A stretch of 64,000 nucleotides of DNA from Thermohalobacter berrensis (GTDB lineage Bacteria; Bacillota; Clostridia; Tissierellales; Thermohalobacteraceae). The position numbers and the translations under genes were made by a program. The notes under the pieces are model-generated. The model saw only the letters and a list, made by a program, of their open reading frames with translations, was not told where the DNA came from and searched no databases. This document shows, in pieces, positions 1-64,000 of the stretch (position 1 is its first letter; each line of letters opens with the position of its first letter). The stretch spans positions 1 to 64,000 of the forward strand of contig NZ_MCIB01000023.1 of assembly GCF_003609645.1 (NCBI RefSeq), given 5' to 3'.

Positions 1-8
1 AAATCAAA

Positions 9-19
9 GGGACGGTTCT
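9..19. repeat. Half copy of the GGGACGGTTCT interspersed repeat
   Basis: The 11-base arm that starts the family of interspersed hairpins in this window is present at the left edge, followed by TTTGATTT. The second arm is not present downstream. It lies just beyond the stop codon of the tgl gene. Confidence 0.5.
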
Positions 20-25
20 TTTGAT

Positions 26-817
26 TTATAAGTAAAAAGCAGGTATTGCTCTTACTTGGCCAATGTAGCTGTAATATATATTTGATAAATGTTTAAAATC
101 TGGTCTAGTTGCAGTATTTGTTAAGTATGCTGATTCAGTTGCCCCTTCCCGTCTAAAATTGTTTAGAATTCTTATCATTTCTTCAATAGTTTTTATTCCT
201 ATACCATGACCATAATAATAACCATCTCCAAGATCTATGGCATTTTCACCCTGCCAATACGGGGTTTCAGGATCTACATCAGGGTTTTTGATATATAAAC
301 AATCACCAGGAATATAATCAGTAATATTTCTATAGAGATTTACTCCTAAATCTCTATCAATGTGATGCCAGTTCATTAGATATATACGTTGAAATGTACG
401 ATCAAACAACTCCTTTGGATAAACATCAATAACTGCTTTATAAAAAACAATAACCATGGCTGTAGCACATTCTGTACCGTACATGTAGCTGTTTATATAA
501 ATATCATTTATTGCATTCAAAGGACTTACACCATCCTTTAATAAAAAACCCCCCTCATTAGTACGCTCCCAAAATTCAGGATTACAAGTAGACTCCCTAA
601 AAACTTTAAAAGAAAACCTACTTCTATAAAGGTCTTTAGATGCCTTAATTATATTTATTCTTAATTTAATTTCAAAGGTTAGCTGTTCTAAGGATTCATA
701 ATTATATACTGTCTGACTTGTAGATAGTTTTCTAATTATTTTTACTTCAATACTATTAGGGGGATATTGACTAATAAGACTAGTTGGATCAAATCTGTTA
801 CCTGCTATTATAATCAT
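26..817 (-). CDS. tgl: Protein-glutamine gamma-glutamyltransferase (spore coat transglutaminase)
   Basis: This 263-residue protein matches the Bacillus Tgl family along its length (B. subtilis Tgl is about 245 residues). Tgl makes epsilon-(gamma-glutamyl)lysine isopeptide crosslinks in the spore coat; in B. subtilis the known substrate is GerQ. Visible signatures are GTECATAMV around residues 114-122, with the predicted catalytic Cys117 preceded by Glu116, and GDCLYIKNP at about 171-179 followed by WQGEN, whose Glu191 aligns with the second catalytic Glu. The block GHGIGI near 203 is also typical. The start ATG shares one base with the stop of the upstream gene (TAATG), so translation is probably coupled. 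No signal peptide is seen, as expected for a protein made in the mother cell. Identity is quite certain; the substrate is inferred from the family. Confidence 0.93.
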   Translation of the reverse strand: MIIIAGNRFDPTSLISQYPPNSIEVKIIRKLSTSQTVYNYESLEQLTFEIKLRINIIKASKDLYRSRFSFKVFRESTCNPEFWERTNEGGFLLKDGVSPLNAINDIYINSYMYGTECATAMVIVFYKAVIDVYPKELFDRTFQRIYLMNWHHIDRDLGVNLYRNITDYIPGDCLYIKNPDVDPETPYWQGENAIDLGDGYYYGHGIGIKTIEEMIRILNNFRREGATESAYLTNTATRPDFKHLSNIYYSYIGQVRAIPAFYL

Positions 818-1809
818 TATATCCCTCCTTTTCTAATACGGGCTATCCTTAATTGTTCTTCTATTGACTTATTAATCCATGAATTCCACCAATGGATATT
901 TTTTCTTCGCATTTTGCATGAAAAACTAGCCAATAAATCTCTACTACTATCATCTAAACTATTAAAATCCTTTATTTTACCAAATTCTTTGGAACTAAGT
1001 GTACCATATATATTTTGAGAGTTAGTTGGAATAGTTTCACAAAGATATTTTGCTTCAAGGGAAACTGCATAAGGTATAGGATTACACCCTTGCTGAAAGC
1101 TTTCTCCTGTAAAATATAAGAATGATCTGTTTTCTTCAAACCAATTAATAAAGTTAAAGTATAAGTAATCTTTATTAGTTTTATATTTGATATCTATGCC
1201 GGGTATAAATTTAAGAAGGTCACAGGCAAGCTCAACTTCCTTCATATTTTCTGAACGTAGTCTTTTGCCTATTAAAAATAAACAGTTAGGATCTCTAGAC
1301 TCATAAAAGGCCCAAACTAAATCATGGATTAATCTTCCTTCTTTATATCTTTTAAAAATTATATCTAAAATAAGGGGTAGTAAATCTAATTCATTAAATA
1401 CTTTTATCAAAATTATAGCTACAATGTCTAATAATTTATCGAAATTATCATCTAGTCCATCATCTTTAGAGCCGGTTTTTAATATCCATATTAAGGTTGA
1501 TTTAATTAGGTGTATTAACTTAGGTATGGTATGTTGTATATTAGTAATTTTTCCATCCTTATCTAGAATCTCTCCAGTTGTTTCTAAAGCAATTTGATTT
1601 CTGGGAGACAGATTTTCAAGTATATCTGGATTTTTAAGCTGTTCTTTTAGAAGAAATAGAGTAGTAAAAGATAGGTTTTGGTCATTAATATAATCTATTG
1701 CTTTATCTGGATTTGAATTAACTAATTGAGTAAAATGACTACATAACCTTTCTTTACCACTTTGTATTCTAATTTCATCTAAAGGGGTTTTAGGATTAGA
1801 ATTATCCAT
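817..1809 (-). CDS. Hypothetical alpha-helical protein coupled to tgl
   Basis: I do not recognise this 330-residue protein. It appears soluble and helical, with leucine/isoleucine-rich helices in residues 100-220 that could be HEAT-like, and an unusual C-terminus with the Trp-rich stretch KNIHWWNSWINKS. It has no signal peptide and no clear catalytic motif. It starts with ATG behind GAAAGGAG. Its TAA stop overlaps the tgl start, which makes it the first gene of a two-gene operon. The context suggests a sporulation or coat-assembly role, perhaps as a Tgl partner, but that is inference only. Confidence 0.7.
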   Translation of the reverse strand: MDNSNPKTPLDEIRIQSGKERLCSHFTQLVNSNPDKAIDYINDQNLSFTTLFLLKEQLKNPDILENLSPRNQIALETTGEILDKDGKITNIQHTIPKLIHLIKSTLIWILKTGSKDDGLDDNFDKLLDIVAIILIKVFNELDLLPLILDIIFKRYKEGRLIHDLVWAFYESRDPNCLFLIGKRLRSENMKEVELACDLLKFIPGIDIKYKTNKDYLYFNFINWFEENRSFLYFTGESFQQGCNPIPYAVSLEAKYLCETIPTNSQNIYGTLSSKEFGKIKDFNSLDDSSRDLLASFSCKMRRKNIHWWNSWINKSIEEQLRIARIRKGGI

Positions 1810-1994
1810 GAAAATTACACTCCTTTCTATATATTAGAATTCAAATTAATTAACCACAAATATATAAGTTTTAAAAGAAAAGTTTATTTACAAAAAAACT
1901 ATTACTATATCATATTAAAAGTGAATCTATTTGGTCAGAAAAATTACAAAAAGTAACAGACAGTTTGAGTTATTTTTTGATAACAGAGCATAAC

Positions 1995-2023
1995 TTGACA
2001 AATTAAGAGAGATAATGTATCAT
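1995..2023 (+). promoter_or_regulatory. Sigma-A promoter of the DUF2325 gene
   Basis: TTGACA at 1995-2000 and TATCAT at 2018-2023 are separated by 17 bases. The Fur-like box starts 13 bases downstream of the -10, at the expected transcription start. Confidence 0.6.
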
Positions 2024-2035
2024 TATATACGAAAA

Positions 2036-2050
2036 TGATAATCATTATCA
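2036..2050 (+). promoter_or_regulatory. Fur box (7-1-7 palindrome)
   Basis: TGATAATCATTATCA is a perfect 7-1-7 inverted repeat around a central C. It is identical to the consensus TGATAATNATTATCA recognised by Fur in Firmicutes. It lies between the predicted -10 element and the ribosome-binding site AAAGGAG, a position typical of repression under iron-replete conditions. Related metalloregulators (PerR, Zur) use similar but not identical sites. Confidence 0.8.
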
Positions 2051-2072
2051 ATAATATGAAAGGAGAAGAAAA

Positions 2073-2360
2073 ATGAGTGTAGTTGTCCTTGGGGGACATG
2101 AGAGAATGGAAAAATTATATAAAAAAGTCTGTAAAAAACATGGATGTAGAGCAAAGGTTTTTACACATATGAAGACAAATTTAGAAAAAAGAATAGGATG
2201 TCCTGATTGTATAATACTGTTTACAGATGTAATATCACATAAATTAACTAATACTGCAATGAAAATATCAAAAAAGAAAGATATACCTAAAGTGAGACTA
2301 CATAATAGTAGTTTAAATACATTGGAGAAGGCTTTAAAGGAGATTAAACCTGAAAACTAA
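2073..2360 (+). CDS. DUF2325 family protein, predicted Fur-regulated
   Basis: This 95-residue protein has the DUF2325 pattern: an N-terminal VVVLGGHERM strand-loop, a central Cys-containing segment (CPDCIILFTDVISH, residues about 44-57) and a C-terminal block RLHNSSLNTLEKAL. The family looks like a small Rossmann-like or receiver-like fold of unknown function. Cysteines at about residues 19, 25, 44 and 47 could bind metal. The start ATG follows AAAGGAGAAG. A perfect Fur box lies directly upstream, so expression should rise when iron is low. A strong hairpin terminator follows the stop codon at once, so the gene is probably monocistronic. Confidence 0.85.
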   Translation: MSVVVLGGHERMEKLYKKVCKKHGCRAKVFTHMKTNLEKRIGCPDCIILFTDVISHKLTNTAMKISKKKDIPKVRLHNSSLNTLEKALKEIKPEN

Positions 2361-2390
2361 CGTTCGCGAAAGCGAACGATTATTTTTTTG
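2361..2390 (+). terminator. Rho-independent terminator
   Basis: A perfect 7-bp stem (CGTTCGC / GCGAACG) capped by a GAAA tetraloop begins right after the stop codon. It is followed by ATTATTTTTTT. Confidence 0.9.
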
Positions 2391-2434
2391 CCAATATAAC
2401 TGACATATGCCCAAAAATGAAAGGAGCTTTTTTA

Positions 2435-2632
2435 ATGCCAAGGGGAGATAGAACAGGTCCATATGGAGAAGGTCCAGTGACAGGAAGAGGAATGGGTTAC
2501 TGTAGAGGATTTGGAAGAGGTTATATAGGCAGAGGCTTCAGAAGAGGATGTAGTAAAAGATTTGCAGCATATAATGCCCACCATAATGCACCTATAATTA
2601 AAAAATCAAACAACTATAGAAAAAATTTTTAA
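2435..2632 (+). CDS. DUF5320 protein, shortened copy
   Basis: This 65-residue Gly/Arg-rich protein begins MPRGDRTGPYGEGPVTGRG, the hallmark of DUF5320 proteins of anaerobes, which often sit near metal-cluster or nitrogenase-accessory-like genes. ATG 2435 is chosen because AAGGAG lies 8 bases upstream. It is a near duplicate of the gene at 4652-4972, with the 5' flank conserved from about 2382. Compared with that copy it lacks an internal Arg/Gly segment and the C-terminal coiled coil, ending instead in an unrelated tail (KSNNYRKNF). Its own promoter also looks broken: the -35 is CTGACA and the -10 is missing, with a terminator just upstream. It may be a decaying copy. Confidence 0.75.
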   Translation: MPRGDRTGPYGEGPVTGRGMGYCRGFGRGYIGRGFRRGCSKRFAAYNAHHNAPIIKKSNNYRKNF

Positions 2633-2754
2633 AATTTTTTTAGTGTGATTGGTTGATTTTTTTGCTTATCTCTTTTTATATAGTGTAAGGCGAAAATGTT
2701 GGCCAACAGATAGAAGTCTTACAAATAAAAATATTATATAAGGAGAGATTAATT

Positions 2755-3189
2755 ATGAGTAGAAAAGAATATATTGACACACTTACGTTAACAAAAGATG
2801 ATCTATATAAAGCTAGAAGAGCACAAGCTGAAATAAGACAAAATGGTTTTAAGCAGCCAGATGAATCTAAACTTGTAGAAGGCTTAACAACTTTTACAAC
2901 AGTTTTATCACTTATGTTTAAATTACCAACTCCAGTAACGTTAGCAGCGGGAGTCATTTCAGCAGTAGGAAGTATGATCCCAAGTGATATTGATACTTTT
3001 ATTAGCGTTTCTCTCAATGGAGAGGATTTTTTAGATGAAGTTTATAATTTTCTGTACGATAATCTAGACTACGATCTTGTAGAAGTAAAATTGCCATTTC
3101 TTGAATTTGTTGATGAAGGGTTTAGAATTGTCCAGGGTAGAGGAGTGGTTACTAAAGTACACGCTGGAAATGGATGGATTTTAGTATAA
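2755..3189 (+). CDS. Hypothetical protein with a central hydrophobic segment
   Basis: I do not recognise this 144-residue protein. It has a basic N-terminal region (residues 1-35), then a hydrophobic Gly/Ala-rich stretch at about 43-75 (FTTVLSLMFKLPTPVTLAAG and on), then an acidic C-terminal domain. There is no cleavable signal peptide. The start follows AAGGAGAG. The hydrophobic patch could be membrane-associated or a buried helix pair. A strong bidirectional terminator separates it from the convergent gene at 3249. Confidence 0.7.
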   Translation: MSRKEYIDTLTLTKDDLYKARRAQAEIRQNGFKQPDESKLVEGLTTFTTVLSLMFKLPTPVTLAAGVISAVGSMIPSDIDTFISVSLNGEDFLDEVYNFLYDNLDYDLVEVKLPFLEFVDEGFRIVQGRGVVTKVHAGNGWILV

Positions 3190-3206
3190 AAATTTAAATC
3201 AACAAA

Positions 3207-3247
3207 GTGGGTTGTATTACAATTTTATTGTAATACAGCCCACTTTT
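3207..3247. terminator. Bidirectional terminator
   Basis: A 16-bp stem (GTGGGTTGTATTACAA paired with TTGTAATACAGCCCAC, one G-U pair) with a 5-base loop lies between two convergent genes. T-runs flank it on both strands. Confidence 0.9.
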
Positions 3248-3248
3248 G

Positions 3249-3740
3249 TTATTTTTGAGAAGTATTAATTAAGTCATTAACATACTTATAATCAAATTTG
3301 GAATCTATAATTTTATAGTATCCATCATGGAATCCTGGTTTATTAGATCTAATAAAAAGAACAGATAAATTATCTAACCATATTTCATCAATAGTTATAT
3401 AATAATGTGTTGATGGTTTTGGTGGACGAAATCTAAACCTGTAAGAAAAATTTATATCACTCTCGTGTTCAAAAATTTCTTCTTTATTTGTTTCTTCTTT
3501 TAAAGGTATCAAATTTAAATCACTAAAATATTTAAAAATAAGAGTATTAGTATTTAAATTATAACTAGCATTGGTTATCCCACCATTAGAATAATTTAAG
3601 GTAAAATGACAACTATAAGGATTATCTGTGATGTCTTCTAAAGGATTATAAGGAATTAGATAGTATATATAATTCTGATAAAGATTTACTAACAAAACAG
3701 ATAATATCAATACAGTGAACAAATATTTGATTTTTTTCAT
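3249..3740 (-). CDS. Hypothetical membrane-anchored extracytoplasmic protein
   Basis: This 163-residue protein has a basic N-terminus (MKKIK) and one hydrophobic helix at about 6-22, followed by a Tyr-rich soluble domain. No lipobox cysteine is present, so it is probably a signal anchor. The soluble domain is beta-rich, with repeated FRFRPPKPSTHYYITIDEIW-type strands. I see no catalytic motif and do not recognise the family. It appears to stand alone, with its own GAAAGGAG ribosome-binding site. Confidence 0.65.
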   Translation of the reverse strand: MKKIKYLFTVLILSVLLVNLYQNYIYYLIPYNPLEDITDNPYSCHFTLNYSNGGITNASYNLNTNTLIFKYFSDLNLIPLKEETNKEEIFEHESDINFSYRFRFRPPKPSTHYYITIDEIWLDNLSVLFIRSNKPGFHDGYYKIIDSKFDYKYVNDLINTSQK

Positions 3741-3959
3741 ATTTATTATTCACTCCTTTCTATCTATAACAAATTCTATAAATATCATATACAACTATTA
3801 TATGTATATGGAAATCAACCGAGCATTACTATAATAAATGTAATTACTTGTATTGATTTATAAATCATTCTTTCCTTTTCCAAATAGAACATTCCTTAAT
3901 TTTATATTTGTTATTTATTAATCAAGTCAAAATATATTTAAATTATATTTATTATATAA

Positions 3960-4284
3960 TTAGTAACCAGATTTTGTAAACACTACAAGGGAAATTAATT
4001 GAGGAGCAATAAGTAATAAAAAATATACATTTTGTTCATTCTTTATAAAATCTAGGCTACAAAGAGTTTGTAATTTATCTTTTGCGCAATTTGGTAAATC
4101 TTCTATTACTAGAGCTTCAATATATTTTTTATAAGGGAATTTAGTATTCCTTATCCTATTTTTTCTACCATTTTCTTTTCTAACATCATAAGCATTTTTG
4201 AAAACATAACATAAAAATTCTTCATAAGTTTTATTTTTTCTATCGGCTTCATTTATTTTCTCTTCTAAATACTTCTGGACTCCT
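3960..4284 (-). pseudogene. IS21-family IstB-like remnant (N-terminal part)
   Basis: Reading the minus strand from about 4284 gives KYLEEKINEADRKNKTYEEF and then RKENGRKNRIRNTKFPYKK and LQTLCSLDFIKNEQNVYFL. This matches the N-terminal domain of IstB, the AAA+ transposition helper of IS21 elements. IstB normally continues into the Walker A motif straight after NVxFLG; here the match degenerates at that point and a stop follows. There is no start codon or ribosome-binding site. It is a dead fragment fused out of frame to the IstA remnant upstream. Confidence 0.65.
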
Positions 4285-4556
4285 TTTATAGGTAGCTACT
4301 AATTTATTATCATAATATACTTTAATTTTTTCAGGATATATTTTTACAAATGTAAATTTACCAACTAAATCTTCTAGAACTGAGTATTTATTTTGCTCTA
4401 TATCAATAACAGAATATTTATTTACTCTAAGCTCTTTTGTTCTTGCAATATCATAATCTAGCTTAATGGCTAACAAATAATCTTTTACGTATATTACAAA
4501 ATAAAGTGATAGTTTTAAAAGCTCTTCTGTAGGAATCTTTTCTGTTTTACTTACAA
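4249..4556 (-). pseudogene. IS21-family IstA transposase remnant (C-terminal part)
   Basis: The open frame contains VNKYSVIDIEQNKYSVLEDL followed by VKIYPEKIKVYYDNKLVATY. This is the typical small beta-domain near the C-terminus of IS21 transposases (NxYSVP..vGk.V.vr.y.d.ieiyy.g.lia.h.R). The DDE catalytic domain and the helix-turn-helix are absent. The frame can be read further upstream, to 4632, but that extension runs through the DUF5320 promoter duplicated at 2382-2430 and is not transposase. The fragment ends in a shifted frame against the IstB remnant. Confidence 0.7.
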
Positions 4557-4576
4557 ATATTTTTTTGCCAATATAA

Positions 4577-4605
4577 TTGACATATGCCCAAAACCATAGT
4601 ATAAT
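4577..4605 (+). promoter_or_regulatory. Consensus sigma-A promoter of the full DUF5320 gene
   Basis: TTGACA (4577-4582), 17 bases, TATAAT (4600-4605): both hexamers and the spacing are perfect. A direct repeat CATATGC-Y-CAAAA flanks the -10 element, at about 4581 and 4622. Confidence 0.9.
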
Positions 4606-4651
4606 AAAATCAAATAACAAGCATATGCTCAAAATAAAAGGAGGTTTTTTA

Positions 4652-4972
4652 ATGCCAAGGGGAGATAGAACAGGTCCATATGGAGAAGGTCCAATGACAG
4701 GAAGAGGAATGGGTTACTGTAGAGGATTGGCAGCACCTGGATATACTAGAAGCAATAGAAGAGGTTTTGGTAGGGGATTTGGAAGAGGTTATATAGGCAA
4801 AGGCTTCAGAAGAGGATTTGGTAGAAGATTTGCACCATATAATGATTACAATAATGTACCTAGTAATGAAGATATTAAAGGATTTTTAGAAGAAGAAAAG
4901 AAAATATTAAAATCAGAAATAGAAGAAATCGAAAAAAGATTAAAAGAAATAGAAGATAAAGATAATGATTAA
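4652..4972 (+). CDS. DUF5320 family protein, full-length copy
   Basis: This 106-residue protein has a Gly/Arg-rich N-terminal half (MPRGDRTGPYGEGPMTGRG, then RGFGRGFGRGYIGK), followed by a charged coiled coil from about residue 74 (EEEKKILKSEIEEIEKRLKE). That layout is typical of DUF5320 proteins; their function is not established. Some members are encoded beside Mrp/NBP35-like and NifX-like iron-sulfur cofactor genes, but no such neighbours occur here. ATG 4652 is preferred because AGGAGG sits 7 bases upstream. A perfect consensus promoter lies at 4577-4605, so strong expression is expected. Confidence 0.85.
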   Translation: MPRGDRTGPYGEGPMTGRGMGYCRGLAAPGYTRSNRRGFGRGFGRGYIGKGFRRGFGRRFAPYNDYNNVPSNEDIKGFLEEEKKILKSEIEEIEKRLKEIEDKDND

Positions 4973-4982
4973 CTGAAAATTT

Positions 4983-5037
4983 GGGACGGTTCTGTTTTTC
5001 ACCATAATTTTCCAAAAGTGAAAATCAGAACCGTCCC
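4983..5037. repeat. GGGACGG hairpin repeat, copy R1
   Basis: The arms GGGACGGTTCT (4983-4993) and AGAACCGTCCC (5027-5037) are perfect inverted repeats separated by an AT-rich spacer containing TTTTTCACCATAATTTTCC. It lies between the DUF5320 gene and addB. Confidence 0.9.
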
Positions 5038-5109
5038 CTTTTTCATTTAAAAGGATATTTATATCTTTTGTTGAATTATAGTATTGATATTACTATAGGA
5101 GTGATTTGT

Positions 5110-8100
5110 GTGAATAAAGGGATAATTTACTATGGACCTATAAATAATGATAATAAAGAAAAATTTATAAAAAAGGCAAAGGAGTATCTTAAAGAGAACA
5201 GAGGTGATAAATTTTTCTACATTCTTCCATCGGGAAATCTTCTTACTAGATATAGAGAAAGATTAATGGAAGGATTGATAGGTGTTCTTGATATAAATGT
5301 AATTACCTTTGACGATATAGTAAATAGATTACTAGATTCAGACTTTTATACAAAAATAGATGAAAGTACTAAGGAAACTATTATTTCTAAAATAATTAAT
5401 GATTTAGATAATAGGGGTAATATCTCATACTATAAAAACTTAATAGATAAGGAAGGATTTATATCGTCCTTAAGCTATATAATTAGCAAAAATAAGATGT
5501 CTTTAGTAGAACCTAAGACATTTAATTTAGAGATACCAAATGAAAAAAGATTTAAAGAAATAGGATTAATTTATGAAATGTATCAGGAATTTATAAATGA
5601 AAATAAACTTTTAGATAATGAAGAAACATTTATTAAGGCTATAGAAAATTTTAATGAAAAAAAGGATATATTTAGTCAATTAGATTTCATAATTATAGAC
5701 GAATTTTTTGATTTTAGACCTCAAGAGTTAGCCATTTTAAATAAATTAACTACACTTGATATAGATATATACATAAATATGCCTTTTAAGACAAAAGAAA
5801 GATTTAAAACAGTTGAGAACACATTAGATACATTAAGGGATATGGGATTTACAATAGAGGAAAATAATAAAACTAATAATAAAACCTATTTTGAACAAAT
5901 ATCAGACAACATATTTAATTCTAAACTTCCAATACTTAGTAAAACCGATAAAATAAAACTTATTAAAGCTCCTAATAAGTACCTTGAACTAAAAAAGATT
6001 TGTGAAGAAATAAAAAGACTTGAATATAATGGAGTTTCCCTTAAAGATATTGCAGTCATAGTAGGAAATTTAAATAATTATAGGGAGATTTTATCTAAGG
6101 TATTAAAGGAAGAAGGAATTCCATCAACATTAAAGGAAGAGATTTCCCTTTATGATATACCCCTTGTAAGAGAAGTTTTAAGTTTAATAGAGCTAAAAAT
6201 AAATAACTTTAAAAAGGATAATATAATAAAGACTTTAAAATCAGGGTATTTAGATATTTCTGAAGGCTCTATAGATAGTGACAAGCTTGAGAACCTTTTT
6301 TATAATTTAGGAATACAAGATATGAATAGTGAGTTTAAAGAAAAGATAGAAAAGGAAAAAAGAAGACTAAGGCTTTTAATAAAAAATGATGATGAAAATA
6401 AAAAAGTTTATGAAGATAAATTAGAGGATATAGTAAATTTTGAGTTTATAATGAAAGATTTAACTGAGAAGATGTCTGAACTTCCAGAAAAAGAAAATCC
6501 AAAAGGGATTAAAGACAGTATATTAGATATTTTAGATTATTATTCTTTAAGGGAAAAAATAAATGATATCTACAAAAAAACCGATGATTATTTACTTTTT
6601 TATAGGGATAAAGCTGCCTATTATAAACTAATGAATATAATTGAAAGGGCTACATTAGTAGCAGAAATTACCTTTAAAAAAGAAATTTGTATAAAAGAAT
6701 TTTATGATATTATGGTTAGAATCCTTAAAGATGAAACAATAGTTATGAACCAACCAAATAGAAAGGGAATTAGTATATTAACTCCAACAATATCAAGGGG
6801 ACTAAAGTTTTCCTATGTCTTTTTTGTTGGACTATCACAAGGAGAATATCCAAACATTAAAGAGGATAATTGGTTCTTTAGAGAAGAAGATTACAGCATT
6901 TTTAAGAAAGTAGGAATAGATTTAAAAAATTATGATGAACTATTTGATAAAGAATCACTTATTTTTATTTTAGGAATTACAAGGACAAAAGAGGGATTAA
7001 TAATAAGTTATTCAGAAGATGTTGGGAAGGATACAAGTATACCTTCTATATTTTTAGAAGAAATACTTAATATATTTAAAGGAGATAAAATTGAAAATAA
7101 GGTTAATTTTCTTCCTTTAGATATGACTTACCTTTTAAAAGAAAAGCTTGAAGATGTAACCCATGAAAGAGAACTTGTAAAATGTATTCTACATAAATAC
7201 TATAATAGCCAGGATGAACAGGAGCATTTAAGTTTGCTAAATAATATAAATAAAGATGTTGTTAAGGAAATAATAGAAAAAATAGAGTGTGAAGTAAAAA
7301 GGGAAGAAAATGAATTTAATGAATTTGATGGACTTATAATTGATAAGGACATAAAGAATGATTTAACAAATAGTTTTTCTAATAGTAGGTTTAGTATTAC
7401 ACAGCTTGAGACCTATGGTAAATGTCCCTTTAGATTTCTTTATGAAGTAGTGTTAGATGTAAAAGAAGTAGAAAAGGAAGTATTAGATTTTTCTCCAATA
7501 GAGCGTGGAAGCTTATATCATAAGGTTTTAGCAGAATATTATAATAGGCATAAAGATGATTTTAGAAATTATGTATTAAAAAATGAACAATTTAAAGTAG
7601 AAGATACTAAAAAAGAGATCGAGGAGCTTGTAATAGATGAAGTATATAATTTAGGTGTTAAGTATATAAACAACATGTGGAAATTAAGAATTGAGCAAAT
7701 AACTGATAATATTATAAACTTAGTTAACAAGGATTTAGAAAGACTTAAAAAGTATAAGGGTAATTTATATCCAAGTGAATTTGAAGTAGAGTTTGGTTTT
7801 AAAGAAAAATATATTATTAAGATAGATGATATTGAAATTCCCCTATTAGGAAAAATAGATAGGATAGATATGATAGATGAAGGAGATAGTCAAAGTTTTA
7901 TAGTTTATGATTATAAGTATTCTTCATACGGGATAAAGTACATTAAAGATATATTAGAGGGTATATCCTTTCAGTTACCTGTATATATAATGTCTCAAAT
8001 TGATAAAGGAAAAGAGGTAATAGGTGGAGGATATATTATTATCAAAGATGGTAAGGTCTATATACAGATGATTAAAGAAGATAAAAGGTCCTATTTAAAT

Positions 8101-8313
8101 AAAAGAAAGAGTAAAAGTACATTATCTGATGAAGAATGGAATCTTTTAATAGAAGAGGTAAAGAAAAAAATAAAGGATTATATTGAAAAAATATTTATGG
8201 GTGACTTTAGATTAAATCCACATTACTGTGAAGATTTCTGCCAATACAAAAATATGTGTAGGTATGATGAAGAGAGAATATTAAGAAAGGGGCAGAATAA
8301 TGGAATTAACTGA
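5110..8313 (+). CDS. addB: ATP-dependent nuclease subunit AddB-like
   Basis: This 1067-residue protein is the predicted AddB subunit of the AddAB helicase-nuclease, which resects DNA double-strand ends for RecA loading. A C-terminal PD-(D/E)XK nuclease is visible: GKIDRIDM, then the catalytic YDYKYS, then QLPVY. The Fe-S cluster cysteines are Cys772 (YGKCPFRF) and Cys1040, Cys1044, Cys1050 near the end, spaced CX3CX5C; the B. subtilis spacing is CX2CX5C. The central inactive-helicase part contains LTPTISRGLKFSYVFFVGL. The N-terminus lacks the GxSGSGKT Walker A of B. subtilis AddB, with IIYYGPINNDNKEKF in its place. GTG 5110 is chosen because AGGAG sits 8 bases upstream. The 3' end overlaps addA by 14 bases. 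Confidence 0.9.
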   Translation: MNKGIIYYGPINNDNKEKFIKKAKEYLKENRGDKFFYILPSGNLLTRYRERLMEGLIGVLDINVITFDDIVNRLLDSDFYTKIDESTKETIISKIINDLDNRGNISYYKNLIDKEGFISSLSYIISKNKMSLVEPKTFNLEIPNEKRFKEIGLIYEMYQEFINENKLLDNEETFIKAIENFNEKKDIFSQLDFIIIDEFFDFRPQELAILNKLTTLDIDIYINMPFKTKERFKTVENTLDTLRDMGFTIEENNKTNNKTYFEQISDNIFNSKLPILSKTDKIKLIKAPNKYLELKKICEEIKRLEYNGVSLKDIAVIVGNLNNYREILSKVLKEEGIPSTLKEEISLYDIPLVREVLSLIELKINNFKKDNIIKTLKSGYLDISEGSIDSDKLENLFYNLGIQDMNSEFKEKIEKEKRRLRLLIKNDDENKKVYEDKLEDIVNFEFIMKDLTEKMSELPEKENPKGIKDSILDILDYYSLREKINDIYKKTDDYLLFYRDKAAYYKLMNIIERATLVAEITFKKEICIKEFYDIMVRILKDETIVMNQPNRKGISILTPTISRGLKFSYVFFVGLSQGEYPNIKEDNWFFREEDYSIFKKVGIDLKNYDELFDKESLIFILGITRTKEGLIISYSEDVGKDTSIPSIFLEEILNIFKGDKIENKVNFLPLDMTYLLKEKLEDVTHERELVKCILHKYYNSQDEQEHLSLLNNINKDVVKEIIEKIECEVKREENEFNEFDGLIIDKDIKNDLTNSFSNSRFSITQLETYGKCPFRFLYEVVLDVKEVEKEVLDFSPIERGSLYHKVLAEYYNRHKDDFRNYVLKNEQFKVEDTKKEIEELVIDEVYNLGVKYINNMWKLRIEQITDNIINLVNKDLERLKKYKGNLYPSEFEVEFGFKEKYIIKIDDIEIPLLGKIDRIDMIDEGDSQSFIVYDYKYSSYGIKYIKDILEGISFQLPVYIMSQIDKGKEVIGGGYIIIKDGKVYIQMIKEDKRSYLNKRKSKSTLSDEEWNLLIEEVKKKIKDYIEKIFMGDFRLNPHYCEDFCQYKNMCRYDEERILRKGQNNGIN

Positions 8314-11300
8314 TAGTCAAAAAAAGGCTGTATTTACAATAGATAAAAATATTGCAGTAAGTGCAGGAGCTGGTTCTGGTAAGACAAGGGTACTTGTTGA
8401 GAGATATTTATACATATTAGAAAAGGGTAACCTAAGAAAGGGCAGAGAAATAGATTCAATAGTAGCAATAACATTTACCAAAAAAGCAGCCGCGGAAATG
8501 AAAGAGAGGGTACGAAGGGCTGTATATAAAAAAATTGAAGAAGATGAAAAATGGAAAAGGATATATATAGATATAGAAAGGGCTAATATATCCACAATCC
8601 ATAGTTTTTGTTCTAAAATATTGAGGGAAAATCCAGTTGAAGCAGGGATAGATCCAAACTTTGCCCTACTTGAAGATTATGAGGAAGATAGGCTTCTAAA
8701 TGATGTCATAGAAGAATATATTACTGATGGTATAGAAAATAGTAATAAGGTATTTGAATTAATAAAGCATTTTTCAGCATCTAAGTTAGATGGAAGCTCA
8801 TTTAAAGGTGGGCTTATTTCTGATATAAAATGGGTTTATAGAAAGGTAAGAAGTACAGGAATAGATTTTAAGGAATTAAAAAGGATTACCCTTGAAACTA
8901 TAGATAATATTAAAATAGATAAAGAATTACTAAACAAAATAAAATATAAATTTCAAGAATTAATAGATGATTCTACAAAGAGGTCAAAATTAGGCAAACT
9001 TGCAGATGATGAAGTATGGATAGATTTTAAAAACAATAATTTTAATGATGTAGACGAGAACATTTTAGATACACTTTATTATCTATATAAAAATATAGGT
9101 ACTTCATCAAAGGAAGAAAAGCAGAAAAAGATAGATGAATTAAAGGGCCTAATAGGTAAAGCTTTCTTACTTAATGAGAAGAAAATGATAAATATATATG
9201 AAAGCTTTTTAGATGTTCTTATTGTAATCGATAATAAATATACTAAGGAGAAGAAAATAAGAGGTTTACTAGATTATGAGGACCTTCAGATTAAATTACT
9301 TAATCTTTTAGATAATGATAATATAAGAAAAAGATATCAGGATAGATTTAGATACATAATGGTAGATGAGTTTCAAGATACTAATGAGCTTCAGAAAAAG
9401 ATAATCTACAAACTGTGTAGTGAAAATAGTGACCTTGATAGAGAAAATCTTTTTATAGTAGGTGACCCAAAACAATCTATATATGCATTTAGGGGAGCAG
9501 ATGTAGATGTTTTTTATGATGTAGTAGAGGATATTAAAAGGATATCAAAAGAAAGCCCTATATCCCTTAAGGATAACTTTAGAACTATGGATACAGTAAT
9601 GAATTTTATTAATGATATATTTAATAAATTAATGAACAATATATATGAAGAACTTGTTCCTAATAGAACTTCCTCCAACGATATAGATGTTGAAATACTG
9701 GAAAATGAAAATTTAGAAATACCAGAAGGAGTTTCTAAAACACAATATGTAAGGGAATATGAAAGTGAACTTATAGCCAAAAGAATTAAACAGTTAGTCA
9801 ATAATGAAGGATATAATTATAATGATATAGCAATATTATTTAGGTCTATGTCAGATACCCATATTTATGAAAAGGCTTTAAAGGATTATAATATTCCATA
9901 TTATAACTTGGGAGGAAAGGGCTTTTATAATAAACAGGAAATATTAGATATTATAAATGGTTTAAAAGCCATAAATAACAAATATGATCCCCTTTCTATT
10001 GTAGCTGTATTAAGAAGTCCTATGTTTGGACTTTCAGATAAGACTATATACTGGTTAATAAAGAATATGGAAGATAATTTAATTTCTACTTTATCAAAGG
10101 ATATACAAAATATTACTGAAAAAGAGATGAAAAAGGTAAAAAAAGCATATAAGATATTGTCTAGTCTTAATACTAAAAAATATATGGCTAAGATATATGA
10201 TTTAATAGAAGAATTGTTAGATAGAACCTACTATATTGAAACATGGATGCTTAAGTTTGGTAGTAGACAGGCTATAGCCAATATATATAAGTTTATTGAA
10301 ATGGCAAGGGAATTTGACAAAAAGGATAATAACAGTATAGAGGATTTTATCCAATATATAGACAGTAAATCTGACAGCTATGATGAAGGACAAGCTCAAA
10401 TTGAATCAGAGGAAGGTAACACGGTAAAGATTATGACAATACATAAATCTAAAGGATTAGAATTTAAAGTTGTAATTGTACCTCAGATGGCTAAGAGGTT
10501 TAATATGAATTTTTCCAGTATTCTTTTCGATAAAGATAAGGGTATAGCTATAAAACATAATACTTTCTACGAAAAAGATAAAGGGTTAATTTCTCCATTA
10601 TATTATGATTTAAAGGAAATTGAAAAGAAAAGGGAAAAGGAAGAAAATAAGAGAATACTTTATGTTGCAATGACTAGAGCTGAAGATAAGCTTATAATTG
10701 GAAATCAAGATACTGATAAAGATACTAAGAATACCTTTAGGGAGTTTATAAAGGATTTAATACCTGAGGATAGGTGTGTAAAAATAGATAGTATTGATAT
10801 AGAAAAGGATAAATTTATTAGTATAAAAACTATAAATAAAGTGGATACAAATAAAACATATGAGAATAAGTTTCCATTACTAAAGAAATTTAAGGAATAT
10901 GGTAGCAAAGATTTTAATAGAGTTAGTATAACCCAGTATATGACCTTTAAAGAATGTAAAAGAAGGTTTTATATGTCTTATTACAGAAAAATACCTATAG
11001 ACACTATTATTGAAAATGAAACAAATATTGAAAATTATATAATAATAGATTCTGCTACTAAGGGATTAGTAGTACATAAAATATGTGAAAATTATAAAAA
11101 GGGAATAAATACATTAGAGCTTATAAAAAGTGTATTAAAGTCATATAACTTAAAACCTTCAAAAGAGATAATCGATGAAATAAAGGTATATGTAGATAAC
11201 TATTCTAAATACCATAGTGAAGATTATGATAAAAGATTCAATGAAAAAAGCTTTTACTATAAAATACAAAATAAATTTATATACGGAATAATAGATAGAA

Positions 11301-11635
11301 TAAATATAAAGGGAAAAGAAGCCGAAATAGTTGATTTTAAAACAAATAAAGTTGAAAATATAGAATACATTAAGAAGAAATATGAACCTCAAATCCATTT
11401 ATATTCTAAAGTCTTTAAAGATATATATAAAATACAGGTAAAGAAGGCAGGACTTTTACTTTTAGAAACAGGTGATTATGTAGACATAGACATAAGTAGT
11501 CATAAAGTAGATAATTCTATGGAGGATATAAAAAATTTCATAAATTATATAGATAAATTTAAAAATATTAAGGACTATAAAAAAGATAAGAAAAATTGCC
11601 AGTTTTGTAAGTTTAACAAATTTTGCATAGATTAG
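8300..11635 (+). CDS. addA: ATP-dependent helicase/nuclease subunit AddA
   Basis: This 1111-residue UvrD-type (SF1A) helicase with a C-terminal nuclease forms the AddAB double-strand-break repair enzyme with the overlapping addB. Visible motifs are SAGAGSGKTRVLVER (Walker A, about residue 20), TFTKKAAAEMKERV (Ia), MVDEFQDTNELQ (Walker B), GDPKQSIYAFRGAD (III), TIHKSKGLEF (V) and YVAMTRAEDKL (VI). The nuclease core is GIIDRINI followed by IVDFKTNK. Unusually, the protein ends in CQFCKFNKFCID (Cys1100, 1103, 1109; CX2CX5C) and carries Cys886 in FKECKRRFY, the arrangement of an AddB-type iron-sulfur nuclease. Canonical AddA lacks this, as far as I know. A terminator follows directly. Confidence 0.95.
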   Translation: MELTDSQKKAVFTIDKNIAVSAGAGSGKTRVLVERYLYILEKGNLRKGREIDSIVAITFTKKAAAEMKERVRRAVYKKIEEDEKWKRIYIDIERANISTIHSFCSKILRENPVEAGIDPNFALLEDYEEDRLLNDVIEEYITDGIENSNKVFELIKHFSASKLDGSSFKGGLISDIKWVYRKVRSTGIDFKELKRITLETIDNIKIDKELLNKIKYKFQELIDDSTKRSKLGKLADDEVWIDFKNNNFNDVDENILDTLYYLYKNIGTSSKEEKQKKIDELKGLIGKAFLLNEKKMINIYESFLDVLIVIDNKYTKEKKIRGLLDYEDLQIKLLNLLDNDNIRKRYQDRFRYIMVDEFQDTNELQKKIIYKLCSENSDLDRENLFIVGDPKQSIYAFRGADVDVFYDVVEDIKRISKESPISLKDNFRTMDTVMNFINDIFNKLMNNIYEELVPNRTSSNDIDVEILENENLEIPEGVSKTQYVREYESELIAKRIKQLVNNEGYNYNDIAILFRSMSDTHIYEKALKDYNIPYYNLGGKGFYNKQEILDIINGLKAINNKYDPLSIVAVLRSPMFGLSDKTIYWLIKNMEDNLISTLSKDIQNITEKEMKKVKKAYKILSSLNTKKYMAKIYDLIEELLDRTYYIETWMLKFGSRQAIANIYKFIEMAREFDKKDNNSIEDFIQYIDSKSDSYDEGQAQIESEEGNTVKIMTIHKSKGLEFKVVIVPQMAKRFNMNFSSILFDKDKGIAIKHNTFYEKDKGLISPLYYDLKEIEKKREKEENKRILYVAMTRAEDKLIIGNQDTDKDTKNTFREFIKDLIPEDRCVKIDSIDIEKDKFISIKTINKVDTNKTYENKFPLLKKFKEYGSKDFNRVSITQYMTFKECKRRFYMSYYRKIPIDTIIENETNIENYIIIDSATKGLVVHKICENYKKGINTLELIKSVLKSYNLKPSKEIIDEIKVYVDNYSKYHSEDYDKRFNEKSFYYKIQNKFIYGIIDRINIKGKEAEIVDFKTNKVENIEYIKKKYEPQIHLYSKVFKDIYKIQVKKAGLLLLETGDYVDIDISSHKVDNSMEDIKNFINYIDKFKNIKDYKKDKKNCQFCKFNKFCID

Positions 11636-11637
11636 AG

Positions 11638-11663
11638 GTCAGGTAATGATTACCTGACTTTTT
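11638..11663 (+). terminator. Rho-independent terminator of addBA
   Basis: A 9-bp perfect stem (GTCAGGTAA / TTACCTGAC) with a TGA loop is followed by TTTTT. It lies 3 bases after the addA stop. Confidence 0.9.
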
Positions 11664-11680
11664 GTATTTGTAATAAAAAA

Positions 11681-11710
11681 TTTACAAAAAATTCGCAATA
11701 GTATGATAAA
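11681..11710 (+). promoter_or_regulatory. Possible promoter of the HTH-TPR gene
   Basis: TTTACA at 11681 and GATAAA at 11705-11710 are 18 bases apart and lie about 50 bases upstream of the start codon. The match is moderate. Confidence 0.4.
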
Positions 11711-11759
11711 ATAATATTAAACATCATTTGAAGATAACAAAAAATTTGGGGGAGAATGT

Positions 11760-12449
11760 ATGGAAGAGATAAAAATTTTAAGCCAAGGAGAAAGATTAAA
11801 AAAGATTAGGAAGACTCTAAACTTAAGCCAAGAGGAATTAGCTGGAGAAAAGTTTTCTAAAAACTATATATCTATGTTTGAAAACGATAAAAGAAGAATT
11901 AGTCCAATAAATGCAATATATCTAACACAACAGATTAACAATTTTGCTAAGAAAAAAAATAAGAACATACATATTACTACTACCTATTTACTAAAAACGG
12001 AAAAAGATATAGCAAAGGATAAATGTGAAAAGCTTCTTAGAGAGGTAGAATCTAATCTTGGTATTTCAAATTACAACATACAATTAAATCTTTATGTTGC
12101 TTATGTCCTATCTAAAAAATATAACCTTAAAAACTTTTTAGCTAAATCACTATATCTAAAGGGATTGAATTCCCTAAAAAGAGAGTTAGACCAGTGTGCT
12201 GTTATTCAATTTCTAGAAGCATTAACTTATTTCTCTAAAATAGATGATTTTCAAACAATAGCCCAATTATATACCAACATAGGAGTAATCTATTTAAAAC
12301 AAAATAGAACTGTTGATGCCCTTCCATATTTTAATCTTGCAAAGAATTCTCTATCAAAACTAGAGGAATTTGATGATGTTAACTCAACTATTAAGCATAT
12401 AGACTATTATAGGACTTTATGCTATCCTAGAACTGGGGTAAAAAGTTAA
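11760..12449 (+). CDS. HTH (XRE) transcriptional regulator with TPR-like C-terminal part
   Basis: Residues 8-60 form an XRE-type helix-turn-helix (GERLKKIRKTLNLSQEELAG, then FSKNYISMFENDKRRISP). The rest is helical and contains TPR-like repeats, clearest in YTNIGVIYLKQNRTVDALPY at about 185-205. This is the layout of RRNPP-like and related HTH-TPR regulators, which sense small peptides or intracellular partners. At 229 residues it is shorter than most RRNPP proteins (about 280-420), with only one or two clear TPRs, so it could be a truncated member. The start follows GGGGGAG. The target genes are unknown; the next gene downstream is a broken peptidase gene. Confidence 0.75.
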   Translation: MEEIKILSQGERLKKIRKTLNLSQEELAGEKFSKNYISMFENDKRRISPINAIYLTQQINNFAKKKNKNIHITTTYLLKTEKDIAKDKCEKLLREVESNLGISNYNIQLNLYVAYVLSKKYNLKNFLAKSLYLKGLNSLKRELDQCAVIQFLEALTYFSKIDDFQTIAQLYTNIGVIYLKQNRTVDALPYFNLAKNSLSKLEEFDDVNSTIKHIDYYRTLCYPRTGVKS

Positions 12450-12496
12450 AACATACAATAAATGTAAAAAAAGAGTCGAATAATAGGGGGCTTATT

Positions 12497-12693
12497 TTGG
12501 CTGATCAATGGAACGTAACTAAGACTATTGAAAACCTTTTGAAGAAATGAATAAATTATCTATACCTGTAATTAATATAGGTCCTTGGGGTAAGGATTTG
12601 CATAAGTTTACAGAGAGGGTATATAAAGAAGACCTTTTTGAAAGAACACCAAGAATAATTGATTTAGCAATAGAACATGTTTTAAATGAATAA
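12497..12693 (+). pseudogene. M20 (RocB-like) peptidase gene, internally deleted
   Basis: Behind AGGGGG a TTG start opens a 17-codon frame, LADQWNVTKTIENLLKK, that looks like the extreme N-terminus of a RocB-type M20 zinc peptidase. It stops at 12548. One base earlier, in a different frame, an ATG opens a 48-codon frame with PVINIGPWGKDLHKFTERVY and then RTPRIIDLAIEHVL. This is the typical C-terminus of the same family (PVxNiGPxGKdxHkxtERv). The roughly 450 residues between them, with all metal ligands, are gone. A terminator follows. The gene is clearly non-functional. Confidence 0.65.
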
Positions 12694-12713
12694 AGTTAAT
12701 TATTTTTTAATTA

Positions 12714-12747
12714 AAAAGTAGCAGCTACTTTATTAGCTGCTACTTTT
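12714..12747 (+). terminator. Terminator after the peptidase remnant
   Basis: A 14-bp perfect stem (AAAAGTAGCAGCTA / TAGCTGCTACTTTT) with a 6-base loop, with Ts and As on both sides. It can act in either direction. Confidence 0.85.
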
Positions 12748-12829
12748 AATTTAGTATGAAGGAATTTTATTGTTTTTGTAGAAATTTTATAGAAACAATA
12801 TTAAAAATCAGAGAAAGAGAGGCAGCTAA

Positions 12830-13102
12830 ATGGATTTTTTACAGCTTGTTAATATGGTTATTGGGGTTGTAGGAGTATTTTTAGTTTTGTTAATGGTTAT
12901 TTTAGTATCGTTAACAAAAGCAACCTTTGAGTGGAAAATAACCCGTTATTTAACTGCCGTTTTTCTAGGTTTTTCTATTTGGGCCATATATAGATTTTTA
13001 AAACTCTTTCCTGAAGTAACTATATTTGACTATTTGACTTTAATATTTAATATTGGCCTGGTAATAGTTTCGAAATATGCATCTACACATATAGATGAAT
13101 AA
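12830..13102 (+). CDS. Small hypothetical membrane protein
   Basis: This 90-residue protein has three predicted membrane helices, at about residues 5-28, 38-58 and 66-84. There are no conserved polar motifs and I do not recognise the family. The ribosome-binding site is weak (GAGAGG). It ends two bases before the convergent gene at 13105, with no terminator between, so the two transcripts may overlap. Confidence 0.6.
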   Translation: MDFLQLVNMVIGVVGVFLVLLMVILVSLTKATFEWKITRYLTAVFLGFSIWAIYRFLKLFPEVTIFDYLTLIFNIGLVIVSKYASTHIDE

Positions 13103-13104
13103 TA

Positions 13105-14451
13105 TTAACTTAATACATGTTCTCTGCGGGGCTTTACAGCGTACCTTATTCCCATAAACTCTGCTAACTCCTTATCTACAGTAACTAAATCCTCTTTACT
13201 TAATTCTTTTATTGAATATTTTCCTACAGCCTGAACGGCTAATTTCATTTCTTCAAGGCAGGATTTTAAGAAGTTAGCTAGATTCCTAGCTGCTTTATCT
13301 ACATTTAGCCTATCTGTATATTTACCTATATATAAAGAAAGTTGAGTAGGTGGTGCTTCAGGAAGGGTTTTAATAGCTTCACATTGTATAGCTGCAAAAA
13401 CCGCAATAGAACCAATATAGACAGCATCTGCTCCTAAAGCAATAGCCTTTAGGAAATGACCAGGTGTTGTTAAACCACCGGCTGCTATGACACTAAATCT
13501 ATCCCTTTCATTATTTTCTTCAAGCCAATTAATAGTTCTAACAAGTGAATGTAAGGTAGGTAAACCTACATTATCTTCAAGGGTTGGAGGGGCAACTGCT
13601 GTACCTCCTTCTGAACCATCAACTACTATATAGTCAGCATTTGTCTTAGCAATAACTTCAAGTTCGTATTCTATATAATCTGTTCCAGCTATTTTTATTC
13701 CTACAGGAACATCATATTGTTCCTTTAAGTTGTTTACTAAATCTATAATATCCTGAGTTGAAGTTACCCCGGGCATACGTGAATAAATTGTGCAATCCTG
13801 TCCATCTTTTATATGCCATATTTTCCTTAAATGAGTACCTATATTTTCAGATTCCATAGTAGATTCAACAGCTCCACCCCATGCTCCTTGACCTAGTTGT
13901 ACTTCTATTGCATCAAGCTGACCTAAAAGTTCAGGACTAGTCTGTAAACCTCCGCGATTATATTGACCTATTAAATATTTTGCATTATCTCTTACTTCAT
14001 GGGTTACTGCAGATTCTCCTGTATTTGTTGATGTTCCAACCATTGCAGCACCTTTAGCTAGAGCCATTTTCATCTTTAAACTTAAAGAACCTCCATAGGA
14101 CATACCAGTAATCATTATAGGAATATCAAGCTTAAGGGGTTTTTTGGCATTTGGCCCTATTATAGTAGCAGAGTCAACATTACTAGTACTAGGTGTTGGA
14201 AGTTGGAATAACTGTTTAGGACTAAGTAAAATTTTGTTCCATGGTGATAAAACTACAGGACTTCCATATGGAAGTTTTAATACTTTACCACTTTCAGCCC
14301 TTAACATTGCTTCTACTATTGCTTTAGGTGTAAGCTTTTGGCTAGCAGTTACCATTACATACGGATTATCTGGAAAATCTTCAGTAAACATTTTCTTTAC
14401 TATATCATCTGAAAAAGGGTCTAATAATTTAAGTAAAGCCCAATTAAGCAT
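13105..14451 (-). CDS. FMN-binding glutamate synthase family protein
   Basis: This 448-residue TIM-barrel protein belongs to the GltB domain-2 (Glu_synthase) superfamily. Family blocks include TGMSYGGSLSLKMKMALAKG (FMN/substrate region), VGTSTNTGES, the glycine-rich VDGSEGGTAVAPP and IAAGGLTTPGHFLKAIALGA (phosphate-binding end of the barrel). It lacks the N-terminal glutamine amidotransferase domain and the separate ferredoxin-like domain found in some archaeal-type proteins, and the 3Fe-4S cysteine cluster of true GltB is not evident. It may use another ammonia or amino donor, or do something else. The start follows GGAGGTG. It is transcribed alone, convergent with 12830-13102. Confidence 0.85.
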   Translation of the reverse strand: MLNWALLKLLDPFSDDIVKKMFTEDFPDNPYVMVTASQKLTPKAIVEAMLRAESGKVLKLPYGSPVVLSPWNKILLSPKQLFQLPTPSTSNVDSATIIGPNAKKPLKLDIPIMITGMSYGGSLSLKMKMALAKGAAMVGTSTNTGESAVTHEVRDNAKYLIGQYNRGGLQTSPELLGQLDAIEVQLGQGAWGGAVESTMESENIGTHLRKIWHIKDGQDCTIYSRMPGVTSTQDIIDLVNNLKEQYDVPVGIKIAGTDYIEYELEVIAKTNADYIVVDGSEGGTAVAPPTLEDNVGLPTLHSLVRTINWLEENNERDRFSVIAAGGLTTPGHFLKAIALGADAVYIGSIAVFAAIQCEAIKTLPEAPPTQLSLYIGKYTDRLNVDKAARNLANFLKSCLEEMKLAVQAVGKYSIKELSKEDLVTVDKELAEFMGIRYAVKPRREHVLS

Positions 14452-14636
14452 AATAACACCTCCAAATAAAATTTATAACTAAATATAGTATTTGTTTGGA
14501 GTAAATTTTTATTTATTGTTGCATAATAAAACTATGGTATATAATGGTTTATTTTTTTTATTATAGTTTCTATAAGGAAAATAAGGGTAAAAATTACCAT
14601 ATAATATTAAAAAATAGAAAATAGGAGGATGATGTT

Positions 14637-14960
14637 ATGATACTTGTAAATACTGACTATATTCCAAACAAAAAGATTGTAAAAACATTAGGTATAGTTA
14701 AGGGGAATACTATTCGTGCTAAACATATAGGAAAAGATATTTTATCAGGATTAAGACATATAGTTGGAGGACAAATGAAGGAATATGAAGAAATGTTTAC
14801 AGAAGCTAGACAATTTGCTGTTAATGAAATGGTAAAGGAAGCAGAAAAATTAGGTGCAAATGCTATAATAAATATTCGCTTTTCTACTTCAGCAATTATG
14901 CAGGGAGCAGCAGAGATGCTAGTATATGGTACAGCTGTAGTTGTAGAGGATGAAAATTAA
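14637..14960 (+). CDS. YbjQ/DUF74 family protein (heavy-metal-binding-type domain)
   Basis: This 107-residue protein matches the YbjQ family: a beta-rich N-terminus ending in GIVKGNTIRAKHIGKD, then LRHIVGGQMKEYEEMF, then AEKLGANAIINIRF and the C-terminal YGTAVVVE. Family members form pentameric ring-like structures and are often annotated as heavy-metal-binding; the biochemical role is not settled. The protein here contains no cysteine. The start follows AGGAGGATG. It precedes the arsenic operon but has a separate transcript. Confidence 0.85.
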   Translation: MILVNTDYIPNKKIVKTLGIVKGNTIRAKHIGKDILSGLRHIVGGQMKEYEEMFTEARQFAVNEMVKEAEKLGANAIINIRFSTSAIMQGAAEMLVYGTAVVVEDEN

Positions 14961-15021
14961 ATTTAAAATTTCCATTTACTCTTTTTAGCTTGTAAGAATA
15001 ACATTTTATAATTTTTTTAGA

Positions 15022-15057
15022 AAACAGTTGCAAAATACAACTGTTTCATGATACAAT
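15022..15057 (+). promoter_or_regulatory. MarR operator overlapping the arsenic-operon promoter
   Basis: AAACAGTTG (15022-15030) and CAACTGTTT (15038-15046) form a perfect 9-bp inverted repeat with a 7-base spacer, a normal layout for a MarR dimer. It overlaps the -35 TTGCAA (15028) and the spacer of a promoter whose -10 is TACAAT at 15052-15057. It lies 29 bases upstream of the marR start, which suggests autorepression. Confidence 0.8.
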
Positions 15058-15074
15058 TAATTTGAGGTGAGAAT

Positions 15075-15518
15075 ATGAAAAATTTTACAGAAGCAAATCT
15101 TTTAAGGGAACTTGTAAGGTTACTTGTTAGAAATTTAGGAATTTTAGAAAAGGATGAAGCAACTTGCTGTGGTGTAACTATTTCACAATGTCATACTATT
15201 ATTGAGATAGGAAAACATAAAGAAATTTCTTTAAACGATTTAGCCACAATACTTAATTTGGACAAAAGTACAATAAGTCGAACAGTTAATAGACTAGTAA
15301 AGGAAGATTTAGCCCAAAGAATACCTGATGAGAATGATAGAAGATTTGTAAAAATAATGCTAACTGATAAGGGAAAAAGAATATTTAAAAATATAGAAAA
15401 AAATATGGATGACTATTACCAGAGAATATTTCAATCTATACCAGATGATAAAAAAGACCAAGTTATAGAGAGTCTTAATATTCTAATTAATTCTGTAAAA
15501 CAAAATAAATGTTGCTAA
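15075..15518 (+). CDS. MarR family regulator of the arsenic operon
   Basis: This 147-residue winged-helix protein has the core ISLNDLATILNLDKSTISRT (recognition region about 54-75) and the wing RIPDENDRRFVKIMLTDKG. It carries an unusual Cys set: Cys31-Cys32 and Cys39 in ATCCGVTISQCH, and Cys146-Cys147 at the C-terminus. In this position the cysteines could bind trivalent arsenic or another thiophilic ligand, which is inference. It is the first gene of an operon with arsM and an acetyltransferase, 15 bases upstream of arsM, and it has a palindromic operator over its own promoter. MarR-ArsM-GNAT trios are a recurring arrangement in anaerobes as I recall. Confidence 0.88.
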   Translation: MKNFTEANLLRELVRLLVRNLGILEKDEATCCGVTISQCHTIIEIGKHKEISLNDLATILNLDKSTISRTVNRLVKEDLAQRIPDENDRRFVKIMLTDKGKRIFKNIEKNMDDYYQRIFQSIPDDKKDQVIESLNILINSVKQNKCC

Positions 15519-15533
15519 AGGAGTGGGATTATA

Positions 15534-16361
15534 ATGAATTCAGACATAAAGAAAAATGTTAAAAAATATTATGGAAGTATAGCTAAAGAAGTATTGAATG
15601 GTTCAACAAATGGATGTGGATGTGGTCCAAGCTGTTGTAGTAATCCTATGGATGTAACTCTTTTTTATGAAAAAGAAACTATAAAGGATTTGCCTAAAGA
15701 GGCTGTTAATGCATCATTAGGATGTGCTAACCCTATAATATTTGCAGACATTAAAGAAGGAGAAACCGTATTAGATTTAGGTAGTGGTGGAGGAATAGAT
15801 GCATTACAAGTATCTAAACAAGTAGGATTAAATGGTAAAGTATATGGTTTAGATATGACTGATGAAATGCTTCAATTAGCAAACAAAAATAAGGAAAAAA
15901 GTGGTGTTACAAATGTTGAATTTATGAAGGGATATATTGAAGATATTCCCCTAGAAGACAACATTATAGATGTTATAATATCAAACTGTGTAATAAACTT
16001 ATCTGAAAACAAGAAAAAAGCAATCTCAGAAGCCTATAGAGTTTTAAAAAATGGTGGAAGGCTATGTATTGCAGATATTGTAACTACTAAAGAAGTACCA
16101 AAAAAATTAGTAGAAAGCGTTGGAATGTGGGTAGGATGCATAGCAGGAGCATTAAGTATTTCAGAGTATAAAGAAATATTAAAAGAGGTAGGATTCAAGA
16201 ATGTTAGAATTATAAAAGCCCAGAGTTATGATAAAAGATTTATTAAAGACATGGCAGAGAAGTTTAACGAAAATATAAATGAGATTTTTAGTGAAGAAGA
16301 AATAGAGCTTTTAGACAATGCTTTTGCAAGTGCTATTATAAAGGGAGTTAAGGATGAGTAA
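15534..16361 (+). CDS. arsM: Arsenite methyltransferase
   Basis: This 275-residue SAM-dependent methyltransferase converts As(III) to methylated arsenicals using SAM and thiols. SAM-binding motif I is VLDLGSGGGIDAL (about 79-91). The three cysteines expected to bind As(III) are present: Cys64 (SLGCANP), Cys152 (SNCVINL) and Cys202 (WVGCIAG). A further CGCGPSCC cluster near residues 28-35 is common in ArsM proteins. The start follows AAAGGAGTGGG. It sits between the MarR gene and the acetyltransferase gene, and its stop overlaps the latter by 8 bases. In anaerobes, methylation makes volatile products and toxic MAs(III), which can act as an antibiotic. Confidence 0.95.
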   Translation: MNSDIKKNVKKYYGSIAKEVLNGSTNGCGCGPSCCSNPMDVTLFYEKETIKDLPKEAVNASLGCANPIIFADIKEGETVLDLGSGGGIDALQVSKQVGLNGKVYGLDMTDEMLQLANKNKEKSGVTNVEFMKGYIEDIPLEDNIIDVIISNCVINLSENKKKAISEAYRVLKNGGRLCIADIVTTKEVPKKLVESVGMWVGCIAGALSISEYKEILKEVGFKNVRIIKAQSYDKRFIKDMAEKFNENINEIFSEEEIELLDNAFASAIIKGVKDE

Positions 16362-16869
16362 TAAAATGGAAAAATATAGGACTAGGATAGCCAATTTAGA
16401 TGATATTTCAAGTATAACTAAGATATATAATGAAGGTATAGAAGATAGAATGGCTACACTAGAAACAAGGCCAAGGACAAAAGAAGAAATGGAAGAGTGG
16501 TTTGTTAAAAGAAATGAGAAATATAAGGTAATAGTAATTGAAAATACAGAAGGGAAAATTTTAGGTTGGGCTTCATTAAATCAGTATAATTCAAGATGCT
16601 GCTATAAAGGAATAGCAGACATTTCAATTTATATCAAGGGAAGTATGAGGGGAAAAGGGATAGGTAAAAAATTAATGAGATATTTAATCAAAACAGCTAA
16701 GAATGAAAGTTTTTATAAGCTAGTTTTAAAGATGATTAGTCATAATAAAGCAGCAAAAGGGTTGTATTTATCAATGGGGTTTAGAGAAGTTGGCATATAT
16801 AAAAGACATGGGATGTTAGATGGAAATTGGGTTGATATAACTATAATGGAAAAGCTTCTTACAGATTGA
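16354..16869 (+). CDS. GNAT N-acetyltransferase, ArsN1/phosphinothricin-acetyltransferase type
   Basis: This 171-residue GNAT protein has the family pattern YNEGIEDRMATLETRPRT (about 20-40), ADISIYIKGSMRGKGIGKKL (acetyl-CoA binding; R-G-K-G-I-G-K), NKAAKGLYLSMGF and a C-terminal GNWVDITIMEKLL. Such proteins acetylate the amino group of glutamate analogues such as phosphinothricin or arsinothricin. The ars-operon setting makes the arsinothricin-resistance type (ArsN1) more likely than a phosphinothricin enzyme, but the substrate is inferred. It overlaps the arsM 3' end by 8 bases and is followed by a strong terminator, so it is the last gene of the operon. Confidence 0.8.
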   Translation: MSNKMEKYRTRIANLDDISSITKIYNEGIEDRMATLETRPRTKEEMEEWFVKRNEKYKVIVIENTEGKILGWASLNQYNSRCCYKGIADISIYIKGSMRGKGIGKKLMRYLIKTAKNESFYKLVLKMISHNKAAKGLYLSMGFREVGIYKRHGMLDGNWVDITIMEKLLTD

Positions 16870-16877
16870 TTTTTTCT

Positions 16878-16925
16878 AAAAATTCGTTGGTCTTTAGCAG
16901 TAGTTAAAGGTCAGCGAATTTTTTA
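16878..16925 (+). terminator. Terminator of the marR-arsM-GNAT operon
   Basis: A long stem of about 19 bp with some G-U pairs (from AAAAATTCGTTGG to CAGCGAATTTTT) and an 8-base loop, ending in a T-run. Confidence 0.85.
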
Positions 16926-17030
16926 TATAAAAAAATTTATTATTAATATATTCACTAATACTATAGGAACTAACTACATGGCCAGTACATATTATAAAAT
17001 TGACAAAAATATAATATAGGAGTTGATGAT

Positions 17031-17285
17031 ATGAATAACTATCCATACGATATGAAGCCAATGTATCCTACAATGTCTACTCAAAACGTAACCTTAGTAG
17101 ATCCATATGTTATAAGGACATTAGAAACAATTAGGGGAAGAAATGTTGTTGTAGAAACGGTTAGAGGTAGTTTACATGGAGTATTGATGGATGTAAAACC
17201 TGATCATATCGTTGTTAAATCTGATAATGGAGATTCTAGATTCTTTGTGCGTATACAACAAATTGTTCACATAATGCCAATTTAA
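17031..17285 (+). CDS. DUF2642 family protein (spore-coat-associated, YuzF-like)
   Basis: This 84-residue protein carries the DUF2642 signature: LVDPYVIRTLETIRG, then VVVETVRGSLHGVL, VKPDHIVV and FFVRIQQIVHIMP. This looks like a small Sm-like beta-barrel and resembles B. subtilis YuzF; the family is associated with spore formers. The N-terminal 20 residues are Tyr/Pro/Met-rich (NNYPYDMKPMYP), as in coat proteins. Monocistronic: own ribosome-binding site (AGGAGTTG) and own terminator. Confidence 0.85.
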   Translation: MNNYPYDMKPMYPTMSTQNVTLVDPYVIRTLETIRGRNVVVETVRGSLHGVLMDVKPDHIVVKSDNGDSRFFVRIQQIVHIMPI

Positions 17286-17296
17286 AAATTTTTTAG

Positions 17297-17340
17297 TAGC
17301 CAATCTATAGAATAAGATATCTATAGATTGGCTAATTTTT
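17297..17340 (+). terminator. Terminator of the DUF2642 gene
   Basis: A 15-bp perfect stem (TAGCCAATCTATAGA / TCTATAGATTGGCTA) with an 8-base loop, followed by ATTTTTATT. Confidence 0.9.
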
Positions 17341-17381
17341 ATTAAACTGGAATAGATTCAACAAATTAAAAATTAATAAAG

Positions 17382-17410
17382 TTTAGATTAAAAATATACA
17401 GTGATATAAT
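17382..17410 (+). promoter_or_regulatory. Promoter of the helicase gene
   Basis: TTTAGA (17382-17387), 17 bases, TATAAT (17405-17410). The -10 is perfect; the -35 matches 4 of 6. Confidence 0.6.
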
Positions 17411-17469
17411 ATAAGCTGTGATAGGAAGATAATAATATACTTTAAATTATTATAAAGGATTTGATTTAC

Positions 17470-19809
17470 ATGGAACATGAAATAAGGGTGTCAGTGAGAA
17501 ATTTAGTTGAATTTGTAATGCGTTCAGGAGATTTAGATACTAGATTTATGGGGAAAAGTAGGGCACTTGAAGGAACAAAAGCACACCAAAAGTTACAGAA
17601 ATCAAGTGATGAAAACTATACTCCAGAGGTTACAGTAAAACACCAGTTTGAATATGAAGGTTTTAAATTTACCATAGAGGGACGAGTAGATGGAGTTATT
17701 GAAGATGTAGAAGATATAATAATCGATGAGATTAAGACAACAACTAAAGAGCTTAAATTAATAGATGAAAACTATAATCCAATCCATTGGGCTCAAGGAA
17801 AATGTTACGGATATATTTATGCAACACAAAATAATCTAGATAAAATAAGTATTCAGCTTACTTATTTTCAGTTAGATACAGAGGAAATAAAGAGGATTAA
17901 AAAAGATTATAGTATTGAAGAGCTAAGACAGTTCTTCTATCAATTATTAGATAAATATCTCTATTGGGCTAAATTTGTTAAGGGTTGGGTAAATAAGAGA
18001 AACAATTCAATTTTGAGTTTGGAGTTTCCCTTTAAAAACTATAGAAAGGGCCAAAGGAAACTTGCAGTTGCAGTCTATAAAACAATAGTGGATGAAAAAA
18101 ATCTTTTTGCACAAGCACCAACGGGAATAGGAAAGACTATATCTACAGTATTTCCTTCAGTAAAGGCTATGGGGGAAGGTTACACATCTAAAATATTTTA
18201 TTTAACAGCAAAAACTATTACTAGACAGGTTGCAGAAGAAACCTTCTGTATTTTAAATGATAATGGTCTAAAATTTAAAACTATAACATTAACTGCAAAG
18301 GATAAAATATGTTTTAAGGAAGAGTCAAACTGTAATCCTGAAAAATGTGAATATGCCAAGGGACACTTTGATAGGGTTAATGATGCAATATTAGATATAT
18401 TAAAAAATGAGAATTTAATAACTAGAGAGATTGTAGAAAGGTATGCTAAAAAACATAGAGTATGTCCCTTTGAATTTTCATTAGATATTGCCATTTGGAC
18501 TGATGGGGTTATATGTGACTACAATTATGCATTTGACCCTAGGGTATATTTAAGGAGATTTTTTGACGAGGGAGATGGAGATTATATATTTTTAGTAGAT
18601 GAGGCCCATAACCTTGTTGACAGAGGAAGGGAAATGTTCTCTGCTGAGCTTTATAAAAAGACTTTTCTAGATGTTAGAAGAAAAATTAAAGATAAAAATA
18701 AATACATTGCTAAAATACTAAGCAAATTAAATTCTTATATGTTAAAACTAAAAAAGAAATGTGATAATAAAGATTATTATATTTTAGATGATGAGCCAGA
18801 AGGAATATATGGTTATTTAAGACAATTAATCACAGAATCAGAGGATTGGCTTGCTAAAAATCAAGATGTAGACGGATATGAAGAATTACTTCAACTTTAC
18901 TTTGATGCCCACGCTTTCTTGAGAATAGCTGAATTTTATGATGAAAGATATGTAGCATATGTTGAAAAAGTTAATAAGGATTTTAAATTAAAATTATTTT
19001 GCCATGATCCATCATATTTACTAGGAGAGGCTGTAAAAAGGGGAAATAGTGCCATTTTCTTTTCGGCAACCCTTACTCCTATTAAATATTTTAGAGATGT
19101 TTTAGGGGGAAAAGAAGATGACCATATAATGAGACTTCCTTCCCCATTTGATAGGAAGAATTTATGCTTAATGATTGCTAGTAATATTTCAACTAGATAT
19201 AAAGATAGGGAAAATAGCTACTTAAATATAGCTGAATATATAAATGAAGTAGTAAAGGGGAAAAGTGGTAATTATATGGTGTTTTTTCCATCATATAAGT
19301 ATATGACCTCAGTAATAGAAATATTTAAGGAAAGATATCCTAATTTTTCACTTATAGAACAGGCTCCATCAATGACAGAAGAAGAACGGGAAGAATTTTT
19401 AAGACAATTTAAGCCAGATTATAAAGAAACTTTAGTTGGGTTTGCAGTATTAGGTGGAATCTTTTCAGAGGGAATAGATTTAAAGGGTGAAAGGCTTTCA
19501 GGGGCAATTATTGTAGGGGTTGGTCTTCCACAGTTATGCCTTGAAAGAGATATAATAAGGGATTATTTTAATGATGTGAATGGTAAAGGGTTTCAATATT
19601 CATATATGTATCCGGGAATGAATAAGGTTCTTCAGGGGGCTGGAAGGGTTATACGTTCAGAAAAGGATAAAGGTGTAGTTTTATTAATCGATGACCGTTT
19701 TTGTTATTCCAGTTATGAAAGATTGTTTCCAAGGGAATGGTTTCCATATATTGGGATTAAAAATAAAAAAGATATTCCATATTATTTAAATAAATTTTGG
19801 AATAGATAA
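17470..19809 (+). CDS. XPD/DinG-like ATP-dependent DNA helicase with N-terminal PD-(D/E)XK nuclease-like domain
   Basis: This 779-residue protein joins two modules. Residues 1-170 look like a PD-(D/E)XK (Cas4/RecB-like) domain, with FTIEGRVDGVIEDVEDIIID followed by EIKTTT. The rest is an SF2 XPD/Rad3-type helicase: Walker A QAPTGIGKT, four-cysteine Fe-S region (KDKICF, SNCNPEKCEYAKG, HRVCPFE), DEAH box LVDEAHNLVD, FFSATLTP, EGIDLKGERLSGAIIVGVG and the motif VI arginines in QGAGRVIRSEKDKG. Such proteins unwind 5' to 3' and are linked to repair. ATG 17470 is chosen since AAAGGA sits 10 bases upstream; TTG 17461 would be too close. It stands alone between terminators. Confidence 0.88.
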   Translation: MEHEIRVSVRNLVEFVMRSGDLDTRFMGKSRALEGTKAHQKLQKSSDENYTPEVTVKHQFEYEGFKFTIEGRVDGVIEDVEDIIIDEIKTTTKELKLIDENYNPIHWAQGKCYGYIYATQNNLDKISIQLTYFQLDTEEIKRIKKDYSIEELRQFFYQLLDKYLYWAKFVKGWVNKRNNSILSLEFPFKNYRKGQRKLAVAVYKTIVDEKNLFAQAPTGIGKTISTVFPSVKAMGEGYTSKIFYLTAKTITRQVAEETFCILNDNGLKFKTITLTAKDKICFKEESNCNPEKCEYAKGHFDRVNDAILDILKNENLITREIVERYAKKHRVCPFEFSLDIAIWTDGVICDYNYAFDPRVYLRRFFDEGDGDYIFLVDEAHNLVDRGREMFSAELYKKTFLDVRRKIKDKNKYIAKILSKLNSYMLKLKKKCDNKDYYILDDEPEGIYGYLRQLITESEDWLAKNQDVDGYEELLQLYFDAHAFLRIAEFYDERYVAYVEKVNKDFKLKLFCHDPSYLLGEAVKRGNSAIFFSATLTPIKYFRDVLGGKEDDHIMRLPSPFDRKNLCLMIASNISTRYKDRENSYLNIAEYINEVVKGKSGNYMVFFPSYKYMTSVIEIFKERYPNFSLIEQAPSMTEEEREEFLRQFKPDYKETLVGFAVLGGIFSEGIDLKGERLSGAIIVGVGLPQLCLERDIIRDYFNDVNGKGFQYSYMYPGMNKVLQGAGRVIRSEKDKGVVLLIDDRFCYSSYERLFPREWFPYIGIKNKKDIPYYLNKFWNR

Positions 19810-19837
19810 AAACCACAGTATTAATACTGTGGTTTTT
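19808..19837 (+). terminator. Terminator of the helicase gene
   Basis: AAAACCACAGTAT and its exact complement ATACTGTGGTTTT form a tight hairpin just after the stop codon, followed by a T-run. Confidence 0.9.
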
Positions 19838-19947
19838 ATAAAAAACTATTTCATTTTTTTCAAAAAAATATTGTTTACTAAATAGATATAAAGGATTAAA
19901 ATACATATGTGGACAAAGGACATTTGCTAGTAGAGGAGGTAATAAAA

Positions 19948-20115
19948 ATGAAAATAATTTTTCTAAGTTTACTTTCAGGGTTTATTCTAGGTTGTGCATT
20001 TAAGTTTTTTAGATTACCATTACCTGCACCGCCATCATTAGCTGGTATAACAGGTATTGTAGGTATATATCTTGGTCATATATTTTATGAAATAATACTT
20101 AAATATTTGAGATAA
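19948..20115 (+). CDS. XapX domain small membrane protein
   Basis: This 55-residue protein has two membrane helices and the XapX pattern (LLSGFILGCAFKFFRLPLPA followed by PPSLAGITGIVGIYLG). The family is found near nucleoside or xanthosine permeases in some bacteria, but its function is unknown and no such neighbour is present here. ATG 19948 is chosen because of the strong GAGGAGG 6 bases upstream; a longer frame back to 19909 has no ribosome-binding site. Confidence 0.8.
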   Translation: MKIIFLSLLSGFILGCAFKFFRLPLPAPPSLAGITGIVGIYLGHIFYEIILKYLR

Positions 20116-20151
20116 AAGGTTGAAAATTTATTCGACAAAACCCATCTGTTC

Positions 20152-20278
20152 TTGACAAAATATCAAAATACTATTATAAATATTATTTGTACGCATACAG
20201 TTCATCTTTTTTTAAATATTTAACCTCTCTCATCACGGTGTATTATTTATTTTTGCGTCCTTTAATGGGCGCTTTTTT
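20152..20278 (+). ncRNA. Candidate short transcript or leader with its own promoter and terminator
   Basis: TTGACA (20152-20157), 17 bases, TATAAA (20175-20180) form a strong promoter. About 75 bases further a stem GCGTCC / GGGCGC with a TTTAAT loop is followed by TTTTTTCTTTTTT (20255-20278). No reading frame with a ribosome-binding site lies between. Either a roughly 90-base small RNA is made, or this is an attenuator in the leader of the sensor-kinase operon at 20360. I do not recognise a known riboswitch class. Confidence 0.4.
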
Positions 20279-20359
20279 CTTTTTTAAAAAGGTTTTTCTA
20301 TAGATAATATAGAACTATTATGAATAATATAGAATAGAAAAAATTAAGGGAGAGGTTTG

Positions 20360-21532
20360 GTGAATAATAGAGTTAAGTTGTTTTATATATTTAAGCTTGT
20401 AACACTTGTTATATTATTTATTGGTGCAATAATGTTTGAAAATGCCCATGGAAGCAGATTATATCTTTTAAGCTTAATATTTATATTGTATATTTTAATA
20501 GGGATATTAAGAGGTAGAATTTTTAAAAATAAAAGGATTTATAGTCTTTCATATTTTATAGATATAGCCTTAGTTTATTATCTTGAACATAATTCAAGGT
20601 TTCTAATTAATTATTTTTTTCATACCTTCTATATAGGAATATTAATAGAATCCTCCCTTACCCTAAAGAAAAAGGACAGCCTTATTATAGGGATTATAAC
20701 TGTAGTTACCTCTCTAATTAAATATGTACTTTTAATTTATTATAAGACAAATCTGTCTAATATTTCCCAAATATCATTTTTTACACTTATAAATGTATTT
20801 ATTTTAGTACTTACACATTTTGCACAATATTATAAAGAAGAAAAGGAAAAACAAGATAAATTGTATAAGCAGCTTATAAAGGCACATAAAAAGCTAAAAG
20901 AGTATGCTGATAAAATTGAAGGACTTACTATAATCGAGGAAAGAAATAGGATTGCAAGGGATTTACACGACACTTTAGGACATAATATGACAGCTTTAAT
21001 AATGGAGATGGAAATGGCAGAGCTAATGATAAATGATGATATTGATAAGGCAAAGGAGTTAATAGGAAGGAGTAAAAAGACGGCACGGGAGGGATTAAGA
21101 AAGGTTAGAGAAGTTGTTGAAACTTTAAGGCCTGAAAAAAGAATATTAAAGGGTGTAGAATCTATAAAGGAGTTAATAGAGGATTTTTCTAATAAAGCTA
21201 ATATAAATGCAGAATTAAATATAAAAGGAAAAATTGTAAAGACTAGTCCTACAATAGATGTTACCTTATATAGAATTGTACAGGAATCTTTGACTAATGC
21301 TGTAAGACATGGTAAAGCCAGTAAAGTTAAAATAGATTTGGAGTATACATATAAAACTGTTAATTTTAAAATTAAGGATAATGGAATAGGTATAAAAAAA
21401 ATAGAGAAAGGTTTTGGACTTAAAGGGATGGAAGAAAGGGTAAGGAACATAAATGGTGAAGTTAAGTTTCATTCAGACAAAGGATTTTTAATAGAAGGAT
21501 ATTTGCCGTTGGAGGTGAACAGAGTTGATTAA
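20360..21532 (+). CDS. Sensor histidine kinase, NarL/LiaS type (HisKA_3)
   Basis: This 390-residue membrane kinase has about five or six hydrophobic helices in residues 8-160 with almost no extracytoplasmic domain (an intramembrane-sensing layout). A coiled coil at 165-185 follows, then the HisKA_3 dimerisation box RNRIARDLHDTLGHNMTAL with the phospho-acceptor His203, and an HATPase_c domain (ESLTNAVRHGKASKV, DNGIGI, KGFGLKGMEERV). It is paired with the overlapping LuxR-type regulator. GTG 20360 is chosen because AAGGGAGAGG lies at the right distance. The neighbouring ABC genes suggest sensing of a cell-envelope or antibiotic signal. Confidence 0.9.
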   Translation: MNNRVKLFYIFKLVTLVILFIGAIMFENAHGSRLYLLSLIFILYILIGILRGRIFKNKRIYSLSYFIDIALVYYLEHNSRFLINYFFHTFYIGILIESSLTLKKKDSLIIGIITVVTSLIKYVLLIYYKTNLSNISQISFFTLINVFILVLTHFAQYYKEEKEKQDKLYKQLIKAHKKLKEYADKIEGLTIIEERNRIARDLHDTLGHNMTALIMEMEMAELMINDDIDKAKELIGRSKKTAREGLRKVREVVETLRPEKRILKGVESIKELIEDFSNKANINAELNIKGKIVKTSPTIDVTLYRIVQESLTNAVRHGKASKVKIDLEYTYKTVNFKIKDNGIGIKKIEKGFGLKGMEERVRNINGEVKFHSDKGFLIEGYLPLEVNRVD

Positions 21533-22175
21533 GGTTGTCATTGTTGATGATCAAAAGATATTAACAGAGGGACTTAAAATGGTTTTAAGTAAAAAGGAGG
21601 AAATAGAGGTTTGTGGTATTGCACTTGATGGAGATGAAGCATATATGGTTTGTAAAAAAACTAATCCAGATATAGTTTTAATGGATATTAAAATGCCTAA
21701 AGTAAATGGAGTAGAGGCTACCAAAAGGATAAAAAGGGATTTTCCAAGAACAAAAATAATTGTACTTACTACCTTTAATGATGATGAATATATATATGAT
21801 GCACTAAAGAATGGGGCATCTGGATATCTTTTAAAGGATGCTGACCCAGATAAAATTGCTGAAGCTATAAAAACTGTTTATAATGGAGGAGCATTAATAC
21901 AGCCTGATGTTGCTACAAAGGTTATAGATAAGTTTTCACAATTAGCTAAGGGAAGTTTAGAAAAGGATATAGATAAAAGGGTAGATAAGCTTACAAAAAG
22001 GGAAAAGGATATATGTAGGCTTTTAGGTGAAGGTAAAAATAATAAGGAGATTGCAAAAGAACTTTATTTAAGTGAAGGAACAGTTAAAAACCATATTACA
22101 AATATTTTAGGAAAGCTTGAATTAAGGGATAGAACACAGCTTGCAATATTTGCAGTAAAAAATGGTTTAAGTTAG
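21525..22175 (+). CDS. Response regulator, NarL/LuxR family
   Basis: This 216-residue regulator has a receiver domain (VVIVDDQKILTEGL; phospho-acceptor Asp54 in IVLMDIKMPK; LTTF; LLKD) and a C-terminal LuxR-type HTH (LTKREKDICRLLGEGKNNKE, then YLSEGTVKNHITNILGKL). The start is TTG behind GGAGGTG, overlapping the kinase gene by 8 bases. It probably controls the lipoprotein/ABC genes that follow, though a small terminator lies between. Confidence 0.92.
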   Translation: MIKVVIVDDQKILTEGLKMVLSKKEEIEVCGIALDGDEAYMVCKKTNPDIVLMDIKMPKVNGVEATKRIKRDFPRTKIIVLTTFNDDEYIYDALKNGASGYLLKDADPDKIAEAIKTVYNGGALIQPDVATKVIDKFSQLAKGSLEKDIDKRVDKLTKREKDICRLLGEGKNNKEIAKELYLSEGTVKNHITNILGKLELRDRTQLAIFAVKNGLS

Positions 22176-22178
22176 TAA

Positions 22179-22201
22179 AGCCACTTATGTGGCTATTTTT
22201 T
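22179..22201 (+). terminator. Terminator after the two-component genes
   Basis: A 6-bp stem AGCCAC / GTGGCT with a TTAT loop, then ATTTTTTATT. The stem is short, so partial readthrough is possible. Confidence 0.65.
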
Positions 22202-22311
22202 ATTATGCAAAAAGTCATAGGTAAAAATAGAATAAGTGAAATAAGATAGAAGAATCCCTTTATGGAAAATAATACAATATAAGTAAATAAAGACAAACAA
22301 GGAGGATATAT

Positions 22312-23298
22312 ATGAAGAGATTATTAGTACCATTTATTTTAATTATATTATTAGTTTCAGCCTTTGGATGTAGTGAAAATACCCTAAAAACATATAAGGA
22401 TGCAGTTAAAAAAACAGATGAAATAAAAAGGGGAAAACTTTATAGTGAAATGAAGATTACAAATGATTTTAACTTAGAAGGCCTAACACCTGAACAAATA
22501 AAAAAAATAAATTACTTTAAAGAGATTGAAGGATCAACTGAGATGACCTTTGATTGGGAGAAGGGTAAATTAATTACTAGAAATTATTTTAACTTTGGCG
22601 GAATGGGTTTTGACTCAACATTTTATAAAAATGGAGAAGAAATGTTTATTAAAATGCCTATGATGGGGAAATATCTTAAAATAAACGATTTAAAAGAAGT
22701 AGAAAATAATGCTGAAAATAATACTGAAAAAAATTCTGACGTGCCTTTAAGTGAAGAAAGTAGACAAAAAATTAAAAAACAGTGGATAAAGGTTTTAAAT
22801 GAAAAGGATGTTTTAAAGGGAGAAGATACAGTACTATCTACTCCAGATGGTGAAGTTAAAGTAAAGCATTTGACTATAAAACTTAATCAAAATCAGATTA
22901 AGAATATATTAAATAAATGGATAGATATTTTGTCTAAAGATGAAAAGCTTAAAGAGTTTATAGATAAAAATATAGAAGCTGAAAAAGACTTATTTACAAT
23001 TGCAAAAGAATCAATTGAAAATAGTAAAATTAAAGAGTTTACAAATAATGTATATATAGATATAGATGGCTATATTATAGAAGAAGATGTAATGATAAAG
23101 ATTAAATTTAATAATCCAAAGAAAGGAAATGTAAAGGAACAGGAAATAGACTTTCAAATAAGAAGATGGGGAATTGAAAAGGAGCAAGAATTTGATTTTC
23201 CAAAGCTTACAGATGAAAACACCCTTGAAGAAGAAAATATAGAGCAAGGAGTACCTTTTATATTTGAAGATTTTATAAAAAAAGAGGGGGAAAAGTAG
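22312..23298 (+). CDS. Lipoprotein encoded with an ABC-2 exporter (DUF6612-like)
   Basis: This 328-residue protein has a type II signal peptide with lipobox VSAFGC (predicted lipidated Cys20). The mature part is charged and beta-rich; it resembles DUF6612-type lipoproteins of Firmicutes (LolA/LppX-like fold), with the typical elements MTFDWEKGKLITR and YKNGEEMFIKMP. No enzymatic motif is seen. Its stop is directly next to the GTG start of the ABC ATPase gene, so it belongs to that transcription unit. A role in envelope stress or substrate hand-over is inferred. The start follows GGAGG. Confidence 0.75.
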   Translation: MKRLLVPFILIILLVSAFGCSENTLKTYKDAVKKTDEIKRGKLYSEMKITNDFNLEGLTPEQIKKINYFKEIEGSTEMTFDWEKGKLITRNYFNFGGMGFDSTFYKNGEEMFIKMPMMGKYLKINDLKEVENNAENNTEKNSDVPLSEESRQKIKKQWIKVLNEKDVLKGEDTVLSTPDGEVKVKHLTIKLNQNQIKNILNKWIDILSKDEKLKEFIDKNIEAEKDLFTIAKESIENSKIKEFTNNVYIDIDGYIIEEDVMIKIKFNNPKKGNVKEQEIDFQIRRWGIEKEQEFDFPKLTDENTLEEENIEQGVPFIFEDFIKKEGEK

Positions 23299-24234
23299 GT
23301 GACTTTATTAGAAATTAGGAATCTAAAAAAGTATTTTAAAAATGTAAAGGCCGTTGATGATATTAGTTTTAGAGTAAATAAGGGTGAAATATTTGGCTTA
23401 CTAGGGCCTAATGGAGCGGGAAAGTCAACAACAATTTCAATGATTTCAACCCTTATAAAACCCACATCTGGAGAGATACTTTACAAAGGAGAAAGTATAG
23501 TAAAAAAACCTTCCATTATACAGAAAAAGCTAGGAGTTGTACCACAGGATATAGCCCTGTATCCTGACTTAACAGGATATAACAACTTAAAATTTTGGGG
23601 ACATTCATATGGATTAAGAGGTAAGCTTTTAAATAAAAGGATAGATGAGGTATCAGAAATAATAGGATTAAAGGATAAATTGAAAAAGAAGGTTAATGAA
23701 TATTCAGGTGGTATGAAAAGAAGGTTAAATATTGGTGCAGCACTTTTGCATAAGCCTGAGCTTTTAATAATGGATGAGCCAACGGTTGGTATAGACCCTC
23801 AATCCAGAAACCATATTTTAGATACAGTACTAAAACTGAATAAACAGGGGATGACAATTATATATACAAGTCATTACATGGAAGAAGTAGAGTATGTATG
23901 CTCAAGAATTAGTATTATGGATAATGGGAAAATAATAGCCATGGGAACTAAAGATGAGTTAATAGATATTATAAAAGGTCAAAAAAAGATAAGTCTTAAG
24001 TTTGATGAATTTTCAGAAGATGTTGTAGAAAAAATTAAGGGGATAGAATCTGTAAAGGATGCTTATATTTTAGATGATGAGATTATTATTAGTACAGAAA
24101 ATGGTGAAACAATCTTTAAAGATATTATAACAGAGGTAAGTACAACCAACAGCAGCATAACATCAATTGATATACAAAAACCAAATCTGGAAACAGTATT
24201 TCTACATCTTACAGGTAAATCCCTAAGGGATTAG
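23299..24234 (+). CDS. ABC transporter ATP-binding protein (ABC-2 exporter type)
   Basis: This 311-residue ATPase has Walker A GLLGPNGAGKSTT, the Q-loop VPQDIALYPDLTGYNN, the signature YSGGMKRRLNIGAAL, Walker B LLIMDEPTVGIDPQ and the H-loop TSHYMEE. The C-terminal 80-residue tail (IKGQKKISLKF and on) is typical of NatA/DrrA-like exporters. The start is GTG, immediately after the lipoprotein stop, with GAGGGGG upstream. It works with the two permeases that follow. Confidence 0.93.
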   Translation: MTLLEIRNLKKYFKNVKAVDDISFRVNKGEIFGLLGPNGAGKSTTISMISTLIKPTSGEILYKGESIVKKPSIIQKKLGVVPQDIALYPDLTGYNNLKFWGHSYGLRGKLLNKRIDEVSEIIGLKDKLKKKVNEYSGGMKRRLNIGAALLHKPELLIMDEPTVGIDPQSRNHILDTVLKLNKQGMTIIYTSHYMEEVEYVCSRISIMDNGKIIAMGTKDELIDIIKGQKKISLKFDEFSEDVVEKIKGIESVKDAYILDDEIIISTENGETIFKDIITEVSTTNSSITSIDIQKPNLETVFLHLTGKSLRD

Positions 24235-24245
24235 GAGGCTTTATT

Positions 24246-25628
24246 ATGAGAGTTTTAGATATAGCAATTAAGGACTTAAGATTAATGTTAAGTGATAAAA
24301 AAGCATTGGCTATTATGATTATGATGCCTATAATATTAACTTCAATTTTAAGTTTTGCTTTAGGTGGTACTTTTACAAGTGAAGATTCCATAGGTAAAAC
24401 AAAAATAGCAGTAGTTAAAAAATATAATATTGCCACTGAAATTGAAGATTTTAGGTACTCTTTAAGTAATGGTATTGTAAGTGAAAATATTTCTAAATCA
24501 GATTTAGAAAAAATTTCGAAAGGAGTAGAAGAACTTAGTATTGAAAAAATCTTTTTTAAAGACTTTCTTGACAATAAAGATATAAAAGAGTTTTTAGAGT
24601 ATGAAATAGTTAGGGAGGATGAAGCTCTAAAGCTGTTAAATAGTAAAAAAATATCAGCTATTGTAATTCTTCCTGAAAATTTTATTTATGACATGTATAC
24701 AAATTTTTTAACTCCCTTTAGAAATAAAGTAGAAATTAAGGTTATAACTCATCCTGATATGAATTTTAAAGGTAGGATAGTAAATGGTATAATGGAGAGC
24801 TTTACAGATATGACATCCACATTAATAGTAGGTAAAAATGTGTTGATAGAAACAGCTTTAGAGGAAGATGTAATAGATAAGGTATTTAATAATATGAATG
24901 ATGTAATAGATGATATAACTGTAAATCTTAGTAACAATTCACCTGAAATTGTTTATGAAAGCCTTAATGGAAGAAATCCAATATCAAGCTTTTCTTATTA
25001 TTCAGCAGCAATGACATCTATGTTTATATTATTCTCAGCAGGATATGGTGGTAAATCTCTATTAGAAGAAAAAGATAATATAACATATCAGAGGATGATT
25101 ATAGCTGGGGTATCCAGGTGGAAAATACTTGTTGGAAAATTCTTTACTATACTTGCCTTTACACTTATTCAGATATTTGTGATGGTTACATTTTCAACCT
25201 TTGTATTAAAGGCCAATTGGGGAAATATATACATTGTAACTATTATAAGTATACTAGCTGCATTTGCAGTAGCTGGTTTAGGAACTTTGATTGCAGTATT
25301 AACATATAAGGTTGGAAACTATAAAATGACAAACATCTTTGAATCAGGCATAATACAGGTAATGGCATTTGTAGGAGGAAGTTTTATTCCGATAGATGTA
25401 CTTCCAAAGTTTATTAGATTCTTAAGTAACTTAACAATAAACGGGCTTGCTTTAAATTCATATTTTAGAATAATGATGGGGTATGGCATAGGGGAAATAT
25501 TAAAGTACTTGGCATTATTAGTTTTAATTGGAATTGGATTAATGTTTATCTCAATATACCTATTTAGGGAGAAAGAGAGGTATTATTATGTTGAGCGTGT
25601 TGATGCTGAGAATTATGAAACTGCGTAA
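24246..25628 (+). CDS. ABC-2 type permease 1
   Basis: This 460-residue permease has an N-terminal helix (IMIMMPIILTSILSFALGGT, about 20-42), a long extracytoplasmic segment to about 250, and then five helices with the ABC-2 pattern (FSYYSAAMTSMFILFSAG, ITYQRMIIAGVSRWKILVGK, GSFIPIDVLPKFIRFLSNL). It lies 11 bases after the ATPase gene behind TTAGGAGG. Its partner is the second permease gene, which starts inside its 3' end. Confidence 0.9.
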   Translation: MRVLDIAIKDLRLMLSDKKALAIMIMMPIILTSILSFALGGTFTSEDSIGKTKIAVVKKYNIATEIEDFRYSLSNGIVSENISKSDLEKISKGVEELSIEKIFFKDFLDNKDIKEFLEYEIVREDEALKLLNSKKISAIVILPENFIYDMYTNFLTPFRNKVEIKVITHPDMNFKGRIVNGIMESFTDMTSTLIVGKNVLIETALEEDVIDKVFNNMNDVIDDITVNLSNNSPEIVYESLNGRNPISSFSYYSAAMTSMFILFSAGYGGKSLLEEKDNITYQRMIIAGVSRWKILVGKFFTILAFTLIQIFVMVTFSTFVLKANWGNIYIVTIISILAAFAVAGLGTLIAVLTYKVGNYKMTNIFESGIIQVMAFVGGSFIPIDVLPKFIRFLSNLTINGLALNSYFRIMMGYGIGEILKYLALLVLIGIGLMFISIYLFREKERYYYVERVDAENYETA

Positions 25629-26757
25629 TGAGTGGATGCTCTTTTTAATGATGATAGCTATGACATTAGTTTTTTCAACAGTATTTGGGTTTACTTTATC
25701 CCAAGGTCATAGCCCTAAAATATTAATAGTTGATAAAGATAAAACTGAATATTCCCAAATATTAATAGATGAACTAAGTAAAGATGAAATATTTGAATAT
25801 GAATTTGCAAATTATGAAGATGCAGTAAAGATGGTAGATGAAAATAAGGCATTAAGTGCAGTTATAATTGAAGATGACTTTTCTGAAAAGATTAAAAATG
25901 GTAAGAAGACCACCTTAAACATACTCAAGGTCAAAGAAAATAGGGAACTTATGATATTTGAAAATCTTTTATCTAAAACTACAGCTAAAATTGCTGGAAA
26001 TATAAATATTGCAGAAATAATAACTAATTATATTACTGAAAACGGTAGTGAAGATAAAATAGAGATTTTTAATAAAGCATATACTAGAATGAGTAAAGGT
26101 CTAAAATATAGAAGACCTCTAATGATAGAAAAAGAGATTTTCAATAGTTCTAATAATAGATATGATAATTATAAACATCTTGTAATAGGATTAATGCTAT
26201 TCTTTTCTATGTATACAATGGTTTTTGGAATAGGTGAAATTTTAAATGAAAGAAAATATAATACTTGGCAAAGACAGTTAGTTTCCCCATTGTCAAAGTT
26301 TTCAATATTGTTAGGTAACATGGTATATACTTTAATAATTGGAATGGTTCAAATAAGTATATTAATACTTTTTAGTAAATATATTTTTAGGGTAGAGTGG
26401 GGCTCAAGTATAGGAGGCATACTTTTAGTAGCATTTGGTTTTACTTTCTCTGTAACTTCATTGGGATTATTATTATCAGGTATAGTAAAAACCCATGGAC
26501 AGCTATCAGCAATAACGCCTGTAGTTTTAACAAGTACTTCCATGTTAGGTGGATGTATGTGGCCACTTGAAATAGTTAATTCAAAAATACTTTTGGCACT
26601 TGCTAATATAACACCTCAAAAATGGGCAATTGAAGGCATGGAGAGGATTGCAATGTATGGGCAAGGTTTTGAATCAGTTCTATTTCCAACATTAGTTTTA
26701 TTTATGATGGGTATTATATTTTTAGGAGTTGGCACAAAACTAGTAAAGTTTGAATAA
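25588..26757 (+). CDS. ABC-2 type permease 2
   Basis: This 389-residue permease has the same layout as the preceding one: an N-terminal helix (WMLFLMMIAMTLVFSTVFG), an extracytoplasmic domain, then helices with GEILNERKYNTWQRQLVSPL and SMLGGCMWPLEIVNS. The ATG behind AGAGAGG gives a 41-base overlap with permease 1, which points to translational coupling and a heterodimeric exporter. A strong terminator ends the operon. Confidence 0.9.
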   Translation: MLSVLMLRIMKLRNEWMLFLMMIAMTLVFSTVFGFTLSQGHSPKILIVDKDKTEYSQILIDELSKDEIFEYEFANYEDAVKMVDENKALSAVIIEDDFSEKIKNGKKTTLNILKVKENRELMIFENLLSKTTAKIAGNINIAEIITNYITENGSEDKIEIFNKAYTRMSKGLKYRRPLMIEKEIFNSSNNRYDNYKHLVIGLMLFFSMYTMVFGIGEILNERKYNTWQRQLVSPLSKFSILLGNMVYTLIIGMVQISILILFSKYIFRVEWGSSIGGILLVAFGFTFSVTSLGLLLSGIVKTHGQLSAITPVVLTSTSMLGGCMWPLEIVNSKILLALANITPQKWAIEGMERIAMYGQGFESVLFPTLVLFMMGIIFLGVGTKLVKFE

Positions 26758-26790
26758 AAAGAAACGCGAATCGGGTTCGCGTTTCTTTTT
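26756..26790 (+). terminator. Terminator of the ABC operon
   Basis: A 15-bp stem, AAAAAGAAACGCGAA paired with TTCGCGTTTCTTTTT, with a 5-base loop. It is probably used from both strands. Confidence 0.9.
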
Positions 26791-26822
26791 GATTTACTTA
26801 TTTATATTAGTTAAAATATATT

Positions 26823-28025
26823 CTACATATTTTTTTTAGTTGTTAGATCTTCTTCTAATTCTCTAATTGTGTTTTTTAGCTTCGTATTTTCTTTCGAGCA
26901 ATCATTATATAGTTTTTCATAGTCTATGACATTAACTTTAGTATTGATTAGAGGTTTAAGATAGTCTCTTACAATGGATTTCCCATAATCAGGGTTAGGA
27001 GCCCACTTACCTCCTAATTCTTCAACATATTTGATACTACCAGCCCAAGATAGGTTTTTTACAAGATAGTATCTATCATGGGGTTTTCCTATAGGATTAA
27101 CACCTATATAAGCTGCTATATGATTAAAATGGGCCCTTATACCATCTTCCATAGTTGGAAAGCTTTCATGGTCTTCTGTTCTATCTCCCTTAGGATTTTT
27201 TGTTTTTATTCCAGCAAAGTTGTTCATATCTTCAGTAACCTTTCCAGTATACTTTCCAAAATTGGTCTCTTTTGCACTTTGACAGTAAAGTACATCTGCT
27301 CTTATTCCTATAAGCTTATTATATTTTGCATAAATTTCTGCAGCATTAATAAATTTTTCTGTAGCGTTATTATTCTTGGCCCAAGCCTTCATTTGCTCTA
27401 AAGTTGCTTTGCTTTCTCCTAGTATTTCTGTCTTTTCTTCAGCTTGTCCTTCAAGACCTAAATAATTTAACAGCCCTTTAAAAATATGCTGTGCACATTT
27501 CTGTCTAAAATTATCATCTTCTAACTTTTTACGTCCTTCTGGATTAGTATAAAATTCATGTTCAATTAATACAGCTGGCATTTTGGTATGCCTAAGAACA
27601 TAAAAGTTTGCTTCTTTTATTCCTCTATTCTTAATTTCAGTTCCAATACCTAGAATCTCTTTTGCTGCTTCCATTATAGATTTAGCAATTTCGTATCTTT
27701 CTTCACTCTTCCTAAAAACATATATTTCATATCCACTTACATCAGGGTCTGAATAGGCATTTGCATGGATAGAAATGAATATTGATTTACCCTCAACACT
27801 ATTCGCTACATTACATCTATGTTGAAGGTTTGCTCTTCTTCCATATGATGTAGTTTCAGGATATGGATGAGTAGGCTCTTTCATAGTAAGAACTACTTTG
27901 CCATAAGGTTCAAGTAATGATTTTAATCTATATGCAACATCATAATTAAATTCATATTCAAAAAAACCGTTAAATCTTTTTCCAGGTGTATCCTTACCAT
28001 GACCAGGATCAATAATAAAATTCAT
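26823..28025 (-). CDS. Peptidoglycan hydrolase: N-acetylmuramoyl-L-alanine amidase plus glucosaminidase
   Basis: This 400-residue protein has two catalytic modules. Residues 1-190 are an Amidase_3 domain: FIIDPGHGKD (zinc His9), the zinc Glu in the FFEYEFN region, SIFISIHANA (zinc His) and AVLIEHEFYTN (catalytic Glu). Residues about 210-365 look like a GH73 N-acetylglucosaminidase (ADVLYCQSAKETNFGKYTG, NNFAGIKTKNPKGD, FPTMEDGIRAHFNHIAAYIG, YGKSIVRDYL). A C-terminal coiled coil follows. It has no signal peptide or cell-wall-binding repeats, which is typical of a phage-type endolysin or a protein released by lysis. It starts with ATG behind AAGGGGGG. It is transcribed alone. Confidence 0.88.
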   Translation of the reverse strand: MNFIIDPGHGKDTPGKRFNGFFEYEFNYDVAYRLKSLLEPYGKVVLTMKEPTHPYPETTSYGRRANLQHRCNVANSVEGKSIFISIHANAYSDPDVSGYEIYVFRKSEERYEIAKSIMEAAKEILGIGTEIKNRGIKEANFYVLRHTKMPAVLIEHEFYTNPEGRKKLEDDNFRQKCAQHIFKGLLNYLGLEGQAEEKTEILGESKATLEQMKAWAKNNNATEKFINAAEIYAKYNKLIGIRADVLYCQSAKETNFGKYTGKVTEDMNNFAGIKTKNPKGDRTEDHESFPTMEDGIRAHFNHIAAYIGVNPIGKPHDRYYLVKNLSWAGSIKYVEELGGKWAPNPDYGKSIVRDYLKPLINTKVNVIDYEKLYNDCSKENTKLKNTIRELEEDLTTKKNM

Positions 28026-28135
28026 ATAAGTCCCCCCTTGAAATAAATATATTTAAAAACATCCATACTAATAGAATAGTCACTGACTTTTTTTTATACT
28101 ATTAAAAAAAATAAACCCTTCCCTTAGACTAATTC

Positions 28136-28216
28136 GACATTTTTCTCAAGTTATGCAAACCGGGACGGTTCTCCTTTTCACCATTATTTTCCAAAACTGA
28201 AAAATAGAACCGTCCC
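28136..28216. repeat. GGGACGG hairpin repeat, copy R2 with left flank
   Basis: Arms GGGACGGTTCT (28162) and AGAACCGTCCC (ending 28216). The flank CGACATTTTTCTCAAGTT then ATGCAAACC to its left is the reverse complement of the right flank of copies R5-R7, so this copy is inverted relative to them. Confidence 0.9.
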
Positions 28217-28490
28217 CATTTTCCATAGTTTACATTCTTTAATATTAAGTAAAATTCAAATTATTATTAAAGTAACATTTAACAATAATTTATAAATGCT
28301 GAGTTTTATCGTAAAACATTTCTCCTTTTTATCTCTTGACTTATTTCGGAATATACAGTATACTTTTAAGGCATTAACAAAATATGGAATATACATTGTA
28401 AAAAAATCTAAAGTTTTCGTATTATGTTTTATTTCATTTTTTCTAATTTAGTATTAGAAAACCAAATTAATGATTCATATGTTGATTATA
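28217..28490. other. AT-rich intergenic region with no recognised gene
   Basis: This stretch lies between repeat R2 and the next small frame. It holds AT-rich sequence with possible -10 hexamers but no clear promoter pair, reading frame, hairpin terminator or RNA structure that I can support. Confidence 0.5.
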
Positions 28491-28527
28491 AGGGAGTACG
28501 GTAAAAATAAAACAAGATATTTCAGAA

Positions 28528-28806
28528 ATGAAAGTTAATAATTCAACTCAAATAATCCTTTCAAAGCCATTATCTTCATCAGCAAATATTAGTAAAACAA
28601 TAATAGTAGATAAAAGGAATGAGATTGATTCTACTAAGGCTAGTTTTGAAAAATGCGTAGTTATGTATGAAGAGAAAATAATTATTACATTGCAAGATAA
28701 TAGTTTATATACGAATATGTATAATTTGAATAGTGTAACATCTAAATTAGAAACAGATACTAAATACGTCACTTTTCAAGGTGTTACTATTGAATTAATT
28801 TCATAA
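28528..28806 (+). CDS. Small hypothetical protein with an uncertain start
   Basis: The frame from the first ATG encodes 92 residues, beta-rich, ending FQGVTIELIS; I do not recognise it. That ATG has no ribosome-binding site. AGGGAG lies at 28491-28496, in front of in-frame codons GTA (28501) and ATA (28507), so the real start may be a non-canonical or mutated codon 7-9 codons upstream (reading (V)KIKQDISEMKV). The gene could be expressed from an unusual start or be a pseudogene that lost its ATG or GTG. Confidence 0.5.
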   Translation: MKVNNSTQIILSKPLSSSANISKTIIVDKRNEIDSTKASFEKCVVMYEEKIIITLQDNSLYTNMYNLNSVTSKLETDTKYVTFQGVTIELIS

Positions 28807-28967
28807 ATATAAGCTTCAGTAATTTATTACCCTATTGAAGGGGTCGATACAGATGTAATGAAGATAACCCAAGTTGAAGATTACTGAGAAGGCAATAATT
28901 TAGAATATAACACAGTAATGCGTGGAGTTGAAAAAAAGACACCGACAACAAAAAAAGGGGGAATTTA

Positions 28968-29858
28968 ATGAAAAAAATAATTTTATTTATATTGATAAGT
29001 ATACTAACTTTAACTAGTTGTAATATCAATTCAAATAACAAATCAAACGAAAAAAAAATTAATCAATTAGAATTGGAGAATTTAAAATTAAAAAGCAGAA
29101 TACAAGAACTTAAAAAAGAAAATAAAAAATTAAAAGAAAGAGATAAATTATATAAAAGTCATATAAATGACGAAAGTTTTAAATGGATAAATATTAAAGA
29201 ATGGGATAAAGTAATAATTTCTAATCCAGTAACAAATCAAAAAGTAGATGTATTAGAAACTAAGTTATTCAAAATGATTGATTTGAAAGAAATTTTCTAT
29301 CCACTTACAAATTATTATATTGCAAGTGAATGGTTACCTGATGTTCAGCCATATTTTTTTGATTTCATCAAAGACAATTCTGCTTACAGGATAGAAGTAA
29401 AGGGACGTAACATAATAAAGTTTAAAGACAAATATTATACTGTTTCAAACAAGTTATATCGATTAGGAAATGCACTTCTTCCTTCTCCTGAATATATGAA
29501 AGTAGGTAATACATTAGCAAAAATGTATTATAGTGGATATATGATAGAAAAATCTTTAAATTTAAATAATAAATACGAAAAATCTTTACATTCTGATATT
29601 GGATTGATACGTACTTTCCCTCAATATATACATAAAGAGTTTTCAAAAGGCAATTTAGTTATAATTGATGCTTTACCTTCAGACAACATAAAGTTAGCAT
29701 CAACTTTAAAATTTTATTGGCATGGAGATATAGTTATTATGAATATATATAACTACAATGGAATAGAAAGTAAATATATTGAAATAACAGATGATAAGAA
29801 AAAAATAATATATGAACAAAAAAATAGAGGTAATATTCGTTTGTTTTTAGGTATGTAA
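28968..29858 (+). CDS. Hypothetical coiled-coil lipoprotein
   Basis: This 296-residue protein has a lipoprotein signal peptide (MKKIILFILISILTLTSC, Cys18), then an Asn/Ser/Lys linker and a coiled coil at about 30-65 (INQLELENLKLKSRIQELKK). A soluble domain follows that resembles stalk-hydrolase-inhibitor or copper-amine-oxidase-N-like modules only loosely; I do not assign it. The start follows AAAGGGGG. A bidirectional terminator follows. Confidence 0.75.
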   Translation: MKKIILFILISILTLTSCNINSNNKSNEKKINQLELENLKLKSRIQELKKENKKLKERDKLYKSHINDESFKWINIKEWDKVIISNPVTNQKVDVLETKLFKMIDLKEIFYPLTNYYIASEWLPDVQPYFFDFIKDNSAYRIEVKGRNIIKFKDKYYTVSNKLYRLGNALLPSPEYMKVGNTLAKMYYSGYMIEKSLNLNNKYEKSLHSDIGLIRTFPQYIHKEFSKGNLVIIDALPSDNIKLASTLKFYWHGDIVIMNIYNYNGIESKYIEITDDKKKIIYEQKNRGNIRLFLGM

Positions 29859-29862
29859 ATAT

Positions 29863-29896
29863 AAGGAATGGGTTTAAAATAAAAACCCACTCCTTA
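29863..29896. terminator. Bidirectional terminator
   Basis: AAGGAATGGGTTT and AAACCCACTCCTT pair with one mismatch. It lies between two convergent genes. Confidence 0.75.
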
Positions 29897-29909
29897 CTAT
29901 TGATTTAAT

Positions 29910-30533
29910 TTACCATCTTCCTACATGAGTAAATATATCAGCTAAATAATCCTGGTAACTTGAAGAACTATCTCTCCACTCACAGTTACTTAGATCATTC
30001 ATATCAGTTAATATAATATATCCTTTATGTGGTCCACCAACTCCACCCCTACTGGAATGGGCATAGTTAATTCTCCAAGGTTCGTATAATCCTGTATCTG
30101 GATTTTTTGCATATTCCACTTCATATATAACAGCTACATGTCCTGTAAAAAATATTAAATCATTTGGCCTAATATCTTTTATATCAGTGACTTCTGTACT
30201 ATGTTCAATCATATCCTCAACATTTGTATAATATCTAGATTCTCCTATAACATTTGAAAAATCACCACTAGTTGCATTATCTAATGTAATATATACAAAT
30301 CCAGAACAATCAACCCCACAGCCAGATGTGTTGTTATCCATAAAACTTTGTAGTTGAGAACTAGAAGTATCATCACCATTATAATTATTATCAATATAGC
30401 TTGTGATTTGTTCTACAGTATTTTTGCCACCTAAATGATACGGAACATCTAATGAAATACCGTTGTATTGATATTTTGTGTATTTTTCAATTTCAGCTAA
30501 TAATGTTTCGTTTTTATAACCAGTAAAAGCCAT
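29910..30533 (-). CDS. NlpC/P60-like cysteine peptidase without signal peptide
   Basis: This 207-residue protein carries an NlpC/P60-type catalytic set: Cys76 in GCGVDCSGFVY, His132 in FFTGHVAVIYE and a third polar residue, probably His159 in NYAHSSRGG. Family members cut gamma-D-Glu to diamino-acid bonds in peptidoglycan stem peptides. There is no signal peptide, membrane helix or SH3b targeting domain. Cytoplasmic or lysis-released action is therefore more likely, as for the leaderless amidase/glucosaminidase 2 kb away. The start follows GAAAGGAGAG. Confidence 0.8.
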   Translation of the reverse strand: MAFTGYKNETLLAEIEKYTKYQYNGISLDVPYHLGGKNTVEQITSYIDNNYNGDDTSSSQLQSFMDNNTSGCGVDCSGFVYITLDNATSGDFSNVIGESRYYTNVEDMIEHSTEVTDIKDIRPNDLIFFTGHVAVIYEVEYAKNPDTGLYEPWRINYAHSSRGGVGGPHKGYIILTDMNDLSNCEWRDSSSSYQDYLADIFTHVGRW

Positions 30534-30717
30534 AAAAATTCTCTCCTTTCACTTTTTTTAATAGGATTTCTAGTCGGCCGACTAATTTTACTTTCACTAT
30601 ATAAAAAGAGATAATGTACAAAAAAATCAACTATATCTTAAAAAATTTATAAAAAGCTTCATTTTCGGATTTTAAATTTCTTCTTATTTAATGGGGAATA
30701 AATAATAAATGCAAACC
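30534..30717. other. Intergenic region upstream of repeat R3
   Basis: AT-rich sequence containing the palindrome AGTCGGCCGACT (30572-30583), a rare GC-rich perfect inverted repeat about 40 bases upstream of the NlpC/P60 gene start, which could be an operator for it. Nothing else is recognisable. Confidence 0.4.
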
Positions 30718-30772
30718 GGGACGGTTCTCTTTTTCACCATTATTTCCTAAAACTGAAAAACAGAACCGTCCC
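30718..30772. repeat. GGGACGG hairpin repeat, copy R3
   Basis: Arms GGGACGGTTCT and AGAACCGTCCC, 55 bases in all, preceded by ATGCAAACC. Same orientation as R2 and R4. It sits at the left edge of the cassette-like array. Confidence 0.9.
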
Positions 30773-30912
30773 TAATTTTCACAGATACAAAAAAATAGAG
30801 GGATTTACAACTTATTGAAGAATACCTTAATTAAAGAAAGTATTATGATAGGTGAATGTGATCGCCAATGTATGTAATAGACATAGTTGTAAAAGGAGAT
30901 GAGGTAGAAAAA

Positions 30913-31383
30913 ATGCAAAAGAAAAGCATTATTTTATTCAATGTATCATTTGGAATACTTATTTTTCTTCCCCCAGGTTGGATAGTGATAGTCCTAGTAT
31001 TAGTACTAGAGACGTTTCTTTTAAGTAGATATTTGGAAAATAAGAAATTTTATTCACCTATTACTAAATCAGTTTTGTTAGCTAATATAATAAGTGGAGC
31101 TGCGGGCATTTTTCTTTCTAGTAAACATAATGGAGGCTGGTGGCTAGTATGTTGGTTTCCTTGGGTTAGTAGAAATGAAGTGAAGTTTGATGACATACAA
31201 AGTTTTATTATATATTTTGCAGTAGCTTTAATAGGATCTATACTTATAGAAATTTTAGTTAACTTATTACTACTGAAGAAGAAATTTGAAATCTCTAAGA
31301 TTACCAAGGGTACATTAATTGCTAATTTGTTTTCAAATGTAATCATAATTCCAATAATGTATCTTATTAGTTTTTTAATATAA
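30913..31383 (+). CDS. Hypothetical integral membrane protein (cassette unit 1)
   Basis: This 156-residue protein has four or five membrane helices (about 5-40, 60-85, 100-125, 135-156), with the aromatic loop GGWWLVCWFPWVSR between helices 2 and 3. I do not recognise the family. ATG 30913 is preferred because GAGG lies 8 bases upstream; the frame could begin at 30868. A 153-base inverted-repeat site with integron-attC-like ends begins 61 bases after the stop codon, so the gene can be viewed as the first unit of a cassette-like array. Confidence 0.65.
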   Translation: MQKKSIILFNVSFGILIFLPPGWIVIVLVLVLETFLLSRYLENKKFYSPITKSVLLANIISGAAGIFLSSKHNGGWWLVCWFPWVSRNEVKFDDIQSFIIYFAVALIGSILIEILVNLLLLKKKFEISKITKGTLIANLFSNVIIIPIMYLISFLI

Positions 31384-31444
31384 CAATATTATAGTGTTAT
31401 TGTATTGAAATGTGGCAAGGCTACGTAGCTATTTTCCCAACATC

Positions 31445-31597
31445 GTATAACAAGATGTTTGAGAAAGGGCGCCTTAGAGGTACGCTTTTGGGCTCGAATC
31501 CATTGGTACAACATCTCTTTGCTGGGAGCAAAGCTCCAACAAGGAGTATTCTTCTCGGGTCCAGTTCAGAGACGTCTTAAGCACCAGAACGTTAGGT
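31445..31597 (+). repeat. attC-like recombination site A
   Basis: The site opens with GTATAACAAGATGTTTGAG and ends with CTTAAGCACCAGAACGTTAGGT. TGTTTGAG pairs with CTTAAGCA (two G-U wobbles), and the outer boxes resemble the R'' (..TAAC) and R' (GTTAGGT, matching GTTRRRY) boxes of integron attC sites. Inside lie the hairpin GGAGCAAAGCTCC, GAGTATT and GGTCCAG, all shared with site C at 34337. The length is 153 bases, slightly above the usual attC range. Confidence 0.5.
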
Positions 31598-31625
31598 GAA
31601 ATCACGACAAATATGGAGGTGTACA

Positions 31626-32357
31626 ATGAAAAAGAAAATATTGTATGTGGGTGATAGTATAACTGAAGGTATCTCCGGTGTGAACTATGTTAAATATATA
31701 GAAAAAGAGTTTCCTAATTATCTGCACATAAATCAGGGACTAGGTGGAGATACACTTTTAGGTATTAGCAATCGACTTATGTCTCTACTTGAAAATGAAG
31801 AGTTTAATTACATTGTATTTGAAGCGGGACATAATGATATAATAATACCTTATTTTGAGAAACAAGGTTTATTATTAAAAATGACAGCAAAAAAGTTAAG
31901 ATCTAGAGGAAGTATTCCAACAGATATTAATAATTTTAAAGAGGTTCTTGAAAATAAAATGAGAGAAATAAAAAAAATAACAAATGCCGAGATAATATTA
32001 ACTACCTTAAGTTGTATTGGAGAAGTTTTAAACTCAGATTTAAATAATAAACGTGCAGTTATAAATAGGAGTATTAAAGAAGTTGCAAAAAAATATAAAT
32101 GTAAAATAGCAAATGTTGGAGATGCCTTTGATGAAAAATTAAGAAGAGTAGATAGTGGAAATTATTTACTAGGTGGATTTTATAAATTAATGCTTATTGA
32201 TCCGATATTTTCTAAAAAAAATAAATGGGCAGAAAAGATTAGTAGGCACAGAAAATTATATTTAACAATAGATGGGGTACATATAAATGGAGAAGGTGCA
32301 AAGATATATGCTAATGAAATCATTGAAACATTAAGAGGGTGTCCTGACTTCGTATAA
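31626..32357 (+). CDS. SGNH/GDSL-type hydrolase (cassette unit 2)
   Basis: This 243-residue protein has the SGNH blocks: YVGDSITEG (block I, catalytic Ser near residue 11), GLGGDT (block II Gly), FEAGHNDI (block III Asn) and IDGVHING (block V Asp and His). Enzymes of this group are esterases or lipases; there is no signal peptide, so it should act in the cytoplasm. The substrate cannot be named. The start follows GGAGGTG, 6 bases away. The stop codon lies inside the left box (GTATAAG) of the next attC-like site, a spacing seen in integron cassettes. Confidence 0.85.
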   Translation: MKKKILYVGDSITEGISGVNYVKYIEKEFPNYLHINQGLGGDTLLGISNRLMSLLENEEFNYIVFEAGHNDIIIPYFEKQGLLLKMTAKKLRSRGSIPTDINNFKEVLENKMREIKKITNAEIILTTLSCIGEVLNSDLNNKRAVINRSIKEVAKKYKCKIANVGDAFDEKLRRVDSGNYLLGGFYKLMLIDPIFSKKNKWAEKISRHRKLYLTIDGVHINGEGAKIYANEIIETLRGCPDFV

Positions 32358-32488
32358 GATGGTGTTCCATCCGCCAAAAGAGTGGGTGACCCTACGGGAC
32401 ATGCTCTCTAGCACAAAGTTTGCATAAACTTAAGTAAGTTATGCTACAGCAAACTTTGCACCAGGCCTTTGGCACGACAACGTTTGCA
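32352..32488 (+). repeat. attC-like recombination site B
   Basis: It runs from GTATAAG to GTTTGCA. GCCAAA (32373) pairs with TTTGGC (32468), and inside is a long imperfect hairpin, CAAAGTTTGC (32414-32423) against GCAAACTTTG (32449-32458), enclosing the near-palindrome ATAAACTTAAGTAAGTTAT. The terminal box is more divergent than those of sites A and C. Confidence 0.4.
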
Positions 32489-32582
32489 GACATAATTTTT
32501 ATGGAAGTATTTTTAAACTTAGGGGTAAACAAATATTATTTAGTTATTATTGAATATATTTATGATAATAAGGAGTGTGTTT

Positions 32583-33440
32583 ATGAGAACAGAAAAAGAA
32601 GTTTTATCACAGTTCAAAGAATGGGCTGAAAGAAACGAATTAATTAGAGCGGCAATATTAACTAGTTCTCGTGCTAAACCTGATGCAAATGTTGATTTTT
32701 TATCTGATTATGATATTGAATTATATGTATCAGATTTGAGTAAATTTAAAAAGAGTGATGATTGGCTAGAAGAATTTGGAGCTATTATGGTACGTTGGCC
32801 ATTTAAGCCACGTTCTACAGGTTTCAAGACTGGTTGTTGGATTACTCGACTTGTTTTATTTAAAGATGGTGTTAGAATTGATTTTCAAATTACAGATCAG
32901 CTTAAAATAGACTCAGATGCTTATGATAATGGTTATAAAGTCTTAATTGATAAGGATGAAATAACTAAAGGATTATCCAAACCAACATATTCAGAATATA
33001 TAATAAAAAAACCGAGTAAAGAAGAATATGAAGTTTTAGTAAATGAGTTTTGGTGGAATGCGTATTATGTTCCCAAATATCTTTGGAGAGATGAGTTACC
33101 ATTTGCTAAATATATGTTAGATTACACACTTAAGTATTCCTTTTTACATAAGATTATAGATTGGTATATTGGAATGAAAAATGATTGGTCAGTGGAAACA
33201 GGAGCTTTTGGGAAAAAATTTAAGAAGTATCTTAGCTCAGAAACTTGGAAAGAGTTTAAAGAAACATATGCAGGAGCAGATATAGAGGAAAATTGGAATG
33301 CATTTTTTAATACAATTACTTTTTTTAGAAAGATAGCAAAAAAAGTTGGAGAAAATTTAGGATACAAATACCCGGACCAAGTAGATAAAGAGGTTATACA
33401 ATTTTGCAAGAAAATTAAAGAAACAAAGAAGATTGATTGA
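32583..33440 (+). CDS. Aminoglycoside 6-adenylyltransferase-like protein, ANT(6)/AadK type (cassette unit 3)
   Basis: This 285-residue protein has the length and motifs of ANT(6) enzymes (AadE/AadK, about 285-300 residues): AAILTSSRAKPDANVD (nucleotidyltransferase G/S-S-R motif), LSDYDIELYV (catalytic Asp pair) and GVRIDFQITDQ (third Asp). Also typical are NEFWWNAYYVPKYLWRDELP and the C-terminal EENWNAFFNTI. Such enzymes adenylylate streptomycin. The start ATG is behind AAGGAG, 7 bases away. The gene appears intact; whether it confers resistance is not known. Cassette-like sites flank it. Confidence 0.9.
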   Translation: MRTEKEVLSQFKEWAERNELIRAAILTSSRAKPDANVDFLSDYDIELYVSDLSKFKKSDDWLEEFGAIMVRWPFKPRSTGFKTGCWITRLVLFKDGVRIDFQITDQLKIDSDAYDNGYKVLIDKDEITKGLSKPTYSEYIIKKPSKEEYEVLVNEFWWNAYYVPKYLWRDELPFAKYMLDYTLKYSFLHKIIDWYIGMKNDWSVETGAFGKKFKKYLSSETWKEFKETYAGADIEENWNAFFNTITFFRKIAKKVGENLGYKYPDQVDKEVIQFCKKIKETKKID

Positions 33441-33450
33441 TTTTAAAGAC

Positions 33451-33524
33451 ATATGTTAAATTGCAACTTTAGTTAGAAGTTGTAAGCGTTTATAGTAATG
33501 TCGCGAAGTTGCGGAACGTTATGT
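33451..33524 (+). repeat. attC-like recombination site after the ANT(6) gene
   Basis: A short region ending GGAACGTTATGTAAAAT, which shares AACGTTA-K-GT-x-AAAT with sites A and C. GCAACTT (33463-33469) pairs with AAGTTGC (33506-33512), and an inner arm, AAGTTGTAA, gives an alternative hairpin. About 74 bases, in the usual attC size range. Confidence 0.4.
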
Positions 33525-33649
33525 AAAATCGGCTAAAAGCCATAAACAGCATTAATAGACCAGAAACTTGGGTACTTCTTTAGAAATAATTGTTTACATA
33601 TAATAATATAATTAACGCTTTAAGTCATTAATTTTGAGGAGGAGTTATT

Positions 33650-34282
33650 TTGAAGGGAAAATTTTGTAAAATTTTAGTGTTAATTATAATTATATCTATT
33701 GCTGCTAATGTTGGATGTAGCAATAAAAATGAAGACAACAAAACAATCGCTTATATTTCATCAAATGAAGGTTCGGAATACGAAAATACATTTAAAGAAT
33801 TAAACCTTGGGTTATTATTTGATTTTAACTTTAAATTGTCTAGAGCAGATAAAAGTTGGGTCAATTTATGGGTGGAAGGATATAGTAACGGAAAAGCTAT
33901 TAAGCCTTTTCCTCTTATACAACTTTCTCAGGGGTTAAGTCCTGAACAATTTGAAGAAGGGAAAATAGGATTTGGAATAATAAACTCCAATAAAAACCCC
34001 TTATTTTTTTTATATTCAACAGGTGCTAGTGTAGGACCCCTTGCTATTGATAATAACTTTTTTGTTGATTCTGGCATTAGTAGCTGGGACTATGCTATTA
34101 GAAGTGAAACAGTTGGATTAGAGTATGGTGAAGAAATGGTATTGGCAGTATATAGGCAAGGAAAAGAGTCATTAAGGACAGCTTATGATTATCAAGATCC
34201 AGAATCTATTAAAAAGATTATAGATGAAGACATCACTGTGCTTTTACTTAAAATTAAAGTAACAAAGAAAAATGAATTATAA
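33650..34282 (+). CDS. Hypothetical lipoprotein (cassette unit 4)
   Basis: This 210-residue protein has a lipoprotein signal peptide (MKGKFCKILVLIIIISIAAN then VGC, Cys23). The mature domain is beta-rich with no recognised motif (FPLIQLSQGLSPEQFEEGKI; IGFGIINSNKNPLFF). The start is TTG behind GAGGAGG. The site that follows is a close relative of site A, so this gene closes the cassette-like array. Confidence 0.75.
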   Translation: MKGKFCKILVLIIIISIAANVGCSNKNEDNKTIAYISSNEGSEYENTFKELNLGLLFDFNFKLSRADKSWVNLWVEGYSNGKAIKPFPLIQLSQGLSPEQFEEGKIGFGIINSNKNPLFFLYSTGASVGPLAIDNNFFVDSGISSWDYAIRSETVGLEYGEEMVLAVYRQGKESLRTAYDYQDPESIKKIIDEDITVLLLKIKVTKKNEL

Positions 34283-34336
34283 GATTGAATATATATTAAT
34301 ACTTTATAGTTTAAAACAAAGACAAATTCGACTATC

Positions 34337-34484
34337 AGCTAACAATATGTTTCCATAAGGACGTTGCAGGACAGATGGATTTTGGGAAAGGAAGCGACAC
34401 ACCTCCTCACTAGGAGCAAAGCTCCACCCATGAGTATTCCGATGAGGTCCAGCTCGAAGGCGTGGCAAACAAGGAAAGTTATGT
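34337..34484 (+). repeat. attC-like recombination site C
   Basis: It runs from AGCTAACAATATGTTTCC to GGCAAACAAGGAAAGTTATG then T. TGTTT near the left end pairs with AAACA near the right. It shares GGAGCAAAGCTCCA (34413-34426), GAGTATT and GGTCCAG with site A in the same order and spacing. The apparent short frames across it on the minus strand have no support as genes. Confidence 0.5.
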
Positions 34485-34506
34485 GAAATGGCCAACTATA
34501 TAAACA

Positions 34507-34561
34507 GGGACGGCTCTCTTTTTGACTATTATTTTCCAAAACTGCAAAAGAGAACCGTCCC
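34507..34561. repeat. GGGACGG hairpin repeat, copy R4 (diverged)
   Basis: Left arm GGGACGGCTCT has one change; right arm AGAACCGTCCC is intact. It has the same orientation as R2 and R3 and lies directly right of site C, so R3 and R4 bracket the array as direct repeats. Confidence 0.85.
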
Positions 34562-34583
34562 GCTTTTCACCATTATTTTCCGT

Positions 34584-34736
34584 CTAGTCAAATTCTCTTT
34601 TTACTGCATCCCATTTCTTTTTGTTTGCCCTCAAAGTTTTAACATCAATTAGTTCATCATGGATATCTGGATTAACATAGAAAAATGAACTTTCTGACCT
34701 TTTTGGCTTTTTTCTAAAGTGATGTTTTCTCTCCAT
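34584..34736 (-). CDS. Small hypothetical basic protein
   Basis: A 50-residue frame opens with ATG behind GAAAGGAG (7 bases). The protein is highly basic at the N-terminus (MERKHHFRKKPKRSESSFFY) and ends DVKTLRANKKKWDAVKREFD. The good ribosome-binding site and the sensible protein composition argue for a real gene. I do not recognise it. It is divergent from the beta-CASP gene at 34919. Confidence 0.6.
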   Translation of the reverse strand: MERKHHFRKKPKRSESSFFYVNPDIHDELIDVKTLRANKKKWDAVKREFD

Positions 34737-34918
34737 AAAAATCTCCTTTCAGATGATTTGTAATATATAGTTTCTCTAATTTAATAAAATATATAAATAA
34801 TACTTTACCAATGTTTAAAGAGGGAATAGAGGAATTTTTGATTTTTTTGTAGAATTTATGTAAAATAAAGAAAATTAATAAAATTAAGAACACATTTATA
34901 TTGTTAGGGGGCCTATTT

Positions 34919-36550
34919 ATGAAAATAGAATTTTTAGGAGCTGCTAAGGTTGTAACGGGCTCTAATTTTTTAATTACCACAGATAAGTATAAAATTTTAA
35001 TTGATTGTGGAATGTTTCAAGGAAGTGAACAATTAGAGAAGTTAAATTTTGAAGATTTTAAGTTTGATCCTTCTGAAATAGATTTTATGCTTCTAAGCCA
35101 TGCACATATAGATCATAGTGGCAGGATACCTAAGCTAGTAAAAGAGGGCTTTAATGGTAAAATTATATGTACGAAGGCTACTAAAGATTTATGTGATATT
35201 ATGCTTAAAGATAGTGGTCATATACAGGAATCTGATGCAAAATGGGAAAATAAAAAGAGAAAGAGAGAAGGTAAACCTTTAGTAAAACCACTATATACCG
35301 TAAAAGATGCAACTGTTAGTTTAAACTATTTTGATCCTGTTTTATATGACCAAAAAATTGATATAAATGAAGATGTAACAGTAAGATTTAAGGATGCTGG
35401 TCATATATTAGGTTCATCAATAATTGAGCTTTGGATAAAGGAAAAGGGAAATACAGTAAAAATAGTTTTTACTGGTGATTTAGGTATGAGGGATAGACCA
35501 ATTATAAGAGATCCTGAGCTAATAGAAGAAGCCGATTATCTTATTATTGAATCAACATATGGTAATAGGCTACATGAAAATGCAGAAAAAAGAACGGAAA
35601 AATTAGTAGAAATCATTAACTCTACTGTTATGAATAATGGTACAGTAATAATTCCTTCTTTCGCTGTAGGACGAACACAAGAGCTTATTTATGAACTAAA
35701 TAAATACTATGAATACAATAAAAATCTTGACCAATTTATGAAAATTCCTATATATATAGATAGTCCAATGGCTGTATCAGCCACAGAGGTTTTTCAGGAA
35801 AATACCTACTGTTTTGATGAAGAGGCTAAAAAATTGATATTAAGCGGAGATAACCCATTTGAATTTAGCAACCTTCACTATGTTAGAGATCAACAAGAAT
35901 CTATGCGTTTAAATAATGCAAACTATCCAAAGGTTATTATTTCTGCAAGTGGAATGTGTACTGCAGGAAGGGTTCGTCATCATTTGAAACACAATTTATG
36001 GGATGAAAAAAATAGTGTTGTTTTTGTAGGATATCAGGCAGAGGGAACCCTAGGAAGAATATTAAAGGATGGAGCAAAAAAAGTAAAGCTTCTTGGAGAA
36101 AGAATAGCAGTAAAAGCTAAAATATATGATATAGAAGGTTTTTCAGCCCATGCAGATAGGGATGAATTAATCAGATGGCTTAATGGATTTAAAAGTATGC
36201 CTAATAAAATTTTTATTGTACACGGAGAAGAAGATTCAGCTGAAGAATTTGCAGATTTAGTTTCTGAAAGGTTTAATGTTGAAACAATTGTTCCAGATAT
36301 GGGAGATGTTTTTGATCTTAAGGATGAATTTTATAAAGAAAAATCTGGAGAAGTATTAAAACCACTTCAGCAAAAAGAAAATATACAAGAAGAGTTGCAG
36401 AAGGTTTATGATGAATTTGAAATATTAGCTGCTAAAACGGACCAACTTATTGATAAGGATTTTCTTAAGGATAATTATGATAAGCTTAATAACAAACTTC
36501 TAGAGCTTCAACAAAAACTAATGGATATAAATATTATGTTAGGTAAATAA
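34919..36550 (+). CDS. Metallo-beta-lactamase/beta-CASP fold RNA-processing-type nuclease
   Basis: This 543-residue protein has the MBL zinc motif LLSHAHIDHSG (H-x-H-x-D-H), later zinc ligands in DAGHILGSS and FTGDLG, and the beta-CASP motifs A-C: ESTYGNRLH, IPSFAVGRTQELIYEL and SASGMCTAGRVRHHL, then SAHADRDEL. This is the CPSF73/YSH1-like group, which cuts RNA. It lacks the KH domains of archaeal homologues and the layout of RNase J. A C-terminal coiled coil (about 480-540) is present. The start follows TAGGGGG. RNA cleavage is a family-level assignment. Confidence 0.9.
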   Translation: MKIEFLGAAKVVTGSNFLITTDKYKILIDCGMFQGSEQLEKLNFEDFKFDPSEIDFMLLSHAHIDHSGRIPKLVKEGFNGKIICTKATKDLCDIMLKDSGHIQESDAKWENKKRKREGKPLVKPLYTVKDATVSLNYFDPVLYDQKIDINEDVTVRFKDAGHILGSSIIELWIKEKGNTVKIVFTGDLGMRDRPIIRDPELIEEADYLIIESTYGNRLHENAEKRTEKLVEIINSTVMNNGTVIIPSFAVGRTQELIYELNKYYEYNKNLDQFMKIPIYIDSPMAVSATEVFQENTYCFDEEAKKLILSGDNPFEFSNLHYVRDQQESMRLNNANYPKVIISASGMCTAGRVRHHLKHNLWDEKNSVVFVGYQAEGTLGRILKDGAKKVKLLGERIAVKAKIYDIEGFSAHADRDELIRWLNGFKSMPNKIFIVHGEEDSAEEFADLVSERFNVETIVPDMGDVFDLKDEFYKEKSGEVLKPLQQKENIQEELQKVYDEFEILAAKTDQLIDKDFLKDNYDKLNNKLLELQQKLMDINIMLGK

Positions 36551-36553
36551 ATT

Positions 36554-36579
36554 AAACTGCGTCCAATTGGACGCAGTTT
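36554..36579. terminator. Bidirectional terminator
   Basis: The perfect palindrome AAACTGCGTCC-AATT-GGACGCAGTTT lies between convergent genes and overlaps the bactofilin stop codon. Confidence 0.85.
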
Positions 36580-36904
36580 AATTTATCCTTTTACACTTAC
36601 CATTAAAAAATGCTCCTCTGTCTATAATAAACTTTTTAGTTATAATATCACCTGTAAGTATACTGTTTTCAGTAAGATGAATTTTAGTTTTTGCTTTAAT
36701 ATTACCATTAACTTCACCATTAATAATTATATTATCAGCTTCTACATTTCCAATAATTTTACCCGTTGAGCTTATATATACATTATTTGCAGAATATATA
36801 TCACCCTTAAAAATACCATTAATTTTAATATCTCCAGATGCATTAAGTGTACCTTGAAAGAGGGCATTCTTCTCAAGAACCATTAATGATTTAGATTTAC
36901 TCAT
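36578..36904 (-). CDS. Bactofilin (polymer-forming cytoskeletal protein)
   Basis: This 108-residue protein is almost entirely the bactofilin (DUF583) beta-helix: GTLNASGDIKINGIFKGDIY, then SSTGKIIGNVEADNIIINGE, then VNGNIKAKTKIHLTENSILT, with regular Gly-x-Ile spacing. Bactofilins polymerise without nucleotide and organise cell-shape or envelope machinery. The N-terminal 12 residues lack a membrane anchor. The start ATG is behind GGGGG. Single gene. Confidence 0.9.
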   Translation of the reverse strand: MSKSKSLMVLEKNALFQGTLNASGDIKINGIFKGDIYSANNVYISSTGKIIGNVEADNIIINGEVNGNIKAKTKIHLTENSILTGDIITKKFIIDRGAFFNGKCKRIN

Positions 36905-37000
36905 AGTTCGTCCCCCATAAGGTTATTTTAATTATATTATATTACTTTTGGGGAAAGAACTAATGAGGCTTAGATACTAATTTTATATCATACTTAAGTT

Positions 37001-37795
37001 CTAATTGTCAGTTTCTTCCTTGAGCTTTTCTACAGCAGCACTTACTGAATTGGAGGCATCTAGCTGTACTTGAGATAATTTCTTTAAATTATCTATTTCA
37101 TTATTTATTTTCTCTATTTCAGTAGATAATTTTACTAATATATCATTAATCTCTTTAGCAAAGTTTTCACTCTCATTTGCAAGCTTTTGAATCTCACTAG
37201 CTACTACAGAAAAACCTTTTCCATATTCTCCTGCCCTTGCAGCTTCTATATTGGCATTTAATCCTAATATTTTAATTTGCTGAGCTATTTTATTTACATA
37301 CTGAACAATCTTGTCACTTTCCTCAATATACTTGTTTGAGGCTTCCGTTGTATTTACTAACATTTCACTTACATTATGTATGTCCTCTACAGAAGTTGCT
37401 ATTTCTTCTAATCGATTTTGGACTACTAAAGAAGTTTCATTTATTGCACTCATTTGAGCATCAAGCTTTTCTAATGTTTCTATATCCCTTTCAACTAAAG
37501 TCATTATAAGGAAAGCACCTTGAGAATCAATAATTTTACAGTCATCTCCATATTTATCATGAAGTGTGTTAGCTACATTCTCTATCCCAGTAGCTTCTAT
37601 AATCATATCTGTATCTACAGGGTTTATATCTTCTATAGATGTTGAGGTATCAACATTTAATTTCTTTGCAAGTTTAATTCCAGATGCATTTACATTGGTA
37701 TCAATTATAACACTTACATGGACCTCATCTAATCGAGCTAGTGATTTAAGAATAGCTGTTCCACCTTTTCCAGCTCCAACTATTGCAACCTTCAT
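37001..37795 (-). CDS. Cytoplasmic chemoreceptor with an N-terminal Rossmann (NAD-binding-like) domain
   Basis: This 264-residue protein is a fusion. Residues 1-110 look like a dinucleotide-binding fold: [10 protein letters not shown] (G7-x-G9-x-G11-G12), an acidic end of strand 2 (VIIDTN), then DMIIEATG at about 63-70 as in homoserine or aspartate dehydrogenases. Residues 113-264 are a methyl-accepting signalling domain with the kinase-contact tip [20 protein letters not shown]. It has no membrane helices. The sensor domain lacks the catalytic half of a dehydrogenase, so it probably binds NAD(H) or a similar ligand and reports redox or metabolic state to CheA or another partner. The ligand and the lack of chemotaxis genes nearby leave its output open. 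Confidence 0.88.
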
Positions 37796-37955
37796 ATATT
37801 TGTCCCCCTTTAATATAACCTTATATTTAATTTTATATTATAAGACAAGAATTTTCAATTTTATATAAAAAATAGAAAATAATTTTTGCTGAAATTTAGC
37901 AATAAGTATAATTATTGCCACATGGGATTACAATAATTAAAAAAGGGTGATATCT

Positions 37956-38162
37956 TTGCTATATATAGGACTTATTTTCATAATAAATGGCTTATATCTT
38001 ATTCTAAGTGATGTATATGATTTAAAAGTTTTAATAAAGGACAGGGAATTTATAAAAAAGAAAGGCTTTAAGGTAGATACTTTTTATGAGTTAAAAGTTT
38101 CGGTAGGACTTCTATCAATAGCTTTAGGAATTTTCTCCGTATTAAATTATATTTACTATTAA
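37956..38162 (+). CDS. Small hypothetical membrane protein
   Basis: This 68-residue protein has two membrane helices (about 2-20 and 44-64) around a basic loop (LIKDREFIKKKGFKVD). TTG 37956 fits best with AAGGG about 8 bases upstream; GTG 37947 would leave no spacing. It ends 12 bases before the next gene and is probably cotranscribed with it. Confidence 0.55.
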   Translation: MLYIGLIFIINGLYLILSDVYDLKVLIKDREFIKKKGFKVDTFYELKVSVGLLSIALGIFSVLNYIYY

Positions 38163-38174
38163 AAGGGTGTATTT

Positions 38175-40088
38175 ATGAGAAGATATTTGGCTGTTTTTTT
38201 TACTATAATTATTTTAATTTTAAACATAAATAATACTGTTATTGCAGATAAAAATAAAAAAACTTTAATTATCATTGTAGACAAGTTAGATTTTTTTTTG
38301 GCTAAAGAAATCTATAATGATAAAAACATGTCTATAGGGCTTATGAATATAAAAACTGGTAACATATATAAAAATAATAGTCAGGAAAGTTTTTTTACTA
38401 CTATTTCAACTGGTAGAAGGGTAAAGGTAGAAAAAGGACTTTTTAAAGGAATTACTAAAAAGTCAAAAGGATTATATATAAAAGGATATGATGACATTTT
38501 TAGTTTTTCCTGGGAAATAGATATCTTCGGTCAGTTTTTTAAAAAGCAGAAAATTAAAGTTGGATATATAGGAAAGGACCCTTCAGCAATTATTGCTGCT
38601 GATAAAAATGGATTCATAGAATATGGGGAAAATAAGGTAATATATAACCTTTCATGGCTTGAATCAGAAATAGAAAATATTTATAAAAAAGTTGATATTC
38701 TTATACTTTCATATAAATTTAAAGAGGAAAATAAAAGGATTAGAATACTAAACAATCTTTTAAAAAATATTGACTATCAATACCTTCTTATTTTTCCACA
38801 AGATATAAAGGGAGATATTAATAAAAGGTGGAATACTACGCTAGTTCCATTGTTATATAAACTTCCCTATTCTAAAAAAGGTATTCTTACAAGTGGTACA
38901 ACCAAAAGAGTAGGAGTAATAACAAACTTAGATATCTTTCCAACTATAGCTTCAATTTATAATATAGATAATTCAATGTTTATAGGAAACCCTATTGAAG
39001 TAATAGATAATAAAAAGGCCTTTAATATATCAAAGGATAATCTAATAGAGTTTTTAAACTTAAATATTATTAAATATATTATCCATGGAATTATTATTTT
39101 ATCTCAATTTTATATTATTTTAAAATGGAATAGTAAAGATAAAAAGAAAATCAGAAATTTAAAAACAGTTTCTACTAGTATATCAGCTGGGATATTTATT
39201 TCTTTGATACTGGGTTTATTAGATATCCATAAAAGTATAATCTTATATGTATTAATTTTTTTACTATCTTCCATAACAGTATCATTTATATTTTTAAAAA
39301 AGGAAATTAAAGTTGTGATGTTATTATGTATAGGAACAAGTTTTATGATATTATTTGGTATATTTATATATAAACCGATTATTTATGATTCATATATTGG
39401 ATATAACAATATAGTAGCAGGTGGGAGATTCTACGGTTTAAATAATGAGATAATGGGTGTACTGTTATCAACCTCTATAATAGGATACTTTTCCTTAAGA
39501 GAAAAAATAGAAAATAGTATTATTAAGAATAGTATTTTATTTTTATATTTCCCATTAGTAATTTTATCTCTATCTAATAGATATGGAGCTAACTTCGGGG
39601 GCTTTTTAGGAGCCATAACAGCATTTTTAATGATTATATATATAATTATTTTTGGAGCTAAACTAGAAGAAAAAAATTTTTTACTATTAGCATCTATAGG
39701 GGTTGTAATTTTTTTATTTAATATATATTTTGATGTAAATAATGCTGAAAAAACACATATTGGTAACTTAATTGAAAGAATTAATTTAAATGGATTAAAT
39801 GAGTTTGTAACGGTATTTATTAGTAAAATAAAGCAGTTTATGTTTATGATTGTAATTCCACCATGGAGTATTATATTTTTAGGGCAGCTATATTTTATAA
39901 TAAAAATATATAAATCTGAAAAAGGACTATTATTTAAAATTAAAGATATATATCCAGAGATTATGAAGGGAATGTATGTAGTTTTTATTACTTCAGTTGT
40001 TGTTCTATTTATGAATGATACTGGGGTTATTTCCTTTGTATATATGAATACATATCTAATATCAATTATTATAAATTTATTAAATTAA
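38175..40088 (+). CDS. Alkaline-phosphatase-like extracytoplasmic domain fused to a polytopic membrane domain
   Basis: This 637-residue protein has a signal peptide (1-24), then an extracytoplasmic domain resembling the alkaline phosphatase/sulfatase fold (KKTLIIIVDKLDF near the start, GILTSGTTKRVGVITNLDIF then PTIASIYNI near 265-290). Eight or more membrane helices follow from about 300 to the end. The LTSGTTKRxGxxxNxDxxPT element is typical of this family of Firmicute proteins. The metal ligands of true phosphatases are not clearly preserved, so catalytic activity is doubtful. A role in envelope polymer handling is a guess. It sits between a small membrane protein gene and an EIIA gene with short gaps. 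Confidence 0.7.
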   Translation: MRRYLAVFFTIIILILNINNTVIADKNKKTLIIIVDKLDFFLAKEIYNDKNMSIGLMNIKTGNIYKNNSQESFFTTISTGRRVKVEKGLFKGITKKSKGLYIKGYDDIFSFSWEIDIFGQFFKKQKIKVGYIGKDPSAIIAADKNGFIEYGENKVIYNLSWLESEIENIYKKVDILILSYKFKEENKRIRILNNLLKNIDYQYLLIFPQDIKGDINKRWNTTLVPLLYKLPYSKKGILTSGTTKRVGVITNLDIFPTIASIYNIDNSMFIGNPIEVIDNKKAFNISKDNLIEFLNLNIIKYIIHGIIILSQFYIILKWNSKDKKKIRNLKTVSTSISAGIFISLILGLLDIHKSIILYVLIFLLSSITVSFIFLKKEIKVVMLLCIGTSFMILFGIFIYKPIIYDSYIGYNNIVAGGRFYGLNNEIMGVLLSTSIIGYFSLREKIENSIIKNSILFLYFPLVILSLSNRYGANFGGFLGAITAFLMIIYIIIFGAKLEEKNFLLLASIGVVIFLFNIYFDVNNAEKTHIGNLIERINLNGLNEFVTVFISKIKQFMFMIVIPPWSIIFLGQLYFIIKIYKSEKGLLFKIKDIYPEIMKGMYVVFITSVVVLFMNDTGVISFVYMNTYLISIIINLLN

Positions 40089-40108
40089 ACATAATAGGGG
40101 GACAAAAT

Positions 40109-40552
40109 ATGTTAAAGAAGCTTTTAAATAAAGATACTATTAAATTAGATATAGTAGCAAATGATTGGAAGGAAGCAATATTTAAGGGATGTGAAATACT
40201 TTTAGATAAAGGATACATAGAGAAAAAATATATAGATTCAATAATAAAAAATATTGAAGAAAATGGGCCCTATATAGTTATAACTAAAGGTGTAGCATTT
40301 CCACATTCTAAACCAGAGGATGGGGTTAACCATCTAGCGATGAGTCTAGTTACTTTAAAAGAGCCAGTTTATTTTGGCCATGAACAAAATGACCCTGTAA
40401 GATTAGTTATTACACTTGCAGCTGTAGATAGTAATACACACTTATCTGCATTAAGTAAATTTATTAGTCTTTTAAGAAGTAGTGAAGATATAGAAAAAAT
40501 TATTAATTCTAAGACTAAAGAAGAAGTTATAAAAATAATTGAAAAGTTTTAA
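40109..40552 (+). CDS. PTS EIIA domain protein, fructose/mannitol/ascorbate type
   Basis: This 147-residue stand-alone EIIA (PTS_EIIA_2) carries the phospho-acceptor His66 in GVAFPHSKPEDGV and the family blocks LLDKGYIEKKYIDSIIKNIE and EPVYFGHEQNDPVRLVITLA. In a transporter it would receive phosphate from HPr and pass it to EIIB. No EIIB or EIIC gene is nearby, so it either serves a distant transporter or is regulatory, like the EIIA-type regulatory proteins. The LacI regulator gene follows after 124 bases. Confidence 0.9.
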   Translation: MLKKLLNKDTIKLDIVANDWKEAIFKGCEILLDKGYIEKKYIDSIIKNIEENGPYIVITKGVAFPHSKPEDGVNHLAMSLVTLKEPVYFGHEQNDPVRLVITLAAVDSNTHLSALSKFISLLRSSEDIEKIINSKTKEEVIKIIEKF

Positions 40553-40676
40553 AAGAATAAATATCGAATAATAACAAATTAAGAGAAAGATAAATATACA
40601 GGAGAAAAGATACAAGTTAAGGTCATAATGATAAATGTGATATAATAATATTAATAAATTGTAGGATGTGGTAAAT

Positions 40677-41675
40677 ATGCCAGTAACTATTAAAGATGTT
40701 GCTAAACTTGCAAAGGTATCTCCATCAACTGTATCAAGGGTTATTGCTGAAAGCCCCAAGATTAGTGAAGAAACAAAAAAGAGAGTATATAAAGCAATGA
40801 AAGAGTTAAATTATTATCCAAATGCCATAGCTAGAAGTTTAGCAAACAAATCCTCTAAAACCTTAGGGATAATTTTGCCTAATACTGCTGAAGACTTATT
40901 TGTAAATCCTTTTTTTATACAGGCTATGAGGGGAATAAGTACTTATGCTCAAAAAAGAGGGTATTACATAATGCTTGCCTATGGGGAAGAAGAAGAAAAT
41001 GAAATAAATATCATAAAAGATTATACAAATAGTAAATTAGTAGATGGAATTATTCTTTTGACAGTAAGACAGAATGATAAAGCAATAAAATATTTAAGAG
41101 AAGCAAGACGTTCCTTCGTTGTTATAGGTAGACCAAAAAACTTAGAAAATGTTTTATGGGTAGATAATGATAACTTTAAAGCAATGTATGATGTAACTAC
41201 ATATCTTATAGAAAAGGGACATAAAAACATAGCTTTTATCGGTGGACCATATAATCTAAATGTTACTAAAGACAGATTTGAAGGATACAAAAGGGCACTT
41301 GAAATTAGAGGTATTTCATTAGATAAGGAGTTAATAAAGGAAGCGGATTTTAATGAAGTTAAAGGATATCAAGCTATGAATGAGATATTAAAAAATAAAA
41401 CTCCTTCAGCTGTTATTACAACAGATGATCTTATAGCCTTTGGAGCATTAAATGCTATTAAAGAACAGAATAAAAAAATAGCATTAGTGGGATTTAACAA
41501 TACACCACTGGCAGCTTATCAGAAGCCTACATTAACTTCGGTGGACATTAATGCAGAAAAATTAGGTTATAATGCTGCAAAGCTTTTAATAAGCAAGTTA
41601 GAAAATAAGAAAGTTGATAAAAACCATTATATTGTTGAAACAAAGTTAATTGAAAGGGAATCTACAAAGGGGTAA
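40677..41675 (+). CDS. LacI family transcriptional regulator (MalR-like)
   Basis: This 332-residue regulator has the LacI HTH and hinge (VTIKDVAKLAKVSPSTVSRV, then NYYPNAIARSLANKSSKTLG) and a periplasmic-binding-protein-like effector domain (GIILPN; VDGIILLTVRQN; HKNIAFIGGPYNL; AVITTDDLIAFGAL; ALVGFNNTPLAAYQKPTLTS). ATG 40677 is chosen for spacing to AGGA. It precedes pullulanase and the other alpha-glucan genes, so maltodextrin control is likely. A LacI-type operator (ATGCAACCGTTTGCAT) lies at 49539, in front of the GH31 gene. Confidence 0.9.
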   Translation: MPVTIKDVAKLAKVSPSTVSRVIAESPKISEETKKRVYKAMKELNYYPNAIARSLANKSSKTLGIILPNTAEDLFVNPFFIQAMRGISTYAQKRGYYIMLAYGEEEENEINIIKDYTNSKLVDGIILLTVRQNDKAIKYLREARRSFVVIGRPKNLENVLWVDNDNFKAMYDVTTYLIEKGHKNIAFIGGPYNLNVTKDRFEGYKRALEIRGISLDKELIKEADFNEVKGYQAMNEILKNKTPSAVITTDDLIAFGALNAIKEQNKKIALVGFNNTPLAAYQKPTLTSVDINAEKLGYNAAKLLISKLENKKVDKNHYIVETKLIERESTKG

Positions 41676-41699
41676 AAATAAAAAACACAATAAATTTGA

Positions 41700-41732
41700 C
41701 CCTACTTGTAAAAAAGTAGGGTTATTTTTTAC
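41700..41732 (+). terminator. Terminator of the lacI-type gene
   Basis: An 8-bp stem CCCTACTT / AAGTAGGG with a 6-base loop, followed by TTATTTTTT. Confidence 0.85.
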
Positions 41733-41780
41733 TTGAAATTCATAAACTGTTATACAACAAATAAAAGAGGAGAATGTCTG

Positions 41781-43673
41781 ATGTATAAAAAAGAGGATTT
41801 GTTAGATATGGTTTATACAGGTGATGATTTAGGAGCAACATACAGGAAAGATTATACTATATTTAAAGTATGGTCTCCTGTGGCAGATAATATGAAGGTA
41901 GTAGTTTATGAAAATTATGATGATAATGTGGGAACAGAATATCCTATGAAGTTAAGTGAAAATGGAGTTTGGGAACTGAAACTAAAGGGTGATTATAAAA
42001 ATAAGTATTATAATTATAGGGTAACTATAGATGGAGTTGAAAAGGAGACACCAGATCCTTATACAAAGGGTGCTACAGCTAATGGGAAAAAGGGAATGAT
42101 AGTTGATTTTAAATCAATTAATCCTAAAGGATGGGAAAATCATAAAATTCCAAAGGCTTTAGAGCTGACAGAATCGGTAATATACGAAATACATGTAAGG
42201 GATTTTTCCGTATCAGAAGATTCAGGAATAAAAAATAAAGGAAAGTATCTTGCCTTTACTGAGAAAAATACTAGAGGTCCACATGGTATTAAAACTGGCT
42301 TAGACCATTTAATAGAATTAGGAATTACACATTTGCATTTATTGCCAGTTTTTGATTTTGCAAGTGTGGATGAAACTAAAGAAGGAGAATATAATTGGGG
42401 TTATGACCCTTACCTTTATAATGTTCCAGAGGGCTCCTATGCAACAGACCCTTATGATGGAAGGGTGAGGATTAGGGAATTTAAAGAGATGGTTAAAACT
42501 CTCCATGAAAATGGTATAAGGGTTGTAATGGATGTTGTTTACAATCACACATATACAACAGGTGACAGTCCCTTTGATATACTTGTACCGAAGTATTATT
42601 ATCGTACTGATATTGATGAAATCTATACAAATGGTTCAGGTTGTGGTAATGAGATTGCAACAGAAAAACCTATGGTAAGAAAGTTTATTCTTGATTCAGT
42701 TAAGTTTTGGGCAACAGAATATAAAATAGATGGATTTAGATTTGACCTTATGGGGCTATTGGATATTATAACAATGAAAGTAATTGAGAAAGAATTAAAA
42801 GAAATTAATCCTAATATTTTAATATATGGAGAGCCTTGGACAGGAGGAGCTTCAGCTTTACCATTTGAAAAGCAATTCAAAAAGGGTAGCCAAAGGGGAA
42901 TAGATATTGCAGTATTTAATGATGATTTTAGAAATGTAATAAAAGGTGATAATGATGGTATAGAAAGAGGATTTGCAACTGGAAAATATGGACTTGAAAA
43001 GGAAATTAAAAAGGGAATAGTAGGAAGTATACACTATAATGATGAAATTGTAAGTTTTACTGAAAATCCTGTTGAAACTATTAATTATGTAAGCTCCCAT
43101 GATAATCTCTGTCTATTTGATAAGATAGAAAAGAGTAATCCTGATAATACGCCTAAAGAAAGAGAAAAAATGAACAGATTATCATTGGCATTAATTATAA
43201 CCTCACAGGGGATACCATTTATACAGGGTGGTACAGAATTTTTAAGAACTAAATTTGGAGACCATAATAGTTATAATTCAGGTGATAATATAAATAAAAT
43301 TAAGTGGAGCAGAAAAGCTGAATATAACCAAACCTTTGAATATATTAAGGGTTTAATTGATTTTAGAAAAAGTCAAAGGGTAATGAAGCTTAATAAAGCT
43401 GAAGAAATTAAGAGTAGTTTAACCTTTATTGATACCCCTGAAAATTGTGTAGGATATTTGTTAAATTCACCTTATAGTGAAGATTATCAATATATATTAG
43501 TAATCCACAATGCCAATAGGGAAAGTGTAGAGATAAAACTACCTATGGAAGGTAAATGGAAGGTAATTGCTAATGAATATAAAGTTAATAAAAATGGAAT
43601 AGAAAATGAAAATATATACTGTGAGGATGTAGTAAATGTAGAATCAATATCCACCTATATTTTATGTAAGTAA
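41781..43673 (+). CDS. pulA: Type I pullulanase (GH13)
   Basis: This 630-residue debranching enzyme cuts alpha-1,6 bonds in pullulan and limit dextrins. It has an N-terminal CBM48-like domain (FKVWSPVADNMKVVVYENYD), the pullulanase signature YNWGYDPYLYNVPEGSYA and the GH13 regions DVVYNH, GFRFDLMG (nucleophile Asp), IYGEPW (acid/base Glu) and YVSSHDN (third Asp), all intact. There is no signal peptide, so it acts on imported maltodextrins or glycogen. ATG 41781 is chosen because GAGGAG lies 8 bases upstream. Confidence 0.95.
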   Translation: MYKKEDLLDMVYTGDDLGATYRKDYTIFKVWSPVADNMKVVVYENYDDNVGTEYPMKLSENGVWELKLKGDYKNKYYNYRVTIDGVEKETPDPYTKGATANGKKGMIVDFKSINPKGWENHKIPKALELTESVIYEIHVRDFSVSEDSGIKNKGKYLAFTEKNTRGPHGIKTGLDHLIELGITHLHLLPVFDFASVDETKEGEYNWGYDPYLYNVPEGSYATDPYDGRVRIREFKEMVKTLHENGIRVVMDVVYNHTYTTGDSPFDILVPKYYYRTDIDEIYTNGSGCGNEIATEKPMVRKFILDSVKFWATEYKIDGFRFDLMGLLDIITMKVIEKELKEINPNILIYGEPWTGGASALPFEKQFKKGSQRGIDIAVFNDDFRNVIKGDNDGIERGFATGKYGLEKEIKKGIVGSIHYNDEIVSFTENPVETINYVSSHDNLCLFDKIEKSNPDNTPKEREKMNRLSLALIITSQGIPFIQGGTEFLRTKFGDHNSYNSGDNINKIKWSRKAEYNQTFEYIKGLIDFRKSQRVMKLNKAEEIKSSLTFIDTPENCVGYLLNSPYSEDYQYILVIHNANRESVEIKLPMEGKWKVIANEYKVNKNGIENENIYCEDVVNVESISTYILCK

Positions 43674-43692
43674 ACTATAAACAAAAAATTAT

Positions 43693-43720
43693 CGAGGGGG
43701 GTTTATCTCCCTCGCTTTTT
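43693..43720. terminator. Terminator between pulA and the amylase gene
   Basis: The stem CGAGGG / CCCTCG is followed by CTTTTT on the plus strand. It serves two convergent genes. Confidence 0.75.
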
Positions 43721-45197
43721 AATTGTCTACTAAAATTAACAAATCTAAAGGTTTAAGATTAATTTTTAGTCTTTTATCATTAACTTTAAGTACTTTATTA
43801 GATAAAATATCTTTATAATTTTTACTATCATTAGGTATATTAATAGATACTTGTTTTTCTTTATCCCGTATATTCATAACAACAATAACAGAATCTTTCC
43901 CTTTTTGTCTTATATAGGAAATGAAATCTTCATCATAGTCTAATAATCTAAATTTCCCTTCTTTTAAAGCATTATTATTTTGTCGAAGGTTTACTAATTT
44001 TTTATAGAATTTTAACATCTTTGAACTATCAACTCTATACCACTCCATGTCCCTTCTATTATCAGGATCATCTCCACCAGCCATGGCAATTTCAGTTCCA
44101 TAGTATATTACAGGTATTGCAGGATAGGTCATTACAAATGTTAAAGCTTGCTTTAAGTATTTATCTCCATGTTTTCCTACTGCAGTAATAAACCTTTTAT
44201 TATAGTGGTTATCCAAGAAAACCCCATTGATACTAGGATAGCTAAAGAATCTTTCTCTTTTTATTGCATTAATTAAGGCAGAAGTTTTTCCATACCATGT
44301 AAATGTTTCCCTTATTCCTTTAAATAAAGAGTAATTTGTTAGTCCATCAATACCAAGCTTGTGGTATAACTCAAGGTATCTTGGATTTTCGCTCCAGACT
44401 TCACCTAGAAGGTAAAAGTCAGGGTATTCTTTTTTTATTCTATAGGCAAATTCATTCCAAAAATCCTTTGGTACATGCTTAACATTATCTAGTCTCATAC
44501 CGTCAATATCTGTTTCTTTTATAAACCATAATGCGTTATTAATTAAAAAGTTTCTGACCTTTGGATTACTCTGGTCTAGATCTGGAAGTCCATAAATCCA
44601 ACCATTTTCTAATTCAGTCTGGTCATTCCAATCATGTATATCTTTCTTAGGGTGGAACCAGTCTTTATGTTTTTCGTCTTTAAGCCATGGTGATTTATAC
44701 CCAGTATGGTTTACTACATAATCAAGCATAACCTTTATATTTCTCTTATGTGCCTGATCTACAAGCTTTTTTAAATCTTCTAATGTACCTAAGTGGGGGT
44801 CTAATTTATTAAAATCAGTAATCCAATATCCATGATATCCATAGGATTGATTTTTATAAACAGGAGTTATCCATATAGCTGTTGCCCCTAAAGATTTTAT
44901 ATAGTCTAATTTTTTTATTATACCCTTTAAATCTCCACCATGAAATGCTTTAGGGTCTTTTTTGTTAACATCTTTAAAATTATTATTACTTTTATCACCA
45001 TCATAAAAACGGTCAGTCATAATAAAATATATTAAATCTTTATGGGAAAAATCTCCACCATCGTTCTTTACTTTTAATATAGTTTCTTCATTTGATTCTT
45101 GATTTTGTGAAATAGGTTCAGGTTCATTTATATTACTACACCCTATACTAAGAATAAGTGAAAAAATAATTACAAAGCTTATAAACTTTTTAAACAT
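43719..45197 (-). CDS. Alpha-amylase family lipoprotein (GH13) with a changed catalytic residue
   Basis: This 492-residue protein starts at ATG 45197 (GGGAGG upstream) with a lipoprotein signal (FSLILSIGC). It then has a GH13 barrel: GDLKGIIKKLDYIKSLGATA, region I VMLDYVVNHTG, region II DGMRLDNVKH (nucleophile Asp) and region III YLLGEVWS (acid/base Glu). Region IV, normally FxxNHD, reads FLDNHYNKRF: the third catalytic Asp is Tyr332, one base change (GAT to TAT). Either activity is strongly reduced, or the protein has become a starch-binding surface protein, or it is a sequencing error. As a surface lipoprotein it would trim starch outside the cell before import. Confidence 0.9.
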   Translation of the reverse strand: MFKKFISFVIIFSLILSIGCSNINEPEPISQNQESNEETILKVKNDGGDFSHKDLIYFIMTDRFYDGDKSNNNFKDVNKKDPKAFHGGDLKGIIKKLDYIKSLGATAIWITPVYKNQSYGYHGYWITDFNKLDPHLGTLEDLKKLVDQAHKRNIKVMLDYVVNHTGYKSPWLKDEKHKDWFHPKKDIHDWNDQTELENGWIYGLPDLDQSNPKVRNFLINNALWFIKETDIDGMRLDNVKHVPKDFWNEFAYRIKKEYPDFYLLGEVWSENPRYLELYHKLGIDGLTNYSLFKGIRETFTWYGKTSALINAIKRERFFSYPSINGVFLDNHYNKRFITAVGKHGDKYLKQALTFVMTYPAIPVIYYGTEIAMAGGDDPDNRRDMEWYRVDSSKMLKFYKKLVNLRQNNNALKEGKFRLLDYDEDFISYIRQKGKDSVIVVMNIRDKEKQVSINIPNDSKNYKDILSNKVLKVNDKRLKINLKPLDLLILVDN

Positions 45198-45495
45198 TAA
45201 TATTCCTCCCAAAGATTTTAATACCAATTTAATAAGACAGTTAATGTTAAAAAATAATTAGCTTTGTTAAAGTATAATTCTATTTTAGGTACTAATTACC
45301 TTTTTAAGAAAAAATTAAATTTTAGTAATACTAATAATATTTTTATGACATTTTACAAATAAATTGTATTTATTAAATTTTTTTAATCCTACTTGATTTT
45401 TTGTAAAAAATATATTACAATAATGTAAACATTTTATTTTTATAAAAAAACAATAATAATTATGCAGACAATAATGTTGAAGGGAGGAGAATATA
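45198..45495. other. Divergent intergenic region between the amylase and tryptophanase operons
   Basis: Very AT-rich. It contains the short inverted repeat TTACA-ATAA-TGTAA at 45415-45428, a possible operator about 70 bases upstream of the regulator gene. No leader peptide of the enterobacterial TnaC type (short Trp-containing frame) is evident. Confidence 0.4.
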
Positions 45496-46161
45496 CTGTC
45501 TGAGAAATCAGAAAAACAAATTCATCCTATACTTAAATCCTATATACCGATTGTAAAGGGGTTGGGAAGGACACTTGGTAAGCATTATGAAATCGTTTTA
45601 CATGATATATCCCAGTCAGAGTCATCAGTTATAGCTATTGAAAATGGTCATATTACTAAAAGAAAAGTAGGTTCTCCAGTTACAGATTTTCTTTTAGAGT
45701 TACTAAGTTTGAATAAAGAAAATGGAAAGGATATGGCGTTAAATTATATTTCTAAAACTAAAGATGGGAAGAGATTAAAATCATCAACTATTTTAATAAA
45801 AGATGAAAATGGGAAAGTAATAGGTTGCCTTTGTATTAATTTAGACTTAACAGCAATTGAAGTATCAAAAAAATTTCTTGATGAAATATCAAAGGTAGAA
45901 CATGAAAATTCAACAGAGAGTTTCCTAGAAGATGTAGAGGACTTTTTAGAAGTAATGATTCATAAAGGACTATCTATAGTGGACAAGCCAGCTAATTTAC
46001 TTACAAAGGATGAAAAAATTAAAATTGTAGAATACCTTAAAAATAAGCATGTATTTAACATAAAAGGAGCCGTAGATGCCGTAGCAAAGGAATTAAATGT
46101 TTCAAGATATACAGTTTACAACTATATTGATGAAATTAATTCAAAGGACATTTATAAATAA
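45496..46161 (+). CDS. YheO-like PAS/HTH transcriptional regulator of the tryptophanase operon
   Basis: This 221-residue protein has an N-terminal YheO PAS-like domain ([44 protein letters not shown]) and a C-terminal HTH of the DauR type ([20 protein letters not shown]). Homology clearly extends upstream of the TTG at 45562 into [12 protein letters not shown]. The only codon with correct spacing to the strong GGGAGGAG is CTG 45496, a rare start. It lies 17 bases upstream of tnaA, so it is probably the local regulator; YheO/DauR-type proteins sense small molecules, and the ligand here may be tryptophan or indole (inference). Confidence 0.85.
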
Positions 46162-46178
46162 AAAATGGAGGGATATTA

Positions 46179-47561
46179 GTGAAAAAATACAATAAAGCAG
46201 AACCATTCAAAATTAAGATGGTAGAGCCTATAAGACAAATTCCTTATGAAGAGAGGCTTGCTGCATTAGAAAGGGCTGGATATAACTTATTTGCCTTAAA
46301 TTCAGAAGAAGTTTATATTGACCTTTTAACTGATAGCGGAACAGGAGCTATGAGTGATAATCAATGGGCAGGAATCATGCTAGGTGATGAATCATATGCT
46401 GGAAGTAAAAACTATTATCATTTAGCAGATACAGTTAAAGATATATTTGGCTATAATTATGCAATACCAACTCATCAAGGTAGAGGTGCTGAACAAGTTC
46501 TCTTTCCTCTTTTAATAAAACCTGGTCAATATGTTATAAGTAACATGCATTTTGATACTACTAAAGCCCATGTTGAAATAGCAGAAGGACGTGCAATTAA
46601 CTGTGTAATTGAGGATGCCTTTAATACAGAAGAATATCATCCTTTTAAAGGAAATTTTGATGTAGATAAAATGGAAGAGTTTATTAAAGAAAAGGGTAAA
46701 GGAAATATTGCTTTCATAATAATTACAGTTACTTGTAATAGTGCCGGTGGACAACCTGTTTCTATGGAAAACATTAAAGAAGTTTCTGAGATTGCTAAAA
46801 AATATGACCTAAGAGTAATTATTGATGCTGCTAGATATGCAGAAAATGCATATTTCATTAAAACAAGGGAAGATGGCTATGGGGATAAATCAATAAAAGA
46901 AATTGTAAAAGAAATGTTTAGTTATGCTGATGGTTTTACTATGAGTGCTAAAAAAGATGCAATTGTTAATATCGGTGGTCTTATAGGTATTAAGGATGAT
47001 GAAGAATTATTTAATAAAGCTAGAGCAAGATTAGTGCCACTTGAAGGATTTGTAACTTATGGTGGACTTGCAGGAAGAGATATGGAAGCCCTTGCTAGGG
47101 GATTAAAAGAGGGAGTTCAATTTGAGTATTTAGAATATAGAATTGGTCAAGTAGAGTATTTAGGAGATAGATTAAGAGAAGCAGGAATTCCTATTCAGTA
47201 TCCTGTAGGTGGACACGCTGTATTTGTTGATGCTAAGAAATTATTACCACATATTCCTTATTATCAATTCCCTGCCCAAGCCTTAGGTAATGCCCTTTAT
47301 CTAGAGGCAGGAGTTAGGGGAGTTGAAATAGGTTCATTCCTATTAGGAAGAGACCCAGATACTGGTGAACAAATTGAATCACCTCTAGAATTATTAAGAT
47401 TAACTATACCTAGAAGGGTATATACTAACAATCATATGGATGTAGTAGCAGATGCCTTAATAAGTATTAAAGAAAAATCAGAAACATTAAAGGGACTAGA
47501 AATAGTTTATGAGCCTAAGATATTAAGACACTTTACTGCTAAACTAAAGCCTGTTGAATAA
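46179..47561 (+). CDS. tnaA: Tryptophanase
   Basis: This 460-residue PLP enzyme splits L-tryptophan to indole, pyruvate and ammonia. Family blocks: [58 protein letters not shown] (Schiff-base Lys in the SAKKDA region). It is tryptophanase rather than tyrosine phenol-lyase because it has FDTT (the phenol-lyase has FTTT), [19 protein letters not shown] (the phenol-lyase has MERGxxSAGR) and RHFTAKL near the C-terminus (the phenol-lyase has RFFTARF). Its neighbours, a Na+ symporter and RidA, fit tryptophan uptake and handling of the reactive enamine intermediate. Confidence 0.95.
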
Positions 47562-47574
47562 TAGGTTTATATTA

Positions 47575-47613
47575 AGTAGAAAGATTAGCATATAAGCTGT
47601 TAATCTTTCTACT
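47575..47613 (+). terminator. Hairpin between tnaA and the transporter gene
   Basis: A 13-bp perfect stem (AGTAGAAAGATTA / TAATCTTTCTACT) with a 13-base loop but almost no T-run. It may set mRNA stability or partial termination inside the operon rather than ending it. Confidence 0.5.
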
Positions 47614-47651
47614 TTACTAACATAATTTAAATAACAGAAAGGGGTTTTCAG

Positions 47652-48965
47652 ATGGAGCAGCGTGAAACGTGGACAAGTAGAATTGGCTTTATCCTTGCCT
47701 GTATTGGAGCTGCAATTGGGCTTGGGAATATATGGATGTTTCCTTGGAGGCTAGGAAGATATGGGGGAGCAGCCTTTTTAGTACCATACTTTATATTTGT
47801 ATTTATTTTAAGTAGAACAGGGCTAATGGGGGAATTTGCCTTTGGTAGAGCAAGACAAAAAGGAGCAATAGGTGCATTTGAAGATGTATTTAAGGAAAAA
47901 AACCTCCCCTTTGGATCTTTAGTTGGAACAATCCCTGTTTTGGGAGTTTCGGGGGTTTTTATTTTTTATCTAGTTGTAGTAGGTTGGATTATAAAATACT
48001 TTTCAATTTCACTTTTAGGTACATTTAGTAAGGTAGATATACCAGCATATTTTGGGGGATTTGCTGGACAACCTGAAAGTATATTTTGGCATTTACTTGC
48101 TATAGTTATTACTTTACTAATTGTAAACCTTGGAATTGCTAAAGGTATTGAAAGGGCTAATAAATATATGATGCCATCCCTTTTTATTATATTAGTACTT
48201 TTAGCTATAAGGTCAGTAACACTTGAGGGAGCAAGTGAAGGTTTAAAATTTATGTTTCTACCTGATTGGTCTTATCTATTAAAAGTAGAAACATGGGTTA
48301 TGGCCCTTGGACAATCCTTCTTCACTGTTTGTCTAGGTGGAGCTGCTATGGTAGTATATGGTAGTTATCTTAAAAAAGATGAGGATATTCCTTCCTCAGC
48401 ATTCAACACAGTAATATGGAATACTGTTGCATCATTACTTGCAGCTACAGTAATAATACCTGCAGCCTTTGCCTTTAATCTAGATCCACAGGCTGGACCT
48501 CCTCTACTTTTTATTACTGTACCATTCATATTTAAAATGATGCCAGGAGGATATATATTTGGTATTCTATTCTTCTTAAGTGTAGTATTTGCAGCATTTT
48601 CTTCCGCCGTTAATCTTATGGAAGTTCCTGTTGAAGCTGTAATGGACCGCTTAGGATGGACTAGAAAGAAAAGTACAATAGTTGTTGGTATTTTAGGATT
48701 TTTATTCGGACTTCCATTAGATTTAAGTGTAGATAGGCTTGGTAAATTTGCAGACTTTGTAAGTGTTTATCTTGTTCCACTTGGAGCAGTTTTAGCAGCT
48801 ATAGCTTTCTTCTGGATTTATGGAATTAAAAAGGCTAGAATGGCAATTAATGAAGGGGCTAGTAAACCTGTAGGAGAATATTGGGAGTTCCTTGCCAAAT
48901 ATGTTTTCACACTTGTGTCTATTGCAGTATTAATTTTAGGCATTGTTTTTGGAGGAATTGGTTAA
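47652..48965 (+). CDS. Na+-dependent NSS-family transporter, probably for tryptophan
   Basis: This 437-residue protein has about 11-12 membrane helices and the bacterial NSS/SNF signature: RIGFILACIGAAIGLGNIWM, FPWRLGRYGGAAFLVPYFIF, with the Na1/Na2 and substrate region in helix 1. Helix 6 has LGQSFFTVCLGGAAMVVYGS. Bacterial NSS proteins with 11 helices carry amino acids with Na+; TnaT of Symbiobacterium is the tryptophan example. The position between tnaA and ridA supports tryptophan as substrate. The start follows GAAAGGGG. Confidence 0.9.
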   Translation: MEQRETWTSRIGFILACIGAAIGLGNIWMFPWRLGRYGGAAFLVPYFIFVFILSRTGLMGEFAFGRARQKGAIGAFEDVFKEKNLPFGSLVGTIPVLGVSGVFIFYLVVVGWIIKYFSISLLGTFSKVDIPAYFGGFAGQPESIFWHLLAIVITLLIVNLGIAKGIERANKYMMPSLFIILVLLAIRSVTLEGASEGLKFMFLPDWSYLLKVETWVMALGQSFFTVCLGGAAMVVYGSYLKKDEDIPSSAFNTVIWNTVASLLAATVIIPAAFAFNLDPQAGPPLLFITVPFIFKMMPGGYIFGILFFLSVVFAAFSSAVNLMEVPVEAVMDRLGWTRKKSTIVVGILGFLFGLPLDLSVDRLGKFADFVSVYLVPLGAVLAAIAFFWIYGIKKARMAINEGASKPVGEYWEFLAKYVFTLVSIAVLILGIVFGGIG

Positions 48966-49018
48966 TATAAAATAGAATTATAAAATATAGCAAAAAATAT
49001 AAAATGGAGGTAGTAAAG

Positions 49019-49402
49019 ATGGCGAAAAAGATTGGTATTACAGCTAAGAATTGTGCGGCTGCTATAGGTCCGTACTCCCATGCAAACAAGTTTTGCAACC
49101 TAATTTTTACTAGTGGACAAATTCCTTTTACACCTGAGGGTGAATTGATAAGTGAAGATGTTCAAGAACAGACAAGACAATGCCTTGAAAATGTTAAGGC
49201 TATATTAGAAGAAGCTGGAAGCAGCATGGATAATGTGCTTAAATGTACTATTTTTATTAGTGATATGAATGATTTTCCAAAAATAAATGAAGTTTATGCG
49301 GAATATTTTGGTAAACCTTTTCCAGCACGTAGTTGTGTAGAGGTAGCGAGATTACCTAAAGATGTTAAGGTTGAAATTGAAGCTATAGCAATAGCTGAAT
49401 AA
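49019..49402 (+). CDS. ridA: RidA family 2-iminobutanoate/2-iminopropanoate deaminase
   Basis: This 127-residue protein has the YjgF/RidA pattern: CAAAIGPYSHANK, FTSGQIPFTPEGEL, TRQCLENVKAILEEAGSS, VLKCTIFISDMNDF, and the catalytic Arg in PFPARSCVEV followed by EIEAIA. RidA hydrolyses reactive enamines/imines such as 2-aminoacrylate released by PLP beta-elimination enzymes. That matches its place after tnaA. ATG 49019 is used since GGAGG is 8 bases upstream. Confidence 0.93.
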   Translation: MAKKIGITAKNCAAAIGPYSHANKFCNLIFTSGQIPFTPEGELISEDVQEQTRQCLENVKAILEEAGSSMDNVLKCTIFISDMNDFPKINEVYAEYFGKPFPARSCVEVARLPKDVKVEIEAIAIAE

Positions 49403-49408
49403 AGCTTT

Positions 49409-49446
49409 AATTCCCTATATCTATGAAAGATATAGGGAATTTTTTA
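49409..49446 (+). terminator. Terminator of the tryptophanase operon
   Basis: A 14-bp stem (AATTCCCTATATCT / AGATATAGGGAATT) with a 5-base loop and a T-run. Confidence 0.9.
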
Positions 49447-49450
49447 TTGT

Positions 49451-49473
49451 GACACAAGGACGTTTCCTTTGTC
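49451..49473. repeat. Degenerate hairpin related to GGGACGG-type repeats
   Basis: GACACAAGGA and TCCTTTGTC pair around CGTT. GGACGTTTCC inside resembles a decayed GGGACGGTTCC core. It may be a relic of another repeat family. Confidence 0.3.
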
Positions 49474-49538
49474 ATTATTGCAGATGGAGTTGTGTATTGG
49501 TAAACTATTAGTTTTTTTAAGATAAAATTAAAAAAATG

Positions 49539-49568
49539 ATGCAACCGTTTGCATAATTATGTTATAAT
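49539..49568 (+). promoter_or_regulatory. LacI-type operator overlapping a promoter
   Basis: ATGCAACCGTTTGCAT (49539-49554) is a near-perfect palindrome of the LacI/MalR/CcpA-like class (TGCAANCGNTTGCA). It is followed 9 bases later by a perfect -10, TATAAT, at 49563-49568; the -35 position falls inside the operator. It would allow repression of the decayed debranching-enzyme gene and the GH31 gene by the LacI regulator at 40677. Confidence 0.8.
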
Positions 49569-49688
49569 AATTTTAAGATAAGAATATAAAAGAAATATCT
49601 TGTTAGATATAGAAAAAGCATATAGTTAATAAGAGTGTAAATTATTATATACTATATGGACTTAAATGTTTAAATAAAAAGGATAGGG

Positions 49689-49868
49689 ATTAACAAGAGG
49701 ATTAGGAAAAAACTTGAAGAATTTTATAATCATATGAAGGATGGATGTGTTGGTAGCATATCAGAAATTTATGACGGGGATTTTCCACACTATCCTAGGG
49801 GAGTATTTTCCACAGGTTTGGTCTGCAGCAGAGGTTTTAATAACCTATATGAGCTTCTTGATAACTAA
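49689..49868 (+). pseudogene. Glycogen debranching enzyme (amylo-1,6-glucosidase) C-terminal remnant
   Basis: One frame reads KKLEEFYNHMKDGCVGSISE and then IYDGDFPHYPRG, the hallmark of the C-terminal (alpha/alpha)6 domain of GDE proteins (GxGxisEifDGdxPhxPrGc.aQaWSvaEvLR). After a frameshift the match resumes in another frame as PQVWSAAEVLITYM, and then ELLDN in the first frame again. The N-terminal part is absent. This is a gene relic just behind the LacI operator and promoter, inside the glucan gene cluster. Confidence 0.7.
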
Positions 49869-49934
49869 TATTGTTAAATAAGTAAGTCAAAAAGGGACTT
49901 ACTAAAAATAAATAAAAATAAAAGGGGGATAAAT

Positions 49935-52217
49935 ATGATAAGAAAAACAGATTATGGGTATTGTGCAGAGGGAAAGAAGGCTTATTTACATATTCAATTT
50001 TTTTCAGATAGTATAGTAAGGTTTGCTTATACTAAAAATAATATACTTCCAGAATCTACTCCTGCTGTAATAGGACAATCTAAAAATATTGAAGCTTTAG
50101 TAGATGGAAACTACATAAAAACTCAAAATTTAAAAATAAAAATTGATTCAGAAGATTTGAAAGTATCTGTATTTGATTCTGAAGATAACTTATTAAGTAG
50201 AGATTTAAGTGTTGATATTGATAATATAAAGGTTGAAAAGGAATTATTATGGGAGAAAGGATTTTATGGTTTAGGAGAAAAATATGGTTGGATCAATAAA
50301 AAGGGAACACAAACAGAAAACTATAATTCAGATGTTTTAGGTGCCCATCCACTACATAATCCAACTATAAAAGAATACCATACTTCAATTCCATTTTATA
50401 TTGGACTAGATAAAGATAAGGCCTATGGAATCTATTTTGATAATAGCTATAGAACATATTTTGATTTTGGAAAAGAGAAGGATAAGGTTGTACAATTTAG
50501 TGCAGATGGAGGACATATAGATTATTATTTTATATACGATAAAAAGGTTTCAGAAATAGTAAAAGGATATAGTGAAATTACAGGAACAATGCCATTACCA
50601 AGAAAAGAATTCTTAGGTTTTCAACAGTGTAGATGGAGCTATATGAACAGGGAAGAATTAATGGAAATAGCAAAAAGAATGAGAAAAGAGAATATACCAT
50701 GTGATGTATTGTATTTAGATATAGATTATATGGAAAACTATAAAGTATTTACAGTTGATTCAGAAAAATTTAATGAGTTTAAGGAAATGGTAAAAGAGTT
50801 AAAAGAAATGGGTTTTAAGATTGTGGTTATTATTGACCCAGGAGTTAAAAAGGAAAAGGGATATTATGTATATGAAGAAGGACTTAAAAATGATTACTAT
50901 ATAAAGGATTCAGATGGATTAGTTTATGTAGGTGAAGTATGGCCTGGTGCAGCAGTTTTTCCAGATTTTCTAAGAAGTGAAGTTAGAAAATGGTGGGGAG
51001 AACTTCACAAGGGTCTACTTGAAGATGGTGTTGAAGGTATTTGGAATGACATGAATGAACCTTCTGATTTCAGTACAGAATCAAAGGTAGTACCAGAAGA
51101 TATAGTACATGTTGATGATGAGGGAAGGGAAAGAAAACATGCAGAAATACACAACATGTATGGAATGTTAGAAGCTATTGCTACTTATGAAGGGTTAAGG
51201 GAATTACAACCAAACAAGAGACCTTTTGTACTTACTAGGGGTACCTTTGCAGGTACACAAAGGTATGCAGCCCACTGGACTGGAGATAACACAAGTCTAT
51301 GGGAGCATATGGAATCAAGCATGCCAATGTTTATGAATCTTGGATTAAGTGGATATACCTTTATTGGTTCAGATGTTGGGGGATTTGCAGAAGATTCAAA
51401 TGGTGAGCTGTTAGCACGCTGGACTCAGTTAGGTGCATTTACTCCACTGTTTAGAAACCATAGCATGAAGGGGACAATTAACCAAGAGCCATGGTGCTTT
51501 GGGGAAGAGGTTTTAGATAATACCAGAAAATATATAAAATTAAGATATAAGTTTATAACTTACCTTTATAACTTAATGAGGGAAAGTTCTAAAGAAGGAC
51601 ATCCTGTAATGAGACCTCTATTCTACCATTATCAAGGGGATGAAAGAACATATAATATTAATGACCAGTTCCTATTTGGTGAAAATATAATGATATGTCC
51701 TATAGTAAGACCAGGAATGGATGCAAGGATGGTTTACCTTCCAGAGGGAGATTGGTATGATTATTGGACTGGAGAAAAGATAGAAGGTGGAAGATATATT
51801 ATAAAAGAGGCGGCAATTGATACACTTCCTATATTTATAAAAGCAGGTGCAATAATACCGCAGGATGAAGTAGTAGAATATATTGGACAAAAGGAAAATA
51901 CAAAATTAGACCTACATTATTATGTTGGAGATAATGGAGAATATACACTTTATTTTGATGACGGAAGAACCTTTGATTATGAGAAAGGAATATACTCAGA
52001 AATCAAACTAAATGTAGAAGAAAATGATGGAAAGATTACTGTAAAATCAGAGGTTTTAAAGGATGAATATAAAATTCCAGAATTAGTACTTCATATACAT
52101 GGTATCGAAGAATTCAAATCAATTGATGTAGATAATGGAAATACTCCTGTTGAAAAAGGAGATGTTATATCAATAGATATATGTAAACCAGAATTTAAAG
52201 TAGTTATAGAAAAGTAG
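49935..52217 (+). CDS. Alpha-glucosidase (GH31)
   Basis: This 760-residue enzyme shows the GH31 layout: N-terminal beta-domain (GFYGLGEKYGWINKKGTQTE), barrel with LGFQQCRWSYMNREELMEIA, the nucleophile Asp in GIWNDMNEPSDF, the acid/base Asp in AHWTGDNTSLWEHM, GSDVGGFAED and TPLFRNHS, and C-terminal beta-domains (PEGDWYDYWTGEKIEGG). It releases glucose from alpha-linked oligosaccharides. There is no signal peptide, so it is cytoplasmic and probably acts on maltodextrins produced by pullulanase. The start follows AAGGGGG. The upstream LacI-type operator indicates shared control. Confidence 0.93.
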   Translation: MIRKTDYGYCAEGKKAYLHIQFFSDSIVRFAYTKNNILPESTPAVIGQSKNIEALVDGNYIKTQNLKIKIDSEDLKVSVFDSEDNLLSRDLSVDIDNIKVEKELLWEKGFYGLGEKYGWINKKGTQTENYNSDVLGAHPLHNPTIKEYHTSIPFYIGLDKDKAYGIYFDNSYRTYFDFGKEKDKVVQFSADGGHIDYYFIYDKKVSEIVKGYSEITGTMPLPRKEFLGFQQCRWSYMNREELMEIAKRMRKENIPCDVLYLDIDYMENYKVFTVDSEKFNEFKEMVKELKEMGFKIVVIIDPGVKKEKGYYVYEEGLKNDYYIKDSDGLVYVGEVWPGAAVFPDFLRSEVRKWWGELHKGLLEDGVEGIWNDMNEPSDFSTESKVVPEDIVHVDDEGRERKHAEIHNMYGMLEAIATYEGLRELQPNKRPFVLTRGTFAGTQRYAAHWTGDNTSLWEHMESSMPMFMNLGLSGYTFIGSDVGGFAEDSNGELLARWTQLGAFTPLFRNHSMKGTINQEPWCFGEEVLDNTRKYIKLRYKFITYLYNLMRESSKEGHPVMRPLFYHYQGDERTYNINDQFLFGENIMICPIVRPGMDARMVYLPEGDWYDYWTGEKIEGGRYIIKEAAIDTLPIFIKAGAIIPQDEVVEYIGQKENTKLDLHYYVGDNGEYTLYFDDGRTFDYEKGIYSEIKLNVEENDGKITVKSEVLKDEYKIPELVLHIHGIEEFKSIDVDNGNTPVEKGDVISIDICKPEFKVVIEK

Positions 52218-52220
52218 CAA

Positions 52221-52252
52221 GAAGGTATCCGCATTTGTGGATGCCTTTTTTA
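52221..52252 (+). terminator. Terminator of the GH31 gene
   Basis: AGGTATCCGCA and TGTGGATGCCT pair with G-U wobbles; followed by TTTTT. Confidence 0.8.
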
Positions 52253-52269
52253 TTAAAACCCAATTGGAA

Positions 52270-52370
52270 AATACTGGTGAAAAACCGGGACGGTTCTCTT
52301 TTTCAGTTTTGGAAATAATTGGTGAAAAACAGAACCGTCCCTGTTTGCATAAGTTGAGAAAAATGTCGAA
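52270..52370. repeat. GGGACGG hairpin repeat, copy R5 with flanks
   Basis: Core arms at 52287-52297 and 52331-52341. The left flank has ATACTGGTGAAAAACC; the right flank has GTTTGCATAAGTTGAGAAAA then ATGTCGAA, shared with R6 and R7 and inverted in R2. Confidence 0.9.
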
Positions 52371-52492
52371 AAGTTATAAAGTTGTATTACAGTTAAATAG
52401 TGATTTGAGTTGCTAAAAATTATGTTATTTTAAAATATCATCTAATGTGATAAACTTTACATAAAATAGAGTTAATGAATTAGGTGATTTTT

Positions 52493-53893
52493 ATGGTAAA
52501 GACAAAGATTTTTAAAGATAAATACTTTTGGATAATTACTATTTTAGTTACTTGTATAACTTTTCTTCATTATTCAACTATTATGTCAAAGTGGGAATTA
52601 CATGTTTTTTACAGAAGGCTTTATTATATTCCCATAATCCTTTCTGCATTTAAGTATAGATTAAAGGGGGGACTAGTAACTTCCATATTAGTAGGTATAT
52701 TATATGCTCCACATCTAATTTTTTATGGTAATAATTTAAATATAGGGTCAATAAATCAATATCTTGAGATTATACTTTTTATATCAATTGGCGCAATAAC
52801 TGGAAGGTTAGTAGAGCTAGACTATAAAAAGCAAAAACTTCTTGAAAGAAAGGTGGTTGAAATTACTAGGTTACAGAACTATACAAGAAATATTGTTGAC
52901 AGTATAAAGAGTGGAGTGATATCACTAGACAATAACCTATATATAACATCTATTAATAGAGAAGGTAAAAGGATACTGGATTTAGATGAAAACCACAAAA
53001 TAAAAATATCTAATATTTTAAAAGATGGAAAAATTATTGATATTTTAGAACAAGTGAAACTGCAAAAGAAACCTATTACTAATATTCACCTTAATCCTGA
53101 AATAAATGGAACTACTTTATATCTTGAACTAAAAGTTTTCCCATTGTTTGATATAATAGGAAGGGTTAAGGGGTTGGTAATGGTTATAGAGGATAAATCA
53201 GAAGAAAAGTATCTTGAGGCTCAAGCCCTTAGGGCAGATAGGCTTGCTGCAGTGGGAGAACTGGCTTCAGGGGTAGCCCATGAAATAAGGAATCCATTAG
53301 GTATAATAAAGACGACAAGTCAAGTTCTTAAAGAAGAAACCGATGATAATGATTTAAAAGAAGGTTTAGACATTATAGAAAAGGAAATAGATAGGGCAAA
53401 TAGGGTAATTAAAAGCTTATTAGATTTTGCCAAACCTAAAAAAAGTGTAAAAGAAGACACATCCTTAAATGAAATTATTGAAGAAGTAGTCCTTATAATT
53501 AACAAGTATTCTAAAAAACAAGATGTTTCGATAAAAACGAATTTAGAAAGAGATATTATATTGTATATAGATAAAGAGAAAATGAAACAAGTATTTATAA
53601 ATATTATTTTAAACTCAATACAGGCAATGCCTAGGGGAGGATTAATCACTATAAGTTCAGAAATTTTAGATGGTTGGGTAAATATAAAGTTTGTTGATAC
53701 AGGAAAGGGAATACCTAAAGAACATCTCCAAAAGATATTCAACCCATTTTTTACTACTAAGAAAGAAGGAACTGGTTTAGGTTTATCAATAAGCAATAGA
53801 ATAATTGAAGATCATAAAGGGTATATAACAGTTGATAGCACTAAAGGAAAGGGGACAATTGTAGATATATATTTACCTATTAAAAAGAGGTGA
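52493..53893 (+). CDS. Sensor histidine kinase, NtrB/AtoS type
   Basis: This 466-residue kinase has an N-terminal membrane region of about four helices (residues 12-105), a PAS domain (about 125-235; NIVDSIKSGVISLDNNLYIT), the HisKA box LASGVAHEIRNPLGIIKTTS with His263, and an HATPase_c domain (NIILNSIQAMPRGG, DTGKGIP, TTKKEGTGLGLSIS). ATG 52493 is used since AGGTGA precedes it; GTG 52484 would have no spacing. It lies 5 bases upstream of the NtrC-type regulator it presumably phosphorylates. Confidence 0.9.
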   Translation: MVKTKIFKDKYFWIITILVTCITFLHYSTIMSKWELHVFYRRLYYIPIILSAFKYRLKGGLVTSILVGILYAPHLIFYGNNLNIGSINQYLEIILFISIGAITGRLVELDYKKQKLLERKVVEITRLQNYTRNIVDSIKSGVISLDNNLYITSINREGKRILDLDENHKIKISNILKDGKIIDILEQVKLQKKPITNIHLNPEINGTTLYLELKVFPLFDIIGRVKGLVMVIEDKSEEKYLEAQALRADRLAAVGELASGVAHEIRNPLGIIKTTSQVLKEETDDNDLKEGLDIIEKEIDRANRVIKSLLDFAKPKKSVKEDTSLNEIIEEVVLIINKYSKKQDVSIKTNLERDIILYIDKEKMKQVFINIILNSIQAMPRGGLITISSEILDGWVNIKFVDTGKGIPKEHLQKIFNPFFTTKKEGTGLGLSISNRIIEDHKGYITVDSTKGKGTIVDIYLPIKKR

Positions 53894-53898
53894 ACTAA

Positions 53899-55257
53899 AT
53901 GGCAGGAAAGATTTTAATAGCAGATGATGAAAAAAATATGTTGTGGGCATTAAAGAAGGCTTTAAGAAAAGTAGGTTATGACATTATTACGGCTGAAAAT
54001 GGATTAGAGGCTGTTAATATTTTTTTAGAAGAAGGCCCAGATCTTGTTTTATTAGATTTAAAGATGCCCAAAATGAATGGAATAGAAGTATTAAGAAAAA
54101 TAAAGAAAGAAAATCCTGATACTCCAGTAATAATGATTACAGCCCATGGTACAGCAGAAAGTGCAGTAGAAGCTATGAAGATAGGGGCCTTAGACTATAT
54201 TTCAAAGCCCTTTGATATTGAAGAATTAAAGGTAGTAATAAGAAAAGCCCTTAAATATAAGAACTTAAACGACGAGGTAAAGTATTTAAAAGATAAGCTT
54301 AAAGAAAAAACAGGATATATAAAATATAAAAGTAGTAAAATGGAAGAGGTCTTAGATATAGTTTCAAGGGTTGCTCTAACAAATTCTACTGTTTTAATAT
54401 TAGGTGAAAGTGGGACAGGAAAGGAGCTTATAGCTGATGCAATCCATGATAATAGTAATAGAAAGGATGGGCCTTTAATAAAGATAAATTGTGCTGCTCT
54501 TCCGGAAAACCTATTAGAAAGTGAATTGTTTGGATATGAAAAAGGAGCATTTACAGGAGCAACTAAGAGTAAACCTGGAAAGTTTGAAATGGCCCATAAT
54601 GGCACAATATTTTTAGATGAAATAGGGGAAATAAGCCCTTCTATGCAAGTAAAATTGTTAAGGGTTATTCAGGAAAAGGAATTTGAAAGAATAGGTAGTA
54701 CCGATACTATAAAAGTAGATATTAGAATAATAGCAGCAACAAATAGAGATTTAAAGAAAATGGTGGAAGAAGGGAAATTTAGAGAGGATTTATACTATAG
54801 ATTAAATGTTATTCCTATATATATACCTCCACTAAGGGAAAGGAAAGAAGATATCCCCATTTTAGTTAATCATTTTATTGAAAAGTACTGTAAGCAAATG
54901 GGGAAGACTAAGATGAGTATTAGCCCTAGGGCTTTAGATAAATTAAAGAATTATGAATGGAAGGGAAATGTAAGGGAACTACAGAATGTCATTGAAAGGT
55001 GCGTTATATTATCTACAGAAGATGAAATCAAAGAGGATATGTTCCCTGAGGAAATAAGAAAAACATCAGCTACTTCATTAGAAAATTTTATATTACCAGA
55101 TGAGGGAATTTCACTAGAAGAAGTTGAAAAAAGTTTAATTTTACAGGCATTAAAGAAAACAAACTATAATCAAACTAAAGCAGCTAAAATGCTAGGAATA
55201 ACTAGACATACCTTACTTTATAGAATGGACAAATATGGAATAAAAAAGACTAATTAA
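53899..55257 (+). CDS. Sigma-54-dependent response regulator, NtrC/AtoC family
   Basis: This 452-residue activator has a receiver domain (ILIADDEKNM; phospho-acceptor Asp53 in VLLDLKMPK; DYISKPFD), an AAA+ domain with Walker A GESGTGKE (169-176), the sigma-54-contacting loop GAFTGA (216-221), FLDEIGE, and the arginine-finger region REDLYYRLNVI, and a Fis-type HTH (NYNQTKAAKMLGITRHTLLY). All parts needed for activation of sigma-54 RNA polymerase are present. It forms a two-gene operon with the kinase. A perfect sigma-54 promoter 350 bases downstream, at 55606, is the obvious candidate target. Confidence 0.95.
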   Translation: MAGKILIADDEKNMLWALKKALRKVGYDIITAENGLEAVNIFLEEGPDLVLLDLKMPKMNGIEVLRKIKKENPDTPVIMITAHGTAESAVEAMKIGALDYISKPFDIEELKVVIRKALKYKNLNDEVKYLKDKLKEKTGYIKYKSSKMEEVLDIVSRVALTNSTVLILGESGTGKELIADAIHDNSNRKDGPLIKINCAALPENLLESELFGYEKGAFTGATKSKPGKFEMAHNGTIFLDEIGEISPSMQVKLLRVIQEKEFERIGSTDTIKVDIRIIAATNRDLKKMVEEGKFREDLYYRLNVIPIYIPPLRERKEDIPILVNHFIEKYCKQMGKTKMSISPRALDKLKNYEWKGNVRELQNVIERCVILSTEDEIKEDMFPEEIRKTSATSLENFILPDEGISLEEVEKSLILQALKKTNYNQTKAAKMLGITRHTLLYRMDKYGIKKTN

Positions 55258-55276
55258 AAATTACAATGCAGTGATT

Positions 55277-55306
55277 AAAGGTGTTCCTTTTGGAACACCT
55301 TTTTTG
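55277..55306 (+). terminator. Terminator of the two-component operon
   Basis: AAAGGTGTTCC and GGAACACCTTT pair around TTTT, then a T-run. Confidence 0.9.
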
Positions 55307-55374
55307 TATGAAAAGAAACATTAAATGAATTAACTGTGTGATATCCTACAATGTGAATTTATAAATGGAAATAA

Positions 55375-55518
55375 TAGGTGAAAAACCGGGACGGTTCTCT
55401 TTTTCAGTTTTGGAAATAACTGGTGAAAAATAGAACCGTCCCGGTTTGCATACAGTTTTGGAAATAACTGGTGAAAAATAGAACCGTCCCGGTTTGCATA
55501 AGTTGGGAAAAATGTCGA
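55375..55518. repeat. GGGACGG hairpin repeat, copy R6, with an exact 48-base tandem duplication
   Basis: The core lies at 55388-55442. The 48-base unit beginning CAGTTTTGGAAATAACTGG at 55405-55452 is repeated exactly at 55453-55500, adding a second AGAACCGTCCC half. The right flank GTTTGCATAAGTTGGGAAAA then ATGTCGAA follows. Short frames on the minus strand across this block are repeat artefacts. Confidence 0.9.
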
Positions 55519-55605
55519 ATAAGTTGGCAGATGTGTTGAATCTATCACATGTGGACATATGTTTGTAATAACTCATCTAGAGAAATTGTTAAGCATTTTA
55601 GTAAG

Positions 55606-55622
55606 TTGGCATGTTATTTGCA
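55606..55622 (+). promoter_or_regulatory. Sigma-54 (-24/-12) promoter
   Basis: TTGGCATGTTATTTGCA matches TGGCAYG-N4-TTGCA, with GG and GC separated by exactly 10 bases as required. It lies 39 bases upstream of a small gene with a good ribosome-binding site. A weaker TTGGCAG-N5-TTGAA at about 55523 and the palindrome CACATGTG (55546-55553), a possible activator site, lie just upstream. Confidence 0.85.
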
Positions 55623-55661
55623 ATTATAAATTTATAGAAAATGAATCTAGGAGGGTTTTAT

Positions 55662-55784
55662 ATGAAAAAGTGGTTTCAAAAACTATTAAAAAAGATAGAA
55701 AAAGCTAATAAAAAGAATTTTGGTTCAGGTAGAATGGATTGCTGTGACTTAAATAAACATCATACTAATAACAGTAAAAAATAG
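55662..55784 (+). CDS. Small Cys-Cys (LDCC-type) putative metal-binding protein
   Basis: A 40-residue protein, MKKWFQKLLKKIEKANKKNF then GSGRMDCCDLNKHHTNNSKK, starts at ATG behind TAGGAGGG. It has a basic amphipathic helix (1-19), then G-S-G-R and the motif MDCCDLN, and a His-His pair. I recall short clostridial proteins with an LDCC motif annotated as putative metal-binding; the Met here replaces Leu. It is the first gene after the sigma-54 promoter and has its own terminator, so it is likely strongly and conditionally expressed. Confidence 0.75.
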   Translation: MKKWFQKLLKKIEKANKKNFGSGRMDCCDLNKHHTNNSKK

Positions 55785-55812
55785 AAGTCCAGTTTTATAT
55801 CTGGACTTTTAC
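55785..55812 (+). terminator. Terminator of the small Cys-Cys gene
   Basis: AAGTCCAG and CTGGACTT pair around an 8-base loop, followed by TTA. Confidence 0.75.
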
Positions 55813-55852
55813 ACTAAATACATTTAGACCTTCTATTAAGGAAGTGTATATT

Positions 55853-56130
55853 ATGATGTTTTTTTATATTTAATTCTGATTATTATAATTTTTTTTCTGT
55901 GTAAAAGGGATAAAAAAATTTCTTATAAAGAAAAGTGTTCCAATTGTTATACATTAGTTAGTCAAGATGAACTATATTGTCCCTTTTGTAATGAGCAACT
56001 GAAGAAAAAATGTCAAAGGTGTAATAAATTAATAGAAATAGATTGGAGATACTGTCCATTTTGTGGGGAATTTAAAGAAATTGTTAATTATAAATATGAA
56101 GGTAATAAAAACTTTGTTAAAAGATTTTAG
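55853..56130 (+). pseudogene. Membrane-anchored double zinc-ribbon protein, frameshifted in a T7 tract
   Basis: ATG 55853 lies 8 bases after AAGGAAG, but the frame stops after six codons. Adding one T to the run of seven Ts at 55859-55865 joins it to an open frame of about 90 residues: a hydrophobic helix (LILIIIIFFLCK), then KCSNCYTLVSQDELYCPFCN and KCQRCNKLIEIDWRYCPFCG, two CX2C...CX2C zinc ribbons. The downstream frame has no start of its own. It may be a homopolymer sequencing error, phase variation by slippage, or a true loss. Confidence 0.65.
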
Positions 56131-56158
56131 TTAATACAAAAATAAGGGAGATGAAAGA

Positions 56159-56518
56159 ATGAGAAAAAAAGTAAGTATAATTGTTTTAGTATGTACTATA
56201 ACATTACTATTTTCAGGTTTAGTTATAGCTAAAAGTTTGGATAATAATGAAGAGGTATTGCCTGTAGGAATTAACAAAAGGTTAGAAAAAATTGAAGATG
56301 AAAAAATAAAAGAAATGGTAGAAGAATGTGTAAATTTGGGTAACCAAAATGGAGAAGAAGGAGTTAAAAATATGTATGATATGCATAATTCAATGAAGGA
56401 CCCTGGAGCTATAAACAAAATGATAACTTTCATGCAAAAATTTGGATATGACAATATGATAGAAGTACATGAAAAAATGCATCCAAAATATCATGATAAT
56501 TTAGATGGGTGTCACTAG
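56159..56518 (+). CDS. Secreted Met/His-rich small protein
   Basis: This 119-residue protein has a signal peptide (about 1-24, IITLLFSGLVIA-type core) and a helical mature part. Toward the C-terminus it is rich in Met and His: MYDMHNSMKDP, FMQKFGYDNMIEVHEKMHPK and a final YHDNLDGCH. Such clusters can bind copper or other soft metals, but no known family is recognised. The start follows AGGGAGATG. A terminator follows. Confidence 0.7.
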   Translation: MRKKVSIIVLVCTITLLFSGLVIAKSLDNNEEVLPVGINKRLEKIEDEKIKEMVEECVNLGNQNGEEGVKNMYDMHNSMKDPGAINKMITFMQKFGYDNMIEVHEKMHPKYHDNLDGCH

Positions 56519-56522
56519 AAGG

Positions 56523-56552
56523 AAAACCCCTGTGTTAGCAACAGGGGTTTTA
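56523..56552 (+). terminator. Terminator
   Basis: AAAACCCCTGT and ACAGGGGTTTT pair around a 7-base loop, then a T/A-rich tail. Confidence 0.85.
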
Positions 56553-56634
56553 AAAGTTTAATTAAACCGAGTGGTTAATTAACTATTTGTTACATTAACT
56601 AAATTTTAAACAATATTAGAAAGGAGAAAATTAA

Positions 56635-56757
56635 GTAAAAGTACTGTCTAATATAGGTGGAATTTCAGTTTATTTATTTGGGGTTTTTATATCTCTAGCA
56701 ATGATTGCAGGCTATATTGTATTAATAAAAGAAGTAGATTTTTCAAAAATAAAATAA
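56635..56757 (+). CDS. Single-helix membrane microprotein with a GTA codon at the start position
   Basis: A 40-codon frame, (V)KVLSNIGGISVYLFGVFIS then LAMIAGYIVLIKEVDFSKIK, encodes one clear membrane helix and ends just before a strong terminator. AAGGAG (56621-56626) is exactly 8 bases upstream of the first codon, which is GTA, and a stop codon precedes it directly. No ATG/GTG/TTG exists before codon 22. Either GTA is used for initiation, or a GTG start was mutated and the gene is dead. Confidence 0.5.
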   Translation, partial: VKVLSNIGGISVYLFGVFISLAMIAGYIVLIKEVDFSKIK

Positions 56758-56763
56758 CCTATA

Positions 56764-56799
56764 TAAAAAAAGAATGTCGATTTAGGCATTCTTTTTTTA
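56764..56799 (+). terminator. Terminator of the microprotein gene
   Basis: AAAAAAGAATG and CATTCTTTTTT pair around a 10-base loop; a T-run of eight follows. Confidence 0.85.
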
Positions 56800-56889
56800 T
56801 TTTTAAGTCCATAAGTCGTAATATTATGAAAAAGCATTATATAAATATAGTATCAAATAACTAGATTAATTTTCTAAAGGAGTGATATA

Positions 56890-57582
56890 TTGGAGCAATA
56901 TATTCACATTATAAAAAATATTATTGATGTTAACTCTCCCTTTAATTTTGTCTTAGCTTTTGGAATAGGTTTTATATCTTCAATTAATCCACATATGCTT
57001 TCAATGGTACCAATGTTCATAGGATATATTGTACAAGAAAATATACAAGATAGAAGAAAATTATTACTGAAGACAGCTGGATTTTCTATTTTTTTTGCTA
57101 TAATACTTACTATTTTAGGTTTAATAATGTATGTAGTCGGACATTCTTTACATATTTTAATGAAGTTATCATATATAGTAGCTTCAATCATTTATATTAT
57201 TTTAGGTTTTAAATTATTAGGAATTAGATTGTTTAAAAATAGAAAATTAATAGAAATATATTTTATAGGTGGATATAAAAAGAGAAAAATTTTTTCCCCG
57301 GTATATATTTTGTTTACTTTAGTATTTACTCCATGTAGCTTACCATTTATTATTTCTATTTTGACAATAACCTTGTTTAAAAATAGTATTATATATAGCC
57401 TTCTAACTATTTTTTTATTTGGTATTGGACATAGCTTAATATTTATCATTGCAGGTGTTTCTTCAACTTTATTTACAAAAATTCAGAACAAAAGTATTAT
57501 TGGTTTTTATCTAAAAAAAGTTTTCGGTGCTATTCTTTTAGTTTTAGCATTAGTAATGTTAACTTTAGGTTCTAATCATTAA
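56890..57582 (+). CDS. CcdA/DsbD-like membrane protein with a His in place of the first redox Cys
   Basis: This 230-residue, six-helix protein shows the CcdA pseudo-symmetry: GFISSINPHMLSMVPMFIGY in helix 1 (normally SPCxLPLIPGYLGY) and LVFTPCSLPFIISIL in helix 4. CcdA passes electrons across the membrane with one Cys in each motif. Here the second Cys is kept but the first is His, so normal dithiol transfer is not possible; metal or other cation transport, as proposed for some CcdA-like proteins, is an alternative. The start is TTG behind AAAGGAG. Confidence 0.75.
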   Translation: MEQYIHIIKNIIDVNSPFNFVLAFGIGFISSINPHMLSMVPMFIGYIVQENIQDRRKLLLKTAGFSIFFAIILTILGLIMYVVGHSLHILMKLSYIVASIIYIILGFKLLGIRLFKNRKLIEIYFIGGYKKRKIFSPVYILFTLVFTPCSLPFIISILTITLFKNSIIYSLLTIFLFGIGHSLIFIIAGVSSTLFTKIQNKSIIGFYLKKVFGAILLVLALVMLTLGSNH

Positions 57583-57865
57583 TAAGAGTAGGGGATTTAT
57601 GCCCTGTGTGTACCATATATATTTAAGTAGTAATCATTTACAATATATGAATTGGTCTAATATTTAAAATGAATCAAAAAACTCCTAAAAATAAAGTATA
57701 TTATTAGCTTTTTTTGTATAATTAAATCTTATATAGCATAACAAATATAAATGTCTAAAATTATTGGAAAGATATAATAAAAAATATAAAATATAACCAG
57801 TAAGATAGTAATTATAAATTTTGTAACCTTTAACTTCTATTATAGTTCCATTGGAGGGGAATTAT

Positions 57866-58309
57866 TTGAAAAATTTTATTAAAAATGTAGTTGTAGTGGC
57901 AGTTGTAGCTTTTATACTTCAGCTTATCTGGGAATATGTACAGTGTGATATATTCTATACGATGGATGAATCAACTAACCATACAAGGTTAATGTTTAGT
58001 GCTACATTTGGAGACATGATGATGAGTGTAGTTTTATATGGATTATTGGCTTTTGTAAATAAAGATGTTAATTGGATTTTGAAAAAGTGGAATAGACATG
58101 ACTATATAATTACTACATTATATGCTTTGTTTTTAAGTTTCTATTTTGAAATAAGTGCACTATATAATAATAGGTGGGGATATAATGAGGAAACAATGCC
58201 ACTATTCCCCAACACAAATATTGCATTAGTACCTGTTATTCAGCTTATAGTACTCTTTCCTATAATTTTTATAATTAGTAGAAAAATACTAAGGCGGTTA
58301 AACAAGTAA
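57866..58309 (+). CDS. Hypothetical four-helix membrane protein
   Basis: This 147-residue protein has four membrane helices (about 4-24, 48-66, 80-98, 118-140). There are conserved-looking loops WEYVQCDIFYTMDE between helices 1 and 2 and RWGYNEETMPLFP before helix 4. The second pattern, a polar R-W-G-Y loop, recurs in small membrane proteins of unknown function. TTG 57866 follows GGAGGGG. The 283 bases before it hold no recognisable gene. Confidence 0.65.
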   Translation: MKNFIKNVVVVAVVAFILQLIWEYVQCDIFYTMDESTNHTRLMFSATFGDMMMSVVLYGLLAFVNKDVNWILKKWNRHDYIITTLYALFLSFYFEISALYNNRWGYNEETMPLFPNTNIALVPVIQLIVLFPIIFIISRKILRRLNK

Positions 58310-58329
58310 AAACATATAATTTTTAAGAG

Positions 58330-58372
58330 AAAATGGACAGGAGGATTAAAATACCTCTCTGTCCATTTTTTA
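58330..58372 (+). terminator. Terminator
   Basis: AAATGGACAG and CTGTCCATTT pair, extended by AGG/CCT after a one- to two-base bulge, and followed by TTTATTTTATTT. Confidence 0.85.
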
Positions 58373-58488
58373 TTTTATTTATATATTGATTTATTTATAG
58401 ATTTATCAATACTATAGTTTAGAGATTTTAGAAAATGTAAAGGCAAGCTTAATATCAAAAAAAATGAATAATTAAATAGAATCTAAGT

Positions 58489-59424
58489 TTAAGTATACAT
58501 TATCATACTTATTATTAAAATAAATCCAAATATTAAGTGTAATTTATTTGTTATTGGGACAAGTCCCTTTTTTGCCTCTTTTATCTTTCTATAGCTTTTT
58601 ACTGCAAGTGGTATTGTTATAAAGGTTGTAAGTGAAATTATTGGAAGCATTGATAATATTACATATATAGCAACTAGTAAGTATGACAAAATTATAAGGC
58701 TAAGATAGAGTTTTTTTCCATTGATAAAACCAATTCTTACTGTAAGGGTTTTTATATTAAGCCTTTTATCTCTTTCATAATCCCTTAACTCATTACTTAG
58801 CATTAATACAGGTATTAAAAGACTTACTGGCATTCCTAAAAGTATTGGTCTTAAAGAAAAACTATCTGAAAAAACAACATAACTACCATATACCATCAAA
58901 GGTCCCATTAAAATAAAAGATAATACAGTTCCTAGGCCCCTTCTTTTATAAACAATAGGCTCACCTGTGTAGGAATAGCCTCCTATAATTCCCATAATAC
59001 CTATTAATAATAATTTTCTACTTGATATATAAACTAGATAAATCCCTATAAGTGCAGTTAATCCAAAGCATGCTATTCCTAATAAAAATATAAATATGTC
59101 AAATCTTGTTCGCATTTTGCCTAAAAATTTATATTTTACATTACTTTGTTCTCTATACTTGTATTCACATTCAAAGAAGTCATTAATTAAGTTTGTGGCA
59201 GTTTGAACTAGAATTCCAGCAATAGTAACTAAAAAAATCTTCCATAAATCCATTGTAACTGAACCAGTTTTAAACAAATATCCATCCATATGTGCTATAA
59301 TAATTCCTAAGGTTGTTGAATAAATAGCTAAGGTTAAAGATAGAGGTCGGGTTGCTATAAAAACATCTTTAATATTTTTTTTATTTATTAAATTTTTAAC
59401 TTGTGATTTTGTAATTATGGCCAT
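58489..59424 (-). CDS. UbiA/MenA-type prenyltransferase
   Basis: This 311-residue protein has eight or nine membrane helices and the UbiA family signatures. The N-terminus has TRPLSLTLAIYSTTLGIIIA. The first Asp motif is degenerate, NLINDFFECEYKYRE (usual NDYYDxxxGxD), and the second is NELRDYERDKRLNIKTLTVR, with a typical DYxxD pair. It resembles 1,4-dihydroxy-2-naphthoate prenyltransferase (MenA), which attaches the isoprenoid tail in menaquinone synthesis, but no other men or mqn gene is nearby. The Asp-to-Glu changes in motif 1 leave the substrate open. It is divergent from an ABC transporter operon. Confidence 0.82.
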   Translation of the reverse strand: MAIITKSQVKNLINKKNIKDVFIATRPLSLTLAIYSTTLGIIIAHMDGYLFKTGSVTMDLWKIFLVTIAGILVQTATNLINDFFECEYKYREQSNVKYKFLGKMRTRFDIFIFLLGIACFGLTALIGIYLVYISSRKLLLIGIMGIIGGYSYTGEPIVYKRRGLGTVLSFILMGPLMVYGSYVVFSDSFSLRPILLGMPVSLLIPVLMLSNELRDYERDKRLNIKTLTVRIGFINGKKLYLSLIILSYLLVAIYVILSMLPIISLTTFITIPLAVKSYRKIKEAKKGLVPITNKLHLIFGFILIISMIMYT

Positions 59425-59501
59425 GTTTACCCTCCGAAATTAAATTTTATGTCGGTTTATAGATAAATTTTTTCATAAATAGATATTCATGTCAAGAAGC
59501 A

Positions 59502-59571
59502 CTATAGAATATTTACAGTAATTAGTACAACATTCTATAGATTGACAAAAAATACTAAAACCATATAAAAT
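59502..59571 (+). promoter_or_regulatory. Promoter of the ABC operon with an upstream inverted repeat
   Basis: TTGACA (59543-59548), 17 bases, TAAAAT (59566-59571). Directly upstream, CTATAGAAT (59502-59510) and ATTCTATAG (59532-59540) form a perfect 9-bp inverted repeat, 21 bases apart. This is a candidate operator in the divergent region. Confidence 0.65.
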
Positions 59572-59625
59572 ATTGTTAGTCTTATTTTGGAAAATTTTTA
59601 ACAAAACTAAAAGGGGATGATCTAT

Positions 59626-60534
59626 ATGAAGAAAGCATTAAAAAGACTTTCTATTTTATTCTTACTAGTATCATTATTGGCAGGATGTGCTACAAATCAA
59701 GCATCAGAAAAGGAATTAAATTTAAAGATTGGATTAATGCCTGCCGTTGATTCTGCACCAATATTTTTAGCCCAAGAGAAGGGTTATTTTGAGGAAGAAG
59801 GATTAAATGTTGATATACAAGTTTTTAATAATGCGGTTAATAGGCAAACAGCCCTTCAAGCTGGGGAATTAGATGGTGCTATGACAGACCTTATATCTTT
59901 TATTAATAATATTAATAATGGTTTTGATGTTAAGGTTGTATCTAGTACAGATGGAAGCTTTCCTATTTTAGCAAATGAAGGATATGAAAAGAAAGATGTT
60001 AAAAAGGTAGGACTTATGGAAATAAGTGTTTCTAATTATTTAACTGATGAGTTTATAGGAGATAAGTATGAAATAGAAAAGATTTTTATTCCAAAGATTC
60101 CTGCAAGGCTAGAAATGGTTAAAAAGGGTAAACTTGATATGGCTGTAATTCCAGAACCTTTAGCATCAATGGGAGAATTAGATGGATTAAAGAAACTAGT
60201 TTTTGAAAGTAAAGACGGTTACACACCAGATGCTATGATTTTTACAGGAAAGGCTATTTCTGAAAAACAAGAGGCAATTAAAAGGTTTTATAAAGCATAT
60301 AACAAGGCTGTAGAAGATATTGCAAAGGATGATTCAGTGGCAAGGGAAGTATTAATAAATAAACTAAATTTAAAGCCAGTAATTAAAGATAAGATTGTTT
60401 TACCTGACTATAAAAAGGCAAGGGTTCCAAGTAAGGAGTATATGGAAAAGGTAATTAATTGGGTTGAAAAGGTTCAAGAAATTGAGGTAAAAGTAAGCTA
60501 TGAAGATATGATTGAGAGGAAGCTGGTTGAATAA
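59626..60534 (+). CDS. ABC transporter substrate-binding lipoprotein (NMT1/THI5-SsuA-like)
   Basis: This 302-residue lipoprotein (SLLAGC lipobox) belongs to the NMT1/SsuA-type binding proteins: [50 protein letters not shown]. Family ligands are thiamine-precursor pyrimidines, alkanesulfonates, riboflavin or nitrate. Nothing in this window decides between them, and no riboswitch is seen upstream. ATG 59626 is chosen for the spacing to AAGGGG. The stop overlaps the next start (TAATG). Confidence 0.88.
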
Positions 60535-61271
60535 TGATAGAAATTGAGGATTTAAATATTAGATACGGCAATTTTATTGCTATAGATAATTTAAATCTAA
60601 ATGTTGAAAAGTATTCAAGTTGTGCAATAATAGGACCTTCAGGATGTGGTAAAACTACACTTTTATATGCAGTTGCTGGGATACTAAAGCCATCTAGTGG
60701 ATTAATAAAGATAAATGGTGAAAAGATTAAGGGTAATAGGAAATCAACAGGTATTATTCTTCAAAATTATGGGTTACTTCCTTGGAAAACTGTATGGGAC
60801 AATGTTGCTTTAGGATTAAAAATAAGGAAAGCTAATAGAGAAACAATTAATAAAAAGGTTACTAATATATTAAAAAAATTAGACTTAGAAGATTTAAAGG
60901 ATAAATATCCAGTCCAATTAAGTGGTGGACAAAGGCAGAGGGTAGCTATTGCTAGGACTCTAACAATTGAACCTGACTTATTACTTATGGATGAGCCCTT
61001 TTCTTCTTTAGATGCAATATCAAGGGAAAGCCTTCAGGACTTATTATTAAGGTTATATAAGGAAAATAAAATGACAATGGTAATAGTTACCCATAATATT
61101 GAAGAGGCAGTATTTTTAGGACATAAAATAGTTATTATGGCTAAAAGGGAAGGAAAGATTAAAAAGGTAATAGAAAATCCCTATTTTGGAGATGAAGAGT
61201 TTAGAAATAGAGTTGATTTTTATAAGATATGTAGAGAAGTTAGGAACCTTATGGAAAAGGATGAAACATAA
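60534..61271 (+). CDS. ABC transporter ATP-binding protein (SsuB/TauB/ThiZ type)
   Basis: This 245-residue ATPase has Walker A IIGPSGCGKTTLLYAVAG, Q-loop ILQNYGLLPWKTVWDN (the LLPW element is typical of nitrate/sulfonate/taurine transporters), signature LSGGQRQRVAIARTL, Walker B LLLMDEPFSSLDA and H-loop VTHNIEEA. It overlaps its neighbours by one base on each side, so the three genes are translated together. Confidence 0.93.
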   Translation: MIEIEDLNIRYGNFIAIDNLNLNVEKYSSCAIIGPSGCGKTTLLYAVAGILKPSSGLIKINGEKIKGNRKSTGIILQNYGLLPWKTVWDNVALGLKIRKANRETINKKVTNILKKLDLEDLKDKYPVQLSGGQRQRVAIARTLTIEPDLLLMDEPFSSLDAISRESLQDLLLRLYKENKMTMVIVTHNIEEAVFLGHKIVIMAKREGKIKKVIENPYFGDEEFRNRVDFYKICREVRNLMEKDET

Positions 61272-62059
61272 TGAAAGGGATAAAGACTAAAAATTATAGT
61301 ACATTGTATGGGATGATGGTAATATTAGCGGTATGGTATACTTTGGATTTAATTATAGATTCGTCAATTATCCCAAGTCCCTATGAAACCTTTAAAAGAT
61401 TTGTAGAGCTAATAAAAAATGGAGAATTACTAATTCATGTAGGGGTTAGTATTTATAGAATTGCTTTTGCAACTATTATTTCTTTAGTTTTAGGTGTGTC
61501 ATTAGGTTTATTTCTAGGAATGCACGAAAAGTATGATGAATTAGTTTCACCTATTATATATCTTTTATATCCAATTCCTAAAGTTGCTTTTTTACCTGTG
61601 TTTATGATTCTATTTGGTATAGGGAATACTTCAAAAATAGTTCTTATTATTGGAATAATCTTTTTTCAAATACTTGTTACAACTAGGGATGCCATCAAAG
61701 GGTTAAGTAAAGAACTTTTTTATTCTGTTAAATCCTTAGGTGCAAATAAGATACAGATGTATAGACATTTGATTTTCCCAGCAGTTTTACCTAAGGTCCT
61801 TACAGCATTGAGATTAAGTGTAGGAACTAGTATTGCTGTACTTTTCTTTGCTGAAAACTTTGCTACACACTATGGGATAGGGTATTTTATTTTAGACAGA
61901 TGGACTAGAGTAAGCTATACTGAAATGTTTGCAGGCATCTTAGCAGTAAGCTTACTTGGACTAATATTATTTAAGTTGATAGATTTTATGGAAAAAAGGC
62001 TTTGTAAATGGATTGTGTTAGAAAAGGTGAAGGACGGATCTGTTTCTGATAAATGGTAA
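61271..62059 (+). CDS. ABC transporter permease (SsuC/TauC/ThiX type)
   Basis: This 262-residue permease has six membrane helices and the EAA-like loop GLSKELFYSVKSLGANKIQM followed by HLIFPAVLPKVLTALRLS, which contacts the ATPase. The last gene of the operon; it runs into a GGGACGG half repeat. Confidence 0.92.
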   Translation: MKGIKTKNYSTLYGMMVILAVWYTLDLIIDSSIIPSPYETFKRFVELIKNGELLIHVGVSIYRIAFATIISLVLGVSLGLFLGMHEKYDELVSPIIYLLYPIPKVAFLPVFMILFGIGNTSKIVLIIGIIFFQILVTTRDAIKGLSKELFYSVKSLGANKIQMYRHLIFPAVLPKVLTALRLSVGTSIAVLFFAENFATHYGIGYFILDRWTRVSYTEMFAGILAVSLLGLILFKLIDFMEKRLCKWIVLEKVKDGSVSDKW

Positions 62060-62060
62060 A

Positions 62061-62115
62061 AACTGGTGAAAAACAGAACCGTCCCCATTTGCATAAGTTG
62101 AAAATAATGTCGAAT
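62061..62115. repeat. GGGACGG repeat, right half, copy R7
   Basis: AACTGGTGAAAAACAGAACC then GTCCCC, followed by ATTTGCATAAGTTGAAAATA then ATGTCGAA. Only the right arm and flank are present; the left GGGACGG arm is missing. Confidence 0.85.
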
Positions 62116-62116
62116 G

Positions 62117-63733
62117 CTAGTCGATATACATTTTTTCATAATATTCTTCTAGCATTCTCTTTATGCTAAACATATCCTTTGTACTTAAAATACTGTTTTT
62201 CATCATTTCTACCCATTTTTCTCTATTCTCATAATATGTTGGAATAACTTCATTTAATAATACATTATAAAGGGCCTTTAAATCATGAGAATCCTGTTTT
62301 TCTACATTTTTGGTTTGGAAACCATCACCAAACTGCCAACCATTTACTCCATGTTCACAGGCTTCAGGCCACCAACCATCTAATATACTTAGGTTTAATA
62401 CACCATTCATTGCAGCCTTCATACCTGAAGTACCACTTGCTTCCTTTGGTCTTCTAGGATTATTAAGCCATACATCACAACCTCTAGTAAGCATTTTACC
62501 TATATTCATATCGTAGTTTTCTAAGAATACTACTGACTTAGGGTACTTTTTAGACATTTTTACTATGTTTTGGACTATTGTTTTCCCTACATCATCTAGT
62601 GGATGGGCCTTACCAGAGAATATAATTTGAATTTTTCTTTCTTCTAATAGAGGAGTAATTATTTCCTTATTTTTAAATATAAAATCCCCTCTTTTATATG
62701 GAGCAGCCCTCCTTGCAAAGCCTATTAATAACTTATTAGGCTCTAATCTAACACCAGTTTTTTCTCTTACAAATTCAATTAGTTCATTCTTATTTCTACA
62801 GTGTGTTTCCCATATATTCTCGCCCTTTTCTGCAGCCTCAATCATCTTTTCATCTACCCAAGTTGGTAGATGCACACCATTTGTTATACCAATAATATCT
62901 GATCTTTCATCTACATGTTTCCACATCTTATTTGCTGTATCACAATGAAGTTTAGAAACAGCATTTGATACTCTAGAAAGTCTAAGACCTGCAACTGTCA
63001 TATTAAATGGAGAACCACCTATTTTAATCATTTGTTCTAAAGTTAGACCATTATTTGCACCCATATACATAAGTCTATCCAAATAGTGGGATTCATTACC
63101 TTCAACAACCGGGGTATGGGTAGTAAAGACTATTTCTTTCTTAGTTTTTTCAAATGCCTCTTCAAAAGACATTCCATTATACATTTTTTCTCTTATAAGT
63201 TCAAAGCCAGCAAATACAGCATGGCCTTCATTAAAGTGATATACGTCAATATCTATTCCCAATGCCCTTAATGCTCTTATACCTCCAATTCCTAGAACCA
63301 TTTCTTGAGCAACCCTATCTTCACCAAAGCCACCATAAAGATTACTTGTAATACCTGTATCTTCATTTTCAGGTATGTCTGTATCAAGTAGATATAATTG
63401 GTTATTTCCAAACTTATCAACTTTCCAAACTTTACACATTACATCCCTTTGGCGAATTTTTACTGGTACTTTAATACCTGTGTCTTCTAAAAAATCATAA
63501 TCATAATTCCGATAGGTATCATATGGCTTTCCATCATTTCCGATTAATTGGTCTGTATAGCCTTGTCTCCATTTAATTCCAATACCAACTATAGGATAGT
63601 CATAGTCTTTAGCTCCTTTAAGGTAGTCACCAGCTAAAATTCCAAGACCACCAGCATAGATTTTAAAGGAAGATTCTAGGCCATACTCCATGCAGAAGTA
63701 TGCCACCTTAGGAAGTTTTTTTAACTTTTTCAC
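62117..63733 (-). CDS. glgP: Alpha-glucan phosphorylase, short (archaeal-type) form
   Basis: This 538-residue GT35 enzyme degrades glycogen or maltodextrin to glucose-1-phosphate. It is of the shorter type: AYFCMEYGLESSFKIYAGGL at the N-terminus, DVYHFNEGHAVFAGFELIRE, FTTHTPVVEGNE, and the PLP/phosphate end EASGTSGMKAAMNGVLNLSI followed by DGWWPE with the PLP Lys. It starts with GTG behind GGGGGG. The GH65 gene ends 23 bases upstream on the same strand, so they form an operon. The product joins glycolysis through phosphoglucomutase. Confidence 0.93.
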   Translation of the reverse strand: MKKLKKLPKVAYFCMEYGLESSFKIYAGGLGILAGDYLKGAKDYDYPIVGIGIKWRQGYTDQLIGNDGKPYDTYRNYDYDFLEDTGIKVPVKIRQRDVMCKVWKVDKFGNNQLYLLDTDIPENEDTGITSNLYGGFGEDRVAQEMVLGIGGIRALRALGIDIDVYHFNEGHAVFAGFELIREKMYNGMSFEEAFEKTKKEIVFTTHTPVVEGNESHYLDRLMYMGANNGLTLEQMIKIGGSPFNMTVAGLRLSRVSNAVSKLHCDTANKMWKHVDERSDIIGITNGVHLPTWVDEKMIEAAEKGENIWETHCRNKNELIEFVREKTGVRLEPNKLLIGFARRAAPYKRGDFIFKNKEIITPLLEERKIQIIFSGKAHPLDDVGKTIVQNIVKMSKKYPKSVVFLENYDMNIGKMLTRGCDVWLNNPRRPKEASGTSGMKAAMNGVLNLSILDGWWPEACEHGVNGWQFGDGFQTKNVEKQDSHDLKALYNVLLNEVIPTYYENREKWVEMMKNSILSTKDMFSIKRMLEEYYEKMYID

Positions 63734-63756
63734 ATATATCCCCCCATTTAATTAAT

Positions 63757-64000
63757 CTACTTATTAAGTTTTACTATTACTTTGCCGTCTTTAGGAAGTA
63801 AATAGTTTTCATCATAAACTCTTATATTAAAGTTTTGTCCTTTTTCTTGTTTTATAATAACTTCTTTTTTAGTAACCGTAATTTTTAACAGGTGACCCCT
63901 AAATAGGATTTTAAAGGAATATTTATTCCAGTTATCTGGTATAAAAGGCTTAAAGCTTAGTGTATTATTTTTTACTTTCATTCCACCGAAACCTTCAACT
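63757..64000 (-). CDS. GH65 family phosphorylase, C-terminal part (cut by the window edge)
   Basis: The visible 80 residues include VEGFGGMKVKNNTLSFKPFI, then PDNWNKYSFKILFRGHLLKI and TVTKKEVIIK. This is the typical C-terminal beta-domain of GH65 enzymes (GGmrv..g.LsF.P.lP..W..l.F.i.yrg..l.v.v). Family members are maltose, trehalose, kojibiose or nigerose phosphorylases. Next to glucan phosphorylase, maltose phosphorylase is the natural guess, but the catalytic domain lies outside the window. Confidence 0.8.
   Translation of the reverse strand, partial: VEGFGGMKVKNNTLSFKPFIPDNWNKYSFKILFRGHLLKITVTKKEVIIKQEKGQNFNIRVYDENYLLPKDGKVIVKLNK

Follow-up and report, generated by a model that had tools for sequence, protein, structure and literature searches.

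The gene at positions 37001-37795 (minus strand) of the window, by which we mean the whole 64,000-nucleotide stretch of Thermohalobacter berrensis DNA analysed, encodes a soluble chemoreceptor with a single N-terminal domain, which has the canonical dinucleotide-binding Rossmann fold; the preliminary description had proposed this architecture, and structural models, Foldseek and VIA-align comparisons support it. We consider it probable that the protein is a short, YfmS-like cytoplasmic chemoreceptor with a free-standing, dehydrogenase-type Rossmann domain as its sensor, that this domain would bind NAD(H), and that the cell's swimming would be guided by its internal NAD(H) state. The computed elements of this reading are the domain, its predicted fold, the conserved residues of its nucleotide site, its reuse on several outputs and a conserved tip in genomes that encode CheA. 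Beyond this one protein, the larger finding is an input domain that is reused, has no Pfam model of its own and is common to BkdR-type regulators and kinases, and a reusable cytoplasmic sensor domain with NAD(H) as its ligand is the most likely interpretation. More tentative, and in our view plausible rather than probable, is the broader proposal that this unnamed five-stranded Rossmann module feeds the NAD(H) state as a general input into sigma54 activators, BkdR among them, as well as into chemoreceptors, histidine kinases and HD-GYP proteins, with direct NAD(H) taxis mediated by a short receptor that has no methylation motifs. If the receptor is indeed of the NAD type, direct redox taxis could be tested with one soluble protein of 264 residues, and bacteria may steer by their own internal redox state.

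The assignment of the gene draws on its open reading frame in the ORF list (264 amino acids, opening with ATG), on the Pfam MCPsignal domain and on full-length relatives; a GGGGG run at 37804-37808 (minus strand) is its probable ribosome-binding site. MCPsignal (PF00015) matched residues 146-259 (6.4e-24; 85.2 bits against a cut-off of 34.6) and is the sole confident Pfam domain of the protein. Among the matches listed (25 of 54 Pfam families), no oxidoreductase model scored above its cut-off on the full protein, and the N-terminus gave weak scores, each below cut-off, for F420_oxidored, GFO_IDH_MocA (17.9 against 24) and NAD_binding_3 (17.0 against 24). The isolated N-domain clears the F420_oxidored cut-off (23.9 against 21.6 bits), with two families listed at E<=0.001. 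The NCBIfam acetaldehyde dehydrogenase model matched the 264-residue protein weakly (1.6e-5; 24.4 against a cut-off of 282), and for membership of the homoserine dehydrogenase, Gfo-Idh-MocA and acetaldehyde dehydrogenase families the full protein lies below the family cut-offs. The highest 19-residue Kyte-Doolittle mean is 1.06, compared with 1.87-3.13 in 12 of the 13 chemoreceptor paralogues of the same genome, in agreement with the earlier statement that the protein has no membrane segment. This genome has another receptor in which no membrane segment is obvious (L010, C6:36492-36752; 432 amino acids, highest hydropathy 1.01). In the AlphaFold model no catalytic domain follows the nucleotide domain, and a signalling helix (residues 91-263) stands in its place, so that the reported lack of a dehydrogenase catalytic domain likewise holds. 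The sequence motifs first picked out are all present, namely a ten-residue motif at residues 3-12, the strand-2 acid, which is D32, and DMIIEATG at residues 63-70.

The sensor domain comprises residues 1-90 (37526-37795, minus strand), as delimited by AlphaFold2 models of the full-length protein and of the domain alone and by Foldseek. AlphaFold2 places strands at residues 2-6, 26-31, 49-51, 64-67 and 87-89 and helices at 10-20, 38-45 and 72-82. The domain-alone model, built from 104 rows, has a pLDDT of 97.4 and a pTM of 0.90; the full-length model has a mean pLDDT of 91.2 and a pTM of 0.52, which leaves the orientation of the domain relative to the hairpin unsure. In both models strand 5 runs without a linker into the chemoreceptor helix, which begins at residue 91, and the start of this helix, SQGAFLIM (residues 91-98; 37502-37525, minus strand; A94 in 89 of 104 domains), is our proposed coupling element. 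The phosphate-binding loop geometry, whose absence the preliminary description had named as a refuting outcome, is present in the model, with G7-x-G9-x-x-G12 at the turn between strand 1 and helix A and D32 directly after strand 2. The best Foldseek matches were acetaldehyde dehydrogenases (E 5.6e-5, TMq 0.74, rmsd 2.1), with query TM-scores (TMq) of 0.69-0.75 across the matches. In VIA-align, where rows differing by less than Z 1 count as tied, GenD2 with NAD bound scored Z 12.3 (rmsd 2.8, 101 aligned residues), 4lrs 12.2, 4hkt 12.0 and TrkA 10.6-10.9, the value for TrkA bound to ATP-gamma-S being 10.6. A profile search of PDB sequences found 26 distinct sequences at E<=0.01, headed by acetaldehyde dehydrogenase (2e-7), with Rex lower (3.2e-4). 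The suggested kinship with homoserine and aspartate dehydrogenases was therefore a little off the mark, the nearest solved relatives by sequence being acetaldehyde dehydrogenases. No single Pfam model covers the domain; at E<=0.001 the 104 members spread over 15 families, the commonest of which is GFO_IDH_MocA (69/104).

The residues of the predicted nucleotide site were counted in 104 domains, that is, the 107 found less the second copy of the window's own domain (L038), the orthologue L025 and L097, a contig-edge row. The phosphate-binding loop GAGKGG (GxGxxG; residues 7-12, 37760-37777, minus strand) retains G7 in 104, G9 in 101 and G12 in 102 of these, D32 (37700-37702, minus strand) is Asp in 100 and Glu in two, and in EATG at the end of strand 4 (residues 67-70; 37586-37597, minus strand) T69 is kept in 101 and G70 in 98, counts that lean high because the collecting profile itself contains these motifs. 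Both the Asp after strand 2 and EATG, the latter with EAT/DAT, align with acetaldehyde dehydrogenases in a profile comparison, and an alignment of 19 N-domains shows no variation at G7, G11, G12, D32, A43, E67, T69, G70 and A94. GxGxxG together with the acid is kept in 98 of the 104 domains: 63 of 63 on short chemoreceptors, 8 of 8 on long chemoreceptors, 6 of 6 on kinases, 17 of 20 on sigma54 activators, 2 of 4 on PAS-HTH_8 proteins, 2 of 2 on truncated proteins and 0 of 1 on the HD-GYP protein. Part of the loop is lost in 3 of 20 sigma54 members, 1 of 4 PAS-HTH_8 members and the single HD-GYP protein, so that not every carrier would still bind, and L025 is without G9 and the first strand as called. 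These losses, together with the missing catalytic domain, are what would be expected if the domain were a relic without a ligand, kept for structure or oligomerisation, and the receptor only added signalling units to arrays or was driven by a partner protein. We hold this to be quite improbable, since the loop and the acid persist in every short and long chemoreceptor counted, despite identities to the window's receptor that fall to 30% across 48 full-length rows.

Neither the fold nor the GxGxxG loop determines the ligand, because Rossmann domains also bind ATP or ADP, as TrkA does, CoA, SAM or nothing. D32, expected to hold the adenosine ribose, is the one feature by which NAD(H) appears to be favoured over NADP(H). 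It is conceivable, though in our judgement unlikely, that the domain binds ATP/ADP, an acyl-CoA or a pathway metabolite, in which case metabolism would be sensed and not the NAD(H) redox state. TrkA with ATP-gamma-S is among the structural matches, Pfam CoA_binding matches 8 of the 104 members (E<=0.001), and the genes of sigma54 carriers adjoin those for phosphate butyryltransferase and butyrate kinase or for acetate/propionate-CoA ligase and MeaB, where acyl-CoAs and keto acids would be natural inducers; however, D32 and EAT(G), which align with residues of NAD-dependent acetaldehyde dehydrogenases, persist whatever the output or pathway, as one would sooner expect of a common cofactor than of a pathway ligand.

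For the NAD(H) reading, we propose that the nucleotide would lie across the C-terminal edge of the sheet, its phosphates above the GxGxxG loop and its adenosine ribose held by D32. The residues that follow strand 5 are close to the nicotinamide in dehydrogenases. Here that segment (D90-S91-x-G93-A94) is itself the start of the signalling helix in the models, so that no separate transmission domain would be needed, and binding or a redox change at the nicotinamide end may shift the helix start at residue 91. Such a shift could be passed down the coiled coil to CheW and CheA, and swimming would then follow the internal NAD(H) state, as a form of energy or redox taxis. As consensus methylation sites are missing, the receptor probably adapts poorly and would report the metabolic state of the moment. 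In sigma54 activators the domain may use this signal to control catabolic operons, for branched-chain amino acids or for propionate/fumarate, and the PAS domains, where present, may add a pathway-specific one.

The signalling part of the protein departs from that of its paralogues in the same genome. The hairpin tip (residues 170-205; 37181-37288, minus strand) is a QxKxLGLN variant, delimited by conservation across 48 full-length rows, in which N180, I183, E184, G194, F195, V198 and A199 are kept in 48 of 48. Position 175 is Lys in 35 of the 48 relatives and Asn, Ser or Asp in ten, two and one of the paralogues, respectively, and position 178 is Gly in 43 of 48 relatives and Ala in 12 paralogues and Ser in one. 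From the conserved Asn180 to its end the arm measures 85 residues, compared with 165-168 in 11 of the 13 paralogues (the other two have 293 and 137). The protein has no consensus methylation motif, strict or loose, whereas 12 of 13 paralogues, and 11 of 48 relatives, carry at least one strict motif. Model, length and motif comparisons thus describe residues 99-264 (37004-37501, minus strand) as a short signalling hairpin without consensus methylation sites, and of the claim of a complete signalling tip the tip itself stands, while the hairpin that carries it is short and lacks the consensus site. Missing methylation sites do not remove the protein from the chemoreceptor family, as not every chemoreceptor needs them.

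The same features leave room for a use outside chemotaxis, with the MCP hairpin serving another partner as a CheA-independent coiled-coil regulator: the arm is half the usual length, there is no methylation motif, the tip carries the K175/G178 variant, and the gene lies away from the che operon. We regard this as very improbable. The MCP hairpin tip contacts CheA and CheW, and its seven residues are the invariant ones given above. Three short soluble receptors in the class with other N-termini (L166-L168), which gave no Rossmann profile match, are similar in arm length (93 residues, counted from the Asn) and share LGLN but have Asn at 175, so that the hairpin looks like a common short chassis and the Lys more specific to the family. 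With no membrane segment, and with an arm that falls in the range of about 85-93 residues counted from the Asn of the tip, the protein belongs with short soluble, YfmS-like receptors. The closest solved-library entry to the hairpin is the integrative YfmS-CheW model (9a72; Z 14.2, rmsd 0.9 over 151 residues), in which the low rmsd counts for more, as long helices reach high Z easily. CheA, detected by H-kinase_dim, is present in 52 of 52 tested genomes with the fusion and in 62 of 148 sampled class genomes (61 above cut-off); at class level the figures are 14 of 14 against 54 of 140 (Fisher 4.7e-6, uncorrected for kinship), a co-occurrence that is weak evidence because chemoreceptor genomes generally have CheA, and that only removes a possible objection. 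Tip conservation and this co-occurrence weaken the CheA-independent use that had been floated at the outset, and we find it unsupported.

The host genome encodes one CheA and two CheW proteins. CheA and one of the CheW proteins come from a region of a different contig, where FlhF, FlhG, CheB, CheC, CheD and FliA were read by eye. By MCP and CheW-domain searches, the initial remark that no chemotaxis gene is nearby is correct within the window; further along the same contig there are two more MCP genes, at about 74 and 83 kb.

The fusion is no isolated case. Full-length relatives occur in four of four family genomes, the host included (the other three at 69-71% identity), and, at E<=1e-25 and again counting the host, in 14 of 391 class genomes; one further full-length relative comes from an Acetoanaerobium noterae record. 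The N-domain profile (A2) matches 110 of 398 phylum genomes. Named holders of the chemoreceptor include Tepidibacter thalassicus, Peptoclostridium litorale, Anaerosolibacter carboniphilus and Acetoanaerobium pronyense. Among named genomes, scanning gave 24 loci, for 23 of which an ORF was obtained: 14 chemoreceptors, two sigma54 activators, six kinases and one cut short.

The Rossmann domain is a module of other signalling proteins too. Its carriers are short chemoreceptors (about 225-305 amino acids), long chemoreceptors (about 485-516), sigma54 activators (441-705), PAS-HTH_8 proteins (about 300-320), one PAS-GAF-PAS-HD-GYP protein and histidine kinases, the last from Nitrospirota, a MAG labelled Deltaproteobacteria and one Eisenbacteria MAG. 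Matches to the N-domain profile, which includes the window's own row, range from E 3.5e-47 to 1.1e-7 on the MCP, sigma54, PAS-HTH_8, HD-GYP and kinase proteins; the outputs were labelled by motif searches and by hand, and Pfam agreed on 20 representatives, among them five kinases with HisKA and HATPase_c. The domain leads directly into the sigma54 AAA+ domain of L069 (4566-5891) and into the HisKA/HATPase kinase part of L126 (5983-7032), and in neither did Pfam find another sensor domain at E<=1e-5, PAS and GAF included, so the Rossmann domain can be the sole recognised input. These two proteins are also simple systems for testing the sensor. The domain tree requires eight output changes for six groups, and the starred branches force at least two for short chemoreceptors; on this tree, which rests on 105 columns and in which loss is indistinguishable from gain, the chemoreceptor fusion may possibly have arisen more than once.

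Several carriers depart from these common forms. The long Rossmann chemoreceptors (L074-L076, L078-L081 and L096) have a segment of about 230 residues between the Rossmann domain and the MCP tip, in which no Pfam sensor family was found in the two tested (L075, about 110-340; L096, about 110-350). L101-L104 are Rossmann-MCP proteins of 224-238 amino acids with an even shorter hairpin, which the domain tree separates from the main group of chemoreceptors. L094, L095, L105 and L106 are Rossmann-PAS-HTH_8 proteins of about 300 amino acids without a sigma54 AAA+ domain (L094 and L105 checked by Pfam); part of the nucleotide site is lost in some of this group, and its members are possibly antagonists or plain repressors. 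PrdR was considered as a relative of the Rossmann domain, as L094 matched TF_PrdR over 46-257, but among the ORFs of six PrdR-type loci there was no hit to the A5 profile, and the candidate was set aside. The host has a PrdR gene above the curated cut-off, which hints at Stickland metabolism.

The sigma54 carriers include regulators of the BkdR type. In L083, L084, L086 and L120 (Piscibacillus halophilus), a Rossmann-PAS-PAS-sigma54 gene, its architecture checked by Pfam in all four, is followed by a phosphate butyryltransferase gene and then by a gene of the Glu/Leu-dehydrogenase family. NCBIfam identified phosphate butyryltransferase, with Spo0A nearby, in L083 and L120, the L120 score lying just below the cut-off of the best model (405.4 against 409), and butyrate kinase in L120; it also confirmed the dehydrogenase family, for which the best model was Trp_DH_ScyB, below cut-off, leucine dehydrogenase being a name given by eye, as are the names of the neighbours in L084 and L086. 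This arrangement resembles the BkdR order in Bacillus thuringiensis, which runs regulator, phosphate butyryltransferase, leucine dehydrogenase and branched-chain acid kinase, and PAS/PAC are the only sensor domains named for that BkdR in the portion of the source available to us (PMC4428206). The regulators of these four loci, of the BkdR type that acts in Ile/Val degradation, have the same N-terminal Rossmann domain as the receptor, whereas their output is PAS-PAS-AAA+-HTH and that of the receptor an MCP hairpin; the domain may be a missing input for a long-studied operon. The sigma54 genes of L070 and L072 lie beside acetate/propionate-CoA ligase, MeaB and fumarase genes (L070 by NCBIfam, L072 by likeness); the 651-amino-acid gene of L070 had been taken for a mutase, and NCBIfam ruled this out by identifying it as the ligase.

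Chemotactic readout of the internal energy state has mostly been explained by FAD-PAS sensors or by electron transport, and Aer has an FAD-PAS sensor. Rex, a winged-helix DNA-binding repressor, senses NAD(H), and the RCK domains of TrkA/KtrA gate K+ transport. Like Rex, the receptor would carry a free-standing Rossmann sensor of NAD(H) on a non-enzyme output, and like the RCK domains it would use a Rossmann domain as a regulatory nucleotide sensor. The NAD domains of acylating acetaldehyde dehydrogenase and of Gfo/Idh/MocA proteins are the nearest by sequence and fold; in acetaldehyde dehydrogenase a catalytic domain follows the NAD domain, whereas in the receptor strand 5 runs straight into the signalling helix. 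With HemAT and Aer the receptor would share cytoplasmic sensing of the energy or oxygen state by a chemoreceptor, but their sensors are a heme globin and an FAD-PAS domain and that of the receptor a dehydrogenase-type Rossmann domain. The hairpin of Bacillus subtilis YfmS, a chain of 286 residues that is not known to us to have a Rossmann sensor, superposes on that of the receptor from residue 114 of the latter, whereas the N-terminal domains are unaligned. In the part of PMC7542364 available to us, YfmS is called a soluble chemoreceptor and HemAT is described as soluble with a heme sensor. A literature search, judged mostly from its listings, found no paper describing a Rossmann or NAD-binding chemoreceptor; in the accessible parts of PMC9321776, PMC12016497 and PMC9973260, "Rossmann" is the name of an author or refers to an unrelated fold.

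Gene neighbourhood was tried as a guide to the ligand and rejected, as no neighbour is general among 34 loci (including L120, a sigma54 locus). Neighbours recurring in at least three of these, named by Pfam in some cases and by eye in others, are an ABC-type ATPase-like protein (8), a sensor-kinase-like family (5), a response-regulator-like protein (4), a small His-rich protein (4) and, in six loci (L111-L115 and L153, with L113 and L153 seemingly one and the same site), an AGCS sodium:alanine symporter. A scan for sigma70-like promoters was uninformative, with 12 sites where 10.6 were expected. Four loci each have a Na+/H+ exchanger gene and one for a small protein, always directly after the receptor gene and on the same strand (L109, 7207-8752, and L142-L144); the small protein of L109 has 126 amino acids and no Pfam match, and these four loci come from the nearest relatives. 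In the window, a bactofilin gene (36578-36904, minus strand; PF04519, 1.4e-27) lies downstream of the receptor gene with 96 bases between the ORFs and is a possible operon partner, and a bactofilin is also found near the orthologue in L143. The window further encodes, at 38175-40088, a protein of 637 amino acids with hydrophobic stretches and no Pfam match at 1e-4, whose likely counterpart, judged by eye, lies at 10048-11988 of L143.
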